64,000 nucleotides of DNA, from assembly GCF_014201335.1 (NCBI RefSeq), contig NZ_JACHEB010000004.1, forward strand, positions 310,001 through 374,000. Direction: 5' to 3'. The notes under the pieces were generated by a model. It did no database searches and was not told where the DNA came from. It was given only the letters and a program-made list of their open reading frames with translations. The position numbers and the translations under genes are program-made. Every line of letters starts with the position of its first letter. Positions within the stretch are counted from its first letter, which is position 1. Of this stretch, positions 1 to 64,000 are shown in pieces. The stretch comes from Tunturiibacter gelidiferens. GTDB lineage: Bacteria; Acidobacteriota; Terriglobia; Terriglobales; Acidobacteriaceae.

Positions 1-2
1 GC

Positions 3-1157
3 CAGCTGAGTACGGAGAATTTGTTGAATAAGTGCAGGGAATGGTTGCGTAAATACGTCATGATAAATAGGGCCCAAGAAACTGTTCTAGCAGTTTGGAT
101 AGTGCACACTTGGGCGATTGAGGCGGCCGATTACACCCCATACCTCCACATCACCGCCCCGGAAAAAGGCTGCGGCAGGAGCCGCCTGCTGGAAGTTCTC
201 GAAAGTGTGGTTTCCAAACCTTGCAAGACGGGAGGGATGACCGCTCCAGCATTGGTAAGGACCGTGGACAAGGAGAAACCCACGCTCCTGCTCGACGAGA
301 TAGACGTTGTGTTTCAAGGTAACAAAGAAATGGCGGAGGTTGTTCGAGGAATTCTGAATGAGGGATTCAGACGAGGTGGAAACTTCCCTAAATGCAGCGG
401 GGCTAATTTTGACTTGCAGGAATTTCGAGTCTTTTGTGCGAAAGCTATCGCTGGAATCGGGGAAATACCGGATACAGTCGCAAGCCGTTCCATTGTGATC
501 TCTATGCGACGTAAAGGTGCTTCTCAGACCGTCCAAAGATTCCGAGAGCGTGAGGTGAAGTCACCCGCTAACGAGATCGAGCGCGCCCTTGAGGAATGGG
601 CAACGGCTGTCATAGTGGAAGAATTGAGAAATGCTCGACCACTCTTTCCAGAATGCCTGACTGATCGTCAACAGGACATAAGCGAGTCTCTTCTTGCAAT
701 TGCCGACTATGCAGGAGGCGAATGGCCTATGGAGACACGGACCGCCTTGGAAATTCTCTTCAGTTCAACCGAGTCCCGGGACAATTCCATCGGGGTCCAA
801 CTACTCCTAGACATTCGTGATGTGTTTGAAGAGGGGAGCATTTCGAAGATCTTTTCCGCTGATCTCGCTTCAGCTTTATGCGAGATGGAAGGCCATCCCT
901 GGGCTGATTTTAAAGGGAGTGAAATGGACGCGCAATCGTTGGCGCGGGAACTGAAGAAGTATCACATTACACCTCATGGGACGATACGTATTGGGACAGA
1001 TACGCGTAAGGGTTACGAGCGTGACGCGTTTATACAGTCCTGGGATAGTTACTGCCCGCGGGTTGCTAATGGGGTCACAGGGGTCACAGGGGTCACAATC
1101 GTCACAAACCCTTTGCTCCGTCAGGATAGTCATGAGACGCATGATCTATCGCAGTAA
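3..1157 (+). CDS. DUF3631-type helicase/primase-associated protein, 5'-truncated
   Basis: The reading frame is open to the left edge of the window, so the true start is probably outside; the TTG at 21 is the first possible start inside. The protein matches the layout of DUF3631 proteins, found at the C-terminus of phage and plasmid primase/helicases. It has a P-loop-like APEKGCGRSRLLE segment near residue 46 (Arg where a Walker A Lys would stand), a Walker B-like TLLLDEIDVVF near residue 88, a VASRSIVISMRRK segment near residue 152, and a C-terminal winged-helix-like part with SLARELKKYHI. The end of the gene encodes NGVTGVTGVTIVTN from a 9-bp tandem repeat. The family suggests a role in replication of a mobile element, and the surrounding decayed genes fit. 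The altered Walker A may mean lost ATPase activity. Family assignment is by eye. Confidence 0.75.
   Translation, partial: QLSTENLLNKCREWLRKYVMINRAQETVLAVWIVHTWAIEAADYTPYLHITAPEKGCGRSRLLEVLESVVSKPCKTGGMTAPALVRTVDKEKPTLLLDEIDVVFQGNKEMAEVVRGILNEGFRRGGNFPKCSGANFDLQEFRVFCAKAIAGIGEIPDTVASRSIVISMRRKGASQTVQRFREREVKSPANEIERALEEWATAVIVEELRNARPLFPECLTDRQQDISESLLAIADYAGGEWPMETRTALEILFSSTESRDNSIGVQLLLDIRDVFEEGSISKIFSADLASALCEMEGHPWADFKGSEMDAQSLARELKKYHITPHGTIRIGTDTRKGYERDAFIQSWDSYCPRVANGVTGVTGVTIVTNPLLRQDSHETHDLSQ
1071..1106 (+). repeat. 9-bp tandem repeat GGGGTCACA, iteron-like
   Basis: Three exact copies of GGGGTCACA stand head to tail and a fourth degenerate copy (ATCGTCACA) follows. They lie inside the 3' end of the DUF3631 gene and encode a Gly-Val-Thr repeat. 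Related TGACGGTTGTGACGG sequence follows at 1181-1195. Short direct repeats at the end of a replication gene can be initiator binding sites; that role is inference. Confidence 0.6.
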
Positions 1158-1172
1158 ACACACTCTATCCAA

Positions 1173-1487
1173 TTAAAAGTGACGGTTGTGACGGCTGTAA
1201 CCCCATTTCGCGGACGGCAGTTCTGTACCTTCAAACCTTGTCCTGTATGCCAATGCGATGGGAGTGTTTCCACCTAGAGCCTGTTTTTGGCCAACTCGGA
1301 TATCTAAGCCTCTGATTTTGCTCAGTTCTCTGCGAATTGCGGAACTGATATGTGGCAGACTCTCGATTTCTGGTTCTTGGGTCTTCAATACATGGGCGTG
1401 AAATGGGAGAGCACGATTCCAGACATCAAGAATGTGGAAAAGGTGTTCTCTGGCGTTTTGAGGCTCAGGCATGTTCGGCAACAACAC
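1173..1487 (-). CDS. Hypothetical protein (104 aa)
   Basis: This is a small open frame that converges on the DUF3631 gene with 15 bases between the stops. The longest form begins at a GTG; an ATG lies five codons downstream. Neither start has a convincing ribosome binding site. The predicted protein is soluble, without signal peptide or membrane segment, and has a helical N-terminal half (AREHLFHILDVWNRALPF) followed by a basic RRELSKIRGLDIRVG segment. I do not recognise the family. It could be a real accessory gene of the island or a chance frame. Confidence 0.35.
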   Translation of the reverse strand: MLLPNMPEPQNAREHLFHILDVWNRALPFHAHVLKTQEPEIESLPHISSAIRRELSKIRGLDIRVGQKQALGGNTPIALAYRTRFEGTELPSAKWGYSRHNRHF

Positions 1488-1539
1488 CGTGACCGATGAA
1501 AAGTAAAACTAGCTGCAAAAAGCGATTGACCAAGGGGCT

Positions 1540-2007
1540 TCATTTAGTAGATTGAGTACGACCCAATCTCTCGTCGATGGCCCGCAATCCTTTTCGTATG
1601 CAGCCTGTCGAATATGTGACGTCATCGGGCACATCCAATCCCTGAAGCTTGCCCGAGACATCATATAACTTGCTATCCGTTGCGCGAAGCATTTCTAGCA
1701 TTTCCGACGCACGTTCCCTCGACGCAATTACCGCGTCTTCGACCGCCGACACCTTGCAGTTGATCTCTTTCGTGCGGATACGGAATTCTTGAAAAAAGGG
1801 AAAACACGACCAAACCGCGAATACCAGACCAATAGTAAAAAGATGGTCCTTCCCATAAGAGGCGAGACTGTCACCGGAAACGAATGCTATTGTTCCGGTC
1901 ACGGATAAATAAAGGATGAGAAGAACGCCTCCACTCCGCGATACGCGTCTTACTTCCTCCCTGACTCGTTTATCAACTTCATCCGTTTTTTGAAATAGGA
2001 GAGCCAT
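1540..2007 (-). CDS. Hypothetical membrane protein with coiled-coil tail (155 aa)
   Basis: The ATG at 2007 is chosen because an AGAGG sits about ten bases upstream. A longer frame reaching 2142 would read through the end of a decayed upstream gene. The protein starts with a charged helix (DEVDKRVREEVRRVSR), then has two likely membrane segments (GGVLLILYLSVTGTIAFVSG and HLFTIGLVFAVWSCFPFF), and ends in a charged helical tail of about 80 residues that could form a coiled coil. Family unknown. Its start lies 11 bases past the stop of the frameshifted gene upstream, so the two were probably cotranscribed. Confidence 0.55.
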   Translation of the reverse strand: MALLFQKTDEVDKRVREEVRRVSRSGGVLLILYLSVTGTIAFVSGDSLASYGKDHLFTIGLVFAVWSCFPFFQEFRIRTKEINCKVSAVEDAVIASRERASEMLEMLRATDSKLYDVSGKLQGLDVPDDVTYSTGCIRKGLRAIDERLGRTQSTK

Positions 2008-2018
2008 TCCGCACACCT

Positions 2019-2305
2019 CTAGTCCCTCGGATATCGGGCGCTCACTTTTTCGGCTTTTTCGATGAACTCCTTCAAGTGTTTCGCGCACGCCTCGGCGGTG
2101 CTCTGGATCTGGTTGGTGCGCTCCCAGCCTTGCCGACGGCATAGGCGAAGACGATTTGTGAAGAATGGGCGTCGATCACCGACATACTGGAGCTGGTCGA
2201 CCCACGAGCAGAGGCTCGTGCCTGAGCATTTCGCGCGCCTTCCTGGAACCCCGGATTTCCACTATCGGTCCCATTTGTGTTGTTGATGATGACAGTGGGT
2301 TGTGG
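2019..2305 (-). pseudogene. Frameshifted small gene, family not identified
   Basis: Two minus-strand frames join into one sensible protein if a single frameshift is allowed near 2120. The first reads through SVIDAHSSQIVFAYAVGKA and the second continues WERTNQIQSTAEACAKHLKE to a TAG at 2019. The joined end looks like a normal amphipathic C-terminus, whereas the frame as it stands turns into an Arg/Pro-rich string. The stop lies just before the start of the membrane-protein gene at 2007. A sequencing error could produce the same picture. Confidence 0.5.
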
Positions 2306-2498
2306 CGAGCTTCGATGGCTGAAGAGGTGTTCTCTCGCTCTCATTCAACCACTCGGGGTATTCACGCGGCTCCAGGATGACGGCCTAACGGTCATGAATC
2401 TCAGACATCTTCGCATTAGGATCATCAGTGATGATTGCGAGCGTATCTTCCCACTGTCCAGTCTTCGGATTCTTCCACGGTCCCCACAGGCCAGCCAT
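2262..2498 (-). pseudogene. SRAP (YedK/HMCES) family remnant
   Basis: Translation from the ATG at 2498 gives MAGLWGPWKNPKTGQWEDTL, then AIITDDPNAKMSEIHDR, an in-frame TAG at 2387-2385, and then AVILEPREYPEWL. This is the C-terminal core of SRAP proteins, which protect abasic sites by a covalent DNA-protein bond; the family carries a conserved His in the IHDR motif. The N-terminal part with the catalytic Cys2 is missing, because a stop lies four codons upstream of the ATG, and the usual C-terminus is replaced by unrelated sequence ending at 2262. The gene is therefore broken at both ends and in the middle. Confidence 0.75.
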
Positions 2499-2565
2499 TT
2501 CAAGGCTTTACTTTCCTTCCTACCAATCCTCTGGACGTGACCTTAGGAGCTTAGGGCTTATAGTC

Positions 2566-3435
2566 TCACCGCGAACGCTTAACATGCTTCATCGAGAACT
2601 TAGCCTTATCCAGGCGGTCTGCCATGGAAGGAAAGGCTGACGTTGGTCCCCTCCAAAGCAGCTCGTCAACGGTTGCATAGAGGGGAAGATCAGTCCGAAG
2701 TGTAGCAAGGTCTCGGAAGAGAAGGGCCAGCTCACGCTTACTGTTGAAAACGTCGGATAGGCTTCTTTGATTAGAGACGGTCACATGCCAATCCTGGGCG
2801 CAAGGTGGGATGGCTTCCAGCTTGCCAAATCGCGATAGGACGGCTGCAGCGGACTTTGCACCCCATCCTGGCAACCCAGGATAGCCGTCCGCTGTATCGC
2901 CCACCAAGGCGAGGTAGTCTGGAATAGAGCTTGGTTTGACTCCGAACTTCTGTATGACTCCCTGTTCATCCCGCTCTAGACGCCGGCGGCGGTCAAGTTG
3001 AACAACCCGCGTTCCCTGAACGCACTGAGCAAGATCTTTATCCGGGGTACTGATGACGACACGCTCAACTCGAATGTCTTCCCGTGCGAGGAAGGCTGCC
3101 GACGCCAGCGCGTCGTCGGCCTCATACTCTTCCATCGGCCACACCGTCACTCCGAGCGCGCACAGGGTTTCTTCCAGCAACGGGAATTGAGATAACAGCT
3201 CGGGGTCCACACCCTGCCCGGTCTTATATCCGGGCCACATTCGGTTTCGGAATGATTCAATCACATGGTCCGTCGCGACGCCGATGTACGTCCGACCGGC
3301 CTGCATCATGCCTAAAATTGAACCAATGACGCCGCGCACGGCGGCTACTTCGCGATCTTCGCTATCTCTAGCAGATGGAAGTGCATAAAAATGCCTGAAG
3401 AGCTCGTAGGTTCCATCAATCAGGTGTACTTCCAT
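2566..3435 (-). CDS. 5'-3' exonuclease (FEN/Pol I N-terminal type)
   Basis: This 289-residue protein has the layout of the 5' nuclease domain of DNA polymerase I, without a polymerase. The N-terminus carries the metal-binding LIDGTYELFRHFYA. The middle has FRNRMWPGYKTGQG and the acidic EADDALASAA and STPDKDLAQCV. The helix-hairpin-helix region is GDTADGYPGLPGWGAKSAA. Such enzymes cut 5' flaps and RNA primers with divalent metal. A strong AAAGGAG precedes the ATG. Stand-alone forms occur in phages and in many bacteria as a second copy, so this may be island cargo or a chromosomal paralogue. Confidence 0.9.
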   Translation of the reverse strand: MEVHLIDGTYELFRHFYALPSARDSEDREVAAVRGVIGSILGMMQAGRTYIGVATDHVIESFRNRMWPGYKTGQGVDPELLSQFPLLEETLCALGVTVWPMEEYEADDALASAAFLAREDIRVERVVISTPDKDLAQCVQGTRVVQLDRRRRLERDEQGVIQKFGVKPSSIPDYLALVGDTADGYPGLPGWGAKSAAAVLSRFGKLEAIPPCAQDWHVTVSNQRSLSDVFNSKRELALLFRDLATLRTDLPLYATVDELLWRGPTSAFPSMADRLDKAKFSMKHVKRSR

Positions 3436-3463
3436 AACGCTCCTTTAAATTCATAAGGAACCA

Positions 3464-5521
3464 TTAGGCACATGTGATCGTTACGGCGCTTATGTCATCT
3501 TCTTGTCCAAAGCTTTGGGCTTCACTTGCAAGGACCGCGGCTGAAACACGTTTCTGTAATAGCGCCGATACCCGCCCAAATCCGAACAGTTCACCTTCTT
3601 CGTTGCGAGCTTCTGTGATCCCATCAGAGATGAGCATCAATGAATCGCCCTGCCCGAGTTTGAGGTGAGACACCGTGAACTCCGGTGCGGCAATCATTCC
3701 AAGTGGGAAAGCTCCCTCCAGCGGAAGCTCTTTGCCGTTGAGATAGGGAGGCACTCCTCCCGCGTTGACCAAGGTCACCTCACCCGTAGATTCGATAGAC
3801 AGTGCGATACAAGTAGCATTCGCGCCTCCTCGACCAAAGAGACGACGATTAAGAGCATTTAGGACGTTGATCGGTTCTACACTCGTTTCCGTGGCTGTGC
3901 GGATCGTGCCAACTATCATCGCTACCAGCATACCCGCCTGTAGCCCTTTCCCTGCAACATCCCCGACGACGATAAGTACGGAGCCATCTTGCGTATTCGG
4001 AATGACCTGAAAGAAATCGCCACCGACTTCGCGTGCTGGACGATAATCGCTTTCGATCGATAAGCCTGGCAGTCGGACTGTCTCTGGCAGGAGAACGCGT
4101 TGAACCTCTTGAGCTTGCTTTACATCAAGTGCGAGTTCTTGCTGACGCTGTATTGACTGCCTTAGTCTGCGAAAAAGAAGGATAAACAACACCACCATCA
4201 TGAGCAGGCTTGAAATCTGACTCAATCCAATCCTGACGCCAAAGATCATGTATCGAACCGCGATGTGTAACTGTTGAAGCTCAAATCCGAAGCGGCCAAT
4301 CATCAACAAAAGAACGGCTGGGAGCACGAGCCAGGCTCCCGCTGAGCGGCGACGAATTCCCCAAAGAACAATAAAAAGCATCAATCCAAACAGGGCCAGC
4401 TTCACGGCAATAGAGGACCACGAAAACCACTGGGCCGCATGAATTGATACGTAGGGATATAGAAAGCTCTCTCCTATCGCCGCAGAGAGCATGTAAGCAA
4501 GGGTGAGAAGTGCGACAGCTTTGGGAACCCAATCATGCTCCAGGCGAAACCAAATCCACCAGACGATCGCCCATCCACCTATGATCAGCGGGCCGACCAC
4601 GACGTCAATCAGAAACTCGCCAGTCAGTGCGCCCAGGTGCTGACCAAATGCTTCGGCGACAATGATCACCGAATTCAGAAAGATCAACAAAAAGATCGTT
4701 CCCATCCACCTGTAGACCAAATCGGAGCGATCAAATCTTGAGAGGCTGAAGGCTATTACCGCTAAAAGCAGGAAGAGAGATCCCTCGACCATAGTCGAGA
4801 CGTACGCCCGGAATAGTTGGAGCCAGCCCAAGTGATTTGCTGCTGAAACCGCTCCCGTAGTGCCGATGACCGGTGCTGTATGAATACCTCCCGCGTCTGG
4901 CTGAGTTGCGCCCGTAAACGATGCCATCCATACACGAAAAGCGAGGGTGTGTTCTGACGGGGAGTCCGCAAGAGCTGCTGGAGTCCAAGGCAGGTTGAAA
5001 AATATCGGTCGGCTTGCAAGGATCTTTGGGTATCTGCCGCTAAAATCGCCAAAGCTGCCTAGAAGAGTGCCGTCAGTAAAGAGTTCGTAGGCGTCATCTA
5101 CGTAACTCGGTCCCGACAGCGCGAGCGGGCTGCTGAAATTGCTGTTGGTCACTCGGACCCGGATACGGTACCAGGCATATCCGAAGTATCCGCGGTGGCC
5201 GCGATCAGTCCACCCTTTTACAGTGCCGGAAAATCCTAGCCGCATCACGTCGACGCGCCCGTTGGCAGGCGCCAGGTCGACCGTCTCCCACTTCGAGTCG
5301 TCGAAATCAGGCCGAGCCCACAACATCTGGCCGGCGGTCGGATCTACCGGCGAATCGCCAACCGTAAACTTCCACGGCCCATAGAGCGGCACCTCGGATT
5401 CACCTAGTGTGATCTGAACTGCCTTGCCTGAAGGCTGTGTTTTGTGAAGCACCTGAGGGCGAGCAAATCGGGAAAACAAAAGACTCACCAGAAGAAAAGC
5501 AACGCGATTTGATCGTCGCAC
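3464..5521 (-). CDS. Membrane SpoIIE-type PP2C serine phosphatase (685 aa)
   Basis: The C-terminal 230 residues are a SpoIIE/RsbU phosphatase: EVGGDFFQV, IVVGDVAGKGLQAGM, GGVPPYLNG, LMLISDGITEA and FGQEDDISAVT carry the Asp residues that hold the metals. Before it come a signal-like segment, a beta-rich extracytoplasmic domain and about seven membrane helices, the arrangement of 7TM receptors linked to RsbU. It probably senses an external signal and dephosphorylates an anti-sigma antagonist; no such partner is visible nearby. I prefer the GTG at 5521, with GGGGAG eight bases upstream, over a TTG at 5737 that adds 72 residues. The paired palindromes at 5812-5849 lie in its upstream region. Confidence 0.88.
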   Translation of the reverse strand: MRRSNRVAFLLVSLLFSRFARPQVLHKTQPSGKAVQITLGESEVPLYGPWKFTVGDSPVDPTAGQMLWARPDFDDSKWETVDLAPANGRVDVMRLGFSGTVKGWTDRGHRGYFGYAWYRIRVRVTNSNFSSPLALSGPSYVDDAYELFTDGTLLGSFGDFSGRYPKILASRPIFFNLPWTPAALADSPSEHTLAFRVWMASFTGATQPDAGGIHTAPVIGTTGAVSAANHLGWLQLFRAYVSTMVEGSLFLLLAVIAFSLSRFDRSDLVYRWMGTIFLLIFLNSVIIVAEAFGQHLGALTGEFLIDVVVGPLIIGGWAIVWWIWFRLEHDWVPKAVALLTLAYMLSAAIGESFLYPYVSIHAAQWFSWSSIAVKLALFGLMLFIVLWGIRRRSAGAWLVLPAVLLLMIGRFGFELQQLHIAVRYMIFGVRIGLSQISSLLMMVVLFILLFRRLRQSIQRQQELALDVKQAQEVQRVLLPETVRLPGLSIESDYRPAREVGGDFFQVIPNTQDGSVLIVVGDVAGKGLQAGMLVAMIVGTIRTATETSVEPINVLNALNRRLFGRGGANATCIALSIESTGEVTLVNAGGVPPYLNGKELPLEGAFPLGMIAAPEFTVSHLKLGQGDSLMLISDGITEARNEEGELFGFGRVSALLQKRVSAAVLASEAQSFGQEDDISAVTITCA

Positions 5522-5811
5522 GATGATGACTCCCCGATATTTAGCAGGATTTTGAATGAATGGTACACCTGCTAACCCGATAAGAAGAGACATCTGCAGA
5601 ATTTGCTTTCCAGTCAGGAAAGAGACGACGAGGATGATCAATCCTTTAGTCCCCGGGCCGAGGGGCGACGGCGGGTTTAGCTTGGAATGGTGTCGAACAG
5701 CTTTTTCATTGACACGAAGCTCACTTCTGGTTGCCAATCACGGCTCAATGAGTGACTCGGCGATTTGGCGTCAATTGGCATGAGACAAAACACTCCTCTA
5801 GAAACTCTTCC

Positions 5812-5849
5812 CTCCGACAGGTCGGAGTCAACTCCGATCTATCGGAGTT
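5812..5849. promoter_or_regulatory. Tandem palindrome pair, putative operator
   Basis: The first site is CTCCGAC-AG-GTCGGAG (5812-5827); the second is AACTCCGAT-CT-ATCGGAGTT (5830-5849). Their centres are exactly 20 bp apart, two helical turns. They lie between the divergent phosphatase and sulfatase genes. Perfect arms and helical phasing suggest cooperative binding of a dimeric repressor such as a TetR-type protein. The same 16-bp palindrome recurs at 13891-13906. Confidence 0.65.
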
Positions 5850-5958
5850 GATGAAAATGACGGACGCTCTTTGGCCGCACCCGAACACCTCTAAATAGAG
5901 GCCACTAGGCGCTTACGCATTTCATTGGAGGCATCGGTGAATTGGTCTTCTACGTGCT

Positions 5959-5993
5959 GTTCTCATGAAATATTCTCTCTGTCACATGAGAAC
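5959..5993. promoter_or_regulatory. Inverted repeat upstream of sulfatase gene
   Basis: Perfect 9-bp arms GTTCTCATG and CATGAGAAC are separated by 17 bases, about 70 bases before the sulfatase start. It could be an activator site or a leader hairpin. A shorter CCTCT-AAAT-AGAGG element lies at 5888-5901 in the same spacer. Confidence 0.45.
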
Positions 5994-6061
5994 GGCGACC
6001 CCCGTGCATGTTTTTGCTAAAAACTGCAAGGAGATTTAGGGGCTAAAGCTAGGAGACAAAC

Positions 6062-8773
6062 ATGTTCGTGCGTCGCAGCGAAGTTCCCGTGCTCGATTCA
6101 CCAAAATGGTCAAACCGAGTATTTAAGGCGATACGAACTATTTCTAAGCTCGCCGCATTCGCAGCCATATTTCCGGCTGCGATGGCTTCAGGCCAGCAAG
6201 TCACTGGCGATTTGGGCTCGCCCAGCGCTACAACGACAATCGACGGAAAGCAGTTGCCGCGGCCAGATCCGCCGTTCGGCGGGGTGATCAAGCAGAGCGC
6301 TGTGGAGTCGACACCCTGGTGGGCACCGCGTATCGTGCCGCCTAAGGGTGCGCCCAATATCCTGCTGATCATGACGGACGACCAAGGGTACGGGGTCTCG
6401 GGGACATTCGGCGGTGTAATCCCCACTCCTTCACTTGACCGCGTCGCAAGAGCGGGGCTGCGCTATACGCAGTTTCATTCCACAGCTCTTTGTTCCCCGA
6501 CCCGTGCCGCGCTAATTACAGGCCGCAACCATCACTCGGTAGGCACCGGCATCATTGGCGAGCTCTCCACGGGATTCCCTGGTTACAACACCATTATTCC
6601 GAAAGACGCCGCAACCATCGGTACGATTCTCAAGGGAAACGGCTACTCCACCTCCTGGTTCGGCAAGAATCACAATACCCCTGTCTTCGAAGAGAGCCCT
6701 GCGGGCCCGTTCGACCAATGGCCATCGGGTCTGGGTTTCGAATACTTCTATGGGTTTATGGGCGGGGAGACCGATCAATGGACTCCATTTTTGTTTCGGG
6801 ATCACACTCAGGTCTTCCCGTGGGTGAATAAGCCGGGTTACAACCTGACCACCGACTTGGCGGATGAAGCGATCAAGCACATGCGCGATCTGAATTCGTC
6901 GGCGCCCGACAAGCCGTTTTTTATGTACTACGTGCCCGGCGGCTCGCACGCCCCACACCAACCGACGAAGGAATGGCTCGATAAATTCAAGGGCAAGTTC
7001 GACATGGGTTGGGAGAAGATGCGAGAACAGATCTTCGCCAACCAGAAGCGATTGGGTGTAATCCCGGCAGGTGCTCAGCTCACGCCATGGCCCGATAGTT
7101 TACCGAGATGGGATTCGCTTACCGCCATACAAAAGAAAATCTACGCGCGGCAGGCAGAGGCGTTTGCCGCTTACACCGCATACACAGACTATGAAGCTGG
7201 TCGTGTCATCCAGGAAGTTCAAGACGAAGGCAAGCTCGATAACACCCTGATTATCTACATCGACGGAGACAATGGGACCAGCGCTGAAGGCAGTCTCCAG
7301 GGCACACCCAATGTGATGACTGCGTATAACGGGATCCTCAGTCTTCCTGAAGTCGTACAGGCGCTGAGCTATCGGGACTGGGGTTCTGACAAGACTTACG
7401 CGCACATGGCCGCGCCGTGGGCCTGGGCGTTTGATACTCCCTTCAAGTGGACCAAGCAGATCGCCTCGCACTTCGGCGGCACCAGGCAAGGTATGGCGAT
7501 CTCATGGCCCGGCCACATCAATGACGTTGGCGGGATTCGCACACAGTTTCATCATGTCATCGACATCGTGCCAACGATCCTTGAAGCCACTGGCATCCAA
7601 GCGCCTGAAGAAGTCGACGGAATAAAGCAGAAGCCCATCGAAGGCGTGAGCTTGGCCTATACCTTCGACCAGGCAAATGCTGAGGCGCCATCGAAGCGCG
7701 ACACCCAATACTTTGAGTTGGCAGGAAACCGCGCAATTTATCACGACGGATGGATCGCTAGTACGACGCCGCCTGCGGGCCCGTGGGAAATGGGACTAGG
7801 CAAACTACCCGATGTCGTCAACGGTTATAAATGGGAGCTTTACAACATCAGCCAGGATTATTCTCAATTCAACGACGTAGCTGCCCAATATCCCGACAAG
7901 CTCAAAGAGATGCAGGCGCTCTTCCTGAGCGAGGCTGCGAAATATAACGTGTTCCCGATGGACAACAGAGCGTTCAGTCGTATCGTCACACCACGTCCAA
8001 GCACGGTAGCCGGCAAGACGGAGTTCACGTACACAGGTGAGGTCTCCGGCATTCCACCTGGAAATGCGCCGAGCATTCTGGACCGGGACTACACCATGAC
8101 TGCAGACTTGACCATTCCCGAAGGTGGTGCAGAGGGAATGATCGTCACTATGGGCGGACGCTTCGGTGGCTACGGCCTTTACCTGTGCAGAAGCTTCAAT
8201 TGGTGGAACGTTGGAAGATTCATCAAGGCCGGAGGAGTTCTGCTATTCCTCATCGGACTATTTCTGACATGGCTTGCCATGAGAAGAAAGTGGTCGATCT
8301 CTGCACTACGATTCGGTCAGACCATCATGGCGTTTGGGGCGCTTGCTGTTCTTGCGGTCTTTGCGATTGCGATCCTGGGGATAGGTAAGGGCCGACCAGT
8401 GTTTGTTTATAATTTGCTGGATCTGAAGCGCTACCTCTGGCAAGGCAGCACCATAAGTGCCGGCAAACACCAACTTGTGTTTGACTTCAAATACGATGGG
8501 CCAGGTCCAGGGAAGGGAGGCACCGGCGTGTTATCGGTTGATGGCAAGGTCCTCGATCGAAAGACAATTCCACACACAATTCCTCTTGTGGTGACATTCT
8601 TTGAAACTTTCGACGTCGGCGTGGATACTCGTACCCCGATTGATCCAAGCTACGAGCTCCCGTTCCGCTTCACCGGCAAGATCGACAAACTCACTATCAG
8701 AGTTGGCCCGTCGCAACTTTCGGAGCCGGAGAAAGTTACAGCTGCAGAAACTATCCAAAAGGATTCAGACTAA
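6062..8773 (+). CDS. Arylsulfatase family protein with inserted membrane module (903 aa)
   Basis: The start has AGGAG seven bases upstream and is followed by a probable signal peptide ending near AAMASGQQ. ILLIMTDDQGYG (about residue 100) gives the metal-binding Asp pair. CSPTR at residue 144 is the formylglycine motif, and SWFGKNHN follows, so the catalytic core looks intact for type I sulfatases that hydrolyse sulfate esters in the periplasm. The C-terminal beta domain resembles that of large AtsA-type enzymes, but two hydrophobic helices (about residues 722-740 and 752-774) interrupt it between GGYGLYL and GRPVFVYNLLDL. This would tie the domain to the membrane and is unusual. No formylglycine-generating enzyme gene is visible. 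It is the first gene of the peroxidase cluster. Confidence 0.9.
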   Translation: MFVRRSEVPVLDSPKWSNRVFKAIRTISKLAAFAAIFPAAMASGQQVTGDLGSPSATTTIDGKQLPRPDPPFGGVIKQSAVESTPWWAPRIVPPKGAPNILLIMTDDQGYGVSGTFGGVIPTPSLDRVARAGLRYTQFHSTALCSPTRAALITGRNHHSVGTGIIGELSTGFPGYNTIIPKDAATIGTILKGNGYSTSWFGKNHNTPVFEESPAGPFDQWPSGLGFEYFYGFMGGETDQWTPFLFRDHTQVFPWVNKPGYNLTTDLADEAIKHMRDLNSSAPDKPFFMYYVPGGSHAPHQPTKEWLDKFKGKFDMGWEKMREQIFANQKRLGVIPAGAQLTPWPDSLPRWDSLTAIQKKIYARQAEAFAAYTAYTDYEAGRVIQEVQDEGKLDNTLIIYIDGDNGTSAEGSLQGTPNVMTAYNGILSLPEVVQALSYRDWGSDKTYAHMAAPWAWAFDTPFKWTKQIASHFGGTRQGMAISWPGHINDVGGIRTQFHHVIDIVPTILEATGIQAPEEVDGIKQKPIEGVSLAYTFDQANAEAPSKRDTQYFELAGNRAIYHDGWIASTTPPAGPWEMGLGKLPDVVNGYKWELYNISQDYSQFNDVAAQYPDKLKEMQALFLSEAAKYNVFPMDNRAFSRIVTPRPSTVAGKTEFTYTGEVSGIPPGNAPSILDRDYTMTADLTIPEGGAEGMIVTMGGRFGGYGLYLCRSFNWWNVGRFIKAGGVLLFLIGLFLTWLAMRRKWSISALRFGQTIMAFGALAVLAVFAIAILGIGKGRPVFVYNLLDLKRYLWQGSTISAGKHQLVFDFKYDGPGPGKGGTGVLSVDGKVLDRKTIPHTIPLVVTFFETFDVGVDTRTPIDPSYELPFRFTGKIDKLTIRVGPSQLSEPEKVTAAETIQKDSD

Positions 8774-8845
8774 AGTCGCAATGTCCCGCTTGTTCGAGGT
8801 TTGCGGGCAACTGCTGAAGACGGCGTGAAGCATGGAAGGAATCAG

Positions 8846-9514
8846 ATGGACCAGGATAAAAAACCGTCGGTTCTGTTCGTCTATTACAGCTTTACGCGCC
8901 AAACCCACAGAGTCGTCGAAGCCATGGCCGGGGCGTTGCGCGATCGAAATGTTGAGGTCACTGTGGCACAGATTGAATTTACAGATCGCCGCTACGCACA
9001 TCGGTTCGATAAATTCCCCATGCCTGACCCTTACCTCGACGTCTTTAAAATGATACCGGCCACACTCCGCCGGGCGACAGGGTCCATCCGTATTCCGGAC
9101 GGAACCACGGAGCGGGAGTACGATCTTGTCTGCATCGGTTCACCCACATGGTGGATGTCCATGAGCGTACCGGTCCGCTCGTTTTTGGAGTCCGATGCGG
9201 CAGCCAGGGTCCTGGCGGGAAAACCATTCGCCATAGCGGTTCTATGTCGACGCTATTGGCGGCACAACTTCAATAGTGTAAAAAGATTGGCAACTAAGCG
9301 CGGCGGTCTGTTTAAAGGCGGCATCCACTTTGTCTATCAAGGTGGCCAGGTACGGTCGATGCTTTCGCTTCTCAGTTATTTCGGATCGGGCGAGTATCGG
9401 TCTCGATATTTAGGCGTGAAGATCAAGCCAACGAATCTTCGGGAGTTCCAGCTTGAAGACGCCAGGGCTTTCGCGAACGAGTTGGCAAGCCAGTTGTTCG
9501 TTACTGCTTCCTAG
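8846..9514 (+). CDS. Flavodoxin-like fold protein (222 aa)
   Basis: The ATG at 8846 is chosen over a TTG at 8801 because GGAAGGA lies five bases before it. The N-terminus SVLFVYYSFTRQTHRVVEA is the FMN phosphate-binding loop of flavodoxin-like proteins, and YDLVCIGSPTWWMSMSVPV matches the second flavin loop. The C-terminal half carries extra helices. Such proteins are electron carriers or NAD(P)H:quinone reductases. It lies between the sulfatase and the peroxidase genes in the same direction with short spacers, so it may supply electrons in this cluster; that link is inference. Confidence 0.8.
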   Translation: MDQDKKPSVLFVYYSFTRQTHRVVEAMAGALRDRNVEVTVAQIEFTDRRYAHRFDKFPMPDPYLDVFKMIPATLRRATGSIRIPDGTTEREYDLVCIGSPTWWMSMSVPVRSFLESDAAARVLAGKPFAIAVLCRRYWRHNFNSVKRLATKRGGLFKGGIHFVYQGGQVRSMLSLLSYFGSGEYRSRYLGVKIKPTNLREFQLEDARAFANELASQLFVTAS

Positions 9515-9585
9515 CGGCGGTCACCCGCTTTCTCGGGAATCAGACAGGCAAGAACATGATGCACATCAGAAATGGAGATCAAGCG

Positions 9586-10446
9586 ATGAGTCAGAACCAC
9601 TTCACCCTCAGCTTTCCCCTAAAGTCGCCTGCAGATGCGAAAGCTGTGTCAGAAGAGTTGCCGCCGTTGATGACGGATCTGTTCAAAGTTGAAGATGCGA
9701 TCGGCACTGTCCACTATTCGCGCTTCACGGTACTTAGAGACAGGCTTTTTTTTCTCGGCGACTTCGACGGCGAATTCGGTCAGCTCATGACGGATTTCGC
9801 CACGCACTCGGGTTCTTTATTCGATACGATCTTCCAGCATGTATCGAATCCTCCACCTAGTCCAGTCTCCGCTAATTCAAATGCGTTTGTTGAATGGGCC
9901 GCAGAACACCTTCTCGGTGCTGCAACGCTCTTCAGCGCGTATCCAGATGCGACCGTCAAGGAGATTAAAGCCTTGGCGTCGGACGCTGCTGTCGAAGCGG
10001 CTGGAGTAATCAACCCATTTCTGTTGATCCTTCCCATCAAGTCGAAGCTTGCCTACGTGGAGGTAGAGTTGCTCCTGCGTGCGAGATCGCACAAGACCCA
10101 AAAGGATCTCGCCGCCGTTGGTACACCTCACTTCGCCCAATTCGTTCCTTTAGGGAACCTCGAGGTAGGTTTCTTTACCGTATACGACGGCTCCTTTGAC
10201 ACATACATCGCCGATTTCACTAAATTTATAGGACCCGTCTTCGATCTCGTATTCAAATTCACCAAAGACCCACCACCGTCTCCGTGCAGAAAGTATGTTC
10301 AGGAATTCATTGACTTTGGGAAAGGGATTAATCTCAATCCTATTGGGTTTTACAAAGCCTATCCTGGGCTCAGCGTGCAAGATATTCATGCTCTGGTTGC
10401 GGATAGACAGAGCGATCCAACGGCTAAAGTCGGCACTACACATTAA
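9586..10446 (+). CDS. Internally duplicated protein of unknown function (286 aa)
   Basis: The ATG at 9586 has GGAG eight bases upstream; an earlier ATG at 9556 lacks this. The protein consists of two related halves. Each has a beta-rich stretch (VHYSRFTVLRDRLFFLGDFD in one, FVPLGNLEVGFFTVYDGSFD in the other), then a PPPSP motif and a helix ending in a similar phrase (FSAYPDATVKEIKALASD and YKAYPGLSVQDIHALVAD). There is no signal peptide and no known catalytic motif. The gene ends 11 bases before the DyP peroxidase start, so the two are almost certainly cotranscribed. It could be a partner of the peroxidase or a ferredoxin-like dimeric barrel protein; the family is not recognised. Confidence 0.75.
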   Translation: MSQNHFTLSFPLKSPADAKAVSEELPPLMTDLFKVEDAIGTVHYSRFTVLRDRLFFLGDFDGEFGQLMTDFATHSGSLFDTIFQHVSNPPPSPVSANSNAFVEWAAEHLLGAATLFSAYPDATVKEIKALASDAAVEAAGVINPFLLILPIKSKLAYVEVELLLRARSHKTQKDLAAVGTPHFAQFVPLGNLEVGFFTVYDGSFDTYIADFTKFIGPVFDLVFKFTKDPPPSPCRKYVQEFIDFGKGINLNPIGFYKAYPGLSVQDIHALVADRQSDPTAKVGTTH

Positions 10447-10457
10447 AGAAGGACACT

Positions 10458-11999
10458 ATGGACAATCCTGTGCACACGAAAGCGGGAGGCGGCTTCCTGC
10501 ATAATCTCTTTGCGAAAAACGAGGAGAAGAACCATGCCGTTCCACCTGCGTCCGCGCTGAATCTTCCCGATGTCCAGGGACTTATCCTGCGCGGCTATCG
10601 AATGCCAATGGTGAGGCACTTTTTGTTGGAGGTCGGCGATCCGGCTGCTGCACGTAAACTGTTTGGCCGCTTCATCAGTGGCGACGAGTCGGACGCGCCA
10701 CAGATCACAACCGCGCGGGACTGGCATATAGGCTTTGAACCGGGACCACAGGACGATCCTGAAGAAAAACCTCGTCGCAAACCCGACTACTGCCTCAACG
10801 TCGGAATAACGTGGCCGGGAATGATTGCCTTGGAGATCAGAGACAGAGTGCCAACACTCTCCTTCAAATCCTTCGGAGCATTCACTGCCGGTGCCGCTCA
10901 ACGTGCCGCGCTGGTAGGTGACATTGGGCCAAGCGCTCCAGAGCACTGGGTCGGAGGCTTTGGTACAGGCACGGATCATGTTCTCGTCACCCTTCACGCC
11001 ATCAGTCCCGAAGCGATGGCCACCTACAGCGACCAGCTCGCCGCCCTATTTTCAAAAGGTGATGCCTTCAGGGAGGTATGGCGGCAGGACGGCGCGGCAT
11101 TGATGGAGATGAAAGACGGTCAACCTGTCCCTACTGCCAAGGTGCACTTCGGCTATACCGACGGAATCAGTATGACCACCATTCGCGGCGGTCCTGAACG
11201 ATACTCTCTTGACCATCAGCAGCCCTGCGAACCTTGGCTGTTTGTGCTGATGAACGAATCTGAAAATTACTTCGTGCCGGAGCCGCACGAACTTGGATTG
11301 AACGGCAGTTTTGCGGTGTTCAAGATGATCGAGACAGACGTGGTCGGCTTCGAGGAATTCTTGCAATCAAATAAGGAAAAGATTGATCCGGAGCTCCTCG
11401 CCGCCAAGATGTGCGGCAGGTGGCGCAACGGGGTGCCGCTTGCGCTGTCACCCGACACGGACAGACCTCCTGAAGGCATCGCTGCGGATCAATTTAATAA
11501 CTTCGAATATGTGAACCCCGATGGTTCGGGAGACCCCAAAGGGCTGCACTGCCCTATTGGCGCACATATGCGACGAATCAATCCCCGCGGCCAGCCGGTC
11601 ACAGGCCAAGGCCAGCCGGGCGGCAGCAATAATACTCACCGGCTAATTCGTCGTGGTCTGCCCTACGGACCGATGTTCGACCCCTCTCAGCCATACGACG
11701 GCATCAAGCGCGGACTGCTCGGATATTTCATTAACTCCAACATTGAGAACCAATATGAGTTTGTGCTTGGCGAATGGGTTAACAAAGCGGAGTTTGCCGG
11801 GTCGGTGCGGCTGAATCCCAAGTCGAAAGACCCCATGGTTGGGACTCAAGACCCGGAGGAGAGCATCTTCGTTATCCCTCAGAAAAACGGCTTGCCTCCG
11901 ATCAAAGTGACGGGGCTTTCAACCTTCGTTTCGACCAAGGCTGCAGCATATTGCTTTCTCCCCAGCGTCACCGCCCTCAAGTTCATATCCAGTTTGTAA
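10458..11999 (+). CDS. Dyp-type haem peroxidase (513 aa)
   Basis: The protein has the DyP hallmark GXXDG as HFGYTDGIS (about residue 232), where the Asp acts as acid-base catalyst. HCPIGAHMRRINPR (about residue 355) carries the likely proximal haem His. The end with FVSTKAAAYCFLPS is typical of the long DyP subclass. These enzymes oxidise dyes, phenols and lignin-like compounds with hydrogen peroxide. No signal peptide or Tat motif is seen, so it is probably cytoplasmic. AAGGA precedes the start. The neighbours (flavodoxin, duplicated protein, catalase-like protein) suggest a peroxide or aromatic-oxidation module. Confidence 0.9.
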   Translation: MDNPVHTKAGGGFLHNLFAKNEEKNHAVPPASALNLPDVQGLILRGYRMPMVRHFLLEVGDPAAARKLFGRFISGDESDAPQITTARDWHIGFEPGPQDDPEEKPRRKPDYCLNVGITWPGMIALEIRDRVPTLSFKSFGAFTAGAAQRAALVGDIGPSAPEHWVGGFGTGTDHVLVTLHAISPEAMATYSDQLAALFSKGDAFREVWRQDGAALMEMKDGQPVPTAKVHFGYTDGISMTTIRGGPERYSLDHQQPCEPWLFVLMNESENYFVPEPHELGLNGSFAVFKMIETDVVGFEEFLQSNKEKIDPELLAAKMCGRWRNGVPLALSPDTDRPPEGIAADQFNNFEYVNPDGSGDPKGLHCPIGAHMRRINPRGQPVTGQGQPGGSNNTHRLIRRGLPYGPMFDPSQPYDGIKRGLLGYFINSNIENQYEFVLGEWVNKAEFAGSVRLNPKSKDPMVGTQDPEESIFVIPQKNGLPPIKVTGLSTFVSTKAAAYCFLPSVTALKFISSL

Positions 12000-12064
12000 G
12001 GTTCACCGGTTACTTTTCTAAAAAAGGGCGAGGACACCGCGGTGGTTTGCGAAAGGAGATGTCA

Positions 12065-13150
12065 ATGTTGTTCTTAACCAGATGTTTCGGAGTGACAGGC
12101 AGCGACGCTGAGCGCGATCCTGGTGAAGAACAGGCGATCATCGACGAGATCACTCAAAGAGTTCTCTCACTGCAGGCAAAGTCCGCGGCCCAACAAAATC
12201 GACCGCTCGGTCGAGGAACTCATCCAAAAGGTATCTGCGTAGGTGCTGAGTTTGAAGTGTTGGACCATGCCCTAGGAAATGAGCCTGCTTTAGCTGCACG
12301 GCTTGCGAAAGGCATCTTTGCAAAGCCCGGTGTGTATCCCGCCATTGTACGTTTCGGAAACGCTGATCCCAAGATCAACTCCGATTTCAAGCCTGACGTT
12401 CGGTCGCTATCGTTTTCGGTCGACCTTACGCAGGGTGGCACAGCTCTTTCCACGACCGCCGGCCGTCAAGATTTTTCACTACAAAACGCGCGTCCGTTGC
12501 CCATCAATGACTCAAAAGCATTTCTTGCGGTCATGAAGGTACTGACGGCATCGAACCCGGGCGTTGGCCTATGGTCTCTCTCGCTCAAGGACAAGCTGAG
12601 AGCATTGAGGGCGATTATGTTGGCACAAATACAATCGCACCAAGCCATCAAGGCATACCAACAACTTCGCTATTGGAGCAACGTGCCGTTTCGCCACGGA
12701 CCGATTGACGTTGTGGAATATTCGGCGACACCATCTCAAACCAACTCAGCGAATCCCTTACAGAAGAGCAATCCGAAAGCTCTCCAGGACGAGCTTATTC
12801 GTCATCTAAAGGAAGATAGCAACATGAGTAGCTTCGATTTTGGGGTTCAATTTCTCGATTCCCAAAGGATGACCTACTGGGGCAAGCGTTATGACGCAAA
12901 CTTCTGGATTGAGAATGCAAGCCTGGTGTGGAATGAATCTGAGGCTCCTTTCCATAGAGTCGCAAGGCTTACTCTCATCCCCAACTCGCAACTTCCTCAG
13001 GCTGCAAGCCACGCGACATACTTCGATGTGACAGGACACTCAACTTCGGATAGCCGCCCAGTCGGGAGCATTAATCGCGCTCGTTGGCGTGCTGAGGCTG
13101 CGAGCAAGGAAGCCCGCTGGCGGGCGGCCGGCACAGGAAGTCAAAATTGA
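12065..13150 (+). CDS. Catalase-like haem protein (361 aa)
   Basis: The ATG at 12065 lies six bases after AGGAG; the ATG at 12059 abuts that site and is less likely. The sequence follows a reduced catalase fold: AIVRFGNADPKINSDFKPDV corresponds to the catalase barrel with its haem-side Arg, DVRSLSFSVDL to the next strand, and DFSLQNARPLPINDSKAF to the distal Asn region. It lacks most catalase C-terminal domains, like other catalase-related peroxidases (SrpA type). It closes the gene cluster and may remove peroxide or use it on organic substrates. The C-terminus is rich in Arg and Ala. Confidence 0.75.
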   Translation: MLFLTRCFGVTGSDAERDPGEEQAIIDEITQRVLSLQAKSAAQQNRPLGRGTHPKGICVGAEFEVLDHALGNEPALAARLAKGIFAKPGVYPAIVRFGNADPKINSDFKPDVRSLSFSVDLTQGGTALSTTAGRQDFSLQNARPLPINDSKAFLAVMKVLTASNPGVGLWSLSLKDKLRALRAIMLAQIQSHQAIKAYQQLRYWSNVPFRHGPIDVVEYSATPSQTNSANPLQKSNPKALQDELIRHLKEDSNMSSFDFGVQFLDSQRMTYWGKRYDANFWIENASLVWNESEAPFHRVARLTLIPNSQLPQAASHATYFDVTGHSTSDSRPVGSINRARWRAEAASKEARWRAAGTGSQN

Positions 13151-13321
13151 AGGTAAATGGTGCTTTCGTTACGGCACAATGGGGACGATGAAGAGGGTCA
13201 CGAGCACATGGAAGCAAATGAGATCCGTTGCGCACATATTCAGGAAATCATCGCAATATTCCGCCGATGAGACATACACGGAGATAAACCATCTCTTGGT
13301 GATGTTGTAACGCTTCTAATT

Positions 13322-13618
13322 TCAGTTGGGTTTACAGGCTGCGTTGTTCTTAGTCTTAGCGCACGTCGTGCCGCCGGGGCCTTGAGCTACGCCTGTTCCG
13401 TTTTTCGTTTTGGCTGTACCGCCTGTAGTCGTTTTTGTGGTCGTTACACCGTTCTGATTTTTCTGAGCCACCGCAGCCTTACCGGTGTTTGGGTTGGCAG
13501 CCGCCGCCGTCGTGCCGTCGCTGCAAACGGTCTTGCCACGCGCATTTTTGACGCACTGTGCGTTCGCAGATAGACCCAGTGCGAGACAAATCGACATCGT
13601 CACCAAAACAGATTTCAT
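13322..13618 (-). CDS. Small secreted Thr/Gly/Lys-rich protein (98 aa)
   Basis: A clear signal peptide (MKSVLVTMSICLALGLSANA) is followed by a mature part of about 77 residues rich in Thr, Gly, Lys and Asn. Cys residues sit in pairs near both ends (CVKNARGKTVC and CAKTKNNAAC). GGAG precedes the ATG. No enzyme motif is seen. The two Cys pairs and low complexity suggest a disulfide-linked periplasmic or cell-surface peptide. It is transcribed away from the operator pair at 13871-13906. Confidence 0.7.
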   Translation of the reverse strand: MKSVLVTMSICLALGLSANAQCVKNARGKTVCSDGTTAAAANPNTGKAAVAQKNQNGVTTTKTTTGGTAKTKNGTGVAQGPGGTTCAKTKNNAACKPN

Positions 13619-13870
13619 TTCCGTTCTCCAGGAAGACGATTGACCTCTCGATCAGAATCTAGCCGAGTCGTCTGATCAGAGGCTATACCAACCTAGACCC
13701 GCGCGATATCAATGAAAGACATTTATCGGTTTGCACGTCGATTCGAGATTCGGGCCGAGCGCCGACCGTCTTACTGTAAGCGAAGCACTTTATCCAAGTT
13801 CATGCCAAGTCACTTCAGCACACGGGAAGTATTATCTGAAGCGGCTGCCCGGTTCCGACCTCGTCACAGC

Positions 13871-13906
13871 CTCCGACCCCTCGGAGTCTCCTCCGACAGG
13901 TCGGAG
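13871..13906. promoter_or_regulatory. Second tandem palindrome pair, putative operator
   Basis: CTCCGA-CCCC-TCGGAG (13871-13886) and CTCCGAC-AG-GTCGGAG (13891-13906) have centres 20 bp apart. The second site is base-for-base identical to 5812-5827. The pair lies in the 600-base spacer between two divergent genes for small secreted proteins; nothing else is recognised in that spacer. The repeated design points to one regulator acting at both loci. Confidence 0.65.
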
Positions 13907-14217
13907 CTTAGGCAACGGAGATGGTGTTCGCGCATATCCCGCATTTCGGTAACTCCATATGTTGCAGCGGCTAAGCCGTGCAACGCGAATGGGAGTCGGA
14001 TTGGCTTACTGATTGCTTCTACCTGTGGCATGTTCCGGATAAGTCTGAGAATGATCACTCAACCTAGTCGAGGTCACCGTCGACATATTCGCGAAGCGCC
14101 CTAGCGGTCCTCCGGTCAGCCTAAAGAATTCTAGCTGCACACCACACCGATCCCATTGGCGAACCAAAGCACAGTGGTCAAACAATTAGTTACTAGAGCG
14201 AGTTAGAGAGGAAAGAA

Positions 14218-14523
14218 ATGAAAGAAAAATTGATTTTCATGCCATTAATTTGTCTACTCTTTACGTGTGCCGTTCGGATAGAAGGACGGGCTCAAGACCA
14301 GCACCCCATTCTGGATCAGGTTGCAAACAAGGTTATTGCGAAATACCAGAATTCTACGTGCCAACAATTGTGGGTGCAGAAGGAGCAAAAGGCGCCCCCG
14401 ACACCGGCAGAACAACGCGCAATTCAGTTTCTTAAGAGTGATCCGCAGATGCGGACGATATTTATTAACAAAGTTGCAGCTCCGATTGCCAACAAGATGT
14501 TCGAGTGCGGAATGATTCCGTAA
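14218..14523 (+). CDS. Small secreted protein (101 aa)
   Basis: GAGAGAGGAAAG stands just upstream of the ATG. The N-terminus is a signal peptide (IFMPLICLLFTCAVRIEGRA), followed by an all-helical mature domain with two Cys residues that could form a disulfide (STCQQLW and MFECGMIP). No family recognised. The next gene starts 44 bases downstream in the same direction, so it is probably part of a three-gene run of secreted proteins. Confidence 0.7.
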   Translation: MKEKLIFMPLICLLFTCAVRIEGRAQDQHPILDQVANKVIAKYQNSTCQQLWVQKEQKAPPTPAEQRAIQFLKSDPQMRTIFINKVAAPIANKMFECGMIP

Positions 14524-14567
14524 CACAACCGCTTCGGCCTTCGCACACAGACTCTAGAGGGGACAGT

Positions 14568-15461
14568 ATGACCACGTTATCACTCAGCCGTTCAATTCGG
14601 CTTGTTTTCGCATTTGGCGTGGTAGCCGTAACGACGCGCATCGCGGATGCCCAGGCTCTACGCAATTTGGCGCTTCAGTCCGCTACAGATAGCGTATCGC
14701 CACCCCCGTTGTCCTCAAAGGCACAAACAACACCGTCACTCGAACCCAAGGCGCTCGACATTCTGAAGGCTGCCAGCGCCCGACTTGCTGCGGCCCACTC
14801 AATGTCATTCACTGCGATCGTGACTTATGAAAACCCGAGTCGCTTAGGATTTCCCCTGGCTTATGGCACCAAATCGGAGGTACTTCTTCAGCGCCCTGAC
14901 AAGCTTCGCGTGTTGACCCTCTTTGACGGCCCTGCTTCAGAGTTCTATTACAACGGCAAGACGATGATGGCTTTTGCACCGAAAGAGAACCTTGTCGCCG
15001 TCGCTGCAGCGCCGGCCACGGTGGACGCAATGCTCGAGACGGCATACCATTCCGCCGCTGTCTACTTTCCGTTCGATGACGTGATCGTGACGGACCCGTA
15101 CAAGGACATCGCGCAGGGCCTGAGTGTGGCGTTCTACGTTGGGCAGTCCCACATTGTGGGCGGGACAACCACGGACATTGTCGCCTACGACAGTGGAGGA
15201 GTCTTTATCGAAGCGTGGATCGGGGCCGAAGATAAATTGCCGCGACTGCTGCGCGCAATCTATGATGATGATCCGTTGCATTTGCGACATGTGCTTGTGT
15301 TCAGCGACTGGAAGCTTGATGTGACTGTCCCAAATGACGCATTCAGCAGTTCGACGGCCGCAAGTGCCAAACGCATTCCGTTCGCCAGTCCGAACATATT
15401 GCCGGGCAGCCCGAGCTCAAATAATGCCGTTAAGCCCGTGACTGCACCGACAAATCCGTAA
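14568..15461 (+). CDS. DUF2092-like periplasmic protein (297 aa)
   Basis: The start at 14568 has GAGGGG upstream and leads directly into a signal peptide (IRLVFAFGVVAVTTRIADAQ). The mature part resembles DUF2092 proteins, a LolA-like beta fold: ALDILKAASARLAAAHSMSF, then LLQRPDKLRVLTLFDGPASE and FYYNGKTMMAFAPKENL. Such proteins are thought to bind hydrophobic ligands in the periplasm. The gene lies 15 bases before a repetitive secreted protein. My impression is that this pairing is common in acidobacteria and other soil bacteria. Confidence 0.75.
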   Translation: MTTLSLSRSIRLVFAFGVVAVTTRIADAQALRNLALQSATDSVSPPPLSSKAQTTPSLEPKALDILKAASARLAAAHSMSFTAIVTYENPSRLGFPLAYGTKSEVLLQRPDKLRVLTLFDGPASEFYYNGKTMMAFAPKENLVAVAAAPATVDAMLETAYHSAAVYFPFDDVIVTDPYKDIAQGLSVAFYVGQSHIVGGTTTDIVAYDSGGVFIEAWIGAEDKLPRLLRAIYDDDPLHLRHVLVFSDWKLDVTVPNDAFSSSTAASAKRIPFASPNILPGSPSSNNAVKPVTAPTNP

Positions 15462-15476
15462 GGCAGGAGCGACTTC

Positions 15477-16358
15477 ATGAAGAACCTAATAGCAGGTCTA
15501 TTATGCGCAACGATCACCTTGATGCCATGTGAGCCAGCTTTTGCCTGGGCTCATGCGAATGCATATGGCAGTGGCTCAACTGCACATGCTGGGGATACAA
15601 CGACCCGCACAAGTGGATACGGCGGAGAGGCGACTCATACAGCCGGACAGGGCACCTCGTACCAAAACAAAGAAGGCGACTCTGCATATCATGCCGAAGG
15701 GTCAGGCACAACGAGTGGGAGCAACGCTTACGGTGGCAGCGCAACTCACTATGCTGGGCAGGGAACGACTGCGTCAAATGGTTATGGCGGCAGCGCATAT
15801 CATGCCGAGGGGTCTGGTACTACGACTGCCACGAATGGTTATGGTGGCTCGGCAACGCACTATGCTGGCGTTGGAACTGTGGGGACCACCTCGTCGGGTT
15901 CAACTGTATACGCAAGTGATCATTATTATGGGGGGTCGACCGCGGCGTACCATCCGCCGGTAGTCGTCAACTCTTACTCGACTGGTTGCTACAACTGCGG
16001 CGGCTGGTCAACCGCTGGTGCAGTAGCCGTTGGAGTGGCTGTCGGTGCAGTTGCTGGAGCGGCGGTCGCTTCTGCAAATTCCAGTGCGGCAGCATCCAAC
16101 GCTTATGCCGCCGGCGTGGCGACAGGCGCGACAGTTGCTTCGGCGAACAACGCCGCTGCGACGAGCAATGCCTACAACGCTGGTGTTGCGGCAGGAGCCG
16201 CAAACGCTTATTCAATGGGAGAGATCGTTGCGGCAGCGCCAACTGGTTGCGCAACGCCCAATGTAGGTGGTAACACCTACTACCTATGTGGCAATACATG
16301 GCTACAACCAGCCTACGGCGCAAACGGTGTCTACTATCGCGTGGTTTCCGCTCCATAA
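15477..16358 (+). CDS. Secreted repetitive Gly/Ala/Tyr-rich protein (293 aa)
   Basis: A signal peptide with Cys (LLCATITLMPCEPAFA) precedes several copies of a module of about 25 residues, YGGSATHYAGQGT or YGGSAYHAEGSGT, between about residues 45 and 130. A central alanine/glycine-rich hydrophobic helix (AVGVAVGAVAGAAVA) and Ala-rich repeats follow, then a short Cys-containing C-terminal domain (GNTYYLCGNTWLQPAYG). The modules suggest a surface or matrix protein. GGAG lies nine bases before the start, and the gene is closely linked to the DUF2092-like gene. Confidence 0.75.
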   Translation: MKNLIAGLLCATITLMPCEPAFAWAHANAYGSGSTAHAGDTTTRTSGYGGEATHTAGQGTSYQNKEGDSAYHAEGSGTTSGSNAYGGSATHYAGQGTTASNGYGGSAYHAEGSGTTTATNGYGGSATHYAGVGTVGTTSSGSTVYASDHYYGGSTAAYHPPVVVNSYSTGCYNCGGWSTAGAVAVGVAVGAVAGAAVASANSSAAASNAYAAGVATGATVASANNAAATSNAYNAGVAAGAANAYSMGEIVAAAPTGCATPNVGGNTYYLCGNTWLQPAYGANGVYYRVVSAP

Positions 16359-16691
16359 ATTGAGACTCGCGCCGAGCCCCGCAATCTGGTCATCTAGACG
16401 GGCATGCTCAGCCTCAGAGACTGCGCATCGTAACCGGCTTGTCGCAAACTGATTTTTGGGAACACGAACCGCATTGAAGGCGAGTCGGTCGGGGAATTTG
16501 AATCCCCAACGCTTCTCGATTATCTGACGCTCACCATCCTTAACACAGATGCAGGCTGAATCGAGCCCGGAGCGCATTCGACATTCGGGCCGAAGTAATG
16601 ATCTTCAAGCGTAGCGGAGACATGGAGCGCCTCAGCGATCTCTGTTTCTGTCCAGCTTCGTATCGTCCGCACATTGCTCTCACCAGTAATA
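16359..16691. other. Spacer with decayed minus-strand frames
   Basis: Two minus-strand frames join across about 16540: one ends after a helix-like TETEIAEALHV segment, the other continues with IIEKRWGFKFPDRLAFNAV. The first overlaps the Ku stop. The pattern looks like a broken gene, but I cannot name a family and see no promoter or RNA signal. Confidence 0.3.
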
Positions 16692-17528
16692 CTAGGCAAC
16701 TTTTCTCTTCTTACGTGCAACCTTTGAGGTCGCCTTTGTGGGTTTATCTTTAGCCAGACTGCTCCGAAGCGCGTCCATAATGTTGACCACCTTAGTCTTG
16801 GTCGTCACCGGTTCTGGCTCGGGAAGTGACCTCCCTTTCCGTTTTGCATCGACCAATTTCTTGACGGCTGACTCATAGTCGTTTTGATATGCGGACAAAT
16901 CGAACTTTGATGTGCTTTTGGCGATCAGCTGTTTTGCCAGTGCAAGTTCATCGGCATCTACAGAAGCTTCCTTCACGCCTGAAAGGGTTAATTTGGGGTC
17001 ACGCAATTCATCATCATAGCGAAGCATGTAGAGCATAAGCCCCTTTTGTTTAGGATCAAGCGGGGCGGCTATAGCCACCAGATGCTCACGTCCGCTGAAG
17101 GCAATTTCTCCGATGCCCAAGGTGTCTGTTTGAGCAAGAGCCTTTCGCATAATGCTCAGGGCCTTCGCCTGAACTTCATCCTTAGGTGTGACGAAGTAGG
17201 GTCGATCATAAAGAGCAGAAGAGATCTCGTCGGCTTTGACAAACTGCTTTATCTGCATTGTGGTCGCGGTTGGGATACGCAGGGCCTTCAGTTCATCAGG
17301 GTCTATTTCGATGTACTTGTCTTTCGCGTACTCAAACCCTTTGACGATGTCAGCCTTCTCAACTTCACCACTCTCATCAATGATCTGATGGTGGACGCGC
17401 TTATGCGTCTTGCGGTCAATCTGGTGAAATTCGACCTGTCGTCCAGGATTGGTGGCAGGAAAGATATTGACCGAGATGGAAACAAGAGAAATCTGAATCG
17501 ATCCAGACCATGTGGGACGAGTTGGCAT
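16692..17528 (-). CDS. ku: Ku protein, non-homologous end joining
   Basis: The ATG at 17528 has AGGAG five bases upstream and gives MPTRPTWSGSIQISLVSISV, the usual bacterial Ku start. The core beta-barrel is intact (VEFHQIDRKTHKRVHHQII, VKGFEYAKDKYIEID, FVTPKDEVQAKAL). The C-terminus is a Lys-rich tail (KATSKVARKKRKVA) like those that bind DNA ends. Ku forms a homodimer on double-strand breaks and recruits LigD. No ligD is in the window, so the partner must be elsewhere. Length of 278 residues is normal. Confidence 0.95.
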   Translation of the reverse strand: MPTRPTWSGSIQISLVSISVNIFPATNPGRQVEFHQIDRKTHKRVHHQIIDESGEVEKADIVKGFEYAKDKYIEIDPDELKALRIPTATTMQIKQFVKADEISSALYDRPYFVTPKDEVQAKALSIMRKALAQTDTLGIGEIAFSGREHLVAIAAPLDPKQKGLMLYMLRYDDELRDPKLTLSGVKEASVDADELALAKQLIAKSTSKFDLSAYQNDYESAVKKLVDAKRKGRSLPEPEPVTTKTKVVNIMDALRSSLAKDKPTKATSKVARKKRKVA

Positions 17529-17659
17529 CGCATCTCCTAGCAAATAGTTGAGAATATGATGCGGAGAGTTAAGCCCGCGTCACACGGACTGATCCCCCAT
17601 CAATTCCTCAATGCGCTCCACAGCAGCCTGCCAGCTTGCATGATGCTCGTTGCTTACGG

Positions 17660-19348
17660 TTACTTACCTACCCAAGTGCCTGCTTGACAGATATACAGGG
17701 AGTTAGGGATGCCAGCACGATTCATGCCAATATCGCCAGCAGTACATCTGCCAGATGGTGCTGTGGCGAAGGAGAAGACTGTGGATGCTGCACCTGGAAC
17801 GCCTATCTGGATACTGCCCTTCTGGAAGATGGCTCCGTTGGCTGTTATTGATCCTGAACGGTCGATACTGAGTATCTTTGAGAACGAGGTTCTGTAGTTC
17901 AGAAAGAAGTCGTAAGCCTCTCCAGAGGTAGCGGGGTTTGAGTATGGGCTGTAGAAATCCACGTCGCCGTTATTTGCTGAGTTAAAGCCCATGTACCCGC
18001 CACTAAAGGGAAAGGCTGACGTGCCAGGTACTCTGCCGCCTGTATTGATATTCGTGCCGAGCAACCCACTAGCGAAGATGTCGCCAGTTGCGGGAAAAGC
18101 ACCTCCTACTGCCGATCCGACTGTAATCGAACTAAAGTATTGGCTTGTTGAGATGTACTGGGCATAGATCGGTATCTGAAGGCCACCAATAGCGGTATTC
18201 TGTCCTGGGCCAATAGTCTGGAGGCCGACTCCAGTGGGAGTGAGCGGATCAGAGTAAGGCTCGACGTGAAGCTCGTTAGCTGCTCCAGTTGCTTGCCAGT
18301 TGATGAACGAGGTATACGTGTGATTGCGGATTATCTCTACGCCTTGCCCGATATTAATTCCGGAATTGTATCCCGTTACGTGAATGTAGGCAGGATCAGC
18401 CGCAGTAAAAGCGGGGCAGCCGCTCTCGCTGGGAGTTGATTTCCCACTGGCAACGAACGTCATTCCGCTGATGCTGAGCTGCTGTTGAACCGTGGTAGAA
18501 GTTGGGCCATCAATAAAGTACCCGCCGCATTGCTCCATGTGTCCGCCCAGCAACGTCAAGCGACCATTCAGAATATAGATACCAGCCTGCCCAGATTGGC
18601 CGGTGCCGTTATAGTCAATCGAACATGACATGCAGACGTATTCACTGGCTGGCATATTCGGGGCATAGAAGCCATAGGTGCCGTTGTTCAGAATCTGCAT
18701 CCCGAACATATTCATGTTCTCGCCGCCGAACTGTCCGTCTACTTTGTATCCGTACTTGTTGGCACTCAAAGAGTCCGAATAGAAAGCATCTTGAAAAGCC
18801 ACTCCAGCGTCCATGCCAGATTCAAAGTTTTCAATGTTAATGTTCTCGTAGGAATCCAGGAAGTCGTTATTCCCGGTCGGCGCATATACACCATTACGAT
18901 CCCCGCCAAGCCAAATTCCTACTGTCCCGGCGATCAGTCCTGGTCCATACAGCTTGAGGTTTTTGATACTTCCCCACGCATAAATGGTTGTGTCCGTCCC
19001 GAAATTGCTGCCGGTGGAGATGCTCGCCCCACTGGTGATGGTTGAGGTTAAAGTGGATCCATTAAAGTCCAGAACAACGCATCGTGGCTTTTGGATTTTG
19101 GTCGATAGCGAGTAATTTCCCGGTGCAACCGTGATCTTCCCGCACGGTACCGGGAGGGCATGGATTGCGTTGTTTACCTGGGCGCCAATGTCTGATCCTG
19201 GAAAGAGGCTGGCTTCCAGCACATTGCTCTGTCGAGAAGTCACGACATTCCTCGACGGGGCTTTGATCGTGTCTGTGTAGGTCGTCGCCTGGGCGTAGAT
19301 GTGCGCAACGAATAGAAGGCTGGCGATGAATAAGAGAATCTTCTTCAT
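17660..19348 (-). CDS. Secreted right-handed beta-helix protein (562 aa)
   Basis: A signal peptide (KILLFIASLLFVAHIYAQ) leads into SLFPGSDIGAQVNNAIHALP and GKITVAPGNYSLST, the entry motif of the Pectate_lyase_3 type beta-helix. About 300 residues of short beta-coils rich in Asn and Gly follow. The C-terminal 120 residues (SKILSIDRSGSITANGA, then GRCTAGDIGMNRAG) resemble end domains of bacterial surface or tail-spike-like proteins. No catalytic triad can be assigned, so it may bind or cleave polysaccharide. It is the last gene of a minus-strand set of small genes (20010-19062). Codon use is less GC-rich than in the right half of the window. Confidence 0.75.
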   Translation of the reverse strand: MKKILLFIASLLFVAHIYAQATTYTDTIKAPSRNVVTSRQSNVLEASLFPGSDIGAQVNNAIHALPVPCGKITVAPGNYSLSTKIQKPRCVVLDFNGSTLTSTITSGASISTGSNFGTDTTIYAWGSIKNLKLYGPGLIAGTVGIWLGGDRNGVYAPTGNNDFLDSYENINIENFESGMDAGVAFQDAFYSDSLSANKYGYKVDGQFGGENMNMFGMQILNNGTYGFYAPNMPASEYVCMSCSIDYNGTGQSGQAGIYILNGRLTLLGGHMEQCGGYFIDGPTSTTVQQQLSISGMTFVASGKSTPSESGCPAFTAADPAYIHVTGYNSGINIGQGVEIIRNHTYTSFINWQATGAANELHVEPYSDPLTPTGVGLQTIGPGQNTAIGGLQIPIYAQYISTSQYFSSITVGSAVGGAFPATGDIFASGLLGTNINTGGRVPGTSAFPFSGGYMGFNSANNGDVDFYSPYSNPATSGEAYDFFLNYRTSFSKILSIDRSGSITANGAIFQKGSIQIGVPGAASTVFSFATAPSGRCTAGDIGMNRAGIPNSLYICQAGTWVGK

Positions 19349-19592
19349 AATATTGTGAGGCTCTCTTTAGAGTAAGGAAATCGTCGTCGGGCATGTGCAG
19401 TTGGACACTCAGGATATACCCGTCTTCCGCCTCAAGCTCCTTGATCCGTGTGTTGTACTGACGCATCTCTCTTGCCTCAGCCTTGGCTCTGAGATGAGCC
19501 TCAACAGATCCTTTGTCGTCTCTGTCACCAAATCCCATTGGCTTGTATTGCTTCGGAGTTTTGATCTTGCTTGGCACTCGCTGTCCTCTCAT
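19062..19592 (-). CDS. Hypothetical protein, 3' half doubtful (176 aa frame)
   Basis: The first 75 residues look real: a basic start (MRGQRVPSKIKTPKQYKPMG) and a charged coiled-coil-like helix (EAHLRAKAEAREMRQ). After that the frame runs 287 bases into the beta-helix gene in another frame and becomes Arg/Pro/His-rich. The genuine gene probably ended near 19370 and lost its stop by a small indel, or the protein is short and followed by chance coding. It starts nine bases after the stop of the gene upstream, which supports cotranscription. Confidence 0.4.
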   Translation of the reverse strand: MRGQRVPSKIKTPKQYKPMGFGDRDDKGSVEAHLRAKAEAREMRQYNTRIKELEAEDGYILSVQLHMPDDDFLTLKRASQYYEEDSLIHRQPSIRCAHLRPGDDLHRHDQSPVEECRDFSTEQCAGSQPLSRIRHWRPGKQRNPCPPGTVREDHGCTGKLLAIDQNPKATMRCSGL

Positions 19593-19601
19593 GTTCAGTG
19601 C

Positions 19602-19868
19602 TTACTTTTGAACTCTCTGTTTGCGACTCCTAAGCCTATCGAACTGTTCCTGGCTCAACTCGATATCAATTGATCCTGGCTTCCGCTCTTTCAGTTGCTG
19701 CCTCACCAACTGAATGTCTTTGAACCGGCAGTTGGCTGATTCCATAAGACCGATGATCTTCTCTGGGTCAGGGAACTTCCAATGGTTGTCGATGAGCGTG
19801 TTTCCCTGGAGGAAGCACACGCTATATCGCATCATCGTTTCTTGGAAGAACATCCTCACGATGGGCAT
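19602..19868 (-). CDS. Small hypothetical protein (88 aa)
   Basis: An AGGTGAG just upstream of the ATG and a four-base gap to the preceding tiny gene support the start. The protein has a mixed N-terminal half (MRYSVCFLQGNTLIDNHWKF) and a basic helical C-terminal half (QEQFDRLRSRKQRVQK). No signal peptide, membrane segment or known motif. It belongs to the minus-strand set that ends with the beta-helix gene. Function unknown. Confidence 0.5.
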   Translation of the reverse strand: MPIVRMFFQETMMRYSVCFLQGNTLIDNHWKFPDPEKIIGLMESANCRFKDIQLVRQQLKERKPGSIDIELSQEQFDRLRSRKQRVQK

Positions 19869-19872
19869 AGGC

Positions 19873-20010
19873 TCACCTGGTGGCCACGGCTCTACTCTTT
19901 CCCCACATGTCTACTGTGGCGTAAACGGCACCACAATGAAGGCATCGTGAGTAATCCGAGGTCAACGCATTTTGTCTGTTGGTCGGATCAGCCTCTTGCA
20001 TGATGAGCAT
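19873..20010 (-). CDS. Very small ORF with single CxxC knuckle (45 aa)
   Basis: An ATG at 20010 opens a 45-codon frame that ends in TGA four bases before the next gene. It contains YSRCLHCGAVYATVDMWGK, a single Cys-x-x-Cys as found in half zinc ribbons. The start region has no clear ribosome binding site. Tight spacing with the downstream gene is the main support. It may be a leader peptide or a remnant of a longer zinc-ribbon protein. Confidence 0.4.
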   Translation of the reverse strand: MLIMQEADPTNRQNALTSDYSRCLHCGAVYATVDMWGKSRAVATR

Positions 20011-20306
20011 TGATCCGCGAGACTTTGCTCGGTTGGGAGTTTCCAGATCCGTTTAATGGAAAGAGTATAGACGAACAGAAGACGAATATACCTGGAAAAT
20101 GTTATAGGAAGTGTTGGCATGCCGAAGTGGCTATTTGTCCTTATTTATCCATAACTGGCGAAAAGCATCAAACATATTTGGCGCTCCAAAATTGGGGATT
20201 TATATACTTGACTCCCTTGGCCGCTAGATCGCTGATACGATTTGGCTTAGGAGACATTACCTATGCTGAGATTCAAGGGCGTCCAATGTCAGAGCATTGG
20301 ACATAA

Positions 20307-21047
20307 ATGAGCAATCATCACGGCAATTCCGGCCCAAACCAAGACGGCGGAAAGGATCAGAAACGTAAAGTCTCTGGTGATTTGCATGTTCGTGGAGAGA
20401 TAGTCGTGGATTCTCCACCAGAAGTAAAGGACGCCGCAGCCACCGAAAAGAAAGAGAGTTCCACCCGAGAGAATCTGAAGGTCCGAATAGAGGTATTTAC
20501 CCTCTTCTTTGTGATCATTTACGCGGGATTGACCTTCTGGCAGGCTTGCTCCAATCAAACGATAGCCAAGCTCACGCGCAAGCAATTTCTGGCCGATGAA
20601 AGGCCCTACGTCGCCACTACCCCTACGAAAATCAATTCAGTTTCCGTTGTAGGTGGGAGATTGGCTACCGCGGTGTCGTTCTGGAACTATGGAAAATCTC
20701 CCGCGCTGCGCCTGAAAGAAACCGGACGGATTTTCTTGAACGATGGCTCCTTCGAGCAGATCAATAAGTGGTTCAAAGTAAACCTTGGAAACAGACCCTT
20801 GGATCAAGCCGATCTAGAAGGAGACCAACTGAATGAGAGCATCATCATGCAGGGTCAGCCAGACTCGAAGGTGATCGTTAGCCGCGAAGAAGCTCCCCAA
20901 GGTTTTGCCGGGCAATTTGTTGTTGCTATGCGGTACGAATACTTTGATGACGCTGGGAATCGTTATTGGACTGACGAGTGCTTTTACGCGATGCCCGGTC
21001 AACCAGCCGCCACAATTAGATGCCCACATCACAACGAAATACGCTAA
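20307..21047 (+). CDS. Hypothetical single-pass membrane protein (246 aa)
   Basis: The N-terminal 55 residues are hydrophilic, with GDLHVRGEIVVDSPPE and a charged linker. A single membrane helix follows (VFTLFFVIIYAGLTFWQAC, about residues 63-81). The C-terminal 160 residues form a beta-rich domain (RPYVATTPTKINSVSVVGGR, AVSFWNYGKSPALRLKE, FVVAMRYEYFDDAGNRYWTD). Proteins of this shape are scattered in soil bacteria and have no assigned function. A bidirectional hairpin terminator follows. The upstream 300 bases hold only a weak TTG-started frame that I do not accept as a gene. Confidence 0.7.
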   Translation: MSNHHGNSGPNQDGGKDQKRKVSGDLHVRGEIVVDSPPEVKDAAATEKKESSTRENLKVRIEVFTLFFVIIYAGLTFWQACSNQTIAKLTRKQFLADERPYVATTPTKINSVSVVGGRLATAVSFWNYGKSPALRLKETGRIFLNDGSFEQINKWFKVNLGNRPLDQADLEGDQLNESIIMQGQPDSKVIVSREEAPQGFAGQFVVAMRYEYFDDAGNRYWTDECFYAMPGQPAATIRCPHHNEIR

Positions 21048-21057
21048 ACAAAGCAAT

Positions 21058-21270
21058 TCAACTCCATACTGATTGTTGTCTCCATGACCCCACCTCTCCA
21101 ATAAGAAACCCACCGTTATCAGGTGGGTTTTGCTTGCTTCTCGAACGCTTTTTTCTTGCGCGTTCGTTTCTTAGCACCCTTGCTTTTAGGCTTGGGGCGA
21201 TAGCTAGTACGTTGTCCACGATCTTGTTTAGCTCGTCTGGGACCTCTGGCGTGTCTGGGTTGTCTTTCAT
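21058..21270 (-). CDS. Small basic protein downstream of transposase remnant (70 aa)
   Basis: The ATG overlaps the TGA of the ISXO2-like remnant (ATGA), and AGAGG lies about nine bases upstream. The sequence starts acidic (MKDNPDTPEVPDELNKIVDN) and turns strongly basic (ARVLRNERARKKRSRSKQ). Small accessory frames of this kind can accompany ISXO2-type transposases, so it was probably part of that element. Its last third runs through the terminator hairpin at 21106-21130. Confidence 0.5.
   Translation of the reverse strand: MKDNPDTPEVPDELNKIVDNVLAIAPSLKARVLRNERARKKRSRSKQNPPDNGGFLIGEVGSWRQQSVWS
21106..21130. terminator. Rho-independent terminator
   Basis: A perfect 9-bp stem AAACCCACC / GGTGGGTTT with a 7-base loop is followed by TGCTTGCTTC. 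It serves the plus-strand gene that ends at 21047. Confidence 0.75.
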
Positions 21271-21520
21271 ACCATCAACCTCTCATAAGTGAGACGCATT
21301 CCAGATGTTGCCGTGATGAAGCTATCGAGTCTGTCCATCGTGTGACGTTTCACATTGCCATCGTTCAGGCGGAAGGCAAACTCTTGAACATAGCGGTCAA
21401 GGTGCTCGGGCTAGCGTGATGATAGACATCATCTAGGCCACACTTCAATACGGCCCAGACGCTCTCTATGGAGTTCGTGTTGACTCCGAGGCGAGCCTTT
21501 CCCCCAAAAAATTTTGGCCG
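21267..21520 (-). pseudogene. ISXO2-like transposase fragment, frameshifted
   Basis: The minus strand reads GVNTNSIESVWAVLKCGLDD then VYHHAS. After a frameshift near 21412 it continues HLDRYVQEFAFRLND and ends LTYERLMV at a TGA. This is the C-terminal end of DDE transposases of the ISXO2/IS1595 kind: the NTNSIES block with the catalytic Glu and the HLDRYVQEFAFR block are diagnostic. The N-terminal two thirds are missing, so the element is dead. Confidence 0.8.
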
Positions 21521-21865
21521 CTAAAAACTAGTCATTGCCTCATTACAGCTCCCGGTCGGACAACTAAGACGCCATTGCCGAATACGGGCGAATCGTTTTC
21601 TCGATGTTGTTTCGGTGAGGTGGCAAGACTAGCCAGCAGATCCCCCTTTCGACGCGCTGGGGTCAATTGCAAAATTGAGTCAGCCAAGATTGTGTCGTTC
21701 TTTGTGTCGTAACCGTGTCGTCCCTACCGGTATCGGTCAGTGTCTCTCAGCATCGTTTGAGCGCCCGAGACTTAACCGTTTATGCCTGAAATCCTAGTGA
21801 ACACAGCCTCTTTATGTCACTTCATCTTGCTCGGTCTCGTTCGCTGTCGGTGGGGAGCCTGAATT
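21521..21865. other. Gene-free spacer before the tRNA remnant
   Basis: This 345-base stretch has no supported gene and no recognisable RNA. TTTTGGCCGCTAAAAA at 21512-21527, just before it, resembles 37289-37304. A tmRNA was considered because of the CCA end downstream and was rejected. Confidence 0.4.
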
Positions 21866-21907
21866 CGCAACGAGGAGGTCAGCGGTTCGATCCCGCTCAG
21901 CTCCACC
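21866..21907 (+). other. 3' end of a tRNA (Ala-like), possible att scar
   Basis: The sequence contains a perfect T-arm, AGCGG-TTCGATC-CCGCT (21880-21896), then CAGCTCC and a 3' ACCA, preceded by GAGGAGGTC as in the variable region of tRNA-Ala. The matching 5' acceptor strand (GGAGCTG) and a D-arm are not found upstream, so this is not a whole tRNA. Integrative elements leave exactly such tRNA 3' ends as attachment sites. Confidence 0.6.
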
Positions 21908-22025
21908 ATAGAAACCAATCCCAAAATAAAATTTGAGGCAATAAGGCACGAAATTGCGATCGGGTTCTCTGGCCGCTTTTTCTCAATCTCCATGACAACT
22001 GCTTACAATGTCTTCGAGGTGAATC

Positions 22026-22364
22026 ATGCAAAAACGTCTAGCGGCTGCCCTTCTCTTCGCAACCAGCCTGTCCGCGTTTGCCGGAAATAAACTCGAAGGT
22101 ACGACGACTCTCAAAGATTCCCAACCCTATGGGGTCAAAGATACGGAGCACAAACATCAGGGCTATGATCTTGCTTTTGACGCCAAGGGCAAAAGTTATA
22201 CCTGTCGGACTGACCCGAGTAAATCTATGAACGCAACCGACTTTGTGGTTGGCACAGACGTGACTTACAAGATTGACGGCAACAAGGCAAAGATTAAGAC
22301 GCCACAGAATAAAGAGGTGGAGTGCAAAATCGTTCGTGTGGAGGCCCTACAGAAGCTGCAGTAG
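22026..22364 (+). CDS. Small secreted protein (112 aa)
   Basis: A standard signal peptide (KRLAAALLFATSLSAFA) is followed by a beta-rich mature domain with two Cys residues (SYTCRTDPSK and VECKIVRVE) that could pair. GVKDTEHKHQGYDLAFDAKG and GTDVTYKIDGNKAKIKT look like an OB- or SH3-like barrel. No named family is recognised. The gene is followed at once by a terminator and then by the convergent respiratory operon. It is the first gene to the right of the tRNA remnant. Confidence 0.7.
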   Translation: MQKRLAAALLFATSLSAFAGNKLEGTTTLKDSQPYGVKDTEHKHQGYDLAFDAKGKSYTCRTDPSKSMNATDFVVGTDVTYKIDGNKAKIKTPQNKEVECKIVRVEALQKLQ

Positions 22365-22374
22365 GTGTTGCAAG

Positions 22375-22400
22375 AAAGCCCTTCCGCGAAGGGGGCTTTT
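22375..22400. terminator. Terminator between convergent genes
   Basis: AAAGCCCTTC-CGC-GAAGGGGGCTTT forms a stem with a two-base bulge and is followed by TCTTTCT. It can stop transcription from the secreted-protein gene and, on the other strand, from the respiratory operon. Confidence 0.7.
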
Positions 22401-22490
22401 CTTTCTAATGTGACGGTTTGTCGTCAGGTCTTCGGTTCTTTCTGATCCTTATCGTCAGCGTCTGAGTTGCCGCATCTGCGGGGCTCGCAT

Positions 22491-23321
22491 CTATGCCCTG
22501 CGGGTCTTCTCCTGATGCAGAAGGCGGAAGGTGACGAAGATCGCGGGAACGAGGAAGATGAGCGAACCCAGCACCCACATGATGACGGCTCCTGCACGCT
22601 GGTCGGCGATTGGATCGATGTGGAAGGGGTTTGGGCGCTCGAGGTAGTAGGTGTAGACGGGGCGGTCGCAGAAGGCGAGGAAGGCGGAGAGTGCCGTGTT
22701 GACGATGTCTGCCAGGACCAAGTAGGGAAGCATGATCCAGCCAGGGTAGCGGGACGTGGTGGGCCAGGGACGGATGAGCGGCCACCAGAAGAGGATCGAC
22801 GTTGCGAGGAAGCAGATGTGTTCGAACTCGTGCCAGTGTTCGTGCTCGAGGGCGAAGTCGTAAGCGGTGGGGATGTGCCAGACGAGGAAGGTGAGGTTCA
22901 TCGCGAGCCACGCGACGACGGGTTTCGTGAGGAAGTGGCCGAGGGTGCGGAGCCATTTCATCCGCAGGAATGGAGCGAGCAGGCGCACGGTGATGACGTG
23001 AGGGATCCCGCGGAGGAGAGGAACCTGCGGGTAGCCGAGGAGGAGAAGCGGCGGGACGAAGGACATCAGGAGGAGATGCTCGACCATGTGGGCGCTGAGA
23101 AGGGCGTCGGCGAAGCCGTCCATTGGTGAGGCGATGGAGACCCAGATGGTGGCGATGCCGAGGTTGAACGTGACGAGGCGCCAGGTGGGGAAGAGCGCGG
23201 GTCTTGTCTTGCGGATGGCGAACCAGCCACGCGTGTAGAGGATGGCCGTGAGCAACAGCGCCGTGGTGAGGAAGATCGGAAGGGACCAGTCGTTGAAGAT
23301 GGTCCGGTATTCAGGAGACAT
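22491..23321 (-). CDS. ctaG: CtaG-type cytochrome oxidase assembly membrane protein
   Basis: This 276-residue protein has seven or so membrane helices and the caa3_CtaG family motifs, including SAHMVEHLLLMSFVPPLLLLG and FLVWHIPTAYDFALEHEHWH with conserved His residues, and WWPLIRPWP. CtaG in Bacillus is needed for an active caa3 oxidase and is thought to deliver copper to subunit I. The gene is last in the respiratory operon, 156 bases after the cytochrome b gene. This family differs from the single-pass Cox11 proteins that share the name. Confidence 0.9.
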   Translation of the reverse strand: MSPEYRTIFNDWSLPIFLTTALLLTAILYTRGWFAIRKTRPALFPTWRLVTFNLGIATIWVSIASPMDGFADALLSAHMVEHLLLMSFVPPLLLLGYPQVPLLRGIPHVITVRLLAPFLRMKWLRTLGHFLTKPVVAWLAMNLTFLVWHIPTAYDFALEHEHWHEFEHICFLATSILFWWPLIRPWPTTSRYPGWIMLPYLVLADIVNTALSAFLAFCDRPVYTYYLERPNPFHIDPIADQRAGAVIMWVLGSLIFLVPAIFVTFRLLHQEKTRRA

Positions 23322-23477
23322 TAGGGTAAGGATAGATCGAAGCGGGGACGCGTGCTGTGTGCGGTCGGTTGAGATTGGTGGTTCGAGGAACAGGGGATCG
23401 TTCGACCAGGCGATTCACGATGAGACTGTGAATCGCTTCGTTCGGGACGACGGGTCGGGTCTTGTTTGTGGCTGAGG

Positions 23478-24974
23478 TTATTGCTTATTCGTTGGAGGCG
23501 TGGCTGTAGCGGCTGAGACGACGCGGCGCGAAGCATCGACGGCGGGTTGGAGGTCGTGGCCGTGCAGGGTGGTAAGGAACTTGACGAGCGCGGTGGTCTC
23601 GGAGGGGTTGAGGGCGTTGCCGTAGGCGGGCATGTTGCCGCCGCCTTGCAGGACCTGACGAATGATCTGGTCTTCGGTCATGTGGGTGGCGACGGTGTCG
23701 AGTGCGGGACCGCGGAGGCCGCCTTCACCACCGATGGAGTGGCAATTGCGACACTGCTTGTTCTGGAGGACGATTGCGCCTTCGCGTTCGAGCGGGGTGC
23801 GGTTGTGGAGGTAGGACACAGGGATGGGATCGCTGCTCCAGGCGTTCATGATGGGACTCCACGGCGTGTAGGTGCCGAGGTGCGTGAAGACGCCGAGGGA
23901 GACGGCGATGACACTGACGATGAGGACGGCGGCGGGGCGGCGTGATACATGCTTTTCGCCTTCCCCTGAGAGGAGTGGGAGCAGAATGAGAGCCGCGATA
24001 CCGATGACCGGCATGATGAAGAGTACGGGAGTTTCGAGGGCAGGCGGGAGATAGGCGAGAACGGCGTAGAGCCAGAGGAAGAAGTAGTCGGGCTTGGGCG
24101 CGGTCTCGATGATGGTTGGGTCTGGTTGGCCGGAGGGGCCGAAGGGACCGAACCAAAGTGCACAGGCGATGACGGCGAGCATGATCGCTGCGGCGAAGGC
24201 GGCGTCCTTCCAGGCGGCATCGGGGACAAAGGGGATGCCGGTCTTCTTTTCCATCTCCTTATAGTCAGCGAGATAGGTCTTTTTGTTGACGAGGCGGCCG
24301 GGCATGGGATAGTCGTTGATGCCGAGACGCAGGACCATCCAGACGTGCATGCCGACCATGGCGATCAGGATGCCAGGGATAACGAAGACGTGGAGGGCGA
24401 AGAAGCGGGAGAGTGTGTTGCCGGCGATGATGGGTCCGCCGAGCATGAGACCTACGAGAGGGCCGCCTATGAGTGGGACGCGGCTGAGAATGGATGCGCC
24501 GATACCGAGACCCCAGTAAGCGTCTTGATCGAAGCGCAGAACCTGGCCGGTGAAGGCCATACCGAGCGTGAGGAGGAGGAGAAAGACGCCGATGATCCAA
24601 GTGAGTTCGCGGGGGAATTTATAGGCGCCGAAGAGGAAGACCTGCACCATGTGGATGAGGACGATGGCGACCATGAAGTCCGAGCCCCAGCCGTGCATGG
24701 CACGGAGGAACCAGCCGAGGTGGACGTTATGGTCGAGGAACTGGAGGCTGTTCCAAGCGTTGCTGGCGGTCGGTGCGTACACGAGCGCGAGAAGAACGCC
24801 GGTCATGACCTGGAGGACGAAGATTACGGTTGCGGCGCTGCCGAAGACGTACCACCAACTGGCGGTGTTGTTCGGGACCTCGTGTTCGGCCACTTCGATG
24901 AGGGGAGTGCCGAGTCCGAGGCGCGCTTCGAACCAGTTGTAGAGATCGAGGCCGCGTTGCTTTAGGTCTGGCAT
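23478..24974 (-). CDS. Cytochrome b fused to C-terminal cytochrome c (498 aa)
   Basis: Residues 1-230 are the b-type core with eight-helix arrangement. The haem His pairs lie in FLRAMHGWGSDFMVAIVLIH and FFALHVFVIPGILIAMVGMH. GINDYPMPGRLV links to a three-helix C-terminal b domain with PKPDYFFLWLYAVL. Then comes a c-type haem domain, CRNCHS near residue 415, with a distal Met in GNMPAYGN. The fusion replaces a separate cytochrome c1, so electrons pass from Rieske to the attached haem c. The ATG at 24974 has GAGG upstream and overlaps the end of the Rieske gene by 13 bases, showing tight coupling. An upstream GTG would add three residues. Confidence 0.92.
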   Translation of the reverse strand: MPDLKQRGLDLYNWFEARLGLGTPLIEVAEHEVPNNTASWWYVFGSAATVIFVLQVMTGVLLALVYAPTASNAWNSLQFLDHNVHLGWFLRAMHGWGSDFMVAIVLIHMVQVFLFGAYKFPRELTWIIGVFLLLLTLGMAFTGQVLRFDQDAYWGLGIGASILSRVPLIGGPLVGLMLGGPIIAGNTLSRFFALHVFVIPGILIAMVGMHVWMVLRLGINDYPMPGRLVNKKTYLADYKEMEKKTGIPFVPDAAWKDAAFAAAIMLAVIACALWFGPFGPSGQPDPTIIETAPKPDYFFLWLYAVLAYLPPALETPVLFIMPVIGIAALILLPLLSGEGEKHVSRRPAAVLIVSVIAVSLGVFTHLGTYTPWSPIMNAWSSDPIPVSYLHNRTPLEREGAIVLQNKQCRNCHSIGGEGGLRGPALDTVATHMTEDQIIRQVLQGGGNMPAYGNALNPSETTALVKFLTTLHGHDLQPAVDASRRVVSAATATPPTNKQ

Positions 24975-25651
24975 GAGCTGCACCTCGGCTGGGGTTGATC
25001 GATCGCGGAGAGCTTGCCTGCGGGACTGCCTTGGATGTGTGTCTCAATCTGGGTTAGAGGAGTAACGTTCTTTGCCTCGTTTGCGAGGGTCGGCATTCTG
25101 CCTGCGCTGATCATAAGGGTGCCGTTCGAGACTTTGTGCTGGTACTCGAAGAGGCCGCGTTCGGGTGGGCCGGAGGCGCGGGAGCCGTCGGCGTAGTAGG
25201 CGCCGCCGTGGCAGGGGCAGAGGAAGAGTTTGGACTGGGCGAACCAGCGGACGGGGCAGCCGAGGTGGGCGCAGTTGATGGCGAAGACCTGGAAGGTGTC
25301 GCCGGAGACGCGGCGGACCCAGGCGGGGATGTCGCCGGTCTGACCGTCCCAGTCTGTCGTGATGGGGTTTCGATAGCTGACTAGGCGGGTTTCCCCTTCA
25401 GGGAAGTTCGAGAGCGGGCCGAGGTTAATCCAGGAGTTGTCGGCGGAGGTCTTTTTCAACGCAGGGCCGAGGAGGTAGCCAACGATTGGGATGGCGAGGA
25501 CGACGCCTACCGCTCCGTTGACCACGAGAGCGAGCTTGAAGAGGAAGGTGCGACGCGAGTGGCCTGCGGCAATGCTCGGGTCTTTCACCGGTTCTGCTGT
25601 GGGCTCGGTCATTGTGCGATCGGTTTGTGGGAGCTGTTCACTGGGTATCAT
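24962..25651 (-). CDS. qcrA: Rieske iron-sulfur protein of the bc complex
   Basis: A twin-Arg-like start (SRRTFLFKLALVVNGAVG) leads into one membrane anchor, then the Rieske domain with NCAHLGCPVRW and FLCPCHGGAYYADG, which hold the 2Fe-2S cluster through two Cys and two His. The length of 229 residues is normal. It takes electrons from quinol at the cytochrome b site. GGAG precedes the ATG. It overlaps the cytochrome b gene and follows the dihaem cytochrome gene by 42 bases. Confidence 0.95.
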   Translation of the reverse strand: MIPSEQLPQTDRTMTEPTAEPVKDPSIAAGHSRRTFLFKLALVVNGAVGVVLAIPIVGYLLGPALKKTSADNSWINLGPLSNFPEGETRLVSYRNPITTDWDGQTGDIPAWVRRVSGDTFQVFAINCAHLGCPVRWFAQSKLFLCPCHGGAYYADGSRASGPPERGLFEYQHKVSNGTLMISAGRMPTLANEAKNVTPLTQIETHIQGSPAGKLSAIDQPQPRCSSCQT

Positions 25652-25693
25652 GGCTTCCTGCTCCTGCGGTGCACTTCATTCTCTCTTTGTCTT

Positions 25694-26449
25694 TCATGGT
25701 TGGTATGAGTGATACGGCTGGCCTGGTTCGGCGATTCGTTTGGAGGCGAGCCAGGCAACAATGTCGGTGATCTGCTGGTCGGTGAGGGGCTGCGTGGTGA
25801 CTGAGCGCCAGTCGGGCATGCCTTCGTCAGGACGGCCAGCGATGGTGATGCTGCGAAGATCCTGATTGCTAATGAGAGCGAGGTAGGACGGATTGACGAT
25901 GGAGCCCAGTTTACCGGCGCCGGTTTTGAGATCGCCCGTGGAGCCTTCTCCGTCTGCTCCGTGGCAACGTGCGCAAGCTGCTGTGTAGGCTTGCTGACCG
26001 TGGTCGGCGTTAGGGGATAACGTGGCTGAGTAGGGCGGAGGATTTGCTCCGGCGAGAAGGTCTGGTGTGCCCCATTGCTGGAGGAGGCCTTGGGCGATGA
26101 TGGAGACCTGGCGATCGGTTAGGGAACCGCCGGAGCTTTTGGCGAAGGCGGGCATCAGGCCACCGGGGACACCCTTTGCGGCGGTCTGTTGTATGGTCTG
26201 CTCTCCGGCAATCGCGAGGTAGACGGGGTTGGCGAGAGAGATGGCTGAGCCATTTTTGCCGTTGGCTCCATGGCAGGCCGCGCAGTTCTCTTTATAGAGA
26301 GTGGGGAAGTCGAGAACCTCGTCGGGACGAATGACTTCGGGGCCGGGTCCGGGGCGACCGTGGATGCGACTGCAGCCGATGGTCGCAATACAGGCAGCCG
26401 ATAGCATGAGGGTGCCGAACACTGCGAGTCTGTGAGGGGCTGATCTCAT
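25694..26449 (-). CDS. Dihaem cytochrome c lipoprotein (251 aa)
   Basis: Two haem-binding motifs are clear: CAACHGANG and CARCHGADGEG, each with its own cytochrome c domain and a following Met-containing loop (GGLMPAF and DEGMPDW). The N-terminus ends in a lipobox-like ACIATIGC, so the protein is probably anchored to the outer face of the membrane by lipid. I choose the ATG at 26449; a longer frame to 26491 would overlap the gene upstream. Its place between the bc complex and oxidase genes suggests that it shuttles electrons between them. Confidence 0.85.
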   Translation of the reverse strand: MRSAPHRLAVFGTLMLSAACIATIGCSRIHGRPGPGPEVIRPDEVLDFPTLYKENCAACHGANGKNGSAISLANPVYLAIAGEQTIQQTAAKGVPGGLMPAFAKSSGGSLTDRQVSIIAQGLLQQWGTPDLLAGANPPPYSATLSPNADHGQQAYTAACARCHGADGEGSTGDLKTGAGKLGSIVNPSYLALISNQDLRSITIAGRPDEGMPDWRSVTTQPLTDQQITDIVAWLASKRIAEPGQPYHSYQP

Positions 26450-26459
26450 TTGTTTTCGC

Positions 26460-27320
26460 TCATAGGTCTTCGTCTTTCGTGAGAGGTACATCGCTGTGAA
26501 GTCCGGCGCGAACGGCGAACGGCAGAGCTCGAAACTGCGGAGTGCGGACCTTGACCTGCAGGTTTACGATGAAGCCGCAGACAAGGCCGAAGGCGATCTG
26601 TGAGATGACAAACCACAGCCAGTTAATGCGGGCGTTGAGGACAGGGCTGATGATTCCGAGTGCCGAGTAGAGGATGCCAGTCCAGAGTAACGGAGCGACG
26701 AAGCCGGCGGTGAGGATTGGCTTTCTCGGGAACATCGGCAGCATGGCTCCGTAGAGGAGACCGATGAGGACCGAGGTGAAGGCGTGAATGCCGGTGGCCG
26801 CGAGGAGCCCTTCGAGATGAAACTGGCAGAGGAAGGCGGTGCTGGCAGATGCCCAGCTGACGAAGCCACCCGCCGCCAGGAGATTTACTGCGTACCAGAT
26901 GCTGTGATATTTGAGGAGGCCGAAGAGGGCAGCGGGAACGATCATTGCTAAGCCGCCGACGATGCCGCCCTTGATGCCGGAGACGACGCTGAAGGTTTCA
27001 ACTGGAAGGATCTGGCGATGCTCAGCGCTGACGGGGAGCTGCTCGCGGGTGGTGCGGGTGCTCGAGATCTTCATGACGCCGGTCTGAACGGGGACGGCGA
27101 CGTGAAGTTCGTGCGGGAATATGTCGAAGAACCATCCGACGATTGCCCGGAGTGTAAGGAGCAGTCCTAGCAAGCTGATCACCCAGTGTGTGACCATGCC
27201 GGTGATTAGCAAGGCGAGACCGAGCGCGAGCACCAAGGGCCAGGGTGTCGGAGCCGGGAGGATGACGGTGTCGGATCGGTGCTCGTGTTCGTGGCCTTGC
27301 GTGGACTGTCCTTCCTGCAT
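26460..27320 (-). CDS. Multi-pass membrane protein of the oxidase operon (286 aa)
   Basis: GGAGGAGC precedes the ATG. The protein begins with a His-rich acidic stretch (QGHEHEHRSD), has two helices near the N-terminus, a loop with LPVSAEHRQILPVETFSVV, and about five more membrane helices. It contains no haem- or copper-binding motif of known oxidase subunits. The place after subunit III suggests a lineage-specific small subunit or assembly factor; a subunit IV role is possible but unproved. Such proteins are seen in acidobacterial cox clusters. Confidence 0.65.
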   Translation of the reverse strand: MQEGQSTQGHEHEHRSDTVILPAPTPWPLVLALGLALLITGMVTHWVISLLGLLLTLRAIVGWFFDIFPHELHVAVPVQTGVMKISSTRTTREQLPVSAEHRQILPVETFSVVSGIKGGIVGGLAMIVPAALFGLLKYHSIWYAVNLLAAGGFVSWASASTAFLCQFHLEGLLAATGIHAFTSVLIGLLYGAMLPMFPRKPILTAGFVAPLLWTGILYSALGIISPVLNARINWLWFVISQIAFGLVCGFIVNLQVKVRTPQFRALPFAVRAGLHSDVPLTKDEDL

Positions 27321-27341
27321 CGTGCTCCTCCTTTGCTGAAG

Positions 27342-27953
27342 TTATCTGCCCAAAACGTAGACGACGAGAAATACGACGACCCAGACAGCGTCGACGAAGT
27401 GCCAGTAGAGGGAGAGAACTTCGAGTTTTTCCGAATGCTCTTCCTTGACGCGACCTGCAAGAGAAAATGCGAGAGTGAGAGAGAGCATGATAAGGCCAAC
27501 TACTACGTGAGTCGCGTGAAGGCCGACCAGAGAGTAATAGGTCGTGCCGAAGAGGTTGGTCTTGATGGTAAGGCCTTCGTCGTGAATGAGGTGATACCAC
27601 TCTTTGGCGGTGGTGGCCAGAAAGATGGTTCCCAGCAGAACGGTGATCGCGAGATGGAGCGTGGTGGCGCGGTAGTTCTCTTTGCGCAGAGAGCTGACGG
27701 CAAGGTGAACGAAGATACTGCTCGAGAGCAGACAGATGGTGCCGAAGATGGGAAGCTCGAGTACCTGGGCGGGGGTTGGGCCGCTGAGGCTCTTGCCGAT
27801 GTAGTAGATGTAGGCGACGACAAAGATGATGAAGATCGCGGACTCGGCGATGATCAGGCAGGCCATGCCAACGTTGCCGCGATAAGGCAGCTTCCACGGA
27901 GTTTCGACGGGTCCATCGATTGGGATTCTGCTTGCTGTCGTGATGGTTGTCAT
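27342..27953 (-). CDS. ctaE: Cytochrome c oxidase subunit III
   Basis: This 203-residue protein has five membrane helices and subunit III signatures: GMACLIIAESAIFIIFVVAY, FGTTYYSLVGLHATHVVVGL and YWHFVDAVWVVVFLVVYVLG near the C-terminus. Subunit III stabilises the catalytic subunit and assists proton uptake. The ATG follows the TAA of subunit I directly, so the two are translationally coupled. Confidence 0.95.
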   Translation of the reverse strand: MTTITTASRIPIDGPVETPWKLPYRGNVGMACLIIAESAIFIIFVVAYIYYIGKSLSGPTPAQVLELPIFGTICLLSSSIFVHLAVSSLRKENYRATTLHLAITVLLGTIFLATTAKEWYHLIHDEGLTIKTNLFGTTYYSLVGLHATHVVVGLIMLSLTLAFSLAGRVKEEHSEKLEVLSLYWHFVDAVWVVVFLVVYVLGR

Positions 27954-29636
27954 TTATTCGTAGTCCGTGTCTGGATCTTCAGGGTGCTTCAGATCCCATA
28001 GTGGCCGGCGGCTGTTGACGGTGGGCTCGATGGCGAAGTTGTAGGACGGCGGTGGAGAAGGTACGGACCATTCCAGCGTCCAGGCATCCCACGGATCGTG
28101 GCCGGCCTCTTTGCCTTTGTAGTAGGAGCGGATCATGTTGTAGACCAAAATCAGGGTGCCTACGGACTGGAAGATCGCTCCGATACCGACGATTAGGTTC
28201 AAGGTGTTCCAGCCGCGTCCATCTTCGTAGGTGTAGATACGCCGCGGCATGCCGAGGATGCCGGGGATGTGCATGAAGTCGAAGGTGAGATGGAAGCCGA
28301 TGAGGAAGAGCCAGAAGTGCCACTTGCCGAGCGTTTCGTCCATCATCTTGCCGGTGACCTTGGGGTACCAATAGTAAAAGGCGCCGAAGAGAGAGAAGAC
28401 GATTGCTCCCACCAGAACATAGTGGAAGTGAGCGACGACAAAGTAGGACGCGCTGAGCTGCCAGTTGAAGGGAGCTGCTGCGAGCATGATGCCGGTAAGA
28501 CCAGCGATGAGGAATTGGAAGAGAAAACCGACCATGAACATCATAGGGACGGCGAAGATAATCTTGCCGCCCCATATAGTCGCTAGCCAATTGAAGATTT
28601 TGATCCCAGTTGGCACCGAGATGACCATGGTTGCGAAGACGAAGAAGGTGTTGCCGGCTGGACCGAGGCCCGCGGTGAACATATGGTGCGCCCACACGCT
28701 GAGGCTGATGAACCCGATCGCAACTGATGCCGCAACCATGGCGGGATATCCGAACATGGCTTTGCGGGAGAAGACGGGAATGATCTCGTTGGCGAAGGCG
28801 AAGGCTGGAAGGACGAGTACGTAGACCTCGGGGTGGCCGAAGATCCAGAAGAAGTGCATCCATAAGATGGCCGAGCCGCCGGCCTGGGTATCGAAGAAAT
28901 GTGCGCCGAGGTAGCGATCGAAGGTGAGCATGATCTGCGCGGCGGTGAGCGGGCTGACGGCAACGAAGACGAGGCCGGACATGACGAGATAGAGCCAGGG
29001 GAGCAGAGGCATGCGGCTCATCTTCATGCCCTTGCAGCGCATGCAGAGGATTGTGGTGACGATGTTGAGCGCGGTGCCGATGCTTCCTATGCCGCTGAGA
29101 AAGACGGCGAGGGTCCAGTAGTCGGTGCTGTGGCCGGGTGAGAAGACCTTTGAGGTGAGAGGAGCGTAGGCGAACCACCCGACATCAGGCGCAGAACCTG
29201 CGGCGTAGAGTCCGCTGCCGCCGATGTAGCTAAAGTAGAGAAGGAAGCCAGCGAAGGCGGAGACCCAGAAGCTGAAGGCGTTCAGCCGCGGGAAGGCCAT
29301 GTCGCGCGCGCCGATCATGAGGGGGACGAGATAGTTTCCCATGCCGAAGAGGATCGGCATTCCCATGAAGAAGACCATGGTGGTGCCGTGCATGGTGAAG
29401 AGCTGATTGAAGACCTGAGGCGATACAAAGTGATTGTTGGGAATGGCGAGCTGAATCCGCATCAGGACCGCTTCGAAGCCACCGATGACCAGAAATAGGA
29501 GCGCGTAGCAGATGTACATCAGCCCGATTTTTTTGTGATCGACGGTCGTCAGCCACTCGTAGATGACATTGAGGGGCGGCTTACCCTGGGTCTCCAGTGT
29601 CTCGTCGACTGCTTCCAATACAGGAGTTGTGGTCAT
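27954..29636 (-). CDS. ctaD: Cytochrome c oxidase subunit I (haem-copper oxidase, type A)
   Basis: The protein has the 12-helix core with all key motifs: FGHPEVYVLVLPAF gives the Cu-B His, its cross-linked Tyr and the D-channel Glu typical of A1 enzymes; VWAHHMFTAGLG gives two further Cu-B His residues; YFVVAHFHYVLVG gives the haem ligands; and TIWGGKIIFAVPMMF contains the K-channel Lys. It reduces oxygen to water and pumps protons. Length of 560 residues is normal. It is the second gene of the operon, 24 bases after subunit II. Confidence 0.97.
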   Translation of the reverse strand: MTTTPVLEAVDETLETQGKPPLNVIYEWLTTVDHKKIGLMYICYALLFLVIGGFEAVLMRIQLAIPNNHFVSPQVFNQLFTMHGTTMVFFMGMPILFGMGNYLVPLMIGARDMAFPRLNAFSFWVSAFAGFLLYFSYIGGSGLYAAGSAPDVGWFAYAPLTSKVFSPGHSTDYWTLAVFLSGIGSIGTALNIVTTILCMRCKGMKMSRMPLLPWLYLVMSGLVFVAVSPLTAAQIMLTFDRYLGAHFFDTQAGGSAILWMHFFWIFGHPEVYVLVLPAFAFANEIIPVFSRKAMFGYPAMVAASVAIGFISLSVWAHHMFTAGLGPAGNTFFVFATMVISVPTGIKIFNWLATIWGGKIIFAVPMMFMVGFLFQFLIAGLTGIMLAAAPFNWQLSASYFVVAHFHYVLVGAIVFSLFGAFYYWYPKVTGKMMDETLGKWHFWLFLIGFHLTFDFMHIPGILGMPRRIYTYEDGRGWNTLNLIVGIGAIFQSVGTLILVYNMIRSYYKGKEAGHDPWDAWTLEWSVPSPPPSYNFAIEPTVNSRRPLWDLKHPEDPDTDYE

Positions 29637-29660
29637 ACTTCGCTTCTTTCCGGTAATGGG

Positions 29661-30773
29661 TTAGTGAAGCTGAGTGAGATAAGCGGTGATGACGTCGAGA
29701 TCGTGATCGTTCAAATGCATTGCCGGCATCAACGAACCGGGTTTCAGGGTGTTTGGATCGTTGACCCACTTCCTAAGATTTTCGGGGGTGTTCTGGATCG
29801 GTCCGGAGGCGATGGTGTCGCGGCTGGCAAGGTGAGTCAGGTCAGGTCCGAAGCGGCCGGTGGCGACTGTTCCTTTGATGGCGTGGCAGTTGATGCATGC
29901 GTTCTTCATGAAGACGGTCTGGCCCTCTGCTGCAGCGGCGTTTCCAGGGAAGTCCTGTACCGCGGGCTTCTTCTGCTGCTCGATCCAGGTGGCGAAGTCT
30001 TGTGGGGTTTGCGCGTAGACACGGAGGAGCATCTTTGCGTGCTGGGTTCCGCAGTATTGCGCACACTGGCCAAGATAGAGGCCTGTGGCCTGGGGATCGA
30101 TCCACATGGTGTTGACGCGATTTGGAATCAGGTCCATTTTGCCAGCGAGACGAGGCACCCAGAAGCTGTGGGAGACGTCGGCTGAGGACATCGTCAGATA
30201 AGTTGGCGTTGGCGATGATGGATCGCTGATGGGAACGTGCAGCTCGTTGGCTGTGACGACGCCGAGTTTGGGGTAGTTATATTCCCACCAGAATTGATGG
30301 CCGATGGCGGTTACGTCCATCGCGCTTGGAGGCTTGGGAATTGCCTCGGTGACAAGGATGACGCGCGTGGTGGTGAGAAAGAGCGTTACCACAATGAGAA
30401 TCGGGATGACGGTCCAGGAGAGTTCGATCTGATTGCTGCCGTAGATTTGAGCGGGTTCCCGATTGGAGTCAGTCGGCCGATGCCGGAAGCGGATGAGGGC
30501 ATAGAGCAACAAGCCAGCGACGATGAGAAAGATGACCAGTGTGACGGAAAGGACCAAGATCGAAAGGCCGAAGGCTGTATGCGCAGGAGTGCCGGCTGGG
30601 TCAAAGATGTTCGTGGGAGATTGTGCGGAAGCCGTGCCCGCAATCAAAGACATGACCGCACTGCGCCAGATACGTGCAGACCTTGAGTTGGTTCTGCTGA
30701 TGTCTGCGGGCGAACGTCTGGTGGAAAGAGACACGGCAGTAAGACCTCTATACGCAACAGGTTGGAGGAGCAT
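29661..30773 (-). CDS. ctaC: Cytochrome c oxidase subunit II with fused cytochrome c
   Basis: The sequence shows a signal peptide (about residues 30-52 of the frame), two membrane helices, and the CuA domain with QFWWEYNYPKLGVVTANELH and YLGQCAQYCGTQHAKM, which carry the two Cys, His and Met ligands. A C-terminal cytochrome c with CINCHAIKG makes it a caa3-type subunit. It accepts electrons from the dihaem cytochrome or the cytochrome b-c fusion. The start is not certain: the ATG at 30773 and a TTG at 30785 both lack a good ribosome binding site. It is the first gene of the operon. Confidence 0.93.
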   Translation of the reverse strand: MLLQPVAYRGLTAVSLSTRRSPADISRTNSRSARIWRSAVMSLIAGTASAQSPTNIFDPAGTPAHTAFGLSILVLSVTLVIFLIVAGLLLYALIRFRHRPTDSNREPAQIYGSNQIELSWTVIPILIVVTLFLTTTRVILVTEAIPKPPSAMDVTAIGHQFWWEYNYPKLGVVTANELHVPISDPSSPTPTYLTMSSADVSHSFWVPRLAGKMDLIPNRVNTMWIDPQATGLYLGQCAQYCGTQHAKMLLRVYAQTPQDFATWIEQQKKPAVQDFPGNAAAAEGQTVFMKNACINCHAIKGTVATGRFGPDLTHLASRDTIASGPIQNTPENLRKWVNDPNTLKPGSLMPAMHLNDHDLDVITAYLTQLH

Positions 30774-30922
30774 AACTAAAGCCAAGGGTCTGAAATGATA
30801 TTAAACCAATCGGGTCGATATTGATCAGAACCAGCGAACATTTTGTTTTGTTTATTACTTTCACCGCGTTAGATGGGGGAGGCCCCAAAATGGCGGCAGC
30901 TTTATAAAAGAAATTTTGGAGG

Positions 30923-31990
30923 TCATTCGCCGTCCTCGAACAGGGGCGGTTGGAGGCTTTCCGCGTCTCGAAAGTTACTGAGGCCGACCCCAACTAAACG
31001 AAAGCGCTGGGCGGGTTCGAGGGTGATGCGCTCTCTCAGTAGTAGAGCAATTGCGGTGAGTTCTTCGCATGACCCGGGGGGGATCGAGGGGGTGAGGCTG
31101 CGCGTGAGAATGATGAAGGCGCTCGTCTTCAGCTTCAGAACCACGGTGCGTGCGACGCGGGTGTCTTTGCGGGAGGCCGTCCATACCTTTCCAGCGAGGC
31201 GGCGGATCAACTCCTCGGTCTCTGAGAGCAGGATGTCGCGTTCAAAGGTATCTTCGGCGGAGATGGATTTGGTGGGCCTGTCGGGAACTACCTTGTTGTG
31301 ATCGATACCGCGAGCGAGCTCGTAGAGGCGCATTCCGTAACGGCCAAACTGCGCTTCGAGGTGAGTTAGCTCGAGGGCTTGCAGATCAGCGATTGTTTGA
31401 ACGCCGATCTGTTTTAGCCGGCTTTCGGTGACCTTTCCTACGCCGGGAATGCGTGCGACAGGGAGTGGAGGAAGGAAGGTTTGGACGTCATCGGGTTGAA
31501 TGACGAAGAGACCGTTCGGTTTGCGCCAGTCAGAGGCGATCTTGGCGAGGAATTTGTTTTGTGCTACTCCTGCGGACGCGGTCAGGTTTAGTTCGTCGCG
31601 AATCTGCTGCCGGATGGTGATGGCGACTCGCGTAGCCGTGGGCAGGCCGGTTTTGTTTTCGGTGACGTCAAGATAGGCTTCGTCGAGCGAGAGCGGCTCA
31701 ATCAGATCGGTGTGTCGTTGGAAGATCTCTCGGACTGCTCGGGAGACGGCGCGGTAGCGGGTGAAGTCTGGAGGCACGAAGATCGCTTCGGGACACAGCC
31801 GTTCGGCGCGGGTGGCCGGCATTGCAGAGTGCACACCGAAGCGTCGCGCCTCGTAGGAGGCAGCACAAACCACGGAGCGGTTGCCGCGCCATGCGACGAC
31901 GACCGGTCGTCCGCGCAGCCCCGGATCATCCCGCTGCTCGACCGAGGCATAGAACGCATCCATATCTACGTGAACGATTTTGCGAACCAT
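30923..31990 (-). CDS. dinB: DNA polymerase IV (Y family)
   Basis: IVHVDMDAFYASVEQRDDP and LSLDEAYLDVTE give the catalytic Asp and Glu residues, and YEARRFGVHSAMPATRAERL is the fingers motif of Y-family polymerases. The helix-hairpin-helix LPVARIPGVGKVTESRLKQ and the C-terminal little-finger domain follow. The enzyme copies damaged DNA. Length of 355 residues is normal. No beta-clamp binding motif is obvious at the C-terminus. It is transcribed in the same direction as the respiratory operon but with 150 bases between them, so it is probably a separate unit. Confidence 0.95.
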   Translation of the reverse strand: MVRKIVHVDMDAFYASVEQRDDPGLRGRPVVVAWRGNRSVVCAASYEARRFGVHSAMPATRAERLCPEAIFVPPDFTRYRAVSRAVREIFQRHTDLIEPLSLDEAYLDVTENKTGLPTATRVAITIRQQIRDELNLTASAGVAQNKFLAKIASDWRKPNGLFVIQPDDVQTFLPPLPVARIPGVGKVTESRLKQIGVQTIADLQALELTHLEAQFGRYGMRLYELARGIDHNKVVPDRPTKSISAEDTFERDILLSETEELIRRLAGKVWTASRKDTRVARTVVLKLKTSAFIILTRSLTPSIPPGSCEELTAIALLLRERITLEPAQRFRLVGVGLSNFRDAESLQPPLFEDGE

Positions 31991-32075
31991 GATCCAGCCC
32001 CAATGATAGGCCCAGGGGTTGATCTCGAAGAGCGCGGACCACGGACGAGTGAAAGTCTGGGCTGATTTTTTTGCG

Positions 32076-32081
32076 TATAAT
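32076..32081 (+). promoter_or_regulatory. -10 box of the tRNA-Gly promoter
   Basis: A perfect TATAAT, preceded by TTTTTTGCG, lies 11 bases before the first base of the mature tRNA. A -35 box is not clear. Confidence 0.6.
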
Positions 32082-32091
32082 GAGACTCGAT

Positions 32092-32166
32092 GCGGGAGTA
32101 GTTCAGTGGCAGAACGTCAGCTTCCCAAGCTGAATGTCGCCGGTTCGATCCCGGTCTCCCGCTCCA
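32092..32166 (+). tRNA. tRNA-Gly (anticodon CCC)
   Basis: The cloverleaf is complete: acceptor GCGGGAG / CTCCCGC, anticodon arm TCAGC-TTCCCAA-GCTGA with anticodon CCC, and T-arm CCGG-TTCGATC-CCGG, followed by an encoded CCA. It reads GGG codons. Confidence 0.95.
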
Positions 32167-32181
32167 GAATCTTTGAGACAT

Positions 32182-32220
32182 AGAAAAGGCGTTCAAGCTA
32201 TCTGCTTGAACGCCTTTTCT
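32182..32220 (+). terminator. Strong hairpin terminator after tRNA-Gly
   Basis: A perfect 17-bp stem starts AGAAAAGGCG and ends CGCCTTTTCT, with a TATCT loop. The run of T in the 3' arm suits both the tRNA and the convergent protease gene. Confidence 0.85.
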
Positions 32221-32238
32221 GTTGAAGATGAGTTGAAG

Positions 32239-33852
32239 TTAGCGGCTGGCGGTGTTCTTTTGCGCCAGTTTGGAGTGATCTTCCAGGGTCTGGGCTTCGG
32301 GCAGGAAGGTAACCGCTTTGGCAATCTGGGGATCCCATTCGGCGCGGACCTTGAGGCCTTCCAGTTGTCCGAACTGCGAGGTGAAGAGCTCGCTCTTGAT
32401 GCTCTGCTTGATCCAGTCGCTGACGCCGGCGATGTCCGAGTCGGTGTAATCGATCTGGTTGTCCTTCAGGAAGGCTTTGAACTGCTGCATGACCGCGTCG
32501 TCAACCTGGAAGTCCTTGGTGACGGTGTGGCTGGCCAGGTAGTGCTTACTGAAGTTGAAGAAGGCGTATTTGATGAGGAGACTGTCCTGAAAGTGGTTGG
32601 ACTTGAGGTTGTCGATCTTCTCGTCGGGGGTGATGCCACCGCCGCCGTAGACGGTGCGACCGGAATCGGTTAGTTTGACCTCGAGATTGCTCTTGTCCTT
32701 GGCCTTGGCGGAGTCATCGCGCACGTAGTAGTAGTCGTAGAGCGAGACGTGGTCGTAGTTGCGTTGAATGAGGCGGCCTGAAGGCGTGTAGTAGTGGTAG
32801 GTGGTGAGGGCGAGACCCGTGTTCTCGGTGATCTGAAAGACGGTCTGGACGAGGCCTTTGCCGAAAGTGGTTTCGCCGGCGATGAGGGCGCGGTCGTGAT
32901 CCTGCAGGGCTCCAGAGACGATCTCGGCGGCTGAGGCAGTATTGCGGTTAACCAGAACAACGATGGGGAACTTCGGTCCCTCTTCGCCGCGAGTTGCCCG
33001 ATAGACTTGGTCAGGGAAGGCGCGACCGCGTTGGGAGACGACGATCTGTCCCTTTTGCAGGAATTTGTCGGACATATTGACGGCTTCATTCAGCAGGCCA
33101 CCGGGGTTACCTCGCAGATCGAGGACGAGGCCGTGGATGTCGCCGAACTTATCGAGGGCGTCGCCGACTTCATGGCTGGTGGTTTCGATGAAGCTGGAGA
33201 CGTGGATGTAGCCGACGCCGGGGCTAATCAGGAAGGCGAGATCGACCGAGGGGCGAGGAATTTCGTCGCGAACGAGATCGAAGACCAGGGGACGGGCAGC
33301 GCCTTCGCGAACCATTGTGACCGAGACGTGGGTGCCGCGCGAGCCTTTGAGGAGGGTGGCGACTGCCGCGGAGTCCATGCCTTCAGTCGATTTGCCGTCG
33401 ACAGTGAGGATCTCGTCACCGGGACGAATGCCGGCTTTGTAGGAGGGTGTTCCTTCAAAGGGATAGAGGACGACGATCTTGGTTTTGCCGTTGGGCGTGG
33501 GCTGGGGCTGGATGGTCATGCCGACGCCGTAGTATTTGCCGTGCTGGTCCTCGCGCATCTGAGCGAAGGCTTTGGGGTCGTAAAAGTTCGAGTGGGGGTC
33601 GAGGACGTGGAGCATGCCCGGAATGGCGCCGTCGTAGATGGCCTTGTCGGTCTTGTCGGTATTGAGGGCCTCTGCGTAGTTTTGCTCGACGAGAGAGTAG
33701 ACGTTGGTGAACGAGTGGAGCGAGTCGCGCAGAGTGGACTCATCGCTGGCTGACTGGGCAGCTACCTTCTGGTTGATGAAGGAGCCGATGACGGCGCAGG
33801 TGGCGAGAAAAACGGTAGCGGAGAAGAGTGCGCGGCGGGTGCGGGGAGCCAT
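32239..33852 (-). CDS. C-terminal processing protease, S41 family
   Basis: The protein has an N-terminal signal anchor (LFSATVFLATCAVIGSF), a helical region, a PDZ domain (FEGTPSYKAGIRPGDEILTV) and an S41 catalytic domain. VNRNTASAAEIVSGAL holds the nucleophile Ser, and ETTFGKGLVQTV holds the general-base Lys. It trims C-termini of periplasmic proteins. Length of 537 residues is normal for CtpA-type enzymes of this phylum. It is divergent from the SurA-like gene, which fits a shared envelope-protein role. Confidence 0.92.
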   Translation of the reverse strand: MAPRTRRALFSATVFLATCAVIGSFINQKVAAQSASDESTLRDSLHSFTNVYSLVEQNYAEALNTDKTDKAIYDGAIPGMLHVLDPHSNFYDPKAFAQMREDQHGKYYGVGMTIQPQPTPNGKTKIVVLYPFEGTPSYKAGIRPGDEILTVDGKSTEGMDSAAVATLLKGSRGTHVSVTMVREGAARPLVFDLVRDEIPRPSVDLAFLISPGVGYIHVSSFIETTSHEVGDALDKFGDIHGLVLDLRGNPGGLLNEAVNMSDKFLQKGQIVVSQRGRAFPDQVYRATRGEEGPKFPIVVLVNRNTASAAEIVSGALQDHDRALIAGETTFGKGLVQTVFQITENTGLALTTYHYYTPSGRLIQRNYDHVSLYDYYYVRDDSAKAKDKSNLEVKLTDSGRTVYGGGGITPDEKIDNLKSNHFQDSLLIKYAFFNFSKHYLASHTVTKDFQVDDAVMQQFKAFLKDNQIDYTDSDIAGVSDWIKQSIKSELFTSQFGQLEGLKVRAEWDPQIAKAVTFLPEAQTLEDHSKLAQKNTASR

Positions 33853-34129
33853 GGGCTTGGGTTACCTCAAAAGGTGGAGACGGCGCTGAAAGATGCGCTG
33901 GGACAGACGTCCTATCTTGGACGGAGTATAGCATCTTGGGGTGAGCCTGGGCTGTGCGCGAAAGAGGGATTCGCTTGTTCCGGGCGTGGCAGTTAGAATT
34001 GGGTACGGATACCGTCCAAACCTGAATTGAGTCTAAAAAGTCAGGGCGAACGTGTTGGGCCAAAAGGGTTCTAACCCGGGATGTGGCTGGGATTTTGATG
34101 TTGGGACGTTGATAAAGATACGAGTGACA

Positions 34130-36070
34130 ATGACCTTGAGAATTTCGCAGTTTGCGGTGGTGTGTGGGCTAGGTTTGCTGACACTGCCGGGAGTGGTGCA
34201 AGCACAGGCGCCGCGTTACCAGAGCCCGTTGAGCGTACCGAACGCGCCGCAACCCGTATATACGCTGCCCGTTACTCAGCCGATAACGCCGAACGGAACT
34301 GTGGTGGAGGATGTGGTCGTGCATGTGAACGACCAAATCATCAGCCGGAGCGATGTGGAGCGGGCGGAACAACAGCTGGCGGAAGAGGGCCGGCAGGCGG
34401 GCGCGAGTGCTGCTGATGTGGCCGACAGACAGAAGAATCTGCTGCGCGACATGATCGATAAACAGCTCCTGTTGTCGCGAGGTAAGGAGCTTGGGATCAA
34501 CGCGGACGCCGATGTGATTCGCCGGTTGGACGAGATTCGCAAGCAGAACCACATGGATACGTTGGAGGATCTGGAGAAGGCTGCGCGACAGCAGGGAGTC
34601 TCGTTTGAGGACTTCAAAGCGGGTATCCGCGATAGCGTGATTACTCAGCAGGTGGTGCGGGACGAGGTGGGCCGTCACCTACAACTCACGCAGGGTCAGG
34701 AACAGGCTTACTACGAGGCCCACAAGCAGGATTTTGCGCAGCCAGAGCAGATCAAGCTGAGCGAGATTTTGATTCCTACGGCGGCTGACGCTGACGATGC
34801 CGCTGTTGCCCAGGCGAAGACCAAGGCGGAAGGTGTTGAAGAGAAGCTGAAGGCGGGTAGCAAATTCGAGGAGCTGGCCGAGGCGTACTCGGGCGGACCG
34901 ACTGCGGATAAGGGTGGGGACCTCGGACTCTACAAGCGCGGAGCCCTGGCGAAGGTTTTGGAGGACCAGACGTTTGGCCTGAAGGCTGGGGAATGGACAG
35001 CGCCGATTCGGACGCGGCAGGGTTTTGTGATTTTGAAGGTGACTGACCACATTGCCCCCGGCGTGGCCCCGCTGAAAGATATTGAACCTCAGATTCAGGA
35101 AGCGATGTATTCGGAGCAGATGCAACCTGCGCTGCGGGCGTACCTGACGAAGCTGCGGGAAGAGGCTTACATCGATATCCGGGCCGGGTATGTGGACTCC
35201 GGTGCGAGCCCGAAGCAGACCAAACCGGTGTTTACGGCTTACGCTCCGCCAGTTGCGAAGAAGAAGACGGTTCAGCAGAAGAAGAGATTTGATCGGGGTA
35301 CGAAGTACTCTACGGTGGCGAAGACGACTGCAACTCCCGTGGCAACTCCGGCTGCGGTTGTATCTACGACGAAGAACGGGAAGCCCGTCAAGCCGAAGAA
35401 GGTGAAGAAAGAGAAAGTCCGATTTGGACAGGCTCCGCGAAACTCATTGCCCGCTGGACCGGAGGACACTGCTTCGGGTAGCGATGTGGGTTCCGGAGCG
35501 GCATCTGCTTCGTCTGCCCCCGCGCAGGCTGCTCCAGGGACGGCGATTGCACCCTTAGAGGCGAGCGCGCAAGAGTCGAGCTCCGACGTGGGACCGAACC
35601 CCCTGGTGACGACGGCGCCTGTGGTCGGTAAGACTCGCTACAGTGATCGTGCGAAGACCGATGCCAAGAAAAAGGCGGTGAAGGCGAAGAAGGTGAAGGA
35701 GAAGACCGCCGCGGCGCCAGCACCTGCGTCGGCAGAGGAGAAGGCGACCCAGCAGACTCAAGCTGCACCGCTGGGGCTGAACGGCGATACGGCCAAGAAG
35801 AAGAAAAAGAAGAAGGTGAAGGGTGCGCCGAAGGAGCGGCTGCAGGATAAGACTCCCGTTCCGAAGGCACCGTTACAGGAGACTCCATCCAAGGCACCTG
35901 ACCGTGGAACCCCGATGGAGGGAGTTCATGGAACGGGCACACCTGCTCCGAAGGCGAGCGACACGACGACGCTGCCTCCGGCGACCGCGCCTCCGGCCAG
36001 TAACCCTCCAGATGCGGGACAGCCCCCGGCTACGCCTGGATCGCCGACTCCGACGCCCCCTCCGCAGTAG
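34130..36070 (+). CDS. SurA-like peptidyl-prolyl isomerase with long basic tail (646 aa)
   Basis: The ATG at 34130 gives a proper signal peptide (AVVCGLGLLTLPGVVQAQ). The SurA N-terminal domain follows (VVVHVNDQIISRSDVERAEQ), then a parvulin domain (KLSEILIP, SKFEELAEAYSGGPTADKGG, GFVILKVTDHI) up to about residue 330. The last 270 residues are low in complexity, rich in Lys, Ala, Pro and Thr, with KKKKKKVKG and a Pro-rich end. The core folds outer-membrane proteins; the tail is not part of usual SurA and may bind peptidoglycan or nucleic acid or simply be a linker. Confidence 0.88.
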   Translation: MTLRISQFAVVCGLGLLTLPGVVQAQAPRYQSPLSVPNAPQPVYTLPVTQPITPNGTVVEDVVVHVNDQIISRSDVERAEQQLAEEGRQAGASAADVADRQKNLLRDMIDKQLLLSRGKELGINADADVIRRLDEIRKQNHMDTLEDLEKAARQQGVSFEDFKAGIRDSVITQQVVRDEVGRHLQLTQGQEQAYYEAHKQDFAQPEQIKLSEILIPTAADADDAAVAQAKTKAEGVEEKLKAGSKFEELAEAYSGGPTADKGGDLGLYKRGALAKVLEDQTFGLKAGEWTAPIRTRQGFVILKVTDHIAPGVAPLKDIEPQIQEAMYSEQMQPALRAYLTKLREEAYIDIRAGYVDSGASPKQTKPVFTAYAPPVAKKKTVQQKKRFDRGTKYSTVAKTTATPVATPAAVVSTTKNGKPVKPKKVKKEKVRFGQAPRNSLPAGPEDTASGSDVGSGAASASSAPAQAAPGTAIAPLEASAQESSSDVGPNPLVTTAPVVGKTRYSDRAKTDAKKKAVKAKKVKEKTAAAPAPASAEEKATQQTQAAPLGLNGDTAKKKKKKKVKGAPKERLQDKTPVPKAPLQETPSKAPDRGTPMEGVHGTGTPAPKASDTTTLPPATAPPASNPPDAGQPPATPGSPTPTPPPQ

Positions 36071-36156
36071 GTGGGATGGTGTTCACAACGCGAGGGCTTC
36101 GGCTCTCGCGTTTCTGTCTGGGTGGGTTGGCCGAGGTGCGCGGTATTCTGGTTGGG

Positions 36157-37137
36157 ATGAAAGATTTTTTTGTTGAAGATGCGGCGCGGTTCGATAACGC
36201 GACAGTGACGACTTACTTTGTTCTGACGTCGATGCAGGTGAGAGATAAGAAGCAGGGCGGGCAGTTCCTTGCGTTGACGGTGAGTGATAAGACGGGATCG
36301 CTTGAGGCGCGCATGTGGGACGATGTGACCGAGGCGATTGCGACCTGTGATGAAGGTTGCTACGTGAAGGTGCAGGGGGACATCTCCAAATATCAGGGGA
36401 AGTTTCAGATCACGTTGAAGAAGCTGCGGCTGGCGGCGGAGTCGGAGATTGATCCGAAGGATTTTCAGCCTTCGACGAAGTTCGATGTCGAGGAGATGTG
36501 GGGTGAGTTGCGTGGGTATGTCTCCGCATTCAAGAGCTCTGAGCTGCGGCGACTGGTGTTTGCGTTTCTCGATGATGAGCAGATTGGACCTGCGTTCAAA
36601 GCGGCTCCTGCGGCGAAGAGGCTGCATCATGCTTGGCTTGGTGGGCTGCTGGAGCATGTTTTGACGCTCGTGCGGGTGTGTGTGGCTACTGCTCCGTTTT
36701 ATCCGGAGGTGGATGCGGATCTGCTGGTTACGGGGGCGATTTTGCATGATATCGGCAAGATTCGAGAGCTTTCATGGGGGTCCAGCTTCAGCTATACGCT
36801 CGAGGGGCAGATGATTGGGCATATCAGCATTGCGCAGGGGATGCTGCGGGAGAAGGTGCAGCAGTTGGCGCCGTTTCCGGAGAAGCTGCGGGTGCTGGTG
36901 GAACATATGATTTTGAGCCATCATGGGAAGTATGAGTTTGGCTCGCCGAAGCTGCCGATGACGCCGGAGGCTCTTCTTTTAAGTGCTTTGGATGATCTTG
37001 AGGCGAAGATGCAGGCGATGCGGAATGAGTTTGCAGCGGCGGTTGCTAGTGGGAAGAGTAGCGGCGAGGTGACCGATTGGGTGAGGAGTATGGATCGGCC
37101 GCTGCTTAATACGCAAGGGTATTTGAAGGACGAGTAG
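36157..37137 (+). CDS. YhaM-like 3'-5' exoribonuclease (OB + HD domains)
   Basis: The ATG at 36157 starts MKDFFVEDAARFDNATVTTY. An OB-fold nucleic-acid-binding part follows (GGQFLALTVSDKTGSLEARM), then an HD phosphohydrolase domain with RLHHAWLGGLLEHVLTL and the HD pair in AILHDIGKIREL, plus ILSHHGKYEFGSP. This is the order of Bacillus YhaM. It probably degrades RNA or single-stranded DNA from the 3' end. Length of 326 residues fits. A longer frame begins at 36076 but lacks a matching start. Confidence 0.88.
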   Translation: MKDFFVEDAARFDNATVTTYFVLTSMQVRDKKQGGQFLALTVSDKTGSLEARMWDDVTEAIATCDEGCYVKVQGDISKYQGKFQITLKKLRLAAESEIDPKDFQPSTKFDVEEMWGELRGYVSAFKSSELRRLVFAFLDDEQIGPAFKAAPAAKRLHHAWLGGLLEHVLTLVRVCVATAPFYPEVDADLLVTGAILHDIGKIRELSWGSSFSYTLEGQMIGHISIAQGMLREKVQQLAPFPEKLRVLVEHMILSHHGKYEFGSPKLPMTPEALLLSALDDLEAKMQAMRNEFAAAVASGKSSGEVTDWVRSMDRPLLNTQGYLKDE

Positions 37138-37310
37138 GTGGTTTTTTCGATTTGAATCGGAAAAATATGGAACGTGGTGGAGTGGTGTTTTTGCTGGGGT
37201 TTTGCGGATTTTGGGTGTTTTGGTGATGGTAAATCGTGGTGAGTTTGTGGTGAATTGCTGGTGAGAACGTGGTGTTTCGCCGTCATATTTTTGACCGCTA
37301 AAAATGCGCC
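37138..37310 (+). repeat. G/T-rich spacer with repeated TGGTG
   Basis: Seven TGGTG motifs lie between about 37177 and 37275 on a strand that is nearly free of C. A hairpin (TTTTTTCGATT-TG-AATCGGAAAAA, 37142-37165) comes first, and TTTTTGACCGCTAAAAA (37288-37304) closes the block. The hairpin may end the exoribonuclease transcript. The rest is not coding. Confidence 0.5.
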
Positions 37311-37415
37311 ACGATTTTGAAGTTTGTTTTTTGACTTAGCCCGTTTTGGATTAAGAGCTACGAAGAGATTGGGCTTATGGTTTATCGTGGGGCTATTTTG
37401 TCTCTCTGGTTTTGT

Positions 37416-37811
37416 CTAGTTCGTTGGGCGCCGGAATTCTTCGACGTGCGATTCGCCTTTGCGACCAAAGTAGATCACTTTTTTGCCGGTGAGGAAGGCC
37501 CAGTAGGCGATGATGCCTGCTGCGGCTGAGCGCTTCATGAACTCCGGGTAGCGGATTGTGTCCGACTGGGCTCCGCGAATGGCTGCGACGATGCCGGAAG
37601 CGGAGAACTGCTCCGCGATGGGTGAGAGTGGCAGGGTCGTTTTTTCGGCGTGGGTGGTGCCATCTGACATGTAGAAGGTCTCTGCGCCGGTGGCCAGGTC
37701 GCAGAGGTAGGACTCGACGCCGACCTCGGAGAGTCTGCGGACGACTTCGGGGAAGACGAGTTTGCCTGCCTGGGTTTCGGCGAGGACCTGATGAATTACG
37801 GTGGTATTCAT
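37416..37811 (-). CDS. DUF1398 family protein (131 aa)
   Basis: The sequence matches DUF1398 proteins (YbcV-like): GKLVFPEVVRRLSEVGVESY, FYMSDGTTHAEKT, and YPEFMKRSAAAGIIAYWAFL followed by TGKKVIYFGRKGESHVEEF. No enzyme activity is known for the family. The gene starts 11 bases after the MarR-type regulator, so the two form an operon and it is probably controlled by that regulator. GGAG precedes the start. Confidence 0.85.
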   Translation of the reverse strand: MNTTVIHQVLAETQAGKLVFPEVVRRLSEVGVESYLCDLATGAETFYMSDGTTHAEKTTLPLSPIAEQFSASGIVAAIRGAQSDTIRYPEFMKRSAAAGIIAYWAFLTGKKVIYFGRKGESHVEEFRRPTN

Positions 37812-37822
37812 GCGGTTCTCCT

Positions 37823-38296
37823 TTATTCGGTTGGGAGTTTGTGCAGGTCGTGCGCGTGTATAAGCTTTTTAAGGGTTGCGACGAGAGCTTCGCGCTCTCT
37901 TGCTGTCAGCGGATTGAAGAACTCCTGATCGTTGCTGTCGGCGATGGCTGCGAGCTTCGGAACTAGCCTTCGACCTGCGGGAGTGAGGGCGATGCGTTGG
38001 TAGCGGCGGTCGTCGTTGCCTTCTTTTCGTGAGACTAGTTTTTTGAGGACCAGTCGCTCTATCAGTTTTGAGATGGCGCCGCGGGTGAGTCCGGTCTGCT
38101 CTGCGAGTGCGCTGGGAGGGGTTTCGTCGGTGTCGTAGATGGTGCGGAGGACTACCCATTCGGCTGCCGTGACTCCGCTTTCGAGGAGTTTTCGGGCGAA
38201 GGCGTGGGAGACGTGGTTGGAGACGAAGCGCAGCCAGAATCCTGTGTGGCTTGTTAGCTCGCTTACAGATGGTTTTGCTGGCTGTTCTCTGTTCAT
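37823..38296 (-). CDS. MarR family transcriptional regulator
   Basis: This 157-residue protein has the winged-helix layout of MarR: EWVVLRTIYDTDETPPSALA, the recognition helix QTGLTRGAISKLIERLVLK and the wing VSRKEGNDDRRYQRIALTPA. Dimerisation helices lie at both ends. Such proteins are usually repressors released by phenolic or oxidant ligands. Its likely target is its own promoter and the DUF1398 gene behind it. Confidence 0.92.
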   Translation of the reverse strand: MNREQPAKPSVSELTSHTGFWLRFVSNHVSHAFARKLLESGVTAAEWVVLRTIYDTDETPPSALAEQTGLTRGAISKLIERLVLKKLVSRKEGNDDRRYQRIALTPAGRRLVPKLAAIADSNDQEFFNPLTAREREALVATLKKLIHAHDLHKLPTE

Positions 38297-38426
38297 AGAG
38301 AGAAGGTATATTGAATTAGTTTCCTAGTAAACTATTTCTGGTGAATCCTACTTGATTAAGAACAAGCAAGGGCAATTGCAGATCGCTCGGCATCAAAAGG
38401 ACAAGCAAAGGCAGAGGCAACAGCAG

Positions 38427-38441
38427 ATCCCCTTCGGGGAT
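38427..38441. repeat. Intergenic hairpin repeat, copy 1
   Basis: ATCCCC-TTC-GGGGAT inside the longer block AACAGCAG...GATGACAACAAG. Copies recur at 38582, 38698 and 46641. Confidence 0.75.
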
Positions 38442-38498
38442 GACAACAAGAAAGGCAGAGGCAACGGCAAAGGCGAAATACGGGGATCCTTCGGCTCG

Positions 38499-38521
38499 TT
38501 GCTCACAAAGTACGTGAGCAA
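38499..38521. repeat. Second type of intergenic hairpin
   Basis: TTGCTCAC-AAAGTAC-GTGAGCAA has an 8-bp stem. It sits between GGATCCTTCGGCTCG and TTTCGCTCAGGATGACG, which pair in part as an outer stem (ATCCT with AGGAT). Confidence 0.6.
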
Positions 38522-38581
38522 TTTCGCTCAGGATGACGATTGTTTTAGAGGTGCGAGAGAGAACGGCAGAGACAACAGCAG

Positions 38582-38596
38582 ATCCCCTTCGGGGAT
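38582..38596. repeat. Intergenic hairpin repeat, copy 2
   Basis: ATCCCC-TTC-GGGGAT in the same context as copy 1 (GACAACAGCAG before, GACACCAAGAAAGGCAACGG after). Confidence 0.75.
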
Positions 38597-38621
38597 GACA
38601 CCAAGAAAGGCAACGGCGACG

Positions 38622-38693
38622 GCAACAGCAAGGACAACAGCAACAGCAAGGACAACAGCAACAGCAAGGACAACCGCAACAACAAGGACAACA
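38622..38693 (+). repeat. 18-bp tandem repeat, four copies
   Basis: The unit GCAACAGCAAGGACAACA is present four times head to tail with two substitutions. It lies between hairpin copies 2 and 3. Translated, it gives only Gln/Gly/Asn or Cys/Pro strings, so it is not a gene. Confidence 0.75.
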
Positions 38694-38697
38694 GCAG

Positions 38698-38712
38698 ATA
38701 CCCTTCGGGGAT
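38698..38712. repeat. Intergenic hairpin repeat, copy 3
   Basis: ATACCC-TTC-GGGGAT, with one mismatch in the stem, followed by GACAACCAAAGGACAGGCAACG. Confidence 0.7.
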
Positions 38713-38773
38713 GACAACCAAAGGACAGGCAACGGCAACCGCAACCGCCGATGTCTACCGATAGGGCGAGTGT

Positions 38774-40114
38774 TTAGAACTTGTAGAGGGATTCTGCGTT
38801 TTTGTGGAGGACCATGTTGGCTAGTTCGGCGGCGCGGGTGGGGCTGATTTCGTTGTCGTGGAGCATGCCGGTCAGGGCCATGCCGAGAGAGTCGCGAATG
38901 TTTCGGTTGGCGATATAGGCGGCCTCTTCCCAACCCATTGAAGAGGAGTAGGGGTAGGCGTCGGTGGCGTAGAGGATTTTTTCCGGGTAGAGCTCTAGCC
39001 ACTCACGTAGCCAGGCGGACATGGTGCGCGGGGGGATCATGAGGGATTGTTGGGAGAGATCGAGGTAGACGTTGGGTTTTTGCAAGAGTGCGCCGATCTC
39101 GTGGACGAAGGGCCATCCGCCGTGCAGGAGAACGAAGTTGGTTTTGCGCAGGCGTGGGTCGTTGAAGAGAGGTTCGAGCAGGAGGGGGTTGTCGCCGGCT
39201 ATGGAGAAGTAACCTCCGCCGCCTGAGGTGGTGTGGAGGTGAACGGGTAGGTTGAGGCGGCCGCACTCGGCGGCGATGTAGCGAAAGAGGAAATCCTGCA
39301 GGCGCTTGTATTGGGCTTCATTTGGGTGTGGAGTGTGAAGGAGAGTTGCGTAGAGGTGCGCGGCTTCTGCTTGTGGGACGTCATCGAAGCCGAAGGAGCG
39401 CAGATAGGCGATCTCGAATTTTTCGGCTACGGCTCCGTTGGCTTTTTGTTGTTCGAGTATAGGAGTGACTACTTGTTTGAGGTAGGTGTTGAGCGTGGAT
39501 GGGAGAGCTTTGAGGCCTGCCTGTTGGAGATACTGGGCGCGGAGCTTGTCTTCGAGGGGGAAGAACTGTTTGCGGTCGGGAGTGGCGGCGGCGAGGGCGG
39601 AGTTGTCGAGCGGGAAGAGGAGGGCGTCGACGTAGGGGACCCAGCGAAAGCGCGGTGGCTGAACGCCGATGCCCGTGGCTACGCGGTTGGCGAGCATGGT
39701 GGCGATGTTGGCCTTGTCGAGGATGTAGGTCGAGTAGTTGGTGGCTTTTTGTTGGCGGATCTTTTCTCGTGCAGCTTCGAGTTGCGTTAGACCTGCGGCG
39801 TCGAGAGGAGGCTGGCCGTTGAAGTTGAAAATGGCTTGCCAGGCGTCGTGGAGCGCGGGCAGGTTGGGGCGCATGCCGGCGGGGTCGGTATAGGGCTCCA
39901 TGGTGTCGACGGGGAGCGCGTCGAAGTTGCGGTCGGTGGCGTAGGCGGGCGGGGACAGCATGGGATGGGCGTGGTTGTCGATGGCTGGGATGGCGGCGAT
40001 CTGCGCGGCGATGGTGGGATCGATGGCGGGACTGCCGGATTGTGCGAAGGTCCGGCTAGAAGCGGCTAAGAACAGAGTCAGTATCGCGAGGAGAGTTCGT
40101 CGGCTGCGGCTCAT
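38774..40114 (-). CDS. Secreted amidohydrolase-type TIM-barrel protein (446 aa)
   Basis: After a signal peptide (LLAILTLFLAASSRTFAQ) comes the amidohydrolase HxH motif in IPAIDNHAHPML, then LPVHLHTTSGGGG, NFVLLHGGWPFVHEIG and KILYATDAYPYSSS, which supply the remaining His and Asp metal ligands of an Amidohydro_2 type barrel. The substrate cannot be told from sequence. This group includes decarboxylases, lactonases and peptidases. The protein is exported, which is less usual for the family. The stop lies 61 bases from the repeat-filled spacer. Confidence 0.82.
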   Translation of the reverse strand: MSRSRRTLLAILTLFLAASSRTFAQSGSPAIDPTIAAQIAAIPAIDNHAHPMLSPPAYATDRNFDALPVDTMEPYTDPAGMRPNLPALHDAWQAIFNFNGQPPLDAAGLTQLEAAREKIRQQKATNYSTYILDKANIATMLANRVATGIGVQPPRFRWVPYVDALLFPLDNSALAAATPDRKQFFPLEDKLRAQYLQQAGLKALPSTLNTYLKQVVTPILEQQKANGAVAEKFEIAYLRSFGFDDVPQAEAAHLYATLLHTPHPNEAQYKRLQDFLFRYIAAECGRLNLPVHLHTTSGGGGYFSIAGDNPLLLEPLFNDPRLRKTNFVLLHGGWPFVHEIGALLQKPNVYLDLSQQSLMIPPRTMSAWLREWLELYPEKILYATDAYPYSSSMGWEEAAYIANRNIRDSLGMALTGMLHDNEISPTRAAELANMVLHKNAESLYKF

Positions 40115-40191
40115 AGAGTTGTGAGTTCGATTCTATGAGTAGGAGACAGTTTGCTGCTTCAATTCGATTCTCATGTTTCGCCCTGGCGGGC

Positions 40192-40247
40192 GGCGGTCAC
40201 TTCGTGACGTGTATACCGGCTTCGCCCAGGGCCTCCCTCTGGTCGGT
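40192..40247. repeat. Mosaic spacer repeat, copy A
   Basis: Block 1 is GGCGGTCACTTCGTGAC followed by GTGTATACC (40192-40217), with a GTCACTTCGTGAC hairpin. Block 2 is CCTCCCTCTGGTCGGT (40232-40247). Related blocks recur at 47644-47783 and 59279-59377. Confidence 0.65.
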
Positions 40248-40275
40248 GGAGATATTTCTTCCTGTCACGCGGGAA

Positions 40276-40302
40276 GGCGCCCCGCTTTTGTAACGGGGCG
40301 CC
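40276..40302. terminator. GC-rich hairpin, probable terminator
   Basis: GGCGCCCCG / CGGGGCGCC is a perfect 9-bp stem with a 9-base loop, 24 bases past the stop of the minus-strand secreted-protein gene. No long T run follows on that strand. Confidence 0.55.
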
Positions 40303-40325
40303 CTCTTCCTTCGTTGCATCAGTTT

Positions 40326-40799
40326 CTAGTGGTGACCGGCGCTGCCGCCACCGTGATTGCCTCCGCCATTGCCGCCGCTGGGGTGACCACCGCCCTGATA
40401 TCCGGCGCTGTGTTCGTTGGTGGGCTCGTGGCCGGCATTGCCTACGTGGCCTTGTGGGTCGTGCGCTTCATTACCCTGGAAGTGGTTGAAGGGCTGGGCA
40501 CCGCGTTCCGGCATTGGACCTGCGTATCCGTGGCGAGGATCGTAGCGGTTGTCTACGTGCCCGTAGAAGCCGCCGTGGCCGTGGTACCAAGGGCCGGCGC
40601 CGATGAAGACTCCGCCGGTGAACCAGTCGGGGCCATAGTAGCCGTACGGGGCGCAGGGATATGGGGCGTAGTCAAAGTATCCGTAGGGGCATATGGGCGC
40701 AGCTCCGATGCTGATGGAGACCTGAGCGGGTGCTACGGAGACACTGCTCACCAGAGCAACTGTGAGGGCCGAGAGAGCCAGCGACTTGCATATAGACAT
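40326..40799 (-). CDS. Secreted Gly/His/Tyr-rich protein (157 aa)
   Basis: A signal peptide (LALSALTVALVSSVSVAPAQ) is followed by a hydrophobic Tyr/Pro/Gly segment (ICPYGYFDYAPYPCAPYGYY) with two Cys, then GPWYHGHGGFYGHVDNRYDP and a Gly/His-rich tail. The tail could bind metal ions. Similar proteins are frequent in acidobacteria and are usually called hypothetical. AGGAG lies before the ATG and a hairpin follows the stop, so it is a single-gene unit. Confidence 0.7.
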   Translation of the reverse strand: MSICKSLALSALTVALVSSVSVAPAQVSISIGAAPICPYGYFDYAPYPCAPYGYYGPDWFTGGVFIGAGPWYHGHGGFYGHVDNRYDPRHGYAGPMPERGAQPFNHFQGNEAHDPQGHVGNAGHEPTNEHSAGYQGGGHPSGGNGGGNHGGGSAGHH

Positions 40800-40874
40800 A
40801 TATTCTCCTGGATCAAGTAGTGGGATTCCTAAGGAGAACCGCTGGTTGTGTTTGAGGGCGCGATTTGGACTTGA

Positions 40875-42005
40875 TCACGCTGGGACGAGCTGCTCGTAGA
40901 CGGGGTAGTCGGTGTAGCCGCGGGCGTCGAAGGTGTAGAAGGTGTCGCGGTTGTAGGGTGTGAGCGGGAGATCTTGCTGGATGCGTTTTGGCAGATCGGG
41001 GTTGGAGACGAAGTGACGCCCGAAGGCTACGAGGTCTGCGTGTCCTGCGGCGACGATCTCTTCGGCGGAGTCGGGCTCGAAGCCTCCTGCGGCGATGATT
41101 TTGTTCTTGAAGATCTTTCGCAGTCGCATGGCGGCGGTGGGTTGCTGGCCTTCTTCGAGGACGATGTTGCCTTTGACGCGTGGCTCGATGATGTTGATGT
41201 AGGCGAGGTCGAAGCGGTTGAGCTGATCGACGAGGTAGCCGTAGAGCGCGTCGGGGTTGCTGTCATGCATACCGTTCCAGGTGCCGCCGGGTGCGATGCG
41301 GACGGCGGTGCGGTTGCCTCCCCAGACGGAGGTGACGGCTTCGAGGGCTTCGAGGAAGAAGCGGGAACGGTTTTCGATAGAGCCGCCGTAGGCGTCGGTG
41401 CGCTTGTTACTGCCGTCCTCTAAAAACTGGGCGAGGAGGTAGCCGTTTCCGCCGTGAAGTTCGACGCCGTCGAAGCCTGCGTCTTTGGCGTGCTGGGCGG
41501 CTTTGCGGTAGTCCTCGATGATGCCGGGGATTTCGTTGATGTCGAGGGCGCGGTGGGGTGAGGGTTTGACCCAGCCACTGGGCGCGGAGACGACGTGAGA
41601 GTCGTCGTCCCAGTAGGACGGATCGACCGAGGGGGCGACGGGAATGGTTCCGCTGGTTTCGACATTGGAGGAGCGGCCGGTGTGCCAGAGCTGGGCGAAG
41701 ATGTGGCCGCCTTTGGCGCGGACGGCGGCGATGACTTTTTTCCAGGCTTCGACCTGCTCGTCGGAGTAGAGGCCGGGTGCACCGAACCAGCCGCGTGCGG
41801 TGGGAGAGATGGTGGTGGCTTCGGTGATGATGAGGCCGCCGTCGGAGGCGCGCTGGCCGTAGTATTCGGCCATGAGGGCGTTGGGGATGTCGCCGGGCTG
41901 GGTGGAGCGGGAGCGCGTGAGAGGCGCCATGACGACGCGATGTTTGAGCGAGAGCGGACCGAGCTGGACGGGAGTGAAGAGAGGTTTCTGGGTCTGAGCT
42001 GCCAT
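40875..42005 (-). CDS. Old Yellow Enzyme family alkene reductase
   Basis: This 376-residue barrel protein shows FTPVQLGPLSLKHRVVMAPL at the N-terminus, FAQLWHTGRSSN, and the signature FDGVELHGGNGYLLAQFLED followed by RTDAYGGSIENRSRF. These bind FMN and reduce activated C=C bonds with NAD(P)H. Members close to NemA reduce N-ethylmaleimide, enones and nitrate esters. The start is clear and the gene stands alone. No regulator lies next to it. Confidence 0.93.
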   Translation of the reverse strand: MAAQTQKPLFTPVQLGPLSLKHRVVMAPLTRSRSTQPGDIPNALMAEYYGQRASDGGLIITEATTISPTARGWFGAPGLYSDEQVEAWKKVIAAVRAKGGHIFAQLWHTGRSSNVETSGTIPVAPSVDPSYWDDDSHVVSAPSGWVKPSPHRALDINEIPGIIEDYRKAAQHAKDAGFDGVELHGGNGYLLAQFLEDGSNKRTDAYGGSIENRSRFFLEALEAVTSVWGGNRTAVRIAPGGTWNGMHDSNPDALYGYLVDQLNRFDLAYINIIEPRVKGNIVLEEGQQPTAAMRLRKIFKNKIIAAGGFEPDSAEEIVAAGHADLVAFGRHFVSNPDLPKRIQQDLPLTPYNRDTFYTFDARGYTDYPVYEQLVPA

Positions 42006-42230
42006 GACGATCTCCTGTGGAGAGTGGTTGCTGGACTTCAGTGGAGTTACCGGGTGTATGGCTTAGAGGATGAGGGATGGCGATCGGACTCATTATGGCG
42101 GGGGAATTTTATGGAGTTGTAAAAAGCAGGTTTGGAGATTCGCGAGGGCCGTTGAGTGGAATCGCAGGGCAGAGCGGATGGTTGTTACAATTTAAGTTTG
42201 CCGCGCGGTATGTGAAGGGATTGATACGGG

Positions 42231-43406
42231 ATGTTGCGATTTTCGACAGCGGGAGAGAGCCACGGGGAGAGCCTGGTGGCGATGGTGAGTGGGATGCCCG
42301 CGGGTGTGGTCGTGGAGCAGGAGTTTATCGATCGGGAGATGTGGCGGCGGCAGAAGGGATATGGCCGCGGTGGACGGATGCGGATCGAGCGCGACTCGGC
42401 GCATATTTTGAGCGGCGTGAGGCATGGAAAGACGATCGGGTCGCCGATTGCGATGGTGATTGCGAATAACGATTGGAAGAACTGGACGGACATTCTGCCG
42501 GTGGAGGCGGGGGATGCGACGAAACATAAGGCTGTCGCTTCGCCACGGCCGGGGCATGCGGATTTGGCGGGGAGTTTGAAGTATGACTTTCCGGATGCGC
42601 GGTATGTGCTGGAGCGGGCGAGTGCTCGTGAGAGTGCTGCGCGGGTGGCTGCGGGTGCGGTGGCGAAGATGCTGTTGCGTGCCTTGGGTGTCGAGGTTGC
42701 GAGTCATGTGATTCGCGTGGGGAAAGCAGAGCTTGGGCGGGCGGCGATATGGGAGGAGATTGCGGCGCTGCAGTTGAAGGATGAGGTTTTGTTGAACTGC
42801 GTGGATGCGGAGGCCGAGGCTGCGATGAAGGCTGAGGTGGATGCGGTGTTGCGGACTGGCGATACGGTGGGTGGAGTGTTTGAGGTGGTGGTGCATGGTC
42901 TGCCTCCGGGTGTGGGGACGCATGCGAATTGGGATGAGCGGATGGATGGGCTGCTGGCGCAGGCGGTGATGAGTCTGCAGGCGGTGAAGGCGGTGGAACT
43001 GGGCCGTGGGGTGACGGCGGCGGAGTCGGTGGGGTCGGCGGTGCATGATGCGATTGGGTATCAGGGTTCTGACAAGGCGTTTACTAAGTTTTCGCGGGAG
43101 CAGAATAATGCCGGTGGAGTTGAGGGTGGGATCTCGAATGGCGAAGATGTTGTGGTGCGTGGGTATTTGAAGCCGATTTCTACGCTGAGGCGGCCGCTGG
43201 GGTCGGTGAGTTTTGAGACGCGTGAGCCGGTGAAGGCAGCGTATGAGCGGAGCGATGTTTGTGTGGTTCCGGCGGCAGGTGTTGCGGCGGAGGCGATGGT
43301 TGCGCTGACAGTGGCGCGGCTGGTGGTGGAGAAGTTTGGTGGTGACTCGCTGCGTGAGATGCAGCGAAATTTCAATGGCTATTGTGAGCAGATTCGAGCG
43401 TATTGA
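42231..43406 (+). CDS. aroC: Chorismate synthase
   Basis: MLRFSTAGESHGESLVAMVS is the family N-terminus with FMN-binding residues. RIERDSAHILSGVRHGKTIG, ASPRPGHADLAGSLKY, RASARESAARVAAGA and SNGEDVVVRGYLKPI follow. The enzyme makes chorismate from EPSP with reduced flavin. Length of 391 residues is normal. It leads a run aroC-def-small gene-fmt-rsmB on the plus strand; the next start follows its stop directly. Confidence 0.96.
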   Translation: MLRFSTAGESHGESLVAMVSGMPAGVVVEQEFIDREMWRRQKGYGRGGRMRIERDSAHILSGVRHGKTIGSPIAMVIANNDWKNWTDILPVEAGDATKHKAVASPRPGHADLAGSLKYDFPDARYVLERASARESAARVAAGAVAKMLLRALGVEVASHVIRVGKAELGRAAIWEEIAALQLKDEVLLNCVDAEAEAAMKAEVDAVLRTGDTVGGVFEVVVHGLPPGVGTHANWDERMDGLLAQAVMSLQAVKAVELGRGVTAAESVGSAVHDAIGYQGSDKAFTKFSREQNNAGGVEGGISNGEDVVVRGYLKPISTLRRPLGSVSFETREPVKAAYERSDVCVVPAAGVAAEAMVALTVARLVVEKFGGDSLREMQRNFNGYCEQIRAY

Positions 43407-43943
43407 GTGACGACTAAGGCGAGTGCGAAGGGCAAGATTCATGAGGTGGTGAAGTGGCCGGATCCGGTGCTGGCGAAGCGCGGGGAGACGGTGACGGTGT
43501 TTGACGCGAAGCTGAAGAAGCTGACCGACGAGATGTTCGAGTCGATGTATGCGGCGCAGGGGATTGGGCTGGCGGCGCCGCAGATTGCGATCTCGCAGCG
43601 GATCACGGTGATTGACGTGAGCTTCAAGAAGAATCCGGAGGAGAAGATTGTGCTGATCAATCCGGAGATTGTTGAGCGTGAAGGCAAGCAGGTGGAGGAA
43701 GAGGGGTGCCTGAGTCTGCCGGAGATTCGGGAGAAGGTTTCGCGCGCGGAGTGGGTGAAGGTGAAGGCGCAGGATGTGACGGGGGAGTGGTTCGAGATAG
43801 AAGGGACGGAGTTGCTGGCGAGGGCGATGCAGCATGAGATCGATCATCTGGATGGGGTGCTGTTTATCGATCGGCTGAGTCGGTTGAAGCGGGATTTGGT
43901 GATTCGGAAGATCAAGAAATTGATTAAGAATGGTGAGTGGTGA
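43407..43943 (+). CDS. def: Peptide deformylase
   Basis: The three deformylase motifs are present: GIGLAAPQIAIS, EEGCLSLPE with the metal-binding Cys, and MQHEIDHLDGVLF with two His ligands and the catalytic Glu. It removes the formyl group from new proteins. The start is a GTG directly after the aroC stop. fmt lies two genes downstream; the def-fmt pairing is common in bacteria. Confidence 0.96.
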   Translation: MTTKASAKGKIHEVVKWPDPVLAKRGETVTVFDAKLKKLTDEMFESMYAAQGIGLAAPQIAISQRITVIDVSFKKNPEEKIVLINPEIVEREGKQVEEEGCLSLPEIREKVSRAEWVKVKAQDVTGEWFEIEGTELLARAMQHEIDHLDGVLFIDRLSRLKRDLVIRKIKKLIKNGEW

Positions 43944-43973
43944 AGCACTGCTCCATGACGTAGCATTGCTCGA

Positions 43974-44243
43974 ATGAGTGGAACTGTGAAGTTCGCGCTT
44001 CTTTGCGGCCTGGGCGGTGTAGCGGTACCCGTAGGCATAATGGCCTCCAATCCTCAAATCTCGACAAATGTGCTTCTCGCATTGTGGCCGACATCCATAT
44101 TTGGGTTTGGTTTCAACGGGCCAACGTTCTCGCCCTTGGGGATCGTTATTGGGGCGATCGAATTAGGTGGAAATTTCCTTATTTACTCGTCGGCCGGTCT
44201 TTTGATTGCCGGAATAAGTCGGCGAATCTGGAGGAAAGAATGA
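43974..44243 (+). CDS. Small membrane protein inserted between def and fmt (89 aa)
   Basis: Three hydrophobic segments are visible: FALLCGLGGVAVPVGIMA, TNVLLALWPTSIFGFGF and NFLIYSSAGLLIAGI, ending RRIWRKE. The stop overlaps the fmt start (ATGA), so its translation may be coupled to fmt. Base composition is lower in GC than def or fmt, which suggests a later insertion into the def-fmt pair. No family recognised. Confidence 0.65.
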   Translation: MSGTVKFALLCGLGGVAVPVGIMASNPQISTNVLLALWPTSIFGFGFNGPTFSPLGIVIGAIELGGNFLIYSSAGLLIAGISRRIWRKE

Positions 44244-45172
44244 AATTAGCTTTTTGTGGGACGCCGGAGTTCGCAGTACCTACGCTCGAGGCGGTGATTG
44301 CGGCGGGGCACGAGGTTGCACTTGTCGTGACTCAACCGGATCGTGCGGCGGGGCGCGGGCTGGAGGTGAATGTACCTCCGGTGAAAGAGGCAGCGCTGAA
44401 GCATGGATTGCGGGTGATGCAACCGGAGAAGGTTAAGAACAACGCGGAGTTGCGTGCGCAGCTGGAGGGTATCGCGCCGGATGCGATTCTTGTGGTGGCG
44501 TATGGGCGGATTATTCCGCAATGGATGCTGGAGTTGCCGCGGTTTGGAAATATCAATCTGCATGGGTCGCTGTTGCCAAAGTATCGTGGGGCTGCACCGA
44601 TTCAGTGGGCGGTGGCTTGCGGCGAAGTGGTGACGGGTGTGACGACGATGCGGTTGGATGCGGGGCTCGACACGGGAGATATGTTGCTGGCGGCAGTGTG
44701 TCCGGTAGGGCAGGAGGAGACGGCCGTGGATGTGTATGGGTGTCTGGCTCCGTTGGGTGCGGAGTTGATGGTGGAGACGTTGAAGAGGCTGGAGGCTGGA
44801 ACGATCTGTCCAGAAGTGCAGGATCATTCGCTGGCTACATTGGCTCCGATCTTGAAGCGGGAGGATGGGTTGATTGATTTTTCGCGGACGGCTCAGCAGA
44901 TTTACGACCGATGGCGTGGGTTTCAGCCCTGGCCGGGGGCGCATACGACGTTGCGTGGGAAGAAGCTGATTGTGGCGAAGATGAGAGTTTGCAGTGGGCG
45001 CTCGGTTGCTCAAGGGGAGTTGTTGGTGGATGGTGAGCTGATGCTTGTTGGGTGCGGGGGCGGGACGGTGGCGGAGTTGCTTGAGGTGCAGATGGAAGGG
45101 AAGAAGCGGATGAGTGCGGCGGAGTTTTTGCGTGGGTATCAGGTGAAGAGTGGGGAACGGTTGGGACTATGA
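44240..45172 (+). CDS. fmt: Methionyl-tRNA formyltransferase
   Basis: The ATG at 44240 with GGAGG upstream gives MKLAFCGTPEFAVPTLEAVI, the normal start; longer readings in this frame are not coding. INLHGSLLPKYRGAAPIQWA is the formyl-folate binding and catalytic motif, with Asn, His and later Asp. The enzyme formylates initiator tRNA. Length of 310 residues is normal. Its stop overlaps the rsmB start. Confidence 0.96.
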   Translation: MKLAFCGTPEFAVPTLEAVIAAGHEVALVVTQPDRAAGRGLEVNVPPVKEAALKHGLRVMQPEKVKNNAELRAQLEGIAPDAILVVAYGRIIPQWMLELPRFGNINLHGSLLPKYRGAAPIQWAVACGEVVTGVTTMRLDAGLDTGDMLLAAVCPVGQEETAVDVYGCLAPLGAELMVETLKRLEAGTICPEVQDHSLATLAPILKREDGLIDFSRTAQQIYDRWRGFQPWPGAHTTLRGKKLIVAKMRVCSGRSVAQGELLVDGELMLVGCGGGTVAELLEVQMEGKKRMSAAEFLRGYQVKSGERLGL

Positions 45173-46542
45173 AGGACGATTCGAAGGTGGGAGTGGGAAA
45201 GCCGAAGCATTTGAAGCCTGGTGGTGCGAAGGTAGTTGCGGGTAAGGCTGGTGCGGTTCGTAAGAGGCCTGCGTCTGCGGGGCCTACGGCTTCGGTGGAG
45301 GCGGCAGTGGCGAAGATCACGCCTGCACGGCTGGCTGCTTTTGAGATCTTGAAGTTGGTTGGGGAGAACAAGGGTCATAGCGATGAGTTGTTGCACTCGG
45401 CGCGGGTGGATGGGCTGTCTCCGGAGGACCGGCACCTGACGACGGCGCTGGTGATGGGGGTGCTGCGTTGGCAGATTGCTCTGGATGCGCGGGTGCGTGG
45501 GTTGCTGCAGAGGCCGGAGCAGAGGCTGGCGGAGCCGGTTTCGATTGCGTTGCGGATGGGGGCGTTTCAATTGCTGCACCTGGAGAGGATTCCGGCGCAT
45601 GCGGCGTTGAGTGAGAGTGTGGAGCTGTGTCGCGCGGCGGGGGAGCCACATGCGACGGGGATGGTGAATGCGGTGCTGCGGAAGTTAGCGGCGGCGCAGA
45701 AGCCGGGAGTGAGGATCCATGAGTCGGTGGCAGCGTTTGCGGAGAGGCTGGGGCATCCGCGATGGATTGTGGAGAGGTGGGTGGCGGCTTATGGACGTGA
45801 TGTGGCGTTGAAGATCTGCGAGGCGGATCAGCAGGAGCCAGTGGAAGGGACGATGTTCGCCGAGCGGGGCGGGGATTGGCCGGTGATGGATGATGGGTCG
45901 CGGCTGGTGGGGGAGATTGCTGCGGCGGCGATGCCGGGGGCGAAGCGGGTTTGGGATTGCTGCGCTGCTCCGGGTGGAAAGACGCTGGTTTTGGCGAAGC
46001 GGCTGGGTGGCGCAGAGGTTGTCGCGAGTGATGTGAGCGCGAAGCGGCTGGCGCAGACTGAGGCGAGGCTGCGGCGGTATGCGTATGCGGAGAGGGTTGA
46101 GTTTGCGGTGGCGGATGCGGCGCAGGCTAAAGGTGTTGCTGGGGAGTTTGATTTGATTCTTTGCGATGTGCCTTGCTCAGGGACCGGGACGATGGCGGGG
46201 AATCCGGAGATTCGGCATCGATTGAAGGTGGAGGAGTTTGCTCGGCAGGCAGAGAGGCAGCGGGCGATCTTGACGGGTGCGCTGAAGAGGTTGGCGCCGG
46301 GGGGGCGGTTGGTTTATTCGACTTGCTCGCTGGAGGCAGAGGAATGTGAGGGCGTGGTCGATGCGGTTGTTGGTGCGGGCGGGGTGGTGCGAGTGCCGGT
46401 GGATGGGGTGATTGCGCAGCTTGCGGAGAATGGGGTGCTGAGTGGGGAGATGGGGTCGGCGGTGAGGGATGGGGCGCTTAGGACCCTGCCTGGGGTGCAT
46501 GGGGGAGACGGTTTTTATGCGGTGATTTTGGAACGGGTGTGA
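45169..46542 (+). CDS. rsmB: 16S rRNA m5C967 methyltransferase
   Basis: A basic N-terminal extension of about 45 residues comes first, then a NusB-like RNA-binding domain (AAFEILKLVGENKGHSDELL, LRMGAFQLLHLERIPAHAAL) and a SAM-dependent domain. VWDCCAAPGGKTLVLAKRL binds SAM, CDVPCSGTGTMAGNPEIRHR holds one catalytic Cys and VYSTCSLEAEECEGVV the other. The ATG overlaps the fmt stop by four bases, as in many bacteria. Confidence 0.95.
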   Translation: MKDDSKVGVGKPKHLKPGGAKVVAGKAGAVRKRPASAGPTASVEAAVAKITPARLAAFEILKLVGENKGHSDELLHSARVDGLSPEDRHLTTALVMGVLRWQIALDARVRGLLQRPEQRLAEPVSIALRMGAFQLLHLERIPAHAALSESVELCRAAGEPHATGMVNAVLRKLAAAQKPGVRIHESVAAFAERLGHPRWIVERWVAAYGRDVALKICEADQQEPVEGTMFAERGGDWPVMDDGSRLVGEIAAAAMPGAKRVWDCCAAPGGKTLVLAKRLGGAEVVASDVSAKRLAQTEARLRRYAYAERVEFAVADAAQAKGVAGEFDLILCDVPCSGTGTMAGNPEIRHRLKVEEFARQAERQRAILTGALKRLAPGGRLVYSTCSLEAEECEGVVDAVVGAGGVVRVPVDGVIAQLAENGVLSGEMGSAVRDGALRTLPGVHGGDGFYAVILERV

Positions 46543-46640
46543 CTGATCGGTAGAGAGATGAGTGAAGGGCTAGCGGCAGGTTGCTCAGCTTTGCTTCGGA
46601 ATAAAGACGAGAGGGCAGGCAGAGGCAACTGCAACAGCAG

Positions 46641-46655
46641 ATCCCCTTCGGGGAT
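46641..46655. repeat. Intergenic hairpin repeat, copy 4
   Basis: ATCCCC-TTC-GGGGAT in the same context as the copies near 38.5 kb: CAGAGGCAACTGCAACAGCAG before, GACAACCAGAACTGCAAAGG after. Confidence 0.75.
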
Positions 46656-46748
46656 GACAACCAGAACTGCAAAGGCAACAGCAAGAGCAAGTACAACAGG
46701 AACATCCGCCGATTAAAGTATTCGCTCTTGTAGAGAGTGTGTTGGGGT

Positions 46749-47585
46749 TTAGTCAGTGAGGGTGATGTGGACGGGGTCGCCTTTGACGACGCGATGGCCT
46801 GCGGGTGGAGTTTGGGCGATGACTGTGCCGATGGAGGAGATGGGGTGGGCGATGGGTTCGGTGAAGGATGGTGTGGTGGCGCTGGATGGGGATTGCGCGG
46901 AGAGGGGAGCGGCGGGTGGGGTTGAGCTGAGGTTGAGGTCTTCGGCGCTGGCGATGTGGAGACCGGAGGATGAGGCACGGGCAGCGGCTCCGGCGAGGGT
47001 GAGGCCGGCGAGGGAGGGCATGACGAAGGCCTGAGGGGAGCTGGTTTGTTCGGGGTCGCTGAGGAGCAGGCTGACGCGGGGGCGGTCGACTCCAACGGCG
47101 TTGGGAGCGGGAGTTTGGGCGATGACGACGCCGGGTTCGCCGGGGGCGGCGATGTGAGAGACGGTGCCGAGTTCGAGGCCTAAGCGGCGGATGTTGATGG
47201 TGGCGGTGCGCTCGGACTGGCCGATGAGGTCGGGGATGGCGACTTGTTGGGCGCCGAGGCTTTCGGTGATGCGGACGGGCCAGTCGCGGCGGACGGTGAG
47301 GCCAGGGCCGGGGGATTGGGCTAGGATACGGCCGGGTGGGGTGTTGGGAGAGTAAAAGCGGTTTTCGAGGGAGAGGACGAGGCCAAGGGCGCTGGTTTTT
47401 TTGCTGGCTTCGGAGATGGTGAGGTTGGTGAGATCGGGGACTTTGACCTCGTGGCCGTGGATGGCGAGACGCATGGTGATAAAGGCGGAGACGAGAGCTA
47501 CGGTGAGCATCGCGAGTGCGCCCAGAACGATGTTGAAGAAGCGATTGATGCTTCGGGTGACTTTTCTGGGGAGTATGGGCCTCAT
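46749..47585 (-). CDS. PASTA domain membrane protein without kinase (278 aa)
   Basis: One membrane helix (LGALAMLTVALVSAFITMRL) is followed by three PASTA repeats. Each starts with a V-P-D/S-L-like phrase (KVPDLTNLTISEASKKT, AIPDLIGQSERTATINI, VMPSLAGLTLAGAAARA) and ends with a QSPGPG-, AQTPAPN- or AQTPPAG-type turn. PASTA domains bind peptidoglycan fragments. The kinase domain usual in PknB proteins is absent, so this is a receptor or scaffold part only. The start is preceded by ACTCAGAAAAACAC, without a strong ribosome binding site. Confidence 0.85.
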   Translation of the reverse strand: MRPILPRKVTRSINRFFNIVLGALAMLTVALVSAFITMRLAIHGHEVKVPDLTNLTISEASKKTSALGLVLSLENRFYSPNTPPGRILAQSPGPGLTVRRDWPVRITESLGAQQVAIPDLIGQSERTATINIRRLGLELGTVSHIAAPGEPGVVIAQTPAPNAVGVDRPRVSLLLSDPEQTSSPQAFVMPSLAGLTLAGAAARASSSGLHIASAEDLNLSSTPPAAPLSAQSPSSATTPSFTEPIAHPISSIGTVIAQTPPAGHRVVKGDPVHITLTD

Positions 47586-47643
47586 GTGTTTTTCTGAGTA
47601 TAGCGGAGGGGCGGGTGCGAGGTTGCCTTCTCTGCAGGAGGCC

Positions 47644-47783
47644 TGTCCTGCTGGACGGGCCTCCTGCGCTCAGTCACCCCACAAATGAAGACCTATTTGT
47701 GGGGACCCCGATTCGGCGGTCACTTCGTGACTTGTATACCTTTCTTTGCGAGAGCCGGCGTTTTGGTCCTCCCGTTGGTCGGC
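47644..47783. repeat. Mosaic spacer repeat, copy B, with two large hairpins
   Basis: Block 3 TGTCCTGCTGGACGGGCC (47644-47661) is framed by GCAGGAGGCC and GGCCTCCTGC arms (47634-47667). A second hairpin, CCCCACAAAT / ATTTGTGGGG, spans 47677-47704. Block 1 (47715-47740) and block 2 CCTCCCGTTGGTCGGC (47768-47783) follow and abut the TonB receptor stop. Confidence 0.65.
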
Positions 47784-47784
47784 G

Positions 47785-50106
47785 TCAATATTTGAAGCGG
47801 TAACGGAGTTCGCCGAAGATTTCTCTTGGGTCGTTGAAGTGGAAGCCGCCGAAGGTGAGGCTGTTGTCGAGGAGAACTCGGCGGTTGGCTACGTTGGTGG
47901 CGGTGATGGAGGCGGTTAGTTTTTCGGTGAAGGTTTTACCGATGGAGAGATCGAAGGTGGTGTGCTGAGGCAGGTAGGGGTTGGGGTAGCGTGGGTCGGC
48001 TGGAGGGCCGTCGGGGTCGAAGCCGCCATTGGTGAAGCCGGAGCCGTAGTAGACGTTGGTGGAGGCGGTGGTGCGCCAGGGGAGCGTAGCGTTGAAGCCT
48101 ACGTTGAGGGTGTTGCGCTGGTCGTGATCGACGGGGGTGTAGCCGGGGTCGACGTCGCACTCGGCTGAGGTGGGAGGCGAGCAGATGAGGCCGCCCGTGA
48201 TGGCTCCGCGCTGCTCGGCGATCTGGTTGGAGTAGGCGAGGTGGAATTGGCCGAGGTTCCAGAGACGTGGGCTGCGGAGGGTCAGCTCCCAGGCGCGGAT
48301 GAGGGCGCCGTCGATGGTGACGGGGAAGTAGATGCTGGAGTCGCCGATGTTGGAGTGGTCGAGGAAGTTGTTGATGCGGGTTTTGAAGGTGTCGGCGTCG
48401 AGGAGCCAGCCGCGGTAGGGGATCTGGACGCCGAACTGATGCTCTTCGTCGCGTTCGCCGTGGAGCGGGGCGAAGCTTGCGCCTGTGCTGAGGGCGAGGT
48501 TCTGGAGGCTGCAGGTTTCGTCGGCGATGGAGGCGGCGGTGCAGCCGAAGGTTAGGAGCGGCGGAGGCTGGTAGAAGCGACCGTAGAAGCCGCGGAAGAC
48601 CCAGTTGAGTTTGGGGATGCGGAGAGCTACGCCGAAGCGTGGGTCAGTTTCGTTTTCGGTGAACTCACCTTGAAAGTGGGTTTGGCGCAGGCCGGCGATG
48701 AGGGTGAGCCAGTTGGTGGGTTTGTAGTTGTCGGAGATGAACTCCTCGATGACGCCGCCGGAGGCTGAGTCGGGCGTGAGGAAGGGTGCTGTGCCGCTGC
48801 CGTCGTTGAAGATCGCGCCGAAGAGGTAGTTGTCGTGCTGGCCGAAGGAGTAGAAGCCGGCCTGGACTGTGTTGCGGGCGATCTCGGTGGTGATGCTGGC
48901 TTGTGCTCCGGCGTAGGTGGAGCTGCGGTCGGAGGTGGTGGCTACGGGGATGTCGTTGGGGTTGGATTCGTAGTCGGCTCGGTTGTAGTGGAAGAAGGGT
49001 GAGACCTGGAGGACGGTGGCGGGGTTGAAGGTGTGAAGCCAGGAGAAGGCGGCGAGGGCGTCGGCTTCATGCTGGCCGTCGCGAAGGCCGCTGGACTGGA
49101 ATTGCTGGTTGCCGGGGCTGTCGGGGTCGGGGTCGTAGGGGATCTGGAAGTAGTCGGCGCGGAGCTGGGTGATGAGGCGGAACTGGTCTTTCGGGGTGCG
49201 GTTGTAGAGGAGAGAGGCGAAGCCGCCGTAGCCGTTGGTGGCGTCGTGGATTACGACTCCTGTGGGTGGGGAGAGGCCGTAGTCGCTGCGGTTGCCGTTG
49301 AGGCTGGCGTAGTAGGCGAACTTTTCAGTGTGGTCGCCGAAGTTGAGTTGATCGTTGGTTTGGAGGAAGCTGCCTGCGCTGAGGACGAGCTCGGCCTGAC
49401 GGTTGCGTTCGAAGCCAGTGCGGGGGACTACGTTGAAGACGCCGTAGGTGCGGTCGCCTACGTCGGAGGTGTAGCTGCCGCGTTGGATCTCGATGTAGTC
49501 GATGTCCTTGGGGTCGATCTGGGCGCCGAGGTTGCTACCGATGTTGGTGTTGGGAATCTGGACTCCGTCGAGGAGCCAGGACACCTGGTGGCCTCCGCGC
49601 ATGTGGAGCATGTCGTGGGTGATGTAGGCGCCGGGGACGTAGTCGGTGATCATGGCGAGGGAGTTGGTGCGGTCGGCGCCGGGGGTTTGGGTGATGTCGT
49701 CGCGGCTGATGAGGGTGGTGGGGGTGACGGTGTTGATGTTGGCGGTGTTCGCGTCGGTAGTGACGTTAGTGGTTTGTTCGATGGTGCCGAGCTGGAGTTC
49801 GATGTGGAGGATTGGTGCGGTGTCGGAGGCTAGTGTAAGGGATTGTTTTGCTGTGTCGAAGCCGAGTTCAGAGATAGTGATGGTGTAGTCGCCGAGGGGG
49901 AGGGATGGGATGGTGAAGGAGCCGTCCTGTGCGGTGGTGGTGGATTTGGTGAAGGCGGAGTTGGTTGCGCGGAGTTCGATGTGTGCGTTGGCGATGGGGC
50001 GGTGCTGGGGGTCGTGGACGACGCCGTGGAGTTGGCTGAAGATGGTGGCTCGAGCCGTGACTACGGCGAGAGATGACAGGAGACAGAGTATAGCAAGCTT
50101 GCGCAT
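47785..50106 (-). CDS. TonB-dependent receptor with carboxypeptidase-like N-terminal domain
   Basis: A signal peptide (ILCLLSSLAVVTARA) leads into a beta-sandwich domain (GVVHDPQHRPIANAHIELRA, GSFTIPSLPLGDYTITIS), then a plug domain (YVPGAYITHDMLHMRGGHQV, SWLLDGVQIPNTNIGSNLG) and a long beta-barrel ending with VNRRVLLDNSLTFGG...YRFKY. The last residue pattern suits outer-membrane insertion. The receptor imports some bound ligand using TonB; the ligand is unknown. A small secreted protein with a Cys/His cluster is encoded just upstream in the same direction, which hints at metal uptake or resistance. Confidence 0.88.
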   Translation of the reverse strand: MRKLAILCLLSSLAVVTARATIFSQLHGVVHDPQHRPIANAHIELRATNSAFTKSTTTAQDGSFTIPSLPLGDYTITISELGFDTAKQSLTLASDTAPILHIELQLGTIEQTTNVTTDANTANINTVTPTTLISRDDITQTPGADRTNSLAMITDYVPGAYITHDMLHMRGGHQVSWLLDGVQIPNTNIGSNLGAQIDPKDIDYIEIQRGSYTSDVGDRTYGVFNVVPRTGFERNRQAELVLSAGSFLQTNDQLNFGDHTEKFAYYASLNGNRSDYGLSPPTGVVIHDATNGYGGFASLLYNRTPKDQFRLITQLRADYFQIPYDPDPDSPGNQQFQSSGLRDGQHEADALAAFSWLHTFNPATVLQVSPFFHYNRADYESNPNDIPVATTSDRSSTYAGAQASITTEIARNTVQAGFYSFGQHDNYLFGAIFNDGSGTAPFLTPDSASGGVIEEFISDNYKPTNWLTLIAGLRQTHFQGEFTENETDPRFGVALRIPKLNWVFRGFYGRFYQPPPLLTFGCTAASIADETCSLQNLALSTGASFAPLHGERDEEHQFGVQIPYRGWLLDADTFKTRINNFLDHSNIGDSSIYFPVTIDGALIRAWELTLRSPRLWNLGQFHLAYSNQIAEQRGAITGGLICSPPTSAECDVDPGYTPVDHDQRNTLNVGFNATLPWRTTASTNVYYGSGFTNGGFDPDGPPADPRYPNPYLPQHTTFDLSIGKTFTEKLTASITATNVANRRVLLDNSLTFGGFHFNDPREIFGELRYRFKY

Positions 50107-50214
50107 GGAATTTTCCTCGTCAGCGGGCTGACGGAGCTGAGACTGCGGAACGGGACGGCAATGCGACGTGCTCTCGCGAATGGCGGGAGGTGTGTCGGCT
50201 GCTGGTCGGGTCGC

Positions 50215-50595
50215 TTAGAGGGAGAAGGAGGGAGGGCCGCGTTTTTGGCGGGAGCGATCGAAAGCTACGCGGGCGCGGGCTTCGGTCTGGGTTGTGACGG
50301 AGGGGTGGCTGACGATCTCTGCAAAGATGAGGGAGGCAGTGTGGGACGAGAGATCTCCGTGCTGAATCTGGGTGACGGCCGCTGGGTATGAAGGGCACTT
50401 TTGCGGGATCGTCGAGACGTTGTGACTCGAGCTGGAGGACTCTGTCTGGTCCATGTTCATCATGCAGTGATGTGCGCCGTTCCGTCTGCAACAGGCCGGT
50501 AGATTCGCTGCGGTGCTGGCTGTGAGAGCCAACAGCGGCGAGATCAGCGGTGCGCTGAAGAGGAGAAGTAGCGTGATACCGATTAGGCGTCGCAC
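50215..50595 (-). CDS. Small exported protein with Cys/His/Met cluster (126 aa)
   Basis: I choose the GTG at 50595, which gives a signal-like VRRLIGITLLLLFSAPLISP; the open frame extends upstream to a TTG at 50661 that overlaps the antiporter gene end. The mature part starts with PACCRRNGAHHCMMNMDQ, a dense group of Cys, His and Met that could bind copper or another soft metal. The rest is low in complexity and basic at the end. It lies about 110 bases before the TonB receptor start in the same direction and is probably cotranscribed. Confidence 0.6.
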   Translation of the reverse strand: MRRLIGITLLLLFSAPLISPLLALTASTAANLPACCRRNGAHHCMMNMDQTESSSSSHNVSTIPQKCPSYPAAVTQIQHGDLSSHTASLIFAEIVSHPSVTTQTEARARVAFDRSRQKRGPPSFSL

Positions 50596-50657
50596 GGTTT
50601 CATTGTAGCGGAGGAGTGTCACGGAAGTGTCACGGTGCGCTTTGGTCGGGATACTGA

Positions 50658-52271
50658 TCAATGAAAGGTCATCGATCCGGTATGCATCCGGCTCTCCGCC
50701 AGGTCGAGCTCTCGTTGCAGGGTGCGCAGGACTTCGTCGTCAATCTGGTCTTCATTGCGCAGCCGGATGAGCGCATCACGCTCTGCTTGCAGTGCAGCGA
50801 GAACGGCTTCGTTTCGCTGAGCGAGGTTCCTCCCTGTCGCGGTATGTTCCTGCTCCAGAGGAATGGTATCCAGACGGTGTTGATATTGATCGATCAACTC
50901 CCGAAAGATGGGGGAGGTGTCGCGATTCTTAGACCGTGCGCGATGCAGATGGATGATTGCCTCGGTGGCCAGGACACGTCGAGCTTCCTGCTCTTCCCGA
51001 GTTGAGTGCGAAGAGTCGGAGAGGCCCATGATCCGAATCAGCCAAGGGAGCGTAAGTCCCTGGATGATCAGAGTCGCGACGATGAGGCAGAACGCAAGAT
51101 AGATGATCATGCTCCTTTGAGGGAAAGTCCTGCCTCCGGGGAGCATGTAAGGAAGAGACACCGCGGCGGCGAGAGAGAGTACGCCACGCATGCCTCCCCA
51201 TCCGATGATGAAGACGCGTCGTGGTTGCGGTTTGTCTGGTTGAAGGTTTTGAACCCAGCGCTTTACGGCGTAGGCGAGATAGGTTTCGCCGAAGACCCAG
51301 GTCATGCGGAGTGCGATGATGGCTGCGGAGAATCCGATGCCGTACTCGAGCAACACGGTATGGCTGATGCCGACGATTTGTCCGACGACGTAAGGGAGTT
51401 GGAGTCCGATGAGAACGAAGACGATGCCGTTGAGGATGAAGGTGAGTGCGTCCCAGACTGCGGTGGCTTGCAGGCGTACCTGAGAGGACATGTACTCCGG
51501 GCTTTTGCGGCTCATGTACATGCTGCATGCGATGACGGCCATCACTCCGGAGACGTGGAGACGGGTTCCAAGGAGATAGGCGCCGTAGGAGGCGAGGATG
51601 CTGATGACGATCTCAATGGGACCGTCATCAACCCACCTTTCGAACCAAGCGATGACGGCTCCGATGGCCAAACCGACGGCTACGCCGCCGCAAGTAAGAA
51701 ACACCAACTGGCCGATTCCTTCAATGAAGGAGGGCGTTCGTCCATTGAGCAGGATAGTCAGACCGAATTGCAGAGCGAGAAGGCCGGTGCCGTCGTTGAC
51801 GAGACTCTCGGCTTCGAGGATATCGACGATACGCTGAGGGAGTCCGACTCTTCGCGCGATGGAGGTTGCTGCGATAGCGTCTGTAGCGGCAACCACGGCG
51901 CCGAGGAGGACACCTGATTTCCAATCGAATCCGGGGAGAAGAGAACCTGCGGCCCACGCGAGCCCGAAGATAGTGAAGAGAACAAGGCCGACGGCGAGCA
52001 TGGCAATGCTGACGAAGTTGCGTTGGAACTCTCGCCAGGAGAGAGTCCATGCGGCCGAGTAAAGCAGTGGAGGAAGGAAGACGAGAAAGACCAGGTTTGG
52101 ATCCAGGCCGATGCGCGGCATGCCGGGTATGAAGCTCAAGATGAGTCCAGCGACGACGAGCAGGATTGGATATGGCACTTTGAGCTGTCGGGCGAGGCCA
52201 GCGAACACCACCACGAAGACTAGGAGCAGGAGGAAAACACCCTCTTCGGCCTGTACTCCGGCACCCGTCAT
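50658..52271 (-). CDS. Na+/H+ antiporter, CPA1 (NhaP) family
   Basis: This is a 12-13 helix transporter: VPYPILLVVAGLILSFIPG, LVFLPPLLYSAAW, GAVVAATDAIAATSIARRVG with the conserved ion-binding Asp, and ILEAESLVNDGTGLLALQFG with the Asn-Asp pair. A hydrophilic C-terminal tail of about 120 residues with EQEHTATGRNLAQRNEAVL and charged helices follows. It exchanges cytoplasmic Na+ or K+ for protons. The ATG at 52271 with AGAGG upstream is preferred over a TTG three codons earlier. Confidence 0.92.
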   Translation of the reverse strand: MTGAGVQAEEGVFLLLLVFVVVFAGLARQLKVPYPILLVVAGLILSFIPGMPRIGLDPNLVFLVFLPPLLYSAAWTLSWREFQRNFVSIAMLAVGLVLFTIFGLAWAAGSLLPGFDWKSGVLLGAVVAATDAIAATSIARRVGLPQRIVDILEAESLVNDGTGLLALQFGLTILLNGRTPSFIEGIGQLVFLTCGGVAVGLAIGAVIAWFERWVDDGPIEIVISILASYGAYLLGTRLHVSGVMAVIACSMYMSRKSPEYMSSQVRLQATAVWDALTFILNGIVFVLIGLQLPYVVGQIVGISHTVLLEYGIGFSAAIIALRMTWVFGETYLAYAVKRWVQNLQPDKPQPRRVFIIGWGGMRGVLSLAAAVSLPYMLPGGRTFPQRSMIIYLAFCLIVATLIIQGLTLPWLIRIMGLSDSSHSTREEQEARRVLATEAIIHLHRARSKNRDTSPIFRELIDQYQHRLDTIPLEQEHTATGRNLAQRNEAVLAALQAERDALIRLRNEDQIDDEVLRTLQRELDLAESRMHTGSMTFH

Positions 52272-52417
52272 AGAGCGCAACCTCTGATCGGACGGTTGTG
52301 TTGCGGGGTACGCGCGCTGAGAGGGGCGGAGGGCATGGACGTATTATCTCGCGCGAACTCTGCTGGTGATGAATAAGTCGATGATGAGGGTTTTGATTGG
52401 CAGCGAGGGAAAGAGAC

Positions 52418-52450
52418 TAGCGGCGGTTGTCGGTGGCGGGCTCGGGGTGG
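52418..52450. repeat. 33-bp direct repeat, left copy
   Basis: The 33 bases match 53064-53096 at 32 positions. On the minus strand they read HPEPATDNRR plus a stop, the exact C-terminus of the cation-efflux protein, although no gene leads into it here. The two copies enclose the small membrane gene at 52479-52976. Confidence 0.8.
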
Positions 52451-52478
52451 CTACGAGATCATCGACATATCGACTGCA

Positions 52479-52976
52479 TCAGTCTGCGGATTGAACAAAA
52501 GAAGCTGCAGATTGATGCAGTATAGTTTGGCGTCTCGCTTTGAGAAGGCCTATGAGAGTGCGCGCTACGACGAGCGATAACAAGATGTCCAAAACCATGT
52601 GCATCGCATCGGGTGCGGGGTGGTTCGGAGACGATGGGAGGATCTTGTAGGTCCGCGAAAGGAATCTCTGGTTTTGGATTGCCCTCGCGTTCGCTCCGAA
52701 GATGTATCGGATCCACCAGCTTTGAACTTGCATTGCTAACCACACGATCTTGCCACACAGACATAACCAAATGAGCCACAGCCAACGTCTCCAATAAGCG
52801 AGTGCAAAGAGCAGGCCGGGCAGAAGCATCAGAGATGCGAAGGTGATCGCAGCGAGGGGTGCTTCTCCTGATTTGACGACGGTGATCAGCCGGTTCCCCG
52901 GCTGATCGTTCCATGCACCCAGGGGGAACCAGAGGATGAGCTGAAAATAAAATGCCAGGATCAATTGAGCTATCAA
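52479..52976 (-). CDS. Four-helix hypothetical membrane protein (165 aa)
   Basis: Hydrophobic segments are IAQLILAFYFQLILWFPLGA, APLAAITFASLMLLPGLLFA, WLWLIWLCLCGKIVWLAM and MVLDILLSLVVARTLIGLL. Loops contain a WWIRYIFG motif. No family recognised. The gene sits between two copies of a 33-bp repeat derived from the end of the neighbouring cation-efflux gene and is less GC-rich than both flanking genes, so it was probably inserted there. Confidence 0.7.
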   Translation of the reverse strand: MIAQLILAFYFQLILWFPLGAWNDQPGNRLITVVKSGEAPLAAITFASLMLLPGLLFALAYWRRWLWLIWLCLCGKIVWLAMQVQSWWIRYIFGANARAIQNQRFLSRTYKILPSSPNHPAPDAMHMVLDILLSLVVARTLIGLLKARRQTILHQSAASFVQSAD

Positions 52977-53062
52977 CGCAGGTTTCAGATACTACATGGG
53001 AAGAGAGCGTAGCACAGGAGATTATTTGCTCAGAGTGTCTTAAGACCTTGCAGGGTTCTGAT

Positions 53063-54517
53063 TTAGCGGCGATTGTCGGTGGCGGGCTCGGGGTGGATGA
53101 GGAGGCGGGAGACTTCGGGGCAGTCGATTTTGAAGGCGTTTTCGAGGGCGGTGATGATCTCGTGGACGCGTGACATGGGGAGATCGTCGGGGAGGGTGCA
53201 GTGGCAGTTGACCTGGATGCGGTCGGCTCCGTTGTTGTGGGCGCGGGTGACGAAGACTTCGTGAATGTCGAGGATCTCGGGGAAGGCCTGGGCGCAGCGG
53301 CGGAGACGGACTTCGAGTTGGCGGTCGCGTTCGGCTGAGGCGGGGCGCTCGATGGTGGCGGGCTCGCTTTCGATGTGGGTGAGGATGGTGGAGATCTCGG
53401 GTACTTCGCGGCGGATGTCGGATTCGAGTTGCGTGACGAGTGCGTGGGCAGCGCTGAGGGACATCTTCTCGTCGACTTCGAGGTGCTGCTCGACGTGAAG
53501 GGTGTGGTTGTACTCCTGGACGCTGACGTCGTGGATGGCGAGGTTGGAGCGGGAGGCGACGGCGCGAATGCGATCGTGGAGGCTTTCGGCGGTGTCGGCG
53601 GTGGGGATGGAGTGGACGACGACGTCGGCACCGGGAAGATGACGGCGGACGGCGGCAGTGGCGGCCATGGTGATCTGCTCGGAGCGTTGGAAGGTGAGAT
53701 TGCGGGGCAGGCCGAGGGTTAGATCGGCGAAGTAGTTGGGGCCTGAGCGGCGGGTGCGGATGCGGTCGACGGAGAGGACACCGTCGATGGCGGCTACGTC
53801 GCGCATCATGTCGTCGGTCTGGGCGCGGGCTTCGATGGGGGTGGCGTCGGTGAGGGCGTCGATGGTGCGGCGGGCTAGGTTCCAGGTGACGTGGAGGATG
53901 ATGCCGGCGACGATGATAGCGGCGATGGGGTCGGCTAGTTCGAGTTGAGAGATCTGATAACGCTCGCCGATGAAACTGGCGGCGAGGCCCACGAGGACGG
54001 CCATGGAGGACCAGATGTCGGTGCGGAAGTGGATGGCGTCGGCTTCGAGGGCTTCGCTTCTGGTTTCGGTGGCGATGCGGTGGAGCTTGCGGGATCGCGT
54101 GTAGTCGACGGTGATGGAGAGGAGCAGGACGAGGAAGGGCCAGATGGAGAATTTGAGTGCGAGATGTTCGCGATGGGCGATGCGGCGAATGGCTTCGGTG
54201 AGGATCCAGACACAGGAGCCGAGCATGAGAACGGATTCGATTGCGGCAGAGAGGCTTTCGATCTTGCCGTGACCGTAGGTGTGGTCGGCGTCTGCGGGGC
54301 GGTCGGAGACCTGGACGGAGAAGAGGGTGATGCCGGCGGCGATGAGATCGATGCCGGAGTGGGCGGCTTCGGAGAGCATGCCGAGGGAGCCGGTGAGGAT
54401 GCCAGTGAGAAGTTTGAAGAGAGTTACGGCGAAGGCGGCGATGACGGAGAAGAGCGCGGCGGAGCGTTTCTCGCTGTGAGGGGTTGCGGCTTGTTCGGGC
54501 TGGGCCGTTGTACTCAT
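53063..54517 (-). CDS. Cation diffusion facilitator with extended C-terminus (484 aa)
   Basis: The ATG at 54517 gives MSTTAQPEQAATPHSEKRS and then the CDF membrane domain: SLGMLSEAAHSGIDLIAAG with the metal-binding His and Asp of helix II, DADHTYGHGKIESLSA, and a second site EALEADAIHFRTDIWSS. The C-terminal cytoplasmic part runs to about 210 residues and seems to hold two ferredoxin-like ZT domains, where most family members have one. It exports zinc, cobalt, iron or manganese by proton exchange. A longer open frame upstream reads through the MFS gene in the wrong frame and is rejected. Confidence 0.92.
   Translation of the reverse strand: MSTTAQPEQAATPHSEKRSAALFSVIAAFAVTLFKLLTGILTGSLGMLSEAAHSGIDLIAAGITLFSVQVSDRPADADHTYGHGKIESLSAAIESVLMLGSCVWILTEAIRRIAHREHLALKFSIWPFLVLLLSITVDYTRSRKLHRIATETRSEALEADAIHFRTDIWSSMAVLVGLAASFIGERYQISQLELADPIAAIIVAGIILHVTWNLARRTIDALTDATPIEARAQTDDMMRDVAAIDGVLSVDRIRTRRSGPNYFADLTLGLPRNLTFQRSEQITMAATAAVRRHLPGADVVVHSIPTADTAESLHDRIRAVASRSNLAIHDVSVQEYNHTLHVEQHLEVDEKMSLSAAHALVTQLESDIRREVPEISTILTHIESEPATIERPASAERDRQLEVRLRRCAQAFPEILDIHEVFVTRAHNNGADRIQVNCHCTLPDDLPMSRVHEIITALENAFKIDCPEVSRLLIHPEPATDNRR
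53064..53096. repeat. 33-bp direct repeat, right copy
   Basis: This copy is the genuine 3' end of the cation-efflux gene and matches 52418-52450 at 32 of 33 positions. Confidence 0.8.
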
Positions 54518-54546
54518 CAGGAAGATGGTACAGGGTTTTGAAGGGG

Positions 54547-55902
54547 TCAGGTTTTGTGCTGGCGGCGACGTGTTTCGGCGCGTAGATAGAACATGATGGC
54601 GGCGCCGAGGAGCATGGGGAGGCTCATGAAGAGGAGGCCGCGCTGATAGTCGCCGGTGAGGTCTTTTGCGAAGCCGACGAAGTAGGGTCCGAGGAAGCCT
54701 CCGATCATGCCGATCATGTTCATCGTTGCGATGCCTGCGGCGGCTGATCGCCCTTGAAAGAAGCTTCCGGGGAGGGACCAGAGGGGTCCTTGCATGGCGT
54801 TGTAGGCGATGATGATCGTGCCAATGGAGGCTACGACGCTGATTGGGTTTGTCGACAGACTGCAGGCGAGGAAGCCGGCGGAGATGAGAAACGCCCATGG
54901 GATGACGTGCATGTAGCGCGGGTAGTTGCTCTCGGGGGTGCGGCGTTGGACGCGGTCGGAGTAGATAGCGTTGAGCAGCATGGCGGCTGCGCCGAGCAGA
55001 CTGAGTGCGGCGATGATGTAGCCGACTTTTGAGGTGTTGAGGTGCGTAGCGCGCTGAATGATGTCGGGAGCGACGTAGGTGTAGGCGTAGGAGGAGCCGA
55101 GCATCAACAACATGAAGATGCCGACCTGCCAGACGCGCGGGTCGAGAAGGGCGGCGCCGAGAGCGTGGCTGTTCTCGCCGACGAGTGATGGGTCGTTGCG
55201 GACGTGATGGGTGATCCAGGTGCGCTCGTCTTCGGTGAGCCACGTGGCTTGCTGGGGGCCGTCGGGGAGGAGGAACAGGAAGACTATGCCGAGGAGAATC
55301 GCGGGGATACCTTCGACGAGGAAGAGCCATTGCCAGCCGCGAAGGCCGAGGTGGCCATCGAGGTTAAGGAGTGGGCCTGCGATGAGGCCGGTGACGACGG
55401 AGCTGAGCGGGAGCGAGATGTAAAAGCGGCTGATGGCGCGGGCGCGGAGCTCCTGCGGGAACCATTGCGTGAGGTAGAAGATGACGCCGGGGAAGAATCC
55501 GGCTTCGGCGACGCCGAGGAAGAAGCGCGCGGTGTAGAACTGCCATGGGGTGCGGACGAAGAGCATGGCGATGGCGATGATTCCCCAGGTGACCATGATG
55601 CGGGAGAGCCAGCGGCGGGCTCCGAAGCGATAGAGCAGGAGGTTTGAGGGGATTTCGCAGGCGGCGTAGCTGAGGAAGAAGAGGCCTGCGCCGAATCCGT
55701 AGACGGTGGCGCTGAAGTGGAGGTCGCGGTTCATCTGGAGTGAGGCGAAGCTGATGTTGACGCGGTCGATGTAGGCTGCGCCGTAGCCGAGGGCGATGAG
55801 AGGGATCAGGCGTCGGGTCGCTTTGCGCATGGCGGATGCGCCGATGGTTGCGTCATCTGAGACTGGAGGCCCGTCAAGAATGGGGAGCGGAGTAGAGGCC
55901 AT
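54547..55902 (-). CDS. MFS transporter, anion:cation symporter type
   Basis: Twelve membrane helices are seen, with ALGYGAAYIDRVNISFASLQ at the first helix (the ACS family D-R-x-N motif) and RFFLGVAEAGFFPGVIFYLT, typical of tartrate, phthalate and galactonate/hexuronate transporters. Length of 451 residues is normal. The substrate, probably a sugar acid or other carboxylate, cannot be fixed. It is transcribed in the same direction as the CDF gene 29 bases downstream, which may be in the same transcript though unrelated in function. Confidence 0.9.
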   Translation of the reverse strand: MASTPLPILDGPPVSDDATIGASAMRKATRRLIPLIALGYGAAYIDRVNISFASLQMNRDLHFSATVYGFGAGLFFLSYAACEIPSNLLLYRFGARRWLSRIMVTWGIIAIAMLFVRTPWQFYTARFFLGVAEAGFFPGVIFYLTQWFPQELRARAISRFYISLPLSSVVTGLIAGPLLNLDGHLGLRGWQWLFLVEGIPAILLGIVFLFLLPDGPQQATWLTEDERTWITHHVRNDPSLVGENSHALGAALLDPRVWQVGIFMLLMLGSSYAYTYVAPDIIQRATHLNTSKVGYIIAALSLLGAAAMLLNAIYSDRVQRRTPESNYPRYMHVIPWAFLISAGFLACSLSTNPISVVASIGTIIIAYNAMQGPLWSLPGSFFQGRSAAAGIATMNMIGMIGGFLGPYFVGFAKDLTGDYQRGLLFMSLPMLLGAAIMFYLRAETRRRQHKT

Positions 55903-56040
55903 TGGATTTCCATCTCATCGGGTGGTGGTATGTGCGGTTCAGGGCTGGGGAACTGAGGGGAATATACCACTGGAGGTGGCTTGAGAGTGCGGGTCTTGTT
56001 GTATCGTCGGCTGATTGGATAAAGGTTCTGGAGGGTTTCG

Positions 56041-56541
56041 ATGGTGATGAAAGCTCGAAGTGTTCTTGCTGCGATTGTGCTGGCGCTGATGCTTTTCGTA
56101 GCCGTCGGTAGCTCAAGCGGTCAACAGGGAGCGCTGAGTGCTGATCAGGGGCAGGTTGTCGATACGGTGAAGGCTATCTTCGCAGCGGCTGCTTTGGATG
56201 ATCTTGCGAAGTTTCATGCGGTGGTTGCGCCTGGGTTTTACCTCTACGATGCGGGGGCGCGATTCGATGGGGACGCGATCATGACGTTGATCAAGGGAGA
56301 ACATGCGAAGGGGAGGCGGTATGAGTGGAACGTTACGGAGCCCGACGTGCACGTTATTGGCGACACGGCTTGGATCGCTTACGTGAATAGAGGAGGCGTT
56401 ACGGATGCTTCTGGGACGGTGCCGCAGGAGTGGCTTGAGTCGGCGTTTCTTGAGAGGCGGGGCGGGGTTTGGAAGATTGTGTTCATGCATAGTACCCGCG
56501 TGCCTGCGGCTCCGCCGGCTTCGACTGTGTCGATGCGATAG
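56041..56541 (+). CDS. Secreted SnoaL/DUF4440-like protein (166 aa)
   Basis: A signal peptide (LAAIVLALMLFVAVGSSSG) precedes an NTF2-like fold: VVDTVKAIFAAAALDDLAKF, HAVVAPGFYLYDAGARFDGD, DVHVIGDTAWIAYVNRGGV and WLESAFLERRGGVWKIVFMH, as in DUF4440 proteins. These bind small ligands, and a few are enzymes. The gene lies alone between two minus-strand genes. Confidence 0.82.
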   Translation: MVMKARSVLAAIVLALMLFVAVGSSSGQQGALSADQGQVVDTVKAIFAAAALDDLAKFHAVVAPGFYLYDAGARFDGDAIMTLIKGEHAKGRRYEWNVTEPDVHVIGDTAWIAYVNRGGVTDASGTVPQEWLESAFLERRGGVWKIVFMHSTRVPAAPPASTVSMR

Positions 56542-56545
56542 TTCG

Positions 56546-57325
56546 TCAGGGTTTGGTGGCGTGGTAGAGGCCGGCGGTGCCGAAGGTGTAACTGGTCCAG
56601 GTGGCGTTGGTGAAGCCGGCGGCTTTGATGAGCTGGAGCATCCGTGGCGGGCGGGGGAAGCGTTCAACCGACGCGGGAAGGTAGCTGTAGGCGGCGGGTT
56701 TGCCGGAGATGAGGCCGCCAAGGCGAGGGAGGATGGATTTGAAGTAGAGATTGTAGAGTGCGCCGGTGAGGCCTTCGGGCTGGTTGGCTTCGAGGATGCC
56801 GAGTTGGCCGCCAGGGCGAAGGATGCGGTGGAGTTCGGTGAGGCCCGCTTCGTAGTTGGAGAGATTGCGGAAACCGAAGGCGGAGGTGACGAGATCGATG
56901 GAGGCGTCGGCGATGGGGAGGTGGAGGGCGTCGGCTTCGATCGGGACGATGTTGTGAGGGGCGAACTTTTCTGCGCCGCGGGAGAGCATCTGGTGGGAGA
57001 AGTCTACGGCGAGGATGGGGGCGGCTTCGGAGGTGTGGGGGCGGTGTTGGTAGAGCGCCATGGTCATGTCGCCTGTGCCGCAGCAGAGGTCGAGAGCGAC
57101 GGCTTCGGGATGTTGCAGGATTGGGCGGAAGAGTTTGGCTGTGCGGTTCCACCAGTAGCGGTCGATGCCGACGGAGAGGAGGTGGTTGGCGCGGTCGTAG
57201 GTGGGGGCGATGGTGTCGAACATCTGCTGGACGGAGGTGGCGGCGGCTTGCTCGGTGGTGATGCCGGCGGGGCGAGCTCCGGTGGAGCGCTCGTGTTCGG
57301 GTTTTAACGGAGTGATGGATGCCAT
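56546..57325 (-). CDS. ubiE: Demethylmenaquinone/ubiquinone methyltransferase
   Basis: The sequence shows MFDTIAPTYDRANHLLSVGI, then YWWNRTAKLFRPIL, the SAM motif ALDLCCGTGDMTMALY, and ASIDLVTSAFGFRNLSNYEA, all signatures of UbiE/MenG. In an acidobacterium the product is most likely menaquinone, so menG is an equally fitting name. Methylation is the last step of quinone synthesis and supplies the bc complex encoded at 24-25 kb. Length of 259 residues is normal. Confidence 0.95.
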   Translation of the reverse strand: MASITPLKPEHERSTGARPAGITTEQAAATSVQQMFDTIAPTYDRANHLLSVGIDRYWWNRTAKLFRPILQHPEAVALDLCCGTGDMTMALYQHRPHTSEAAPILAVDFSHQMLSRGAEKFAPHNIVPIEADALHLPIADASIDLVTSAFGFRNLSNYEAGLTELHRILRPGGQLGILEANQPEGLTGALYNLYFKSILPRLGGLISGKPAAYSYLPASVERFPRPPRMLQLIKAAGFTNATWTSYTFGTAGLYHATKP

Positions 57326-57393
57326 TATTTCATCAGAAGGCTATGACTCTAGTGATTGAAGACTATGGTTAGTCAGTGAGTTTTGACCCTGCG

Positions 57394-58113
57394 TTATATT
57401 GGGTCTTGTAATCGCTCGCTGGCAACTGTGCGTTGAAAGATAAGCCTGAAGGGCTGACCTTGAGTCCATGTCCCCTCAATTTCGTTACCGTCTTTACTTA
57501 GTGTCCCAATATATGAACTATGAGTAGATTTCACTGTGAACTTAAGAACATTATCGTTGAAGCTAACTTTGCTGATTTGTATTCCGTTAAAGCCTTGATT
57601 TAGGCCGTTAAGTGAACCTTCGATTCTCGTATACGTCGTGGTATTTAGATGGAGAGCGAGTTCCAACTGTTTGCCATTTTCATCTAGCTTACCCTTCCAG
57701 TCGCCGCCTATGGGAATGGGTGATAGCACTCTGTTTGACTCACTTAGCCGCCTGAACTTTAAGTTCAAGCGTTTGCCTTCTATCCAAATCCCACTGATTT
57801 CAGTGCCATCTTCATTCATCTTTCCTTCATAGGAACCCTTTACCTGAGAGACGGATAATTTGAGGGTCGTGCCGTCAAAGGTGATGGTGTCTACCGGAAT
57901 CCCTGGCGAGTCCTGATCAAGGCTGTCGATCGTTGCCTCAAGGGTGCCGCTTGGCGATGAGTTGATATGGAGAACGAGACGTAGTTTTGTGCCGTCGACC
58001 TTGAAAGCTCCTTGCCAATCGCCTGCGACGGAACTTTGCGCCTCTGCTGTCAACGACCCTAAACAGATGACAGCCAGAATTAGTAGCAAGAGTACTGATT
58101 TACTGGTGTGCAT
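57394..58113 (-). CDS. Secreted protein with two tandem beta domains (239 aa)
   Basis: A signal peptide ([19 protein letters not shown]) is followed by two copies of a domain of about 100 residues. The first contains [20 protein letters not shown] and [20 protein letters not shown]; the second [20 protein letters not shown] and [20 protein letters not shown]. The pattern is a lipocalin-like barrel seen in many exported soil-bacterial proteins. The ATG overlaps the aroB stop by 14 bases, so it is cotranscribed with aroB. Lower GC than aroB suggests later arrival. Confidence 0.75.
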
Positions 58114-59242
58114 TTACGAATCTCAGGGGTGCGTCAACCACTTTGCGCATCAATATGAGCATGTGGTTGGTGGCGGCTAAGAGTTCGGGCTCGGTTACGT
58201 TGCGGACGATTTGTACTTTGCCGATGGCGGTGGGGAGGATGAAGGAGCGGATGCCGCTGCGGTTTTTCTTGTCGCGGGAGGTGAGAGCTACTAGTTTTTC
58301 GGCGGTGGCTTTGAAGGTGGGGAGCGGGCCGTAGCGGAGGATGAGTTTGGTGATGCGCTCGGCTTCTTTGGGCTTGATGGTTTTGCGTGCGATGGCTACG
58401 TTGAGCGCGGCGATTGAGCCCCAGGCTACGGCTTCTCCGTGGAGGAGCTGCTGGTAGTTGGTGGCGGCTTCGATGGCGTGGCCGATGGTATGGCCGAAGT
58501 TCAGGATCATGCGGAGGCCGGACTCTTTTTCGTCTTTGCTGACGACGTCGGCTTTGACGCGGACTGAGGCGGCTACTACTTTCGTCAGAGCTTTGGTGTC
58601 GGCGTTTTTCTTTGTGTTGAGGATGGCTGCGGCGTTCTGTTCCATGTAGCGGAAGAGCTTGGCGTCGTAGATGATTCCGGCTTTGATGGACTCCTGCAGG
58701 CCGGCGCGGAGCTCGGCTGGGGGAAGGGTGCGGAGGAGGTCGGTGTCGGCGAGTACGGCTTGCGGGTGGTGAAAGCTGCCGATGAGGTTTTTCCCTGCGG
58801 CGAGGTTGACGCCGGTTTTGCCGCCGATGGAGGAGTCGACTTGCGCTAGTAGCGTGGTGGGGATTTGGACGTAGCGGATGCCGCGCATGTAGATGGCGGC
58901 GAGGAAGCCGGTGATGTCGCCGATGACGCCGCCACCGAAGGCGAGAAGGAGAGAGTCGCGGTCGGCCCCGGCGGTGGCGAGTTGCTGGGCGAGGGATTCG
59001 ACGCTCGACATGCGCTTGTAGCGCTCGCCCGCGGGGTGGAAGAGGACTGTTGGAGGGTCTTTGAATGAGGCTAGGAAGGGTTTCGACCAGAGGGCCCAGA
59101 TGTTGGGAGAGGTGACGATGAAGGGTCGGAAGGGTTTGCCGGGGTTGAGCTTTGTCAGGCGCGGATGGAGGGTGCGGAGTAGGCCGGAGGCGATGGTGAC
59201 GTCGTATTTTGCGGAGGGCGTGTTGACTGGGATGACGGGCAC
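58100..59242 (-). CDS. aroB: 3-dehydroquinate synthase
   Basis: The barrel motifs are clear: [20 protein letters not shown] binds [23 protein letters not shown] and [20 protein letters not shown] follow, and [20 protein letters not shown] carries zinc ligands. The first reliable part is [15 protein letters not shown], so the GTG at 59242 is taken as the start; an upstream extension to 59323 reads through the mosaic repeat. The enzyme makes dehydroquinate from DAHP in the shikimate path. Confidence 0.93.
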
Positions 59243-59278
59243 AGTGTCTTCATCGTACCGCAGGTGCTTTGGTGTGCG

Positions 59279-59377
59279 TGTCCTGCCGGACGGGCCCGCT
59301 GCGCGCGGGGCGGGCGTTCGCACGCCTCTTTAACTTGTGTTAGGCAGGATGAAGGCTGCCGCCTCCCGTTGGTCGGC
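59279..59377. repeat. Mosaic spacer repeat, copy C
   Basis: Block 3 TGTCCTGCCGGACGGGCC (59279-59296) and block 2 CCTCCCGTTGGTCGGC (59362-59377, identical to copy B) lie in the spacer between divergent aroB and nadB; block 1 is missing. Confidence 0.6.
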
Positions 59378-59397
59378 AAATGATCTAGCATCAATGT

Positions 59398-60969
59398 ATG
59401 GAACGGTTTGATTTTTTGGTTATTGGGGCAGGTATTGCAGGGCTAAGTGCAGCGATTCGGTTAGCAGAGACGGGCACGGTGCTGGTGGTGACGAAGGAAG
59501 AGCTGGCGGAGTCGAATACGGCTTATGCGCAGGGTGGGATCGCGGTGGCGATGGGTGGGGATGAGGATGTAGCACTGCACCTCGAAGACACGATGGCGGC
59601 GGGAGATGGGCTGGTGAATCGCGAGGCGGCAGCGGTGCTGGTTTCGCAGGGGCCGCAGCGGGTTGAGGAACTGTTGGAGTGGGGGACAGCCTTCGATCGT
59701 TATCCAAAGGACAAGAACGGGGAAGAGGGCGAGTTGATGCGGACGCGTGAGGGTGCGCATAGCCTGTCGCGGATTCTGCATGCGAATGGAGATGCGACGG
59801 GGAAGGAGATTGCCGTGTCGTTGCTGCGGCATGTGCGGGAGGGTGGATTTGGTAAGGGCACGATTGAGTTGATGGAATGGACTACGAGTGTGGACTTGAT
59901 TGTTGAGGGAGGACGCGTGGTGGGGGCTACGCTGCTTGATGGTGAGGGTGGACTGAGGGTGGTTCAGGCTGGGGCTGTTTTGCTGGCAAGTGGTGGGGCG
60001 GGGCAGGTTTATAGCGATACTACGAATCCTGCGGTGGCTACGGGGGACGGGATTGCGATGGCTTATCGGGCGGGGGCGGCGGTGAGCGATATGGAGTTTT
60101 ATCAGTTTCATCCGACAGCTTTTAGTGAGGTGGGTGCTCCGAGGTTTTTGTTGAGCGAGGCGCTGCGGGGTGAGGGTGCGTATCTGGTGAATGCGAAGGG
60201 GGAGCGGTTTATGGAGCGGTATCATCCGCTGCTGGAACTGGCTCCGAGGGATGTTGTGGCGAGGGCGATTACGCGCGAGGGGATGGATGGGCCGGTGTAT
60301 CTGGATATGCGGCATGTGAAGAAGGATCTGCATGCGCGGTTTCCGGGGATCTCGACTTTTCTGGCGAAGTATCGGCTGGAGTTGGGGAGGGATCTGATTC
60401 CGGTGCGGCCTGCGGCGCATTATTTGATGGGTGGGGTGAGAACGGATGTGCAGGGAAGAACGTCGCTGCCGGGTTTGTATGCAGCAGGTGAGGCGGCGTG
60501 CACGGGGGTGCATGGAGCGAATCGGTTGGCGAGTAATTCGCTGCTGGAGGGGTTGGTGTTTGGGGCGCTGACGGCAGAGACGATGATTGCGGAAACGCTG
60601 CGTGAGGACGGCGGTTTGGGTGTTGCACCGGCGGCTTCGAATACGGGTGTGAGTTCGGAGGCGGCGGCGGAGAAGTGGATCAAAGAGCTGCGAGAGTTGA
60701 TGTGGAAGTACGCGGGGCTGCTTAGGGATGCGGACGGTTTGCGGCAGGCGAAGCGTGGACTGGATGCGTTGGGCGCAGCGATGCCGAAGGGTTTGACGCG
60801 GCGAGCGGTGGAGGCGCGGAATTTGCATGTAGTGGCTGAGTTGATCGTGGCGTCGGCGTTGGGCCGGGAAGAGAGCCGGGGGGCGCATTTTCGGAATGAT
60901 TTTCCGCTGCGGGGTGAGGTGGCGAAGCACTCGGTGATGCAGCAGGGGAGGCTTGAGTTTGTTGCCTGA
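59398..60969 (+). CDS. nadB: L-aspartate oxidase
   Basis: FLVIGAGIAGLSAAIRLAET is the FAD-binding start. NTAYAQGGIAVAMGGDEDV and FYQFHPTAFSEVG are the flavin and active-site motifs, and AAHYLMGGVRTDVQGRTSLP with GVHGANRLASNSLLEGLVFG close the FAD domain. A C-terminal helical domain follows. The enzyme makes iminoaspartate for NAD synthesis. Length of 523 residues is normal. nadA and nadC are not in the window. The start lies about 20 bases after mosaic repeat copy C. Confidence 0.95.
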   Translation: MERFDFLVIGAGIAGLSAAIRLAETGTVLVVTKEELAESNTAYAQGGIAVAMGGDEDVALHLEDTMAAGDGLVNREAAAVLVSQGPQRVEELLEWGTAFDRYPKDKNGEEGELMRTREGAHSLSRILHANGDATGKEIAVSLLRHVREGGFGKGTIELMEWTTSVDLIVEGGRVVGATLLDGEGGLRVVQAGAVLLASGGAGQVYSDTTNPAVATGDGIAMAYRAGAAVSDMEFYQFHPTAFSEVGAPRFLLSEALRGEGAYLVNAKGERFMERYHPLLELAPRDVVARAITREGMDGPVYLDMRHVKKDLHARFPGISTFLAKYRLELGRDLIPVRPAAHYLMGGVRTDVQGRTSLPGLYAAGEAACTGVHGANRLASNSLLEGLVFGALTAETMIAETLREDGGLGVAPAASNTGVSSEAAAEKWIKELRELMWKYAGLLRDADGLRQAKRGLDALGAAMPKGLTRRAVEARNLHVVAELIVASALGREESRGAHFRNDFPLRGEVAKHSVMQQGRLEFVA

Positions 60970-60994
60970 GGTGAGTGGAGAGCGGAGTTCGGGC

Positions 60995-61237
60995 GTGAAG
61001 CGTGACAGAGGTTTGCAACGTTTTGTTGTATCTGCTGCCGGGGCGATGATTAGCTTTTGTGTGGTCGCAGTGGCGATATATTACAAGATTGCGGACGTGA
61101 GGGTGAACGGTGCCTTTCATGGCGGGCCTGCTTCGCTAGCTGCTGCCATGGCTGGATTGTTCGGAGGCGGGGTCGTGGCAGTGCTGGTGCTGGTGTCTCT
61201 TTTGAGGTGGGGGAGCAGACGCGAGTTGGAGCCGTGA
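60995..61237 (+). CDS. Small membrane protein downstream of nadB (80 aa)
   Basis: The GTG at 60995 with GGAG seven bases upstream is preferred; the open frame starts earlier, within the end of nadB. Two membrane helices are seen (FVVSAAGAMISFCVVAVAIY and AAMAGLFGGGVVAVLVLVSL). No family recognised. It probably shares the nadB transcript. Confidence 0.5.
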   Translation: MKRDRGLQRFVVSAAGAMISFCVVAVAIYYKIADVRVNGAFHGGPASLAAAMAGLFGGGVVAVLVLVSLLRWGSRRELEP

Positions 61238-61291
61238 TGAGAGCGCGGCGGTGGAGGTTTTCTTTGATGGGTTTTGATTGGGAGTTGAAGA

Positions 61292-62203
61292 CTATTTTTT
61301 TGAAAGCAGCGAGAGCGCGATCGTTGTTCCCAGGATGACTATGATCGTTGCGAGTGATGTGAGAGGGCCGATCTCCAGGTAGTGGGCTGCGAGCATCTTG
61401 AAGGCTGCGAAGGCGAGGACTGCGGCGAGGCCGTAGTGCAGGAAGCGCAGTTTAGCGAGGAGGTGGGCGAGGAGGAAGTAGAGCGAACGAAGACCCATGA
61501 CGGCCATGATGTTCGACGTGTAGGCGAGGAATGGGTGGCGGGTAATCGAAAGGACGGCGGGGATGGAGTCTAGCGCGAAGACCACGTCGGTGAGTTCGAT
61601 GGCGATGAGGGCCAGGAAGAGGACCGTCATCATGCTTTGGCCGTTCTCGATGACGAAGAACTTGTCCTGACGGAGGCTGACAGGGTGGAGTCGGCCGAGC
61701 CAGGCGATCCAGCGTGGGGTGTGGGTTTCGTCTTTTTGGGCGCTTGGCAGGACCAGACGAATGGCTGCGATCAGCAGAATAGCGGCAAAGACATAGCTGA
61801 CCCACTCGAAGTGAGCGAGGAGGCCTATGCCGGCGGAGATGAAGGCCCCACGCATGAGGATGGCGCCGAGGACGCCCCAGAAGAGGGCTTTGGGCTGGTG
61901 GGGGGGCTCGATTTTGAAGAGGCGGAAGAGGAGGAGAAAGAGGAAGAGGTTGTCGATGGAGAGCGACTCTTCTATAGCGTAGCCTGCGAGGTATTGGGTG
62001 GCAGACAGGCTTCCCATGGAGCGGTAGAGGAAGAGTGCGAAGGCAAGGGCAGCGGCGACCCAGAGGATGGTGGCCGCAACGGAGGTGGATTGCGTTTTAG
62101 AGGGGCCCTGATAGCGAACGTAGAGAAGCTCGACCCCAAGGAGGACGAGAATGAAGACGTGAAAGCCTATCCAATGGCTGATTGGGGTCGCAGCGAGCAT
62201 CAC
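61292..62203 (-). CDS. TerC family membrane protein (Alx-like)
   Basis: The sequence has the TerC pattern of nine or so helices: FHVFILVLLGVELLYVRY, YAIEESLSIDNLFLFLLLFR with the conserved acidic residues, and LTDVVFALDSIPAVLSITRH. Relatives (Alx, MeeF/MeeY) export manganese, and TerC was first tied to tellurite resistance. Length of 303 residues fits. No yybP-ykoY-type manganese riboswitch is visible in the 135-base leader. Confidence 0.92.
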   Translation of the reverse strand: MMLAATPISHWIGFHVFILVLLGVELLYVRYQGPSKTQSTSVAATILWVAAALAFALFLYRSMGSLSATQYLAGYAIEESLSIDNLFLFLLLFRLFKIEPPHQPKALFWGVLGAILMRGAFISAGIGLLAHFEWVSYVFAAILLIAAIRLVLPSAQKDETHTPRWIAWLGRLHPVSLRQDKFFVIENGQSMMTVLFLALIAIELTDVVFALDSIPAVLSITRHPFLAYTSNIMAVMGLRSLYFLLAHLLAKLRFLHYGLAAVLAFAAFKMLAAHYLEIGPLTSLATIIVILGTTIALSLLSKK

Positions 62204-62284
62204 CTTTGGATGCTACAGTGCGGAGCGGCGAAATGTATGAAAGGGGCCCGGCGGAGCTGTTCAACAAGGGAGCCGTTGGGGAGG

Positions 62285-62308
62285 TTCGACAGGGTGTTGA
62301 CTGTCGAA
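62285..62308. terminator. Hairpin between small membrane gene and TerC gene
   Basis: TTCGACAG / CTGTCGAA is a perfect 8-bp stem with an 8-base loop; a second small hairpin GAAGC-TTGCG-GCTTC follows at 62306-62320. Either could end the upstream minus-strand transcript. Confidence 0.4.
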
Positions 62309-62338
62309 GCTTGCGGCTTCGCTAATTCAGGCAGCCAG

Positions 62339-62542
62339 CTAGCGTGCGCCGGCGACCATTGAGTAGACCGTGTAAACGATAACTGCGAGCGCCATCCACA
62401 TCAGGGAGGACAGGAACAGGCTGCGCGCAATATCGATCACATGGTGGTTCTCGAGGAAACCAGTTGCGTTGGTTGGGCGAACGGTGCGGTTGGTTAGATC
62501 TCTGTAACGGTTATGTATGTCTGCGTACGATGGTGTCTGCAT
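62339..62542 (-). CDS. Small single-pass membrane protein (67 aa)
   Basis: A polar N-terminal part (SYADIHNRYRDLTNRTVRPT) is followed by one membrane helix (SLMWMALAVIVYTVYSMVAG). GGAGGGACC lies just before the ATG. No family recognised. Confidence 0.6.
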   Translation of the reverse strand: MQTPSYADIHNRYRDLTNRTVRPTNATGFLENHHVIDIARSLFLSSLMWMALAVIVYTVYSMVAGAR

Positions 62543-62748
62543 GGTCCCTCCTATCGGCCAAGACTAGGGGGAGCATTAGCTGGGTACTATCCCTCGAATG
62601 CGGTAGTTTGTAACTCGTTTGGGTCACAATGGGGTCTGTTTTTGATGGGAATTGCTGGTTTTTCATCCGGTTTTTGATGACATGGTGGGCGGAATGGGAT
62701 AGGATTTGGCGGTATTCGGGCCCTCTAAATCCAGGAATGGGAGCGTTT

Positions 62749-63267
62749 ATGAAGATAGCGAACTGTTTGATGGCGGTTGCGGTGGGTCTCGTTGGTACAC
62801 AGTTGGCTGTGGCCCAGGCGGCAGCACCGGCGGGCTCTACGGGGATGTGCAAGGACGGAACCTACTCGACGGCTGCGAGCAAGCAGGGCGCCTGCCGGGG
62901 TCACCAGGGCGTGAAGGAGTGGTATGCGGCCGCTCCGGCTGCGACTGCTGCTCCGGCTGCAGCGGCTAGTGCACCGGTGGCGGCTGCGAAGACTGCGCCC
63001 GCTGCGGCAACATCTGCTGCTTCGACGACCGCCACAAGCACGGCTGCGGCAGCGACTGGAAAGCAGTCACCGTCGCAGAAGGCAGCGGCCCTTCCACAGG
63101 CTGCCGGCGGTGGACCAGGCCTGGTGTGGGTGAATACGTCGAGCAATGTCTATCACTGCTATGGGTCGGACTACTACGGGAAGACCAAGGCTGGGTCGTA
63201 CATGTCTGAGGCGGATGCAAAGGCCAAGGGCGCTCATCCCGACCATGGGAAGGCCTGCAGTAAATAG
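62749..63267 (+). CDS. Secreted DUF3761-like protein (172 aa)
   Basis: The ATG at 62749 has GGGAG upstream and opens into a signal peptide (LMAVAVGLVGTQLAVAQAA). The motif GMCKDGTYSTAASKQGACRG with HQGVKEWY is the DUF3761 core, where two Cys residues probably pair. A long Ala/Pro/Thr linker follows, then a second small domain GLVWVNTSSNVYHCYGSDYY ending HPDHGKACSK, a phrase common in acidobacterial secreted proteins. An upstream extension to 62629 is not supported. Confidence 0.8.
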   Translation: MKIANCLMAVAVGLVGTQLAVAQAAAPAGSTGMCKDGTYSTAASKQGACRGHQGVKEWYAAAPAATAAPAAAASAPVAAAKTAPAAATSAASTTATSTAAAATGKQSPSQKAAALPQAAGGGPGLVWVNTSSNVYHCYGSDYYGKTKAGSYMSEADAKAKGAHPDHGKACSK

Positions 63268-63316
63268 TTCATTTGATAGCTGGGTTTCTAGCGCCTCTGA
63301 CGCCGATGCTCCGGCC

Positions 63317-64000
63317 TCAGGGGCGCTGGTTGATTAAGCGGATCATCTCGAGGAAGATGTCGCCGGAGATCTGCAGGGAGTGGGCGCTGATCTTGTCGAG
63401 GGTGTCCTTGTCGGTGTGGTGGTAGCCGTCGGGCATGGCGTCGGTGGTGGGGCCGTAGTGGGCGTCGATCAGATCGAGGACGGGGACGCCGCGTGCGGCA
63501 AAGGGTAGGTGGTCATCTTCTTCGGCCTCGCGGTATTTGAAGATGGAGGCGGAGTGGCCGGTGTTTTTGGCGGCGACTTTGAGCAGGTCGAGCAGCCAGG
63601 GGGTGGAGTTCTCCACGTAGTCGATGTTGAGGTCCTTGTCGGCGATCATGTCGGCGACCAGGAGGGCTTTGATTTTGGTGAGGGTGCCGTCCTGAGACCA
63701 CTTGGCGGCGAGGTGGCGAGTGCCGTACAGCGAGTCGGAGTTGGACCAGGTTTTGACTGCCTCTTCGCCGTCGTCGAAGACGAGCCAGATGCAGTAGCCC
63801 TCGGGGGGATGGGCGCGGAGGATGGTGCCGATCTCGATGAGCAGGGCAGAGGTTGCGGCGCCGTCGTTGGCTCCGTAGAAGTTGATGTCGCGGAGGGGAT
63901 AGTTGGTCTCGTAGTGGCTGACGAGGACGATGATGCCGTCTTTTTTGCCGGGATATTTGACGATGTAGTTGGTCATCGTCTGGAGACCGGCGGGGGTGGT
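63317..64000 (-). CDS. M28 family peptidase / glutaminyl cyclase-like, 5'-truncated
   Basis: The frame is open to the right edge, so the N-terminus lies outside. Visible motifs are IIVLVSHYETNYP and FYGANDGAATSALLIEIG (zinc-binding His and Asp), WLVFDDGEEAV (catalytic and zinc-binding Glu), KALLVADMIADKDLNIDYVE (Asp) and a His in DGYHHTDKDTLDKISAHSL. The DSLYGTRHLA and MIADKDL phrases are closest to bacterial glutaminyl-peptide cyclotransferase-like M28 proteins. Export is likely from the family but the signal peptide is not in view. Confidence 0.85.
   Translation of the reverse strand, partial: TTPAGLQTMTNYIVKYPGKKDGIIVLVSHYETNYPLRDINFYGANDGAATSALLIEIGTILRAHPPEGYCIWLVFDDGEEAVKTWSNSDSLYGTRHLAAKWSQDGTLTKIKALLVADMIADKDLNIDYVENSTPWLLDLLKVAAKNTGHSASIFKYREAEEDDHLPFAARGVPVLDLIDAHYGPTTDAMPDGYHHTDKDTLDKISAHSLQISGDIFLEMIRLINQRP

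Follow-up and report, generated by a model that had tools for sequence, protein, structure and literature searches.

An island-borne gene run of Tunturiibacter gelidiferens that joins a sulfatase to a DyP-type peroxidase, its near-constant partner and a catalase-like protein

The gene run and its island

The window considered here, 64,000 nucleotides of the Tunturiibacter gelidiferens genome, carries between positions 6062 and 13150 five genes that all lie on the + strand. Their stop-to-start spacers are 72, 71, 11 and 65 bp, and a purine-rich stretch precedes the start of each. The coordinates hold, and the five same-direction genes of the first-pass annotation are real. That annotation knew of no described pathway with this gene set, and there is likewise none among the papers listed in literature searches.

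The first gene (6062..8773, +) encodes a type I sulfatase of 903 amino acids, with a PF00884 domain (E 1.4e-55) and the motif CSPTR, an instance of the C-x-P/A-x-R signature. The PF03781 maturase family is also found in the genome. Two membrane-like segments are inserted in the C-terminal domain at about residues 708-776 (8183..8389, +); they are shared with the copies at loci L044 and L049 and absent from those at L045 and L046. Since the sulfatase alone among the five proteins has membrane-like segments together with an N-terminus that is, as judged by eye, signal-like, its substrate and the oxidases are probably in different compartments.

The second gene (8846..9514, +) encodes a flavodoxin-like protein of 222 amino acids, with no Pfam match and a weak NCBIfam match (E 2e-5; 24 bits, with the cut-off at 198). 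First described as a member of the unit, it falls outside the conserved set; a search of the other loci at E 1e-4 found no relative of it, and it was dropped as a core member for that reason.

The third gene (9586..10446, +) encodes a 286-amino-acid protein, here called DUP, that belongs to no Pfam or NCBIfam family. Its two halves match a profile of the DUP C-terminal domain with E values of 7.5e-26 and 4.4e-61, which bears out the internal duplication seen at first reading: two copies of what is here termed the DyP-partner domain. A DUP sequence profile found no match among solved structures. The predicted model, with a mean pLDDT of 56, was compared with the dimeric alpha-beta barrel fold (ABM/HemQ/Cld/DyP-like), a beta-alpha-beta-beta-alpha repeat. 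Against solved folds, this low-confidence model gives a best Z of 10.1 (rmsd 7.9 over 197 residues) and a next of 8.8 (rmsd 2.6 over 102). Further matches, down to Z 6.3, include unrelated enzymes, and HemQ is found by Foldseek only (E 0.004).

The fourth gene (10458..11999, +) encodes a DyP-type peroxidase of 513 amino acids, which matches TIGR01413 at E 3.3e-20 with a score of 72.6, under the cut-off of 100.5. The GxxDG motif (GYTDG, 232-236), the proximal His (H370) and the distal Arg (R395) are in place, the motifs GAHMRR and HRLIRR are present, and G232, D235, G236, H370 and R395 are invariant in the 10 rows of the alignment. The best solved matches are 8re3, 8re2, 7anv and 7d8m, followed by 5c2i and 4g2c; class V members are among these PDB relatives.

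The fifth gene (12065..13150, +) encodes a catalase-like protein, here called CAT, that matches no family, PF00199 (Pfam Catalase) at E 0.001 included; two of its relatives match PF00199 weakly, under the cut-off. A search for relatives of solved structure found none that is credible. The AlphaFold model is unusable (pLDDT 31), and the haem site was therefore judged from the alignment alone. The distal residues H53 and N141 are kept. The axial position was placed by the alignment and by the catalase motif RxxxY, which we take to mark the axial Tyr. At this presumed position CAT has Glu (E344, codon 13094-13096), as do all six cluster copies, whereas Tyr stands there in all 17 other relatives. 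CAT lacks the RxxxY tyrosine and is probably not a catalase. Thus, of the “two kinds of haem peroxidase” first proposed, the DyP stands, and the second is insecure because CAT, while catalase-like, is without its presumed axial haem ligand.

These genes sit on a 24.25-kb island at a tRNA-Ala gene. Its right end is a 56-bp exact repeat that includes the 3' end of tRNA-Ala(CGC) (21864..21919, no strand assigned), and its left end lies outside the window (G000:C4:307614). An integrase (PF00589), the direct repeat of the tRNA 3' end and an unoccupied site in relatives identify it as tRNA-borne. In genomes G131 and G175, an intact tRNA-Ala and this right-flank sequence are about 160 bp apart; because the match of the left flank in G131 is confined to the surroundings of the tRNA, the site there is shown to be unoccupied but not to be fully collinear. 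In G263, the right flank is split in two by about 2.1 kb.

Recurrence in other genomes and plasmids

The first-pass annotation would have given up the unit had its five genes been neighbours in no other genome and shown separate transcripts. Neighbourhood comparison, which it had proposed, shows four of the five (sulfatase, DUP, DyP and CAT) adjoining one another elsewhere, and that objection falls. The four recur jointly in contigs of Acidobacteriota, Verrucomicrobia and Planctomycetes, the flavodoxin-like gene not among them, and their grouping is beyond chance. Where a two-domain DUP (at least 60% identity) is found, DyP is adjacent in seven of seven loci, and CAT comes next in all six where the contig reaches. 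Sulfatase 1 stands beside the trio in five of the seven, counting the window, where the flavodoxin-like gene intervenes between sulfatase and DUP; sulfatase 2 does so in a sixth. At L050, no sulfatase of this type lies within its 20 kb. The sulfatase copies adjoining DUP-DyP at L044, L045, L046 and L049 are 71-72% identical to that of the window; here, L044-L048 are MAG fragments for which misbinning is possible, and L045 and L046 possibly represent a single lineage. Sulfatase relatives at about 71% identity also occur without the peroxidase trio in the 20 kb read. The trees of DUP, DyP and CAT (six rows each, several weak nodes) disagree, so joint travel of the three is not proven.

The linkage of DUP to DyP extends further. 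A DUP-family gene lies directly upstream of DyP in 28 of the 30 DyP loci of the class set; of the two exceptions, one (L039) is truncated where its contig stops, and in the other (L019) the 1.4 kb upstream holds no DUP. It also lies directly before DyP in 13 of 13 plasmid loci, Deinococcus radiodurans included, these having been picked for variety (11 of 58 DyP records plus two from the CAT search; two of the 13 are unannotated). One locus is common to both counts, L023 being identical in sequence to L113. The profile behind them was iterated on the loci themselves, the seed profile having already found most; the window DUP as query matched nothing in the plasmid search, and the plasmid members emerged only with the profile. 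Members of this unnamed family accompany this DyP group almost without exception. CAT appears in only three of the 30 class loci, whose flanks are short (about 1.5 kb). At four further CAT loci (L062, L063, L065, L067), the DyP profile finds no DyP; at L062, a gene named “peroxidase family protein” adjoins CAT.

In named plasmids the trio occurs without the sulfatase, and no plasmid has both sulfatase and DyP among the matches listed (the best 60 of 81 sulfatase and 60 of 68 DyP records). On one Rhodococcus plasmid, the DUP gene and an arylsulfatase gene (41% identity) are 2.7 kb apart. Fatty-acid genes (oleate hydratase, hydroxyacyl-CoA dehydrogenase, thioesterase or acyl-CoA dehydrogenase) lie near the trio in six of 11 annotated plasmid loci, and none lie in the stretch read of the other five. 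The six are from Novosphingobium, Sphingobium, Roseomonas, Paracoccus, Deinococcus and Acinetobacter, the first three being non-independent, as their neighbourhoods agree in gene order and very nearly in size. A literature search for a DyP-type peroxidase with oleate hydratase found none.

Paired palindromic sites and a candidate activator

Before the run lies a paired palindromic site, CTCCGA-N4-TCGGAG twice with a 20-bp step (5812..5847, no strand assigned), followed 131 bp from its start by a -24/-12 (sigma-54-like) element, TGGT-N8-TGC (5943..5957, +). This element is weaker than four of the six in the genome, its -12 half being TGC, not TTGC. A second paired site (13871..13906, no strand assigned) has TGGC-N8-TGC, also at 131 bp (14002..14016, +). 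Beyond this is a short stretch (14030..14104, +) similar to the beginning of the ABM gene, which precedes sulfatase 2 elsewhere; the region has a 238-bp match, at 70.6%, to the site-ABM region of G131, and the stretch is probably a relic.

The paired site (TCCGA-N4-TCGGA twice) occurs at six places in the 6.18-Mb genome, five exact and one with a single mismatch; the reversed-pattern control gives none. Other paired sites stand in front of the genes for sulfatase 2 and for a sulfatase paralogue and of DUF1254/OmpA genes, and one adjoins a gene for a GAF-sigma54 activator. TGGY-N8-TGC is found 120-134 bp from the site at six of six sites here and five of five in relatives, against 0.0066 per direction at random sequence points, the pattern and distance range having been fixed only after the sites had been inspected. 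At the C1:137937 site the -24/-12 element faces a 283-aa gene rather than the activator gene, and none is directed towards the SpoIIE-type phosphatase gene. Single palindromes at up to one mismatch number 35 (12 exact) against 15 for the reversed pattern, and so were not used as sites; one lone exact example (C3:196226) was set aside as lying inside a long open frame. Scans for sigma-70 promoters and terminators gave no more matches than in shuffled sequence.

The candidate activator gene (G000:C1:138181-139812) encodes a GAF-AAA-HTH protein with the features of an enhancer-binding protein: PF00158 (E 7.8e-72), a GAF domain, Walker A GETGTGKE and a GAYTGA loop. Its HTH_8 match (E 8e-4) is under the cut-off. 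Orthologues occur in four of 120 relatives, and exact paired sites in the same four; a pair in G218 with two mismatches and no activator orthologue was taken as chance. No exact paired site is found in the examined loci of G262, G245 and the MAG contigs. G262 and G245, lacking the activator orthologue as well, must regulate these genes otherwise. One stretch of G262 holds DUF2092-like, 241-aa-like and bestrophin-like genes, sulfatase 2, OmpA, sulfatase 1, DUP, DyP and CAT; genes tied by sites in T. gelidiferens are thus neighbours there. Pattern and co-occurrence suggest that the run belongs to a sigma-54 regulon, with predicted activator binding and sigma-54 transcription.

A proposed function and its closest relatives

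In the most likely reading, to which we would give an even chance, the run is an operon that is carried by the island and belongs to a sigma-54 regulon, one in which sulfatases of the periplasm are coupled to an organic-peroxide module of the cytoplasm. Here, the activator would bind the paired palindrome upstream of the run, and the -24/-12 element would drive a single transcription unit. The same activator would turn on sulfatase 2, the sulfatase-1 paralogue and the DUF1254/OmpA envelope genes elsewhere in the chromosome. Periplasmic sulfate esters would be the target of the sulfatase; peroxides in the cytoplasm would be handled jointly by DUP, DyP and CAT, and DUP, with two putative ferredoxin-like domains, perhaps controls the substrate, haem or oligomer of DyP. 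Organic (lipid) hydroperoxides are likelier substrates than H2O2, because of the fatty-acid genes near the plasmid trios and because DRA0146, a CAT relative in D. radiodurans, is reported, in an excerpt of PMC7247583, to be without catalase activity. Of the two readings first offered, a peroxide defence that acquired a sulfatase fits the better.

Sulfur starvation is a possible but rather unlikely alternative. The activator would then sense a lack of sulfate, the sulfatases would scavenge it, and DyP and CAT would provide a thiol-free peroxide defence. That a sigma-54 activator can take part in the response to sulfate starvation has a precedent in SfnR (excerpt of PMC8234197), and ssuD adjoins the trio in an Acinetobacter plasmid. 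In sulfur-starved Pseudomonas aeruginosa, sulfatases are induced along with Ohr and LsfA, but katA, katB and the ahp genes are slightly down (both from an excerpt of PMC12581299). A Pfam scan of part of the genes around the six sites found no sulfate or sulfonate transporter or assimilation enzyme, and several that resemble envelope proteins. To our knowledge, moreover, SfnR is without a GAF-type sensor.

It is distinctly improbable that the genes are neighbours merely through a shared mobile island, without common function. The island does carry other cargo, for example a Ku protein gene, and the discordant gene trees agree with such hitch-hiking. However, contigs of other phyla have the same four genes side by side, in two different orders, and the sulfatase paralogue, which lies off the island, has the same operator and -24/-12 pattern. 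Still harder to credit is the other first-pass reading, a catabolic pathway in which an aromatic sulfate ester is cleaved by the sulfatase and the aromatic thus released is oxidised by DyP: sulfatase-DyP linkage in several genomes and the action of DyPs on anthraquinone compounds (excerpt of PMC8197335) favour it, but the predicted compartments differ, the five genes include none for ring cleavage or transport, sulfatase and trio each occur without the other, and several putatively co-regulated genes look like envelope proteins.

A bolder reading, less likely than not, may also be offered. This would be an undescribed sigma-54 stress regulon of periplasmic sulfatases and a cytoplasmic organic-hydroperoxide machine, made of DyP, an obligate DUP and a catalase-fold protein in which any haem is held by Glu in place of Tyr. 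In this picture, class V bacterial DyPs would owe their physiological substrate to DUP, the partner so far missing. A review describes what DyP-type peroxidases truly do as unclear (excerpt of PMC8197335); a near-constant partner, a frequent third gene and a predicted activator whose operator is defined make the role directly testable. The sulfatases and the DUF1254/DUF1214, DUF4136 and DUF3300 proteins of soil bacteria would gain a shared regulatory context; a literature search for DUF1254/DUF1214 with arylsulfatase found none.

Among known systems, SfnR-type regulation of Pseudomonas sulfur scavenging likewise ties a sigma-54 activator to organosulfur genes (excerpt of PMC8234197); unlike it, the present system combines sulfatases with a peroxide trio, its predicted activator is of the GAF type, and its operator is defined by pattern only. 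The DyP locus of D. radiodurans has the same order of DUP-family protein, DyP and catalase-like protein. Its record uses other locus tags; DRA0145 and DRA0146 were matched by product and order from an excerpt of PMC5731708, and DRA0144 by position. That locus differs in having no sulfatase in the 7 kb read, a single DUP domain and a catalase-like protein that keeps the Tyr.

CAT resembles the y4iL-type proteins (y4iL being, we presume, the name of the catalase-like gene on the NGR234 plasmid) and their relatives in its catalase-related sequence, its aligned distal His and Asn and an NRAR-like C-terminal element. It differs from them in the Glu of all six cluster copies, an 11-residue insert and the lack of a PWH motif. 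The roles of bacterial class V DyPs are described as not established (excerpt of PMC8395514). The DyP here shares the GxxDG motif, proximal His and distal Arg of the class V enzymes AnaPX and DyP2; what sets the DyP group sampled here apart is that DUP nearly always precedes it.

The five-gene run, its recurrence and its island

Five genes lie on a single strand of the window, in contig C4 of a 6.18-Mb genome (G000), separated by spacers of 72, 71, 11 and 65 bp. They encode a sulfatase (sulfatase 1, 6062-8773), a flavodoxin-like protein (8846-9514), a 286-aa duplicated protein (DUP, 9586-10446), a DyP-type peroxidase (DyP, 10458-11999) and a catalase-like protein (CAT, 12065-13150). The positions and strand given by the first-pass annotation held when re-checked on the window sequence. 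Its naming of the sulfatase and of DyP is backed by Pfam and NCBIfam, where the flavodoxin match is weak and neither DUP nor CAT matched a curated family. Two membrane-like segments are inserted in the sulfatase C-terminal domain (8183-8389); these are missing from the two Verrucomicrobia copies.

The 286-aa protein, used as query, hit five loci in the genome_contigs collection; among 399 genomes of the class, the window aside, it found two more full-length relatives, in G262 and G245. A two-domain DUP at 60% identity or more is found in seven loci, the window counted. DyP follows it in all seven, and a catalase-like gene comes next in the six whose contig extends far enough; that of L045 stops earlier. 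A sulfatase 71-72% identical to sulfatase 1 adjoins this trio in five loci (the window, L044, L045, L046 and L049), upstream of DUP in four and downstream in L044; here, L044-L048 are fragments of metagenome-assembled genomes that may be misbinned, and L045 and L046 may represent one lineage. Relatives of sulfatase 1 at E 1e-100 occur in 45 of the 299 genomes searched, those at ~70% identity or more in just four (G000, G295, G262, G076). Thus, adjacency of sulfatase and trio in 5/7 loci is not expected by chance.

This comparison, which the first-pass annotation had proposed for the whole run, thus returns part of it: the trio recurs with a sulfatase, but the flavodoxin-like gene, which sits between sulfatase and DUP in the window, was seen in none of the other loci. 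L047 carries a sulfatase of a second type (sulfatase 2) 0.85 kb after the trio, 62-66% identical to sulfatase 2 of G262, G076 and G000; L050 has no sulfatase of either type within its 20 kb. L048, the fifth genome_contigs locus, has no more than part of a DUP domain and part of a sulfatase 2. A single open frame in G076 fuses sulfatase 1 to a CAT remnant, as would result from a loss of DUP and DyP in between. A 71% relative of sulfatase 1 in G295 (C1:1593001-1613000) has neither the trio nor an exact copy of the paired site discussed below in that stretch.

Window positions 1-21919 belong to an island of 24.25 kb (G000:C4:307614-331919). Its ends, at 307614 and 331864, are marked by an exact repeat of 56 bp that takes in the tRNA-Ala(CGC) 3' end, a tyrosine-integrase gene adjoins the tRNA, and G+C and skew shift at both ends. 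It contains the integrase, a DUF3631 protein, a 5'-3' exonuclease, a SpoIIE-type phosphatase, Ku and the five-gene operon. In two relatives, G131 and G175, an intact tRNA-Ala sits some 160 bp away from the matching right-flank sequence; in another genome, G197, this tRNA carries a different insert, 14.4 kb long, that does not match the island part of the window. The tRNA-Ala site is likely an insertion hotspot. Tyrosine integrases carry an HxxR motif, and the island enzyme has Cys in place of its Arg; present mobility of the island is therefore doubtful. Because trees of DUP, DyP and CAT (six loci) disagree, with weak nodes, joint movement of the genes as one block is not claimed.

A paired site and a predicted sigma-54 regulon

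The main new result grew from a palindrome before the sulfatase, the starting point for a regulatory search. Here, CTCCGA-N4-TCGGAG occurs twice with a 20-bp step (window 5812/5832), upstream of the operon. A second pair with this step (13871/13891) precedes a probable relic of an ABM gene, then a 101-aa gene and a DUF2092 gene. Elsewhere in G000, paired sites precede a 70% sulfatase paralogue (C11:104783); HAD, DUF1254/DUF1214 and OmpA genes (C1:118899, one mismatch); ABM, sulfatase 2, DUF4136, 241-aa protein, patatin and DUF3300 genes (C1:135900); and a 283-aa gene (C1:137937), with the gene for a GAF-sigma54-HTH activator (C1:138181-139812) on the opposite side. The activator carries Walker A and GAYTGA. 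The reversed pattern, used as a control, gives no such pair in the genome.

Counted from the start of each site, a sigma-54-like -24/-12 element, TGGY-N8-TGC, lies 120, 124, 131, 131, 131 or 134 bp away at all six G000 sites, in a single direction, and 131-134 bp away at 5/5 sites in relatives. In G263, the first site has an additional one at 90 bp in the opposite direction. At random points of the sequence examined, the pattern appears at 115-140 bp with a frequency of 0.0066 per direction, pattern and range having been set after a consensus scan of these same sites. Because of that choice, and because most single-site scores in the scan are not significant alone, the weight of the evidence lies in the constant distance. 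The fuller TTGC is present at four of the six G000 sites, but not before the window operon or the 283-aa gene.

Among 120 relatives, exact paired sites were found in G000, G263, G131 and G175, and exactly these genomes have an activator orthologue (77-100% identity); the four belong to one genus and are not independent. G218 has a pair with two mismatches. G262 has no activator orthologue and, in the stretch read, no exact pair. That stretch (L049, C21, 1-13300) holds DUF2092-like, 241-aa-like, bestrophin-like, sulfatase 2, OmpA, sulfatase 1, DUP, DyP and CAT genes, and by gene content appears to be a clustered version of the regulon dispersed in G000.

We favour a predicted sigma-54 regulon that would produce sulfatases of the periplasm and envelope proteins alongside a cytoplasmic organic-peroxide module. 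Fatty-acid genes lie near the trio in 6/11 annotated plasmid loci, three of which share one gene order; these, with the patatin gene in the sulfatase 2 run, make us lean towards lipid peroxides. The main rival is a sulfur-starvation response driving both sulfatases and peroxide genes. Sulfatases and Ohr/LsfA rise together in sulfur-starved P. aeruginosa (PMC12581299), and SfnR offers a sigma-54 precedent (PMC8234197). Within open-licence PMC papers, no description of the gene set, of DUP as a DyP partner or of the regulon was found.

DUP as a partner of DyP

DUP is a near-constant partner of DyP. A profile built on its C-terminal domain matches the window protein twice. Applied to the loci, with iteration on those same loci, it places a DUP gene immediately ahead of DyP, no more than about 260 bp away, in 28 of 30 class loci gathered by DyP alone as query; of the other two, L039 is cut off by a contig end and L019 lacks DUP. 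It also directly precedes DyP in 13/13 plasmid loci, Deinococcus included, which were chosen by us rather than sampled at random. One locus is common to both sets (L023, identical in sequence to L113 of Granulicella tundricola MP5ACTX9 plasmid pACIX901). L023 comes from G139, listed in one genus with G000, and on this basis G000 is treated as a Terriglobia acidobacterium near Granulicella. The G000 DyP that matches PF04261 has no DUP neighbour (L001, L061).

DUP takes three forms: a single domain, a pair of adjacent genes, or two fused domains. The members tried fall in no Pfam or NCBIfam family. Overall confidence in its AlphaFold model is low (pLDDT 56), the N-terminal half being better; the model shows beta-alpha-beta-beta-alpha twice, likely the fold. 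The nearest structures are ABM/SchA-type and mutarotase barrels (top Z 10.1 at rmsd 7.9, then 8.8 downwards); unrelated enzymes appear at Z 6.3, and the tool warns that Z <8 may reflect merely a common arrangement. HemQ is among the matches in the Foldseek list only.

Other DUP loci vary. A second DUP-DyP pair in G000 (L053, C12:1-2500) has a single-domain DUP and, over the 12 kb covered, neither CAT nor a sulfatase. In L054-L056, a DUP-family gene is followed by a 554-601-aa protein instead of DyP; the two scanned (L054, L055) match no Pfam family above cut-off. L057-L060 have two-domain DUP and DyP, beside a GMC oxidoreductase (L057, L058), cytochrome-c-like proteins (L057-L059) or a GST-P450 fusion (L060).

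The catalase-like protein

Among the relatives of CAT are "catalase family" proteins, including the pNGR234a protein known as y4iL. In alignment, the cluster copies retain the distal His (H53), an Asn (N141) and the NRAR element, and their clade has an extra insert of about 11 residues. CAT relatives in L057-L059 are without the distal His. In catalases, RxxxY holds the axial haem ligand. By this context, the Tyr present in 17/17 other relatives, three of them closely alike (L106, L108, L110), should be that ligand; all six cluster copies have Glu there (E344 in the window).

The Deinococcus relative of CAT retains this Tyr, where the window protein has Glu. A passage of PMC7247583 reports no catalase activity for it; the same protein is counted among catalases in a passage of PMC7143949. 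CAT is therefore not classed here as a catalase: Glu replaces the presumed axial Tyr, and a relative that keeps this Tyr is itself reported to lack catalase activity.
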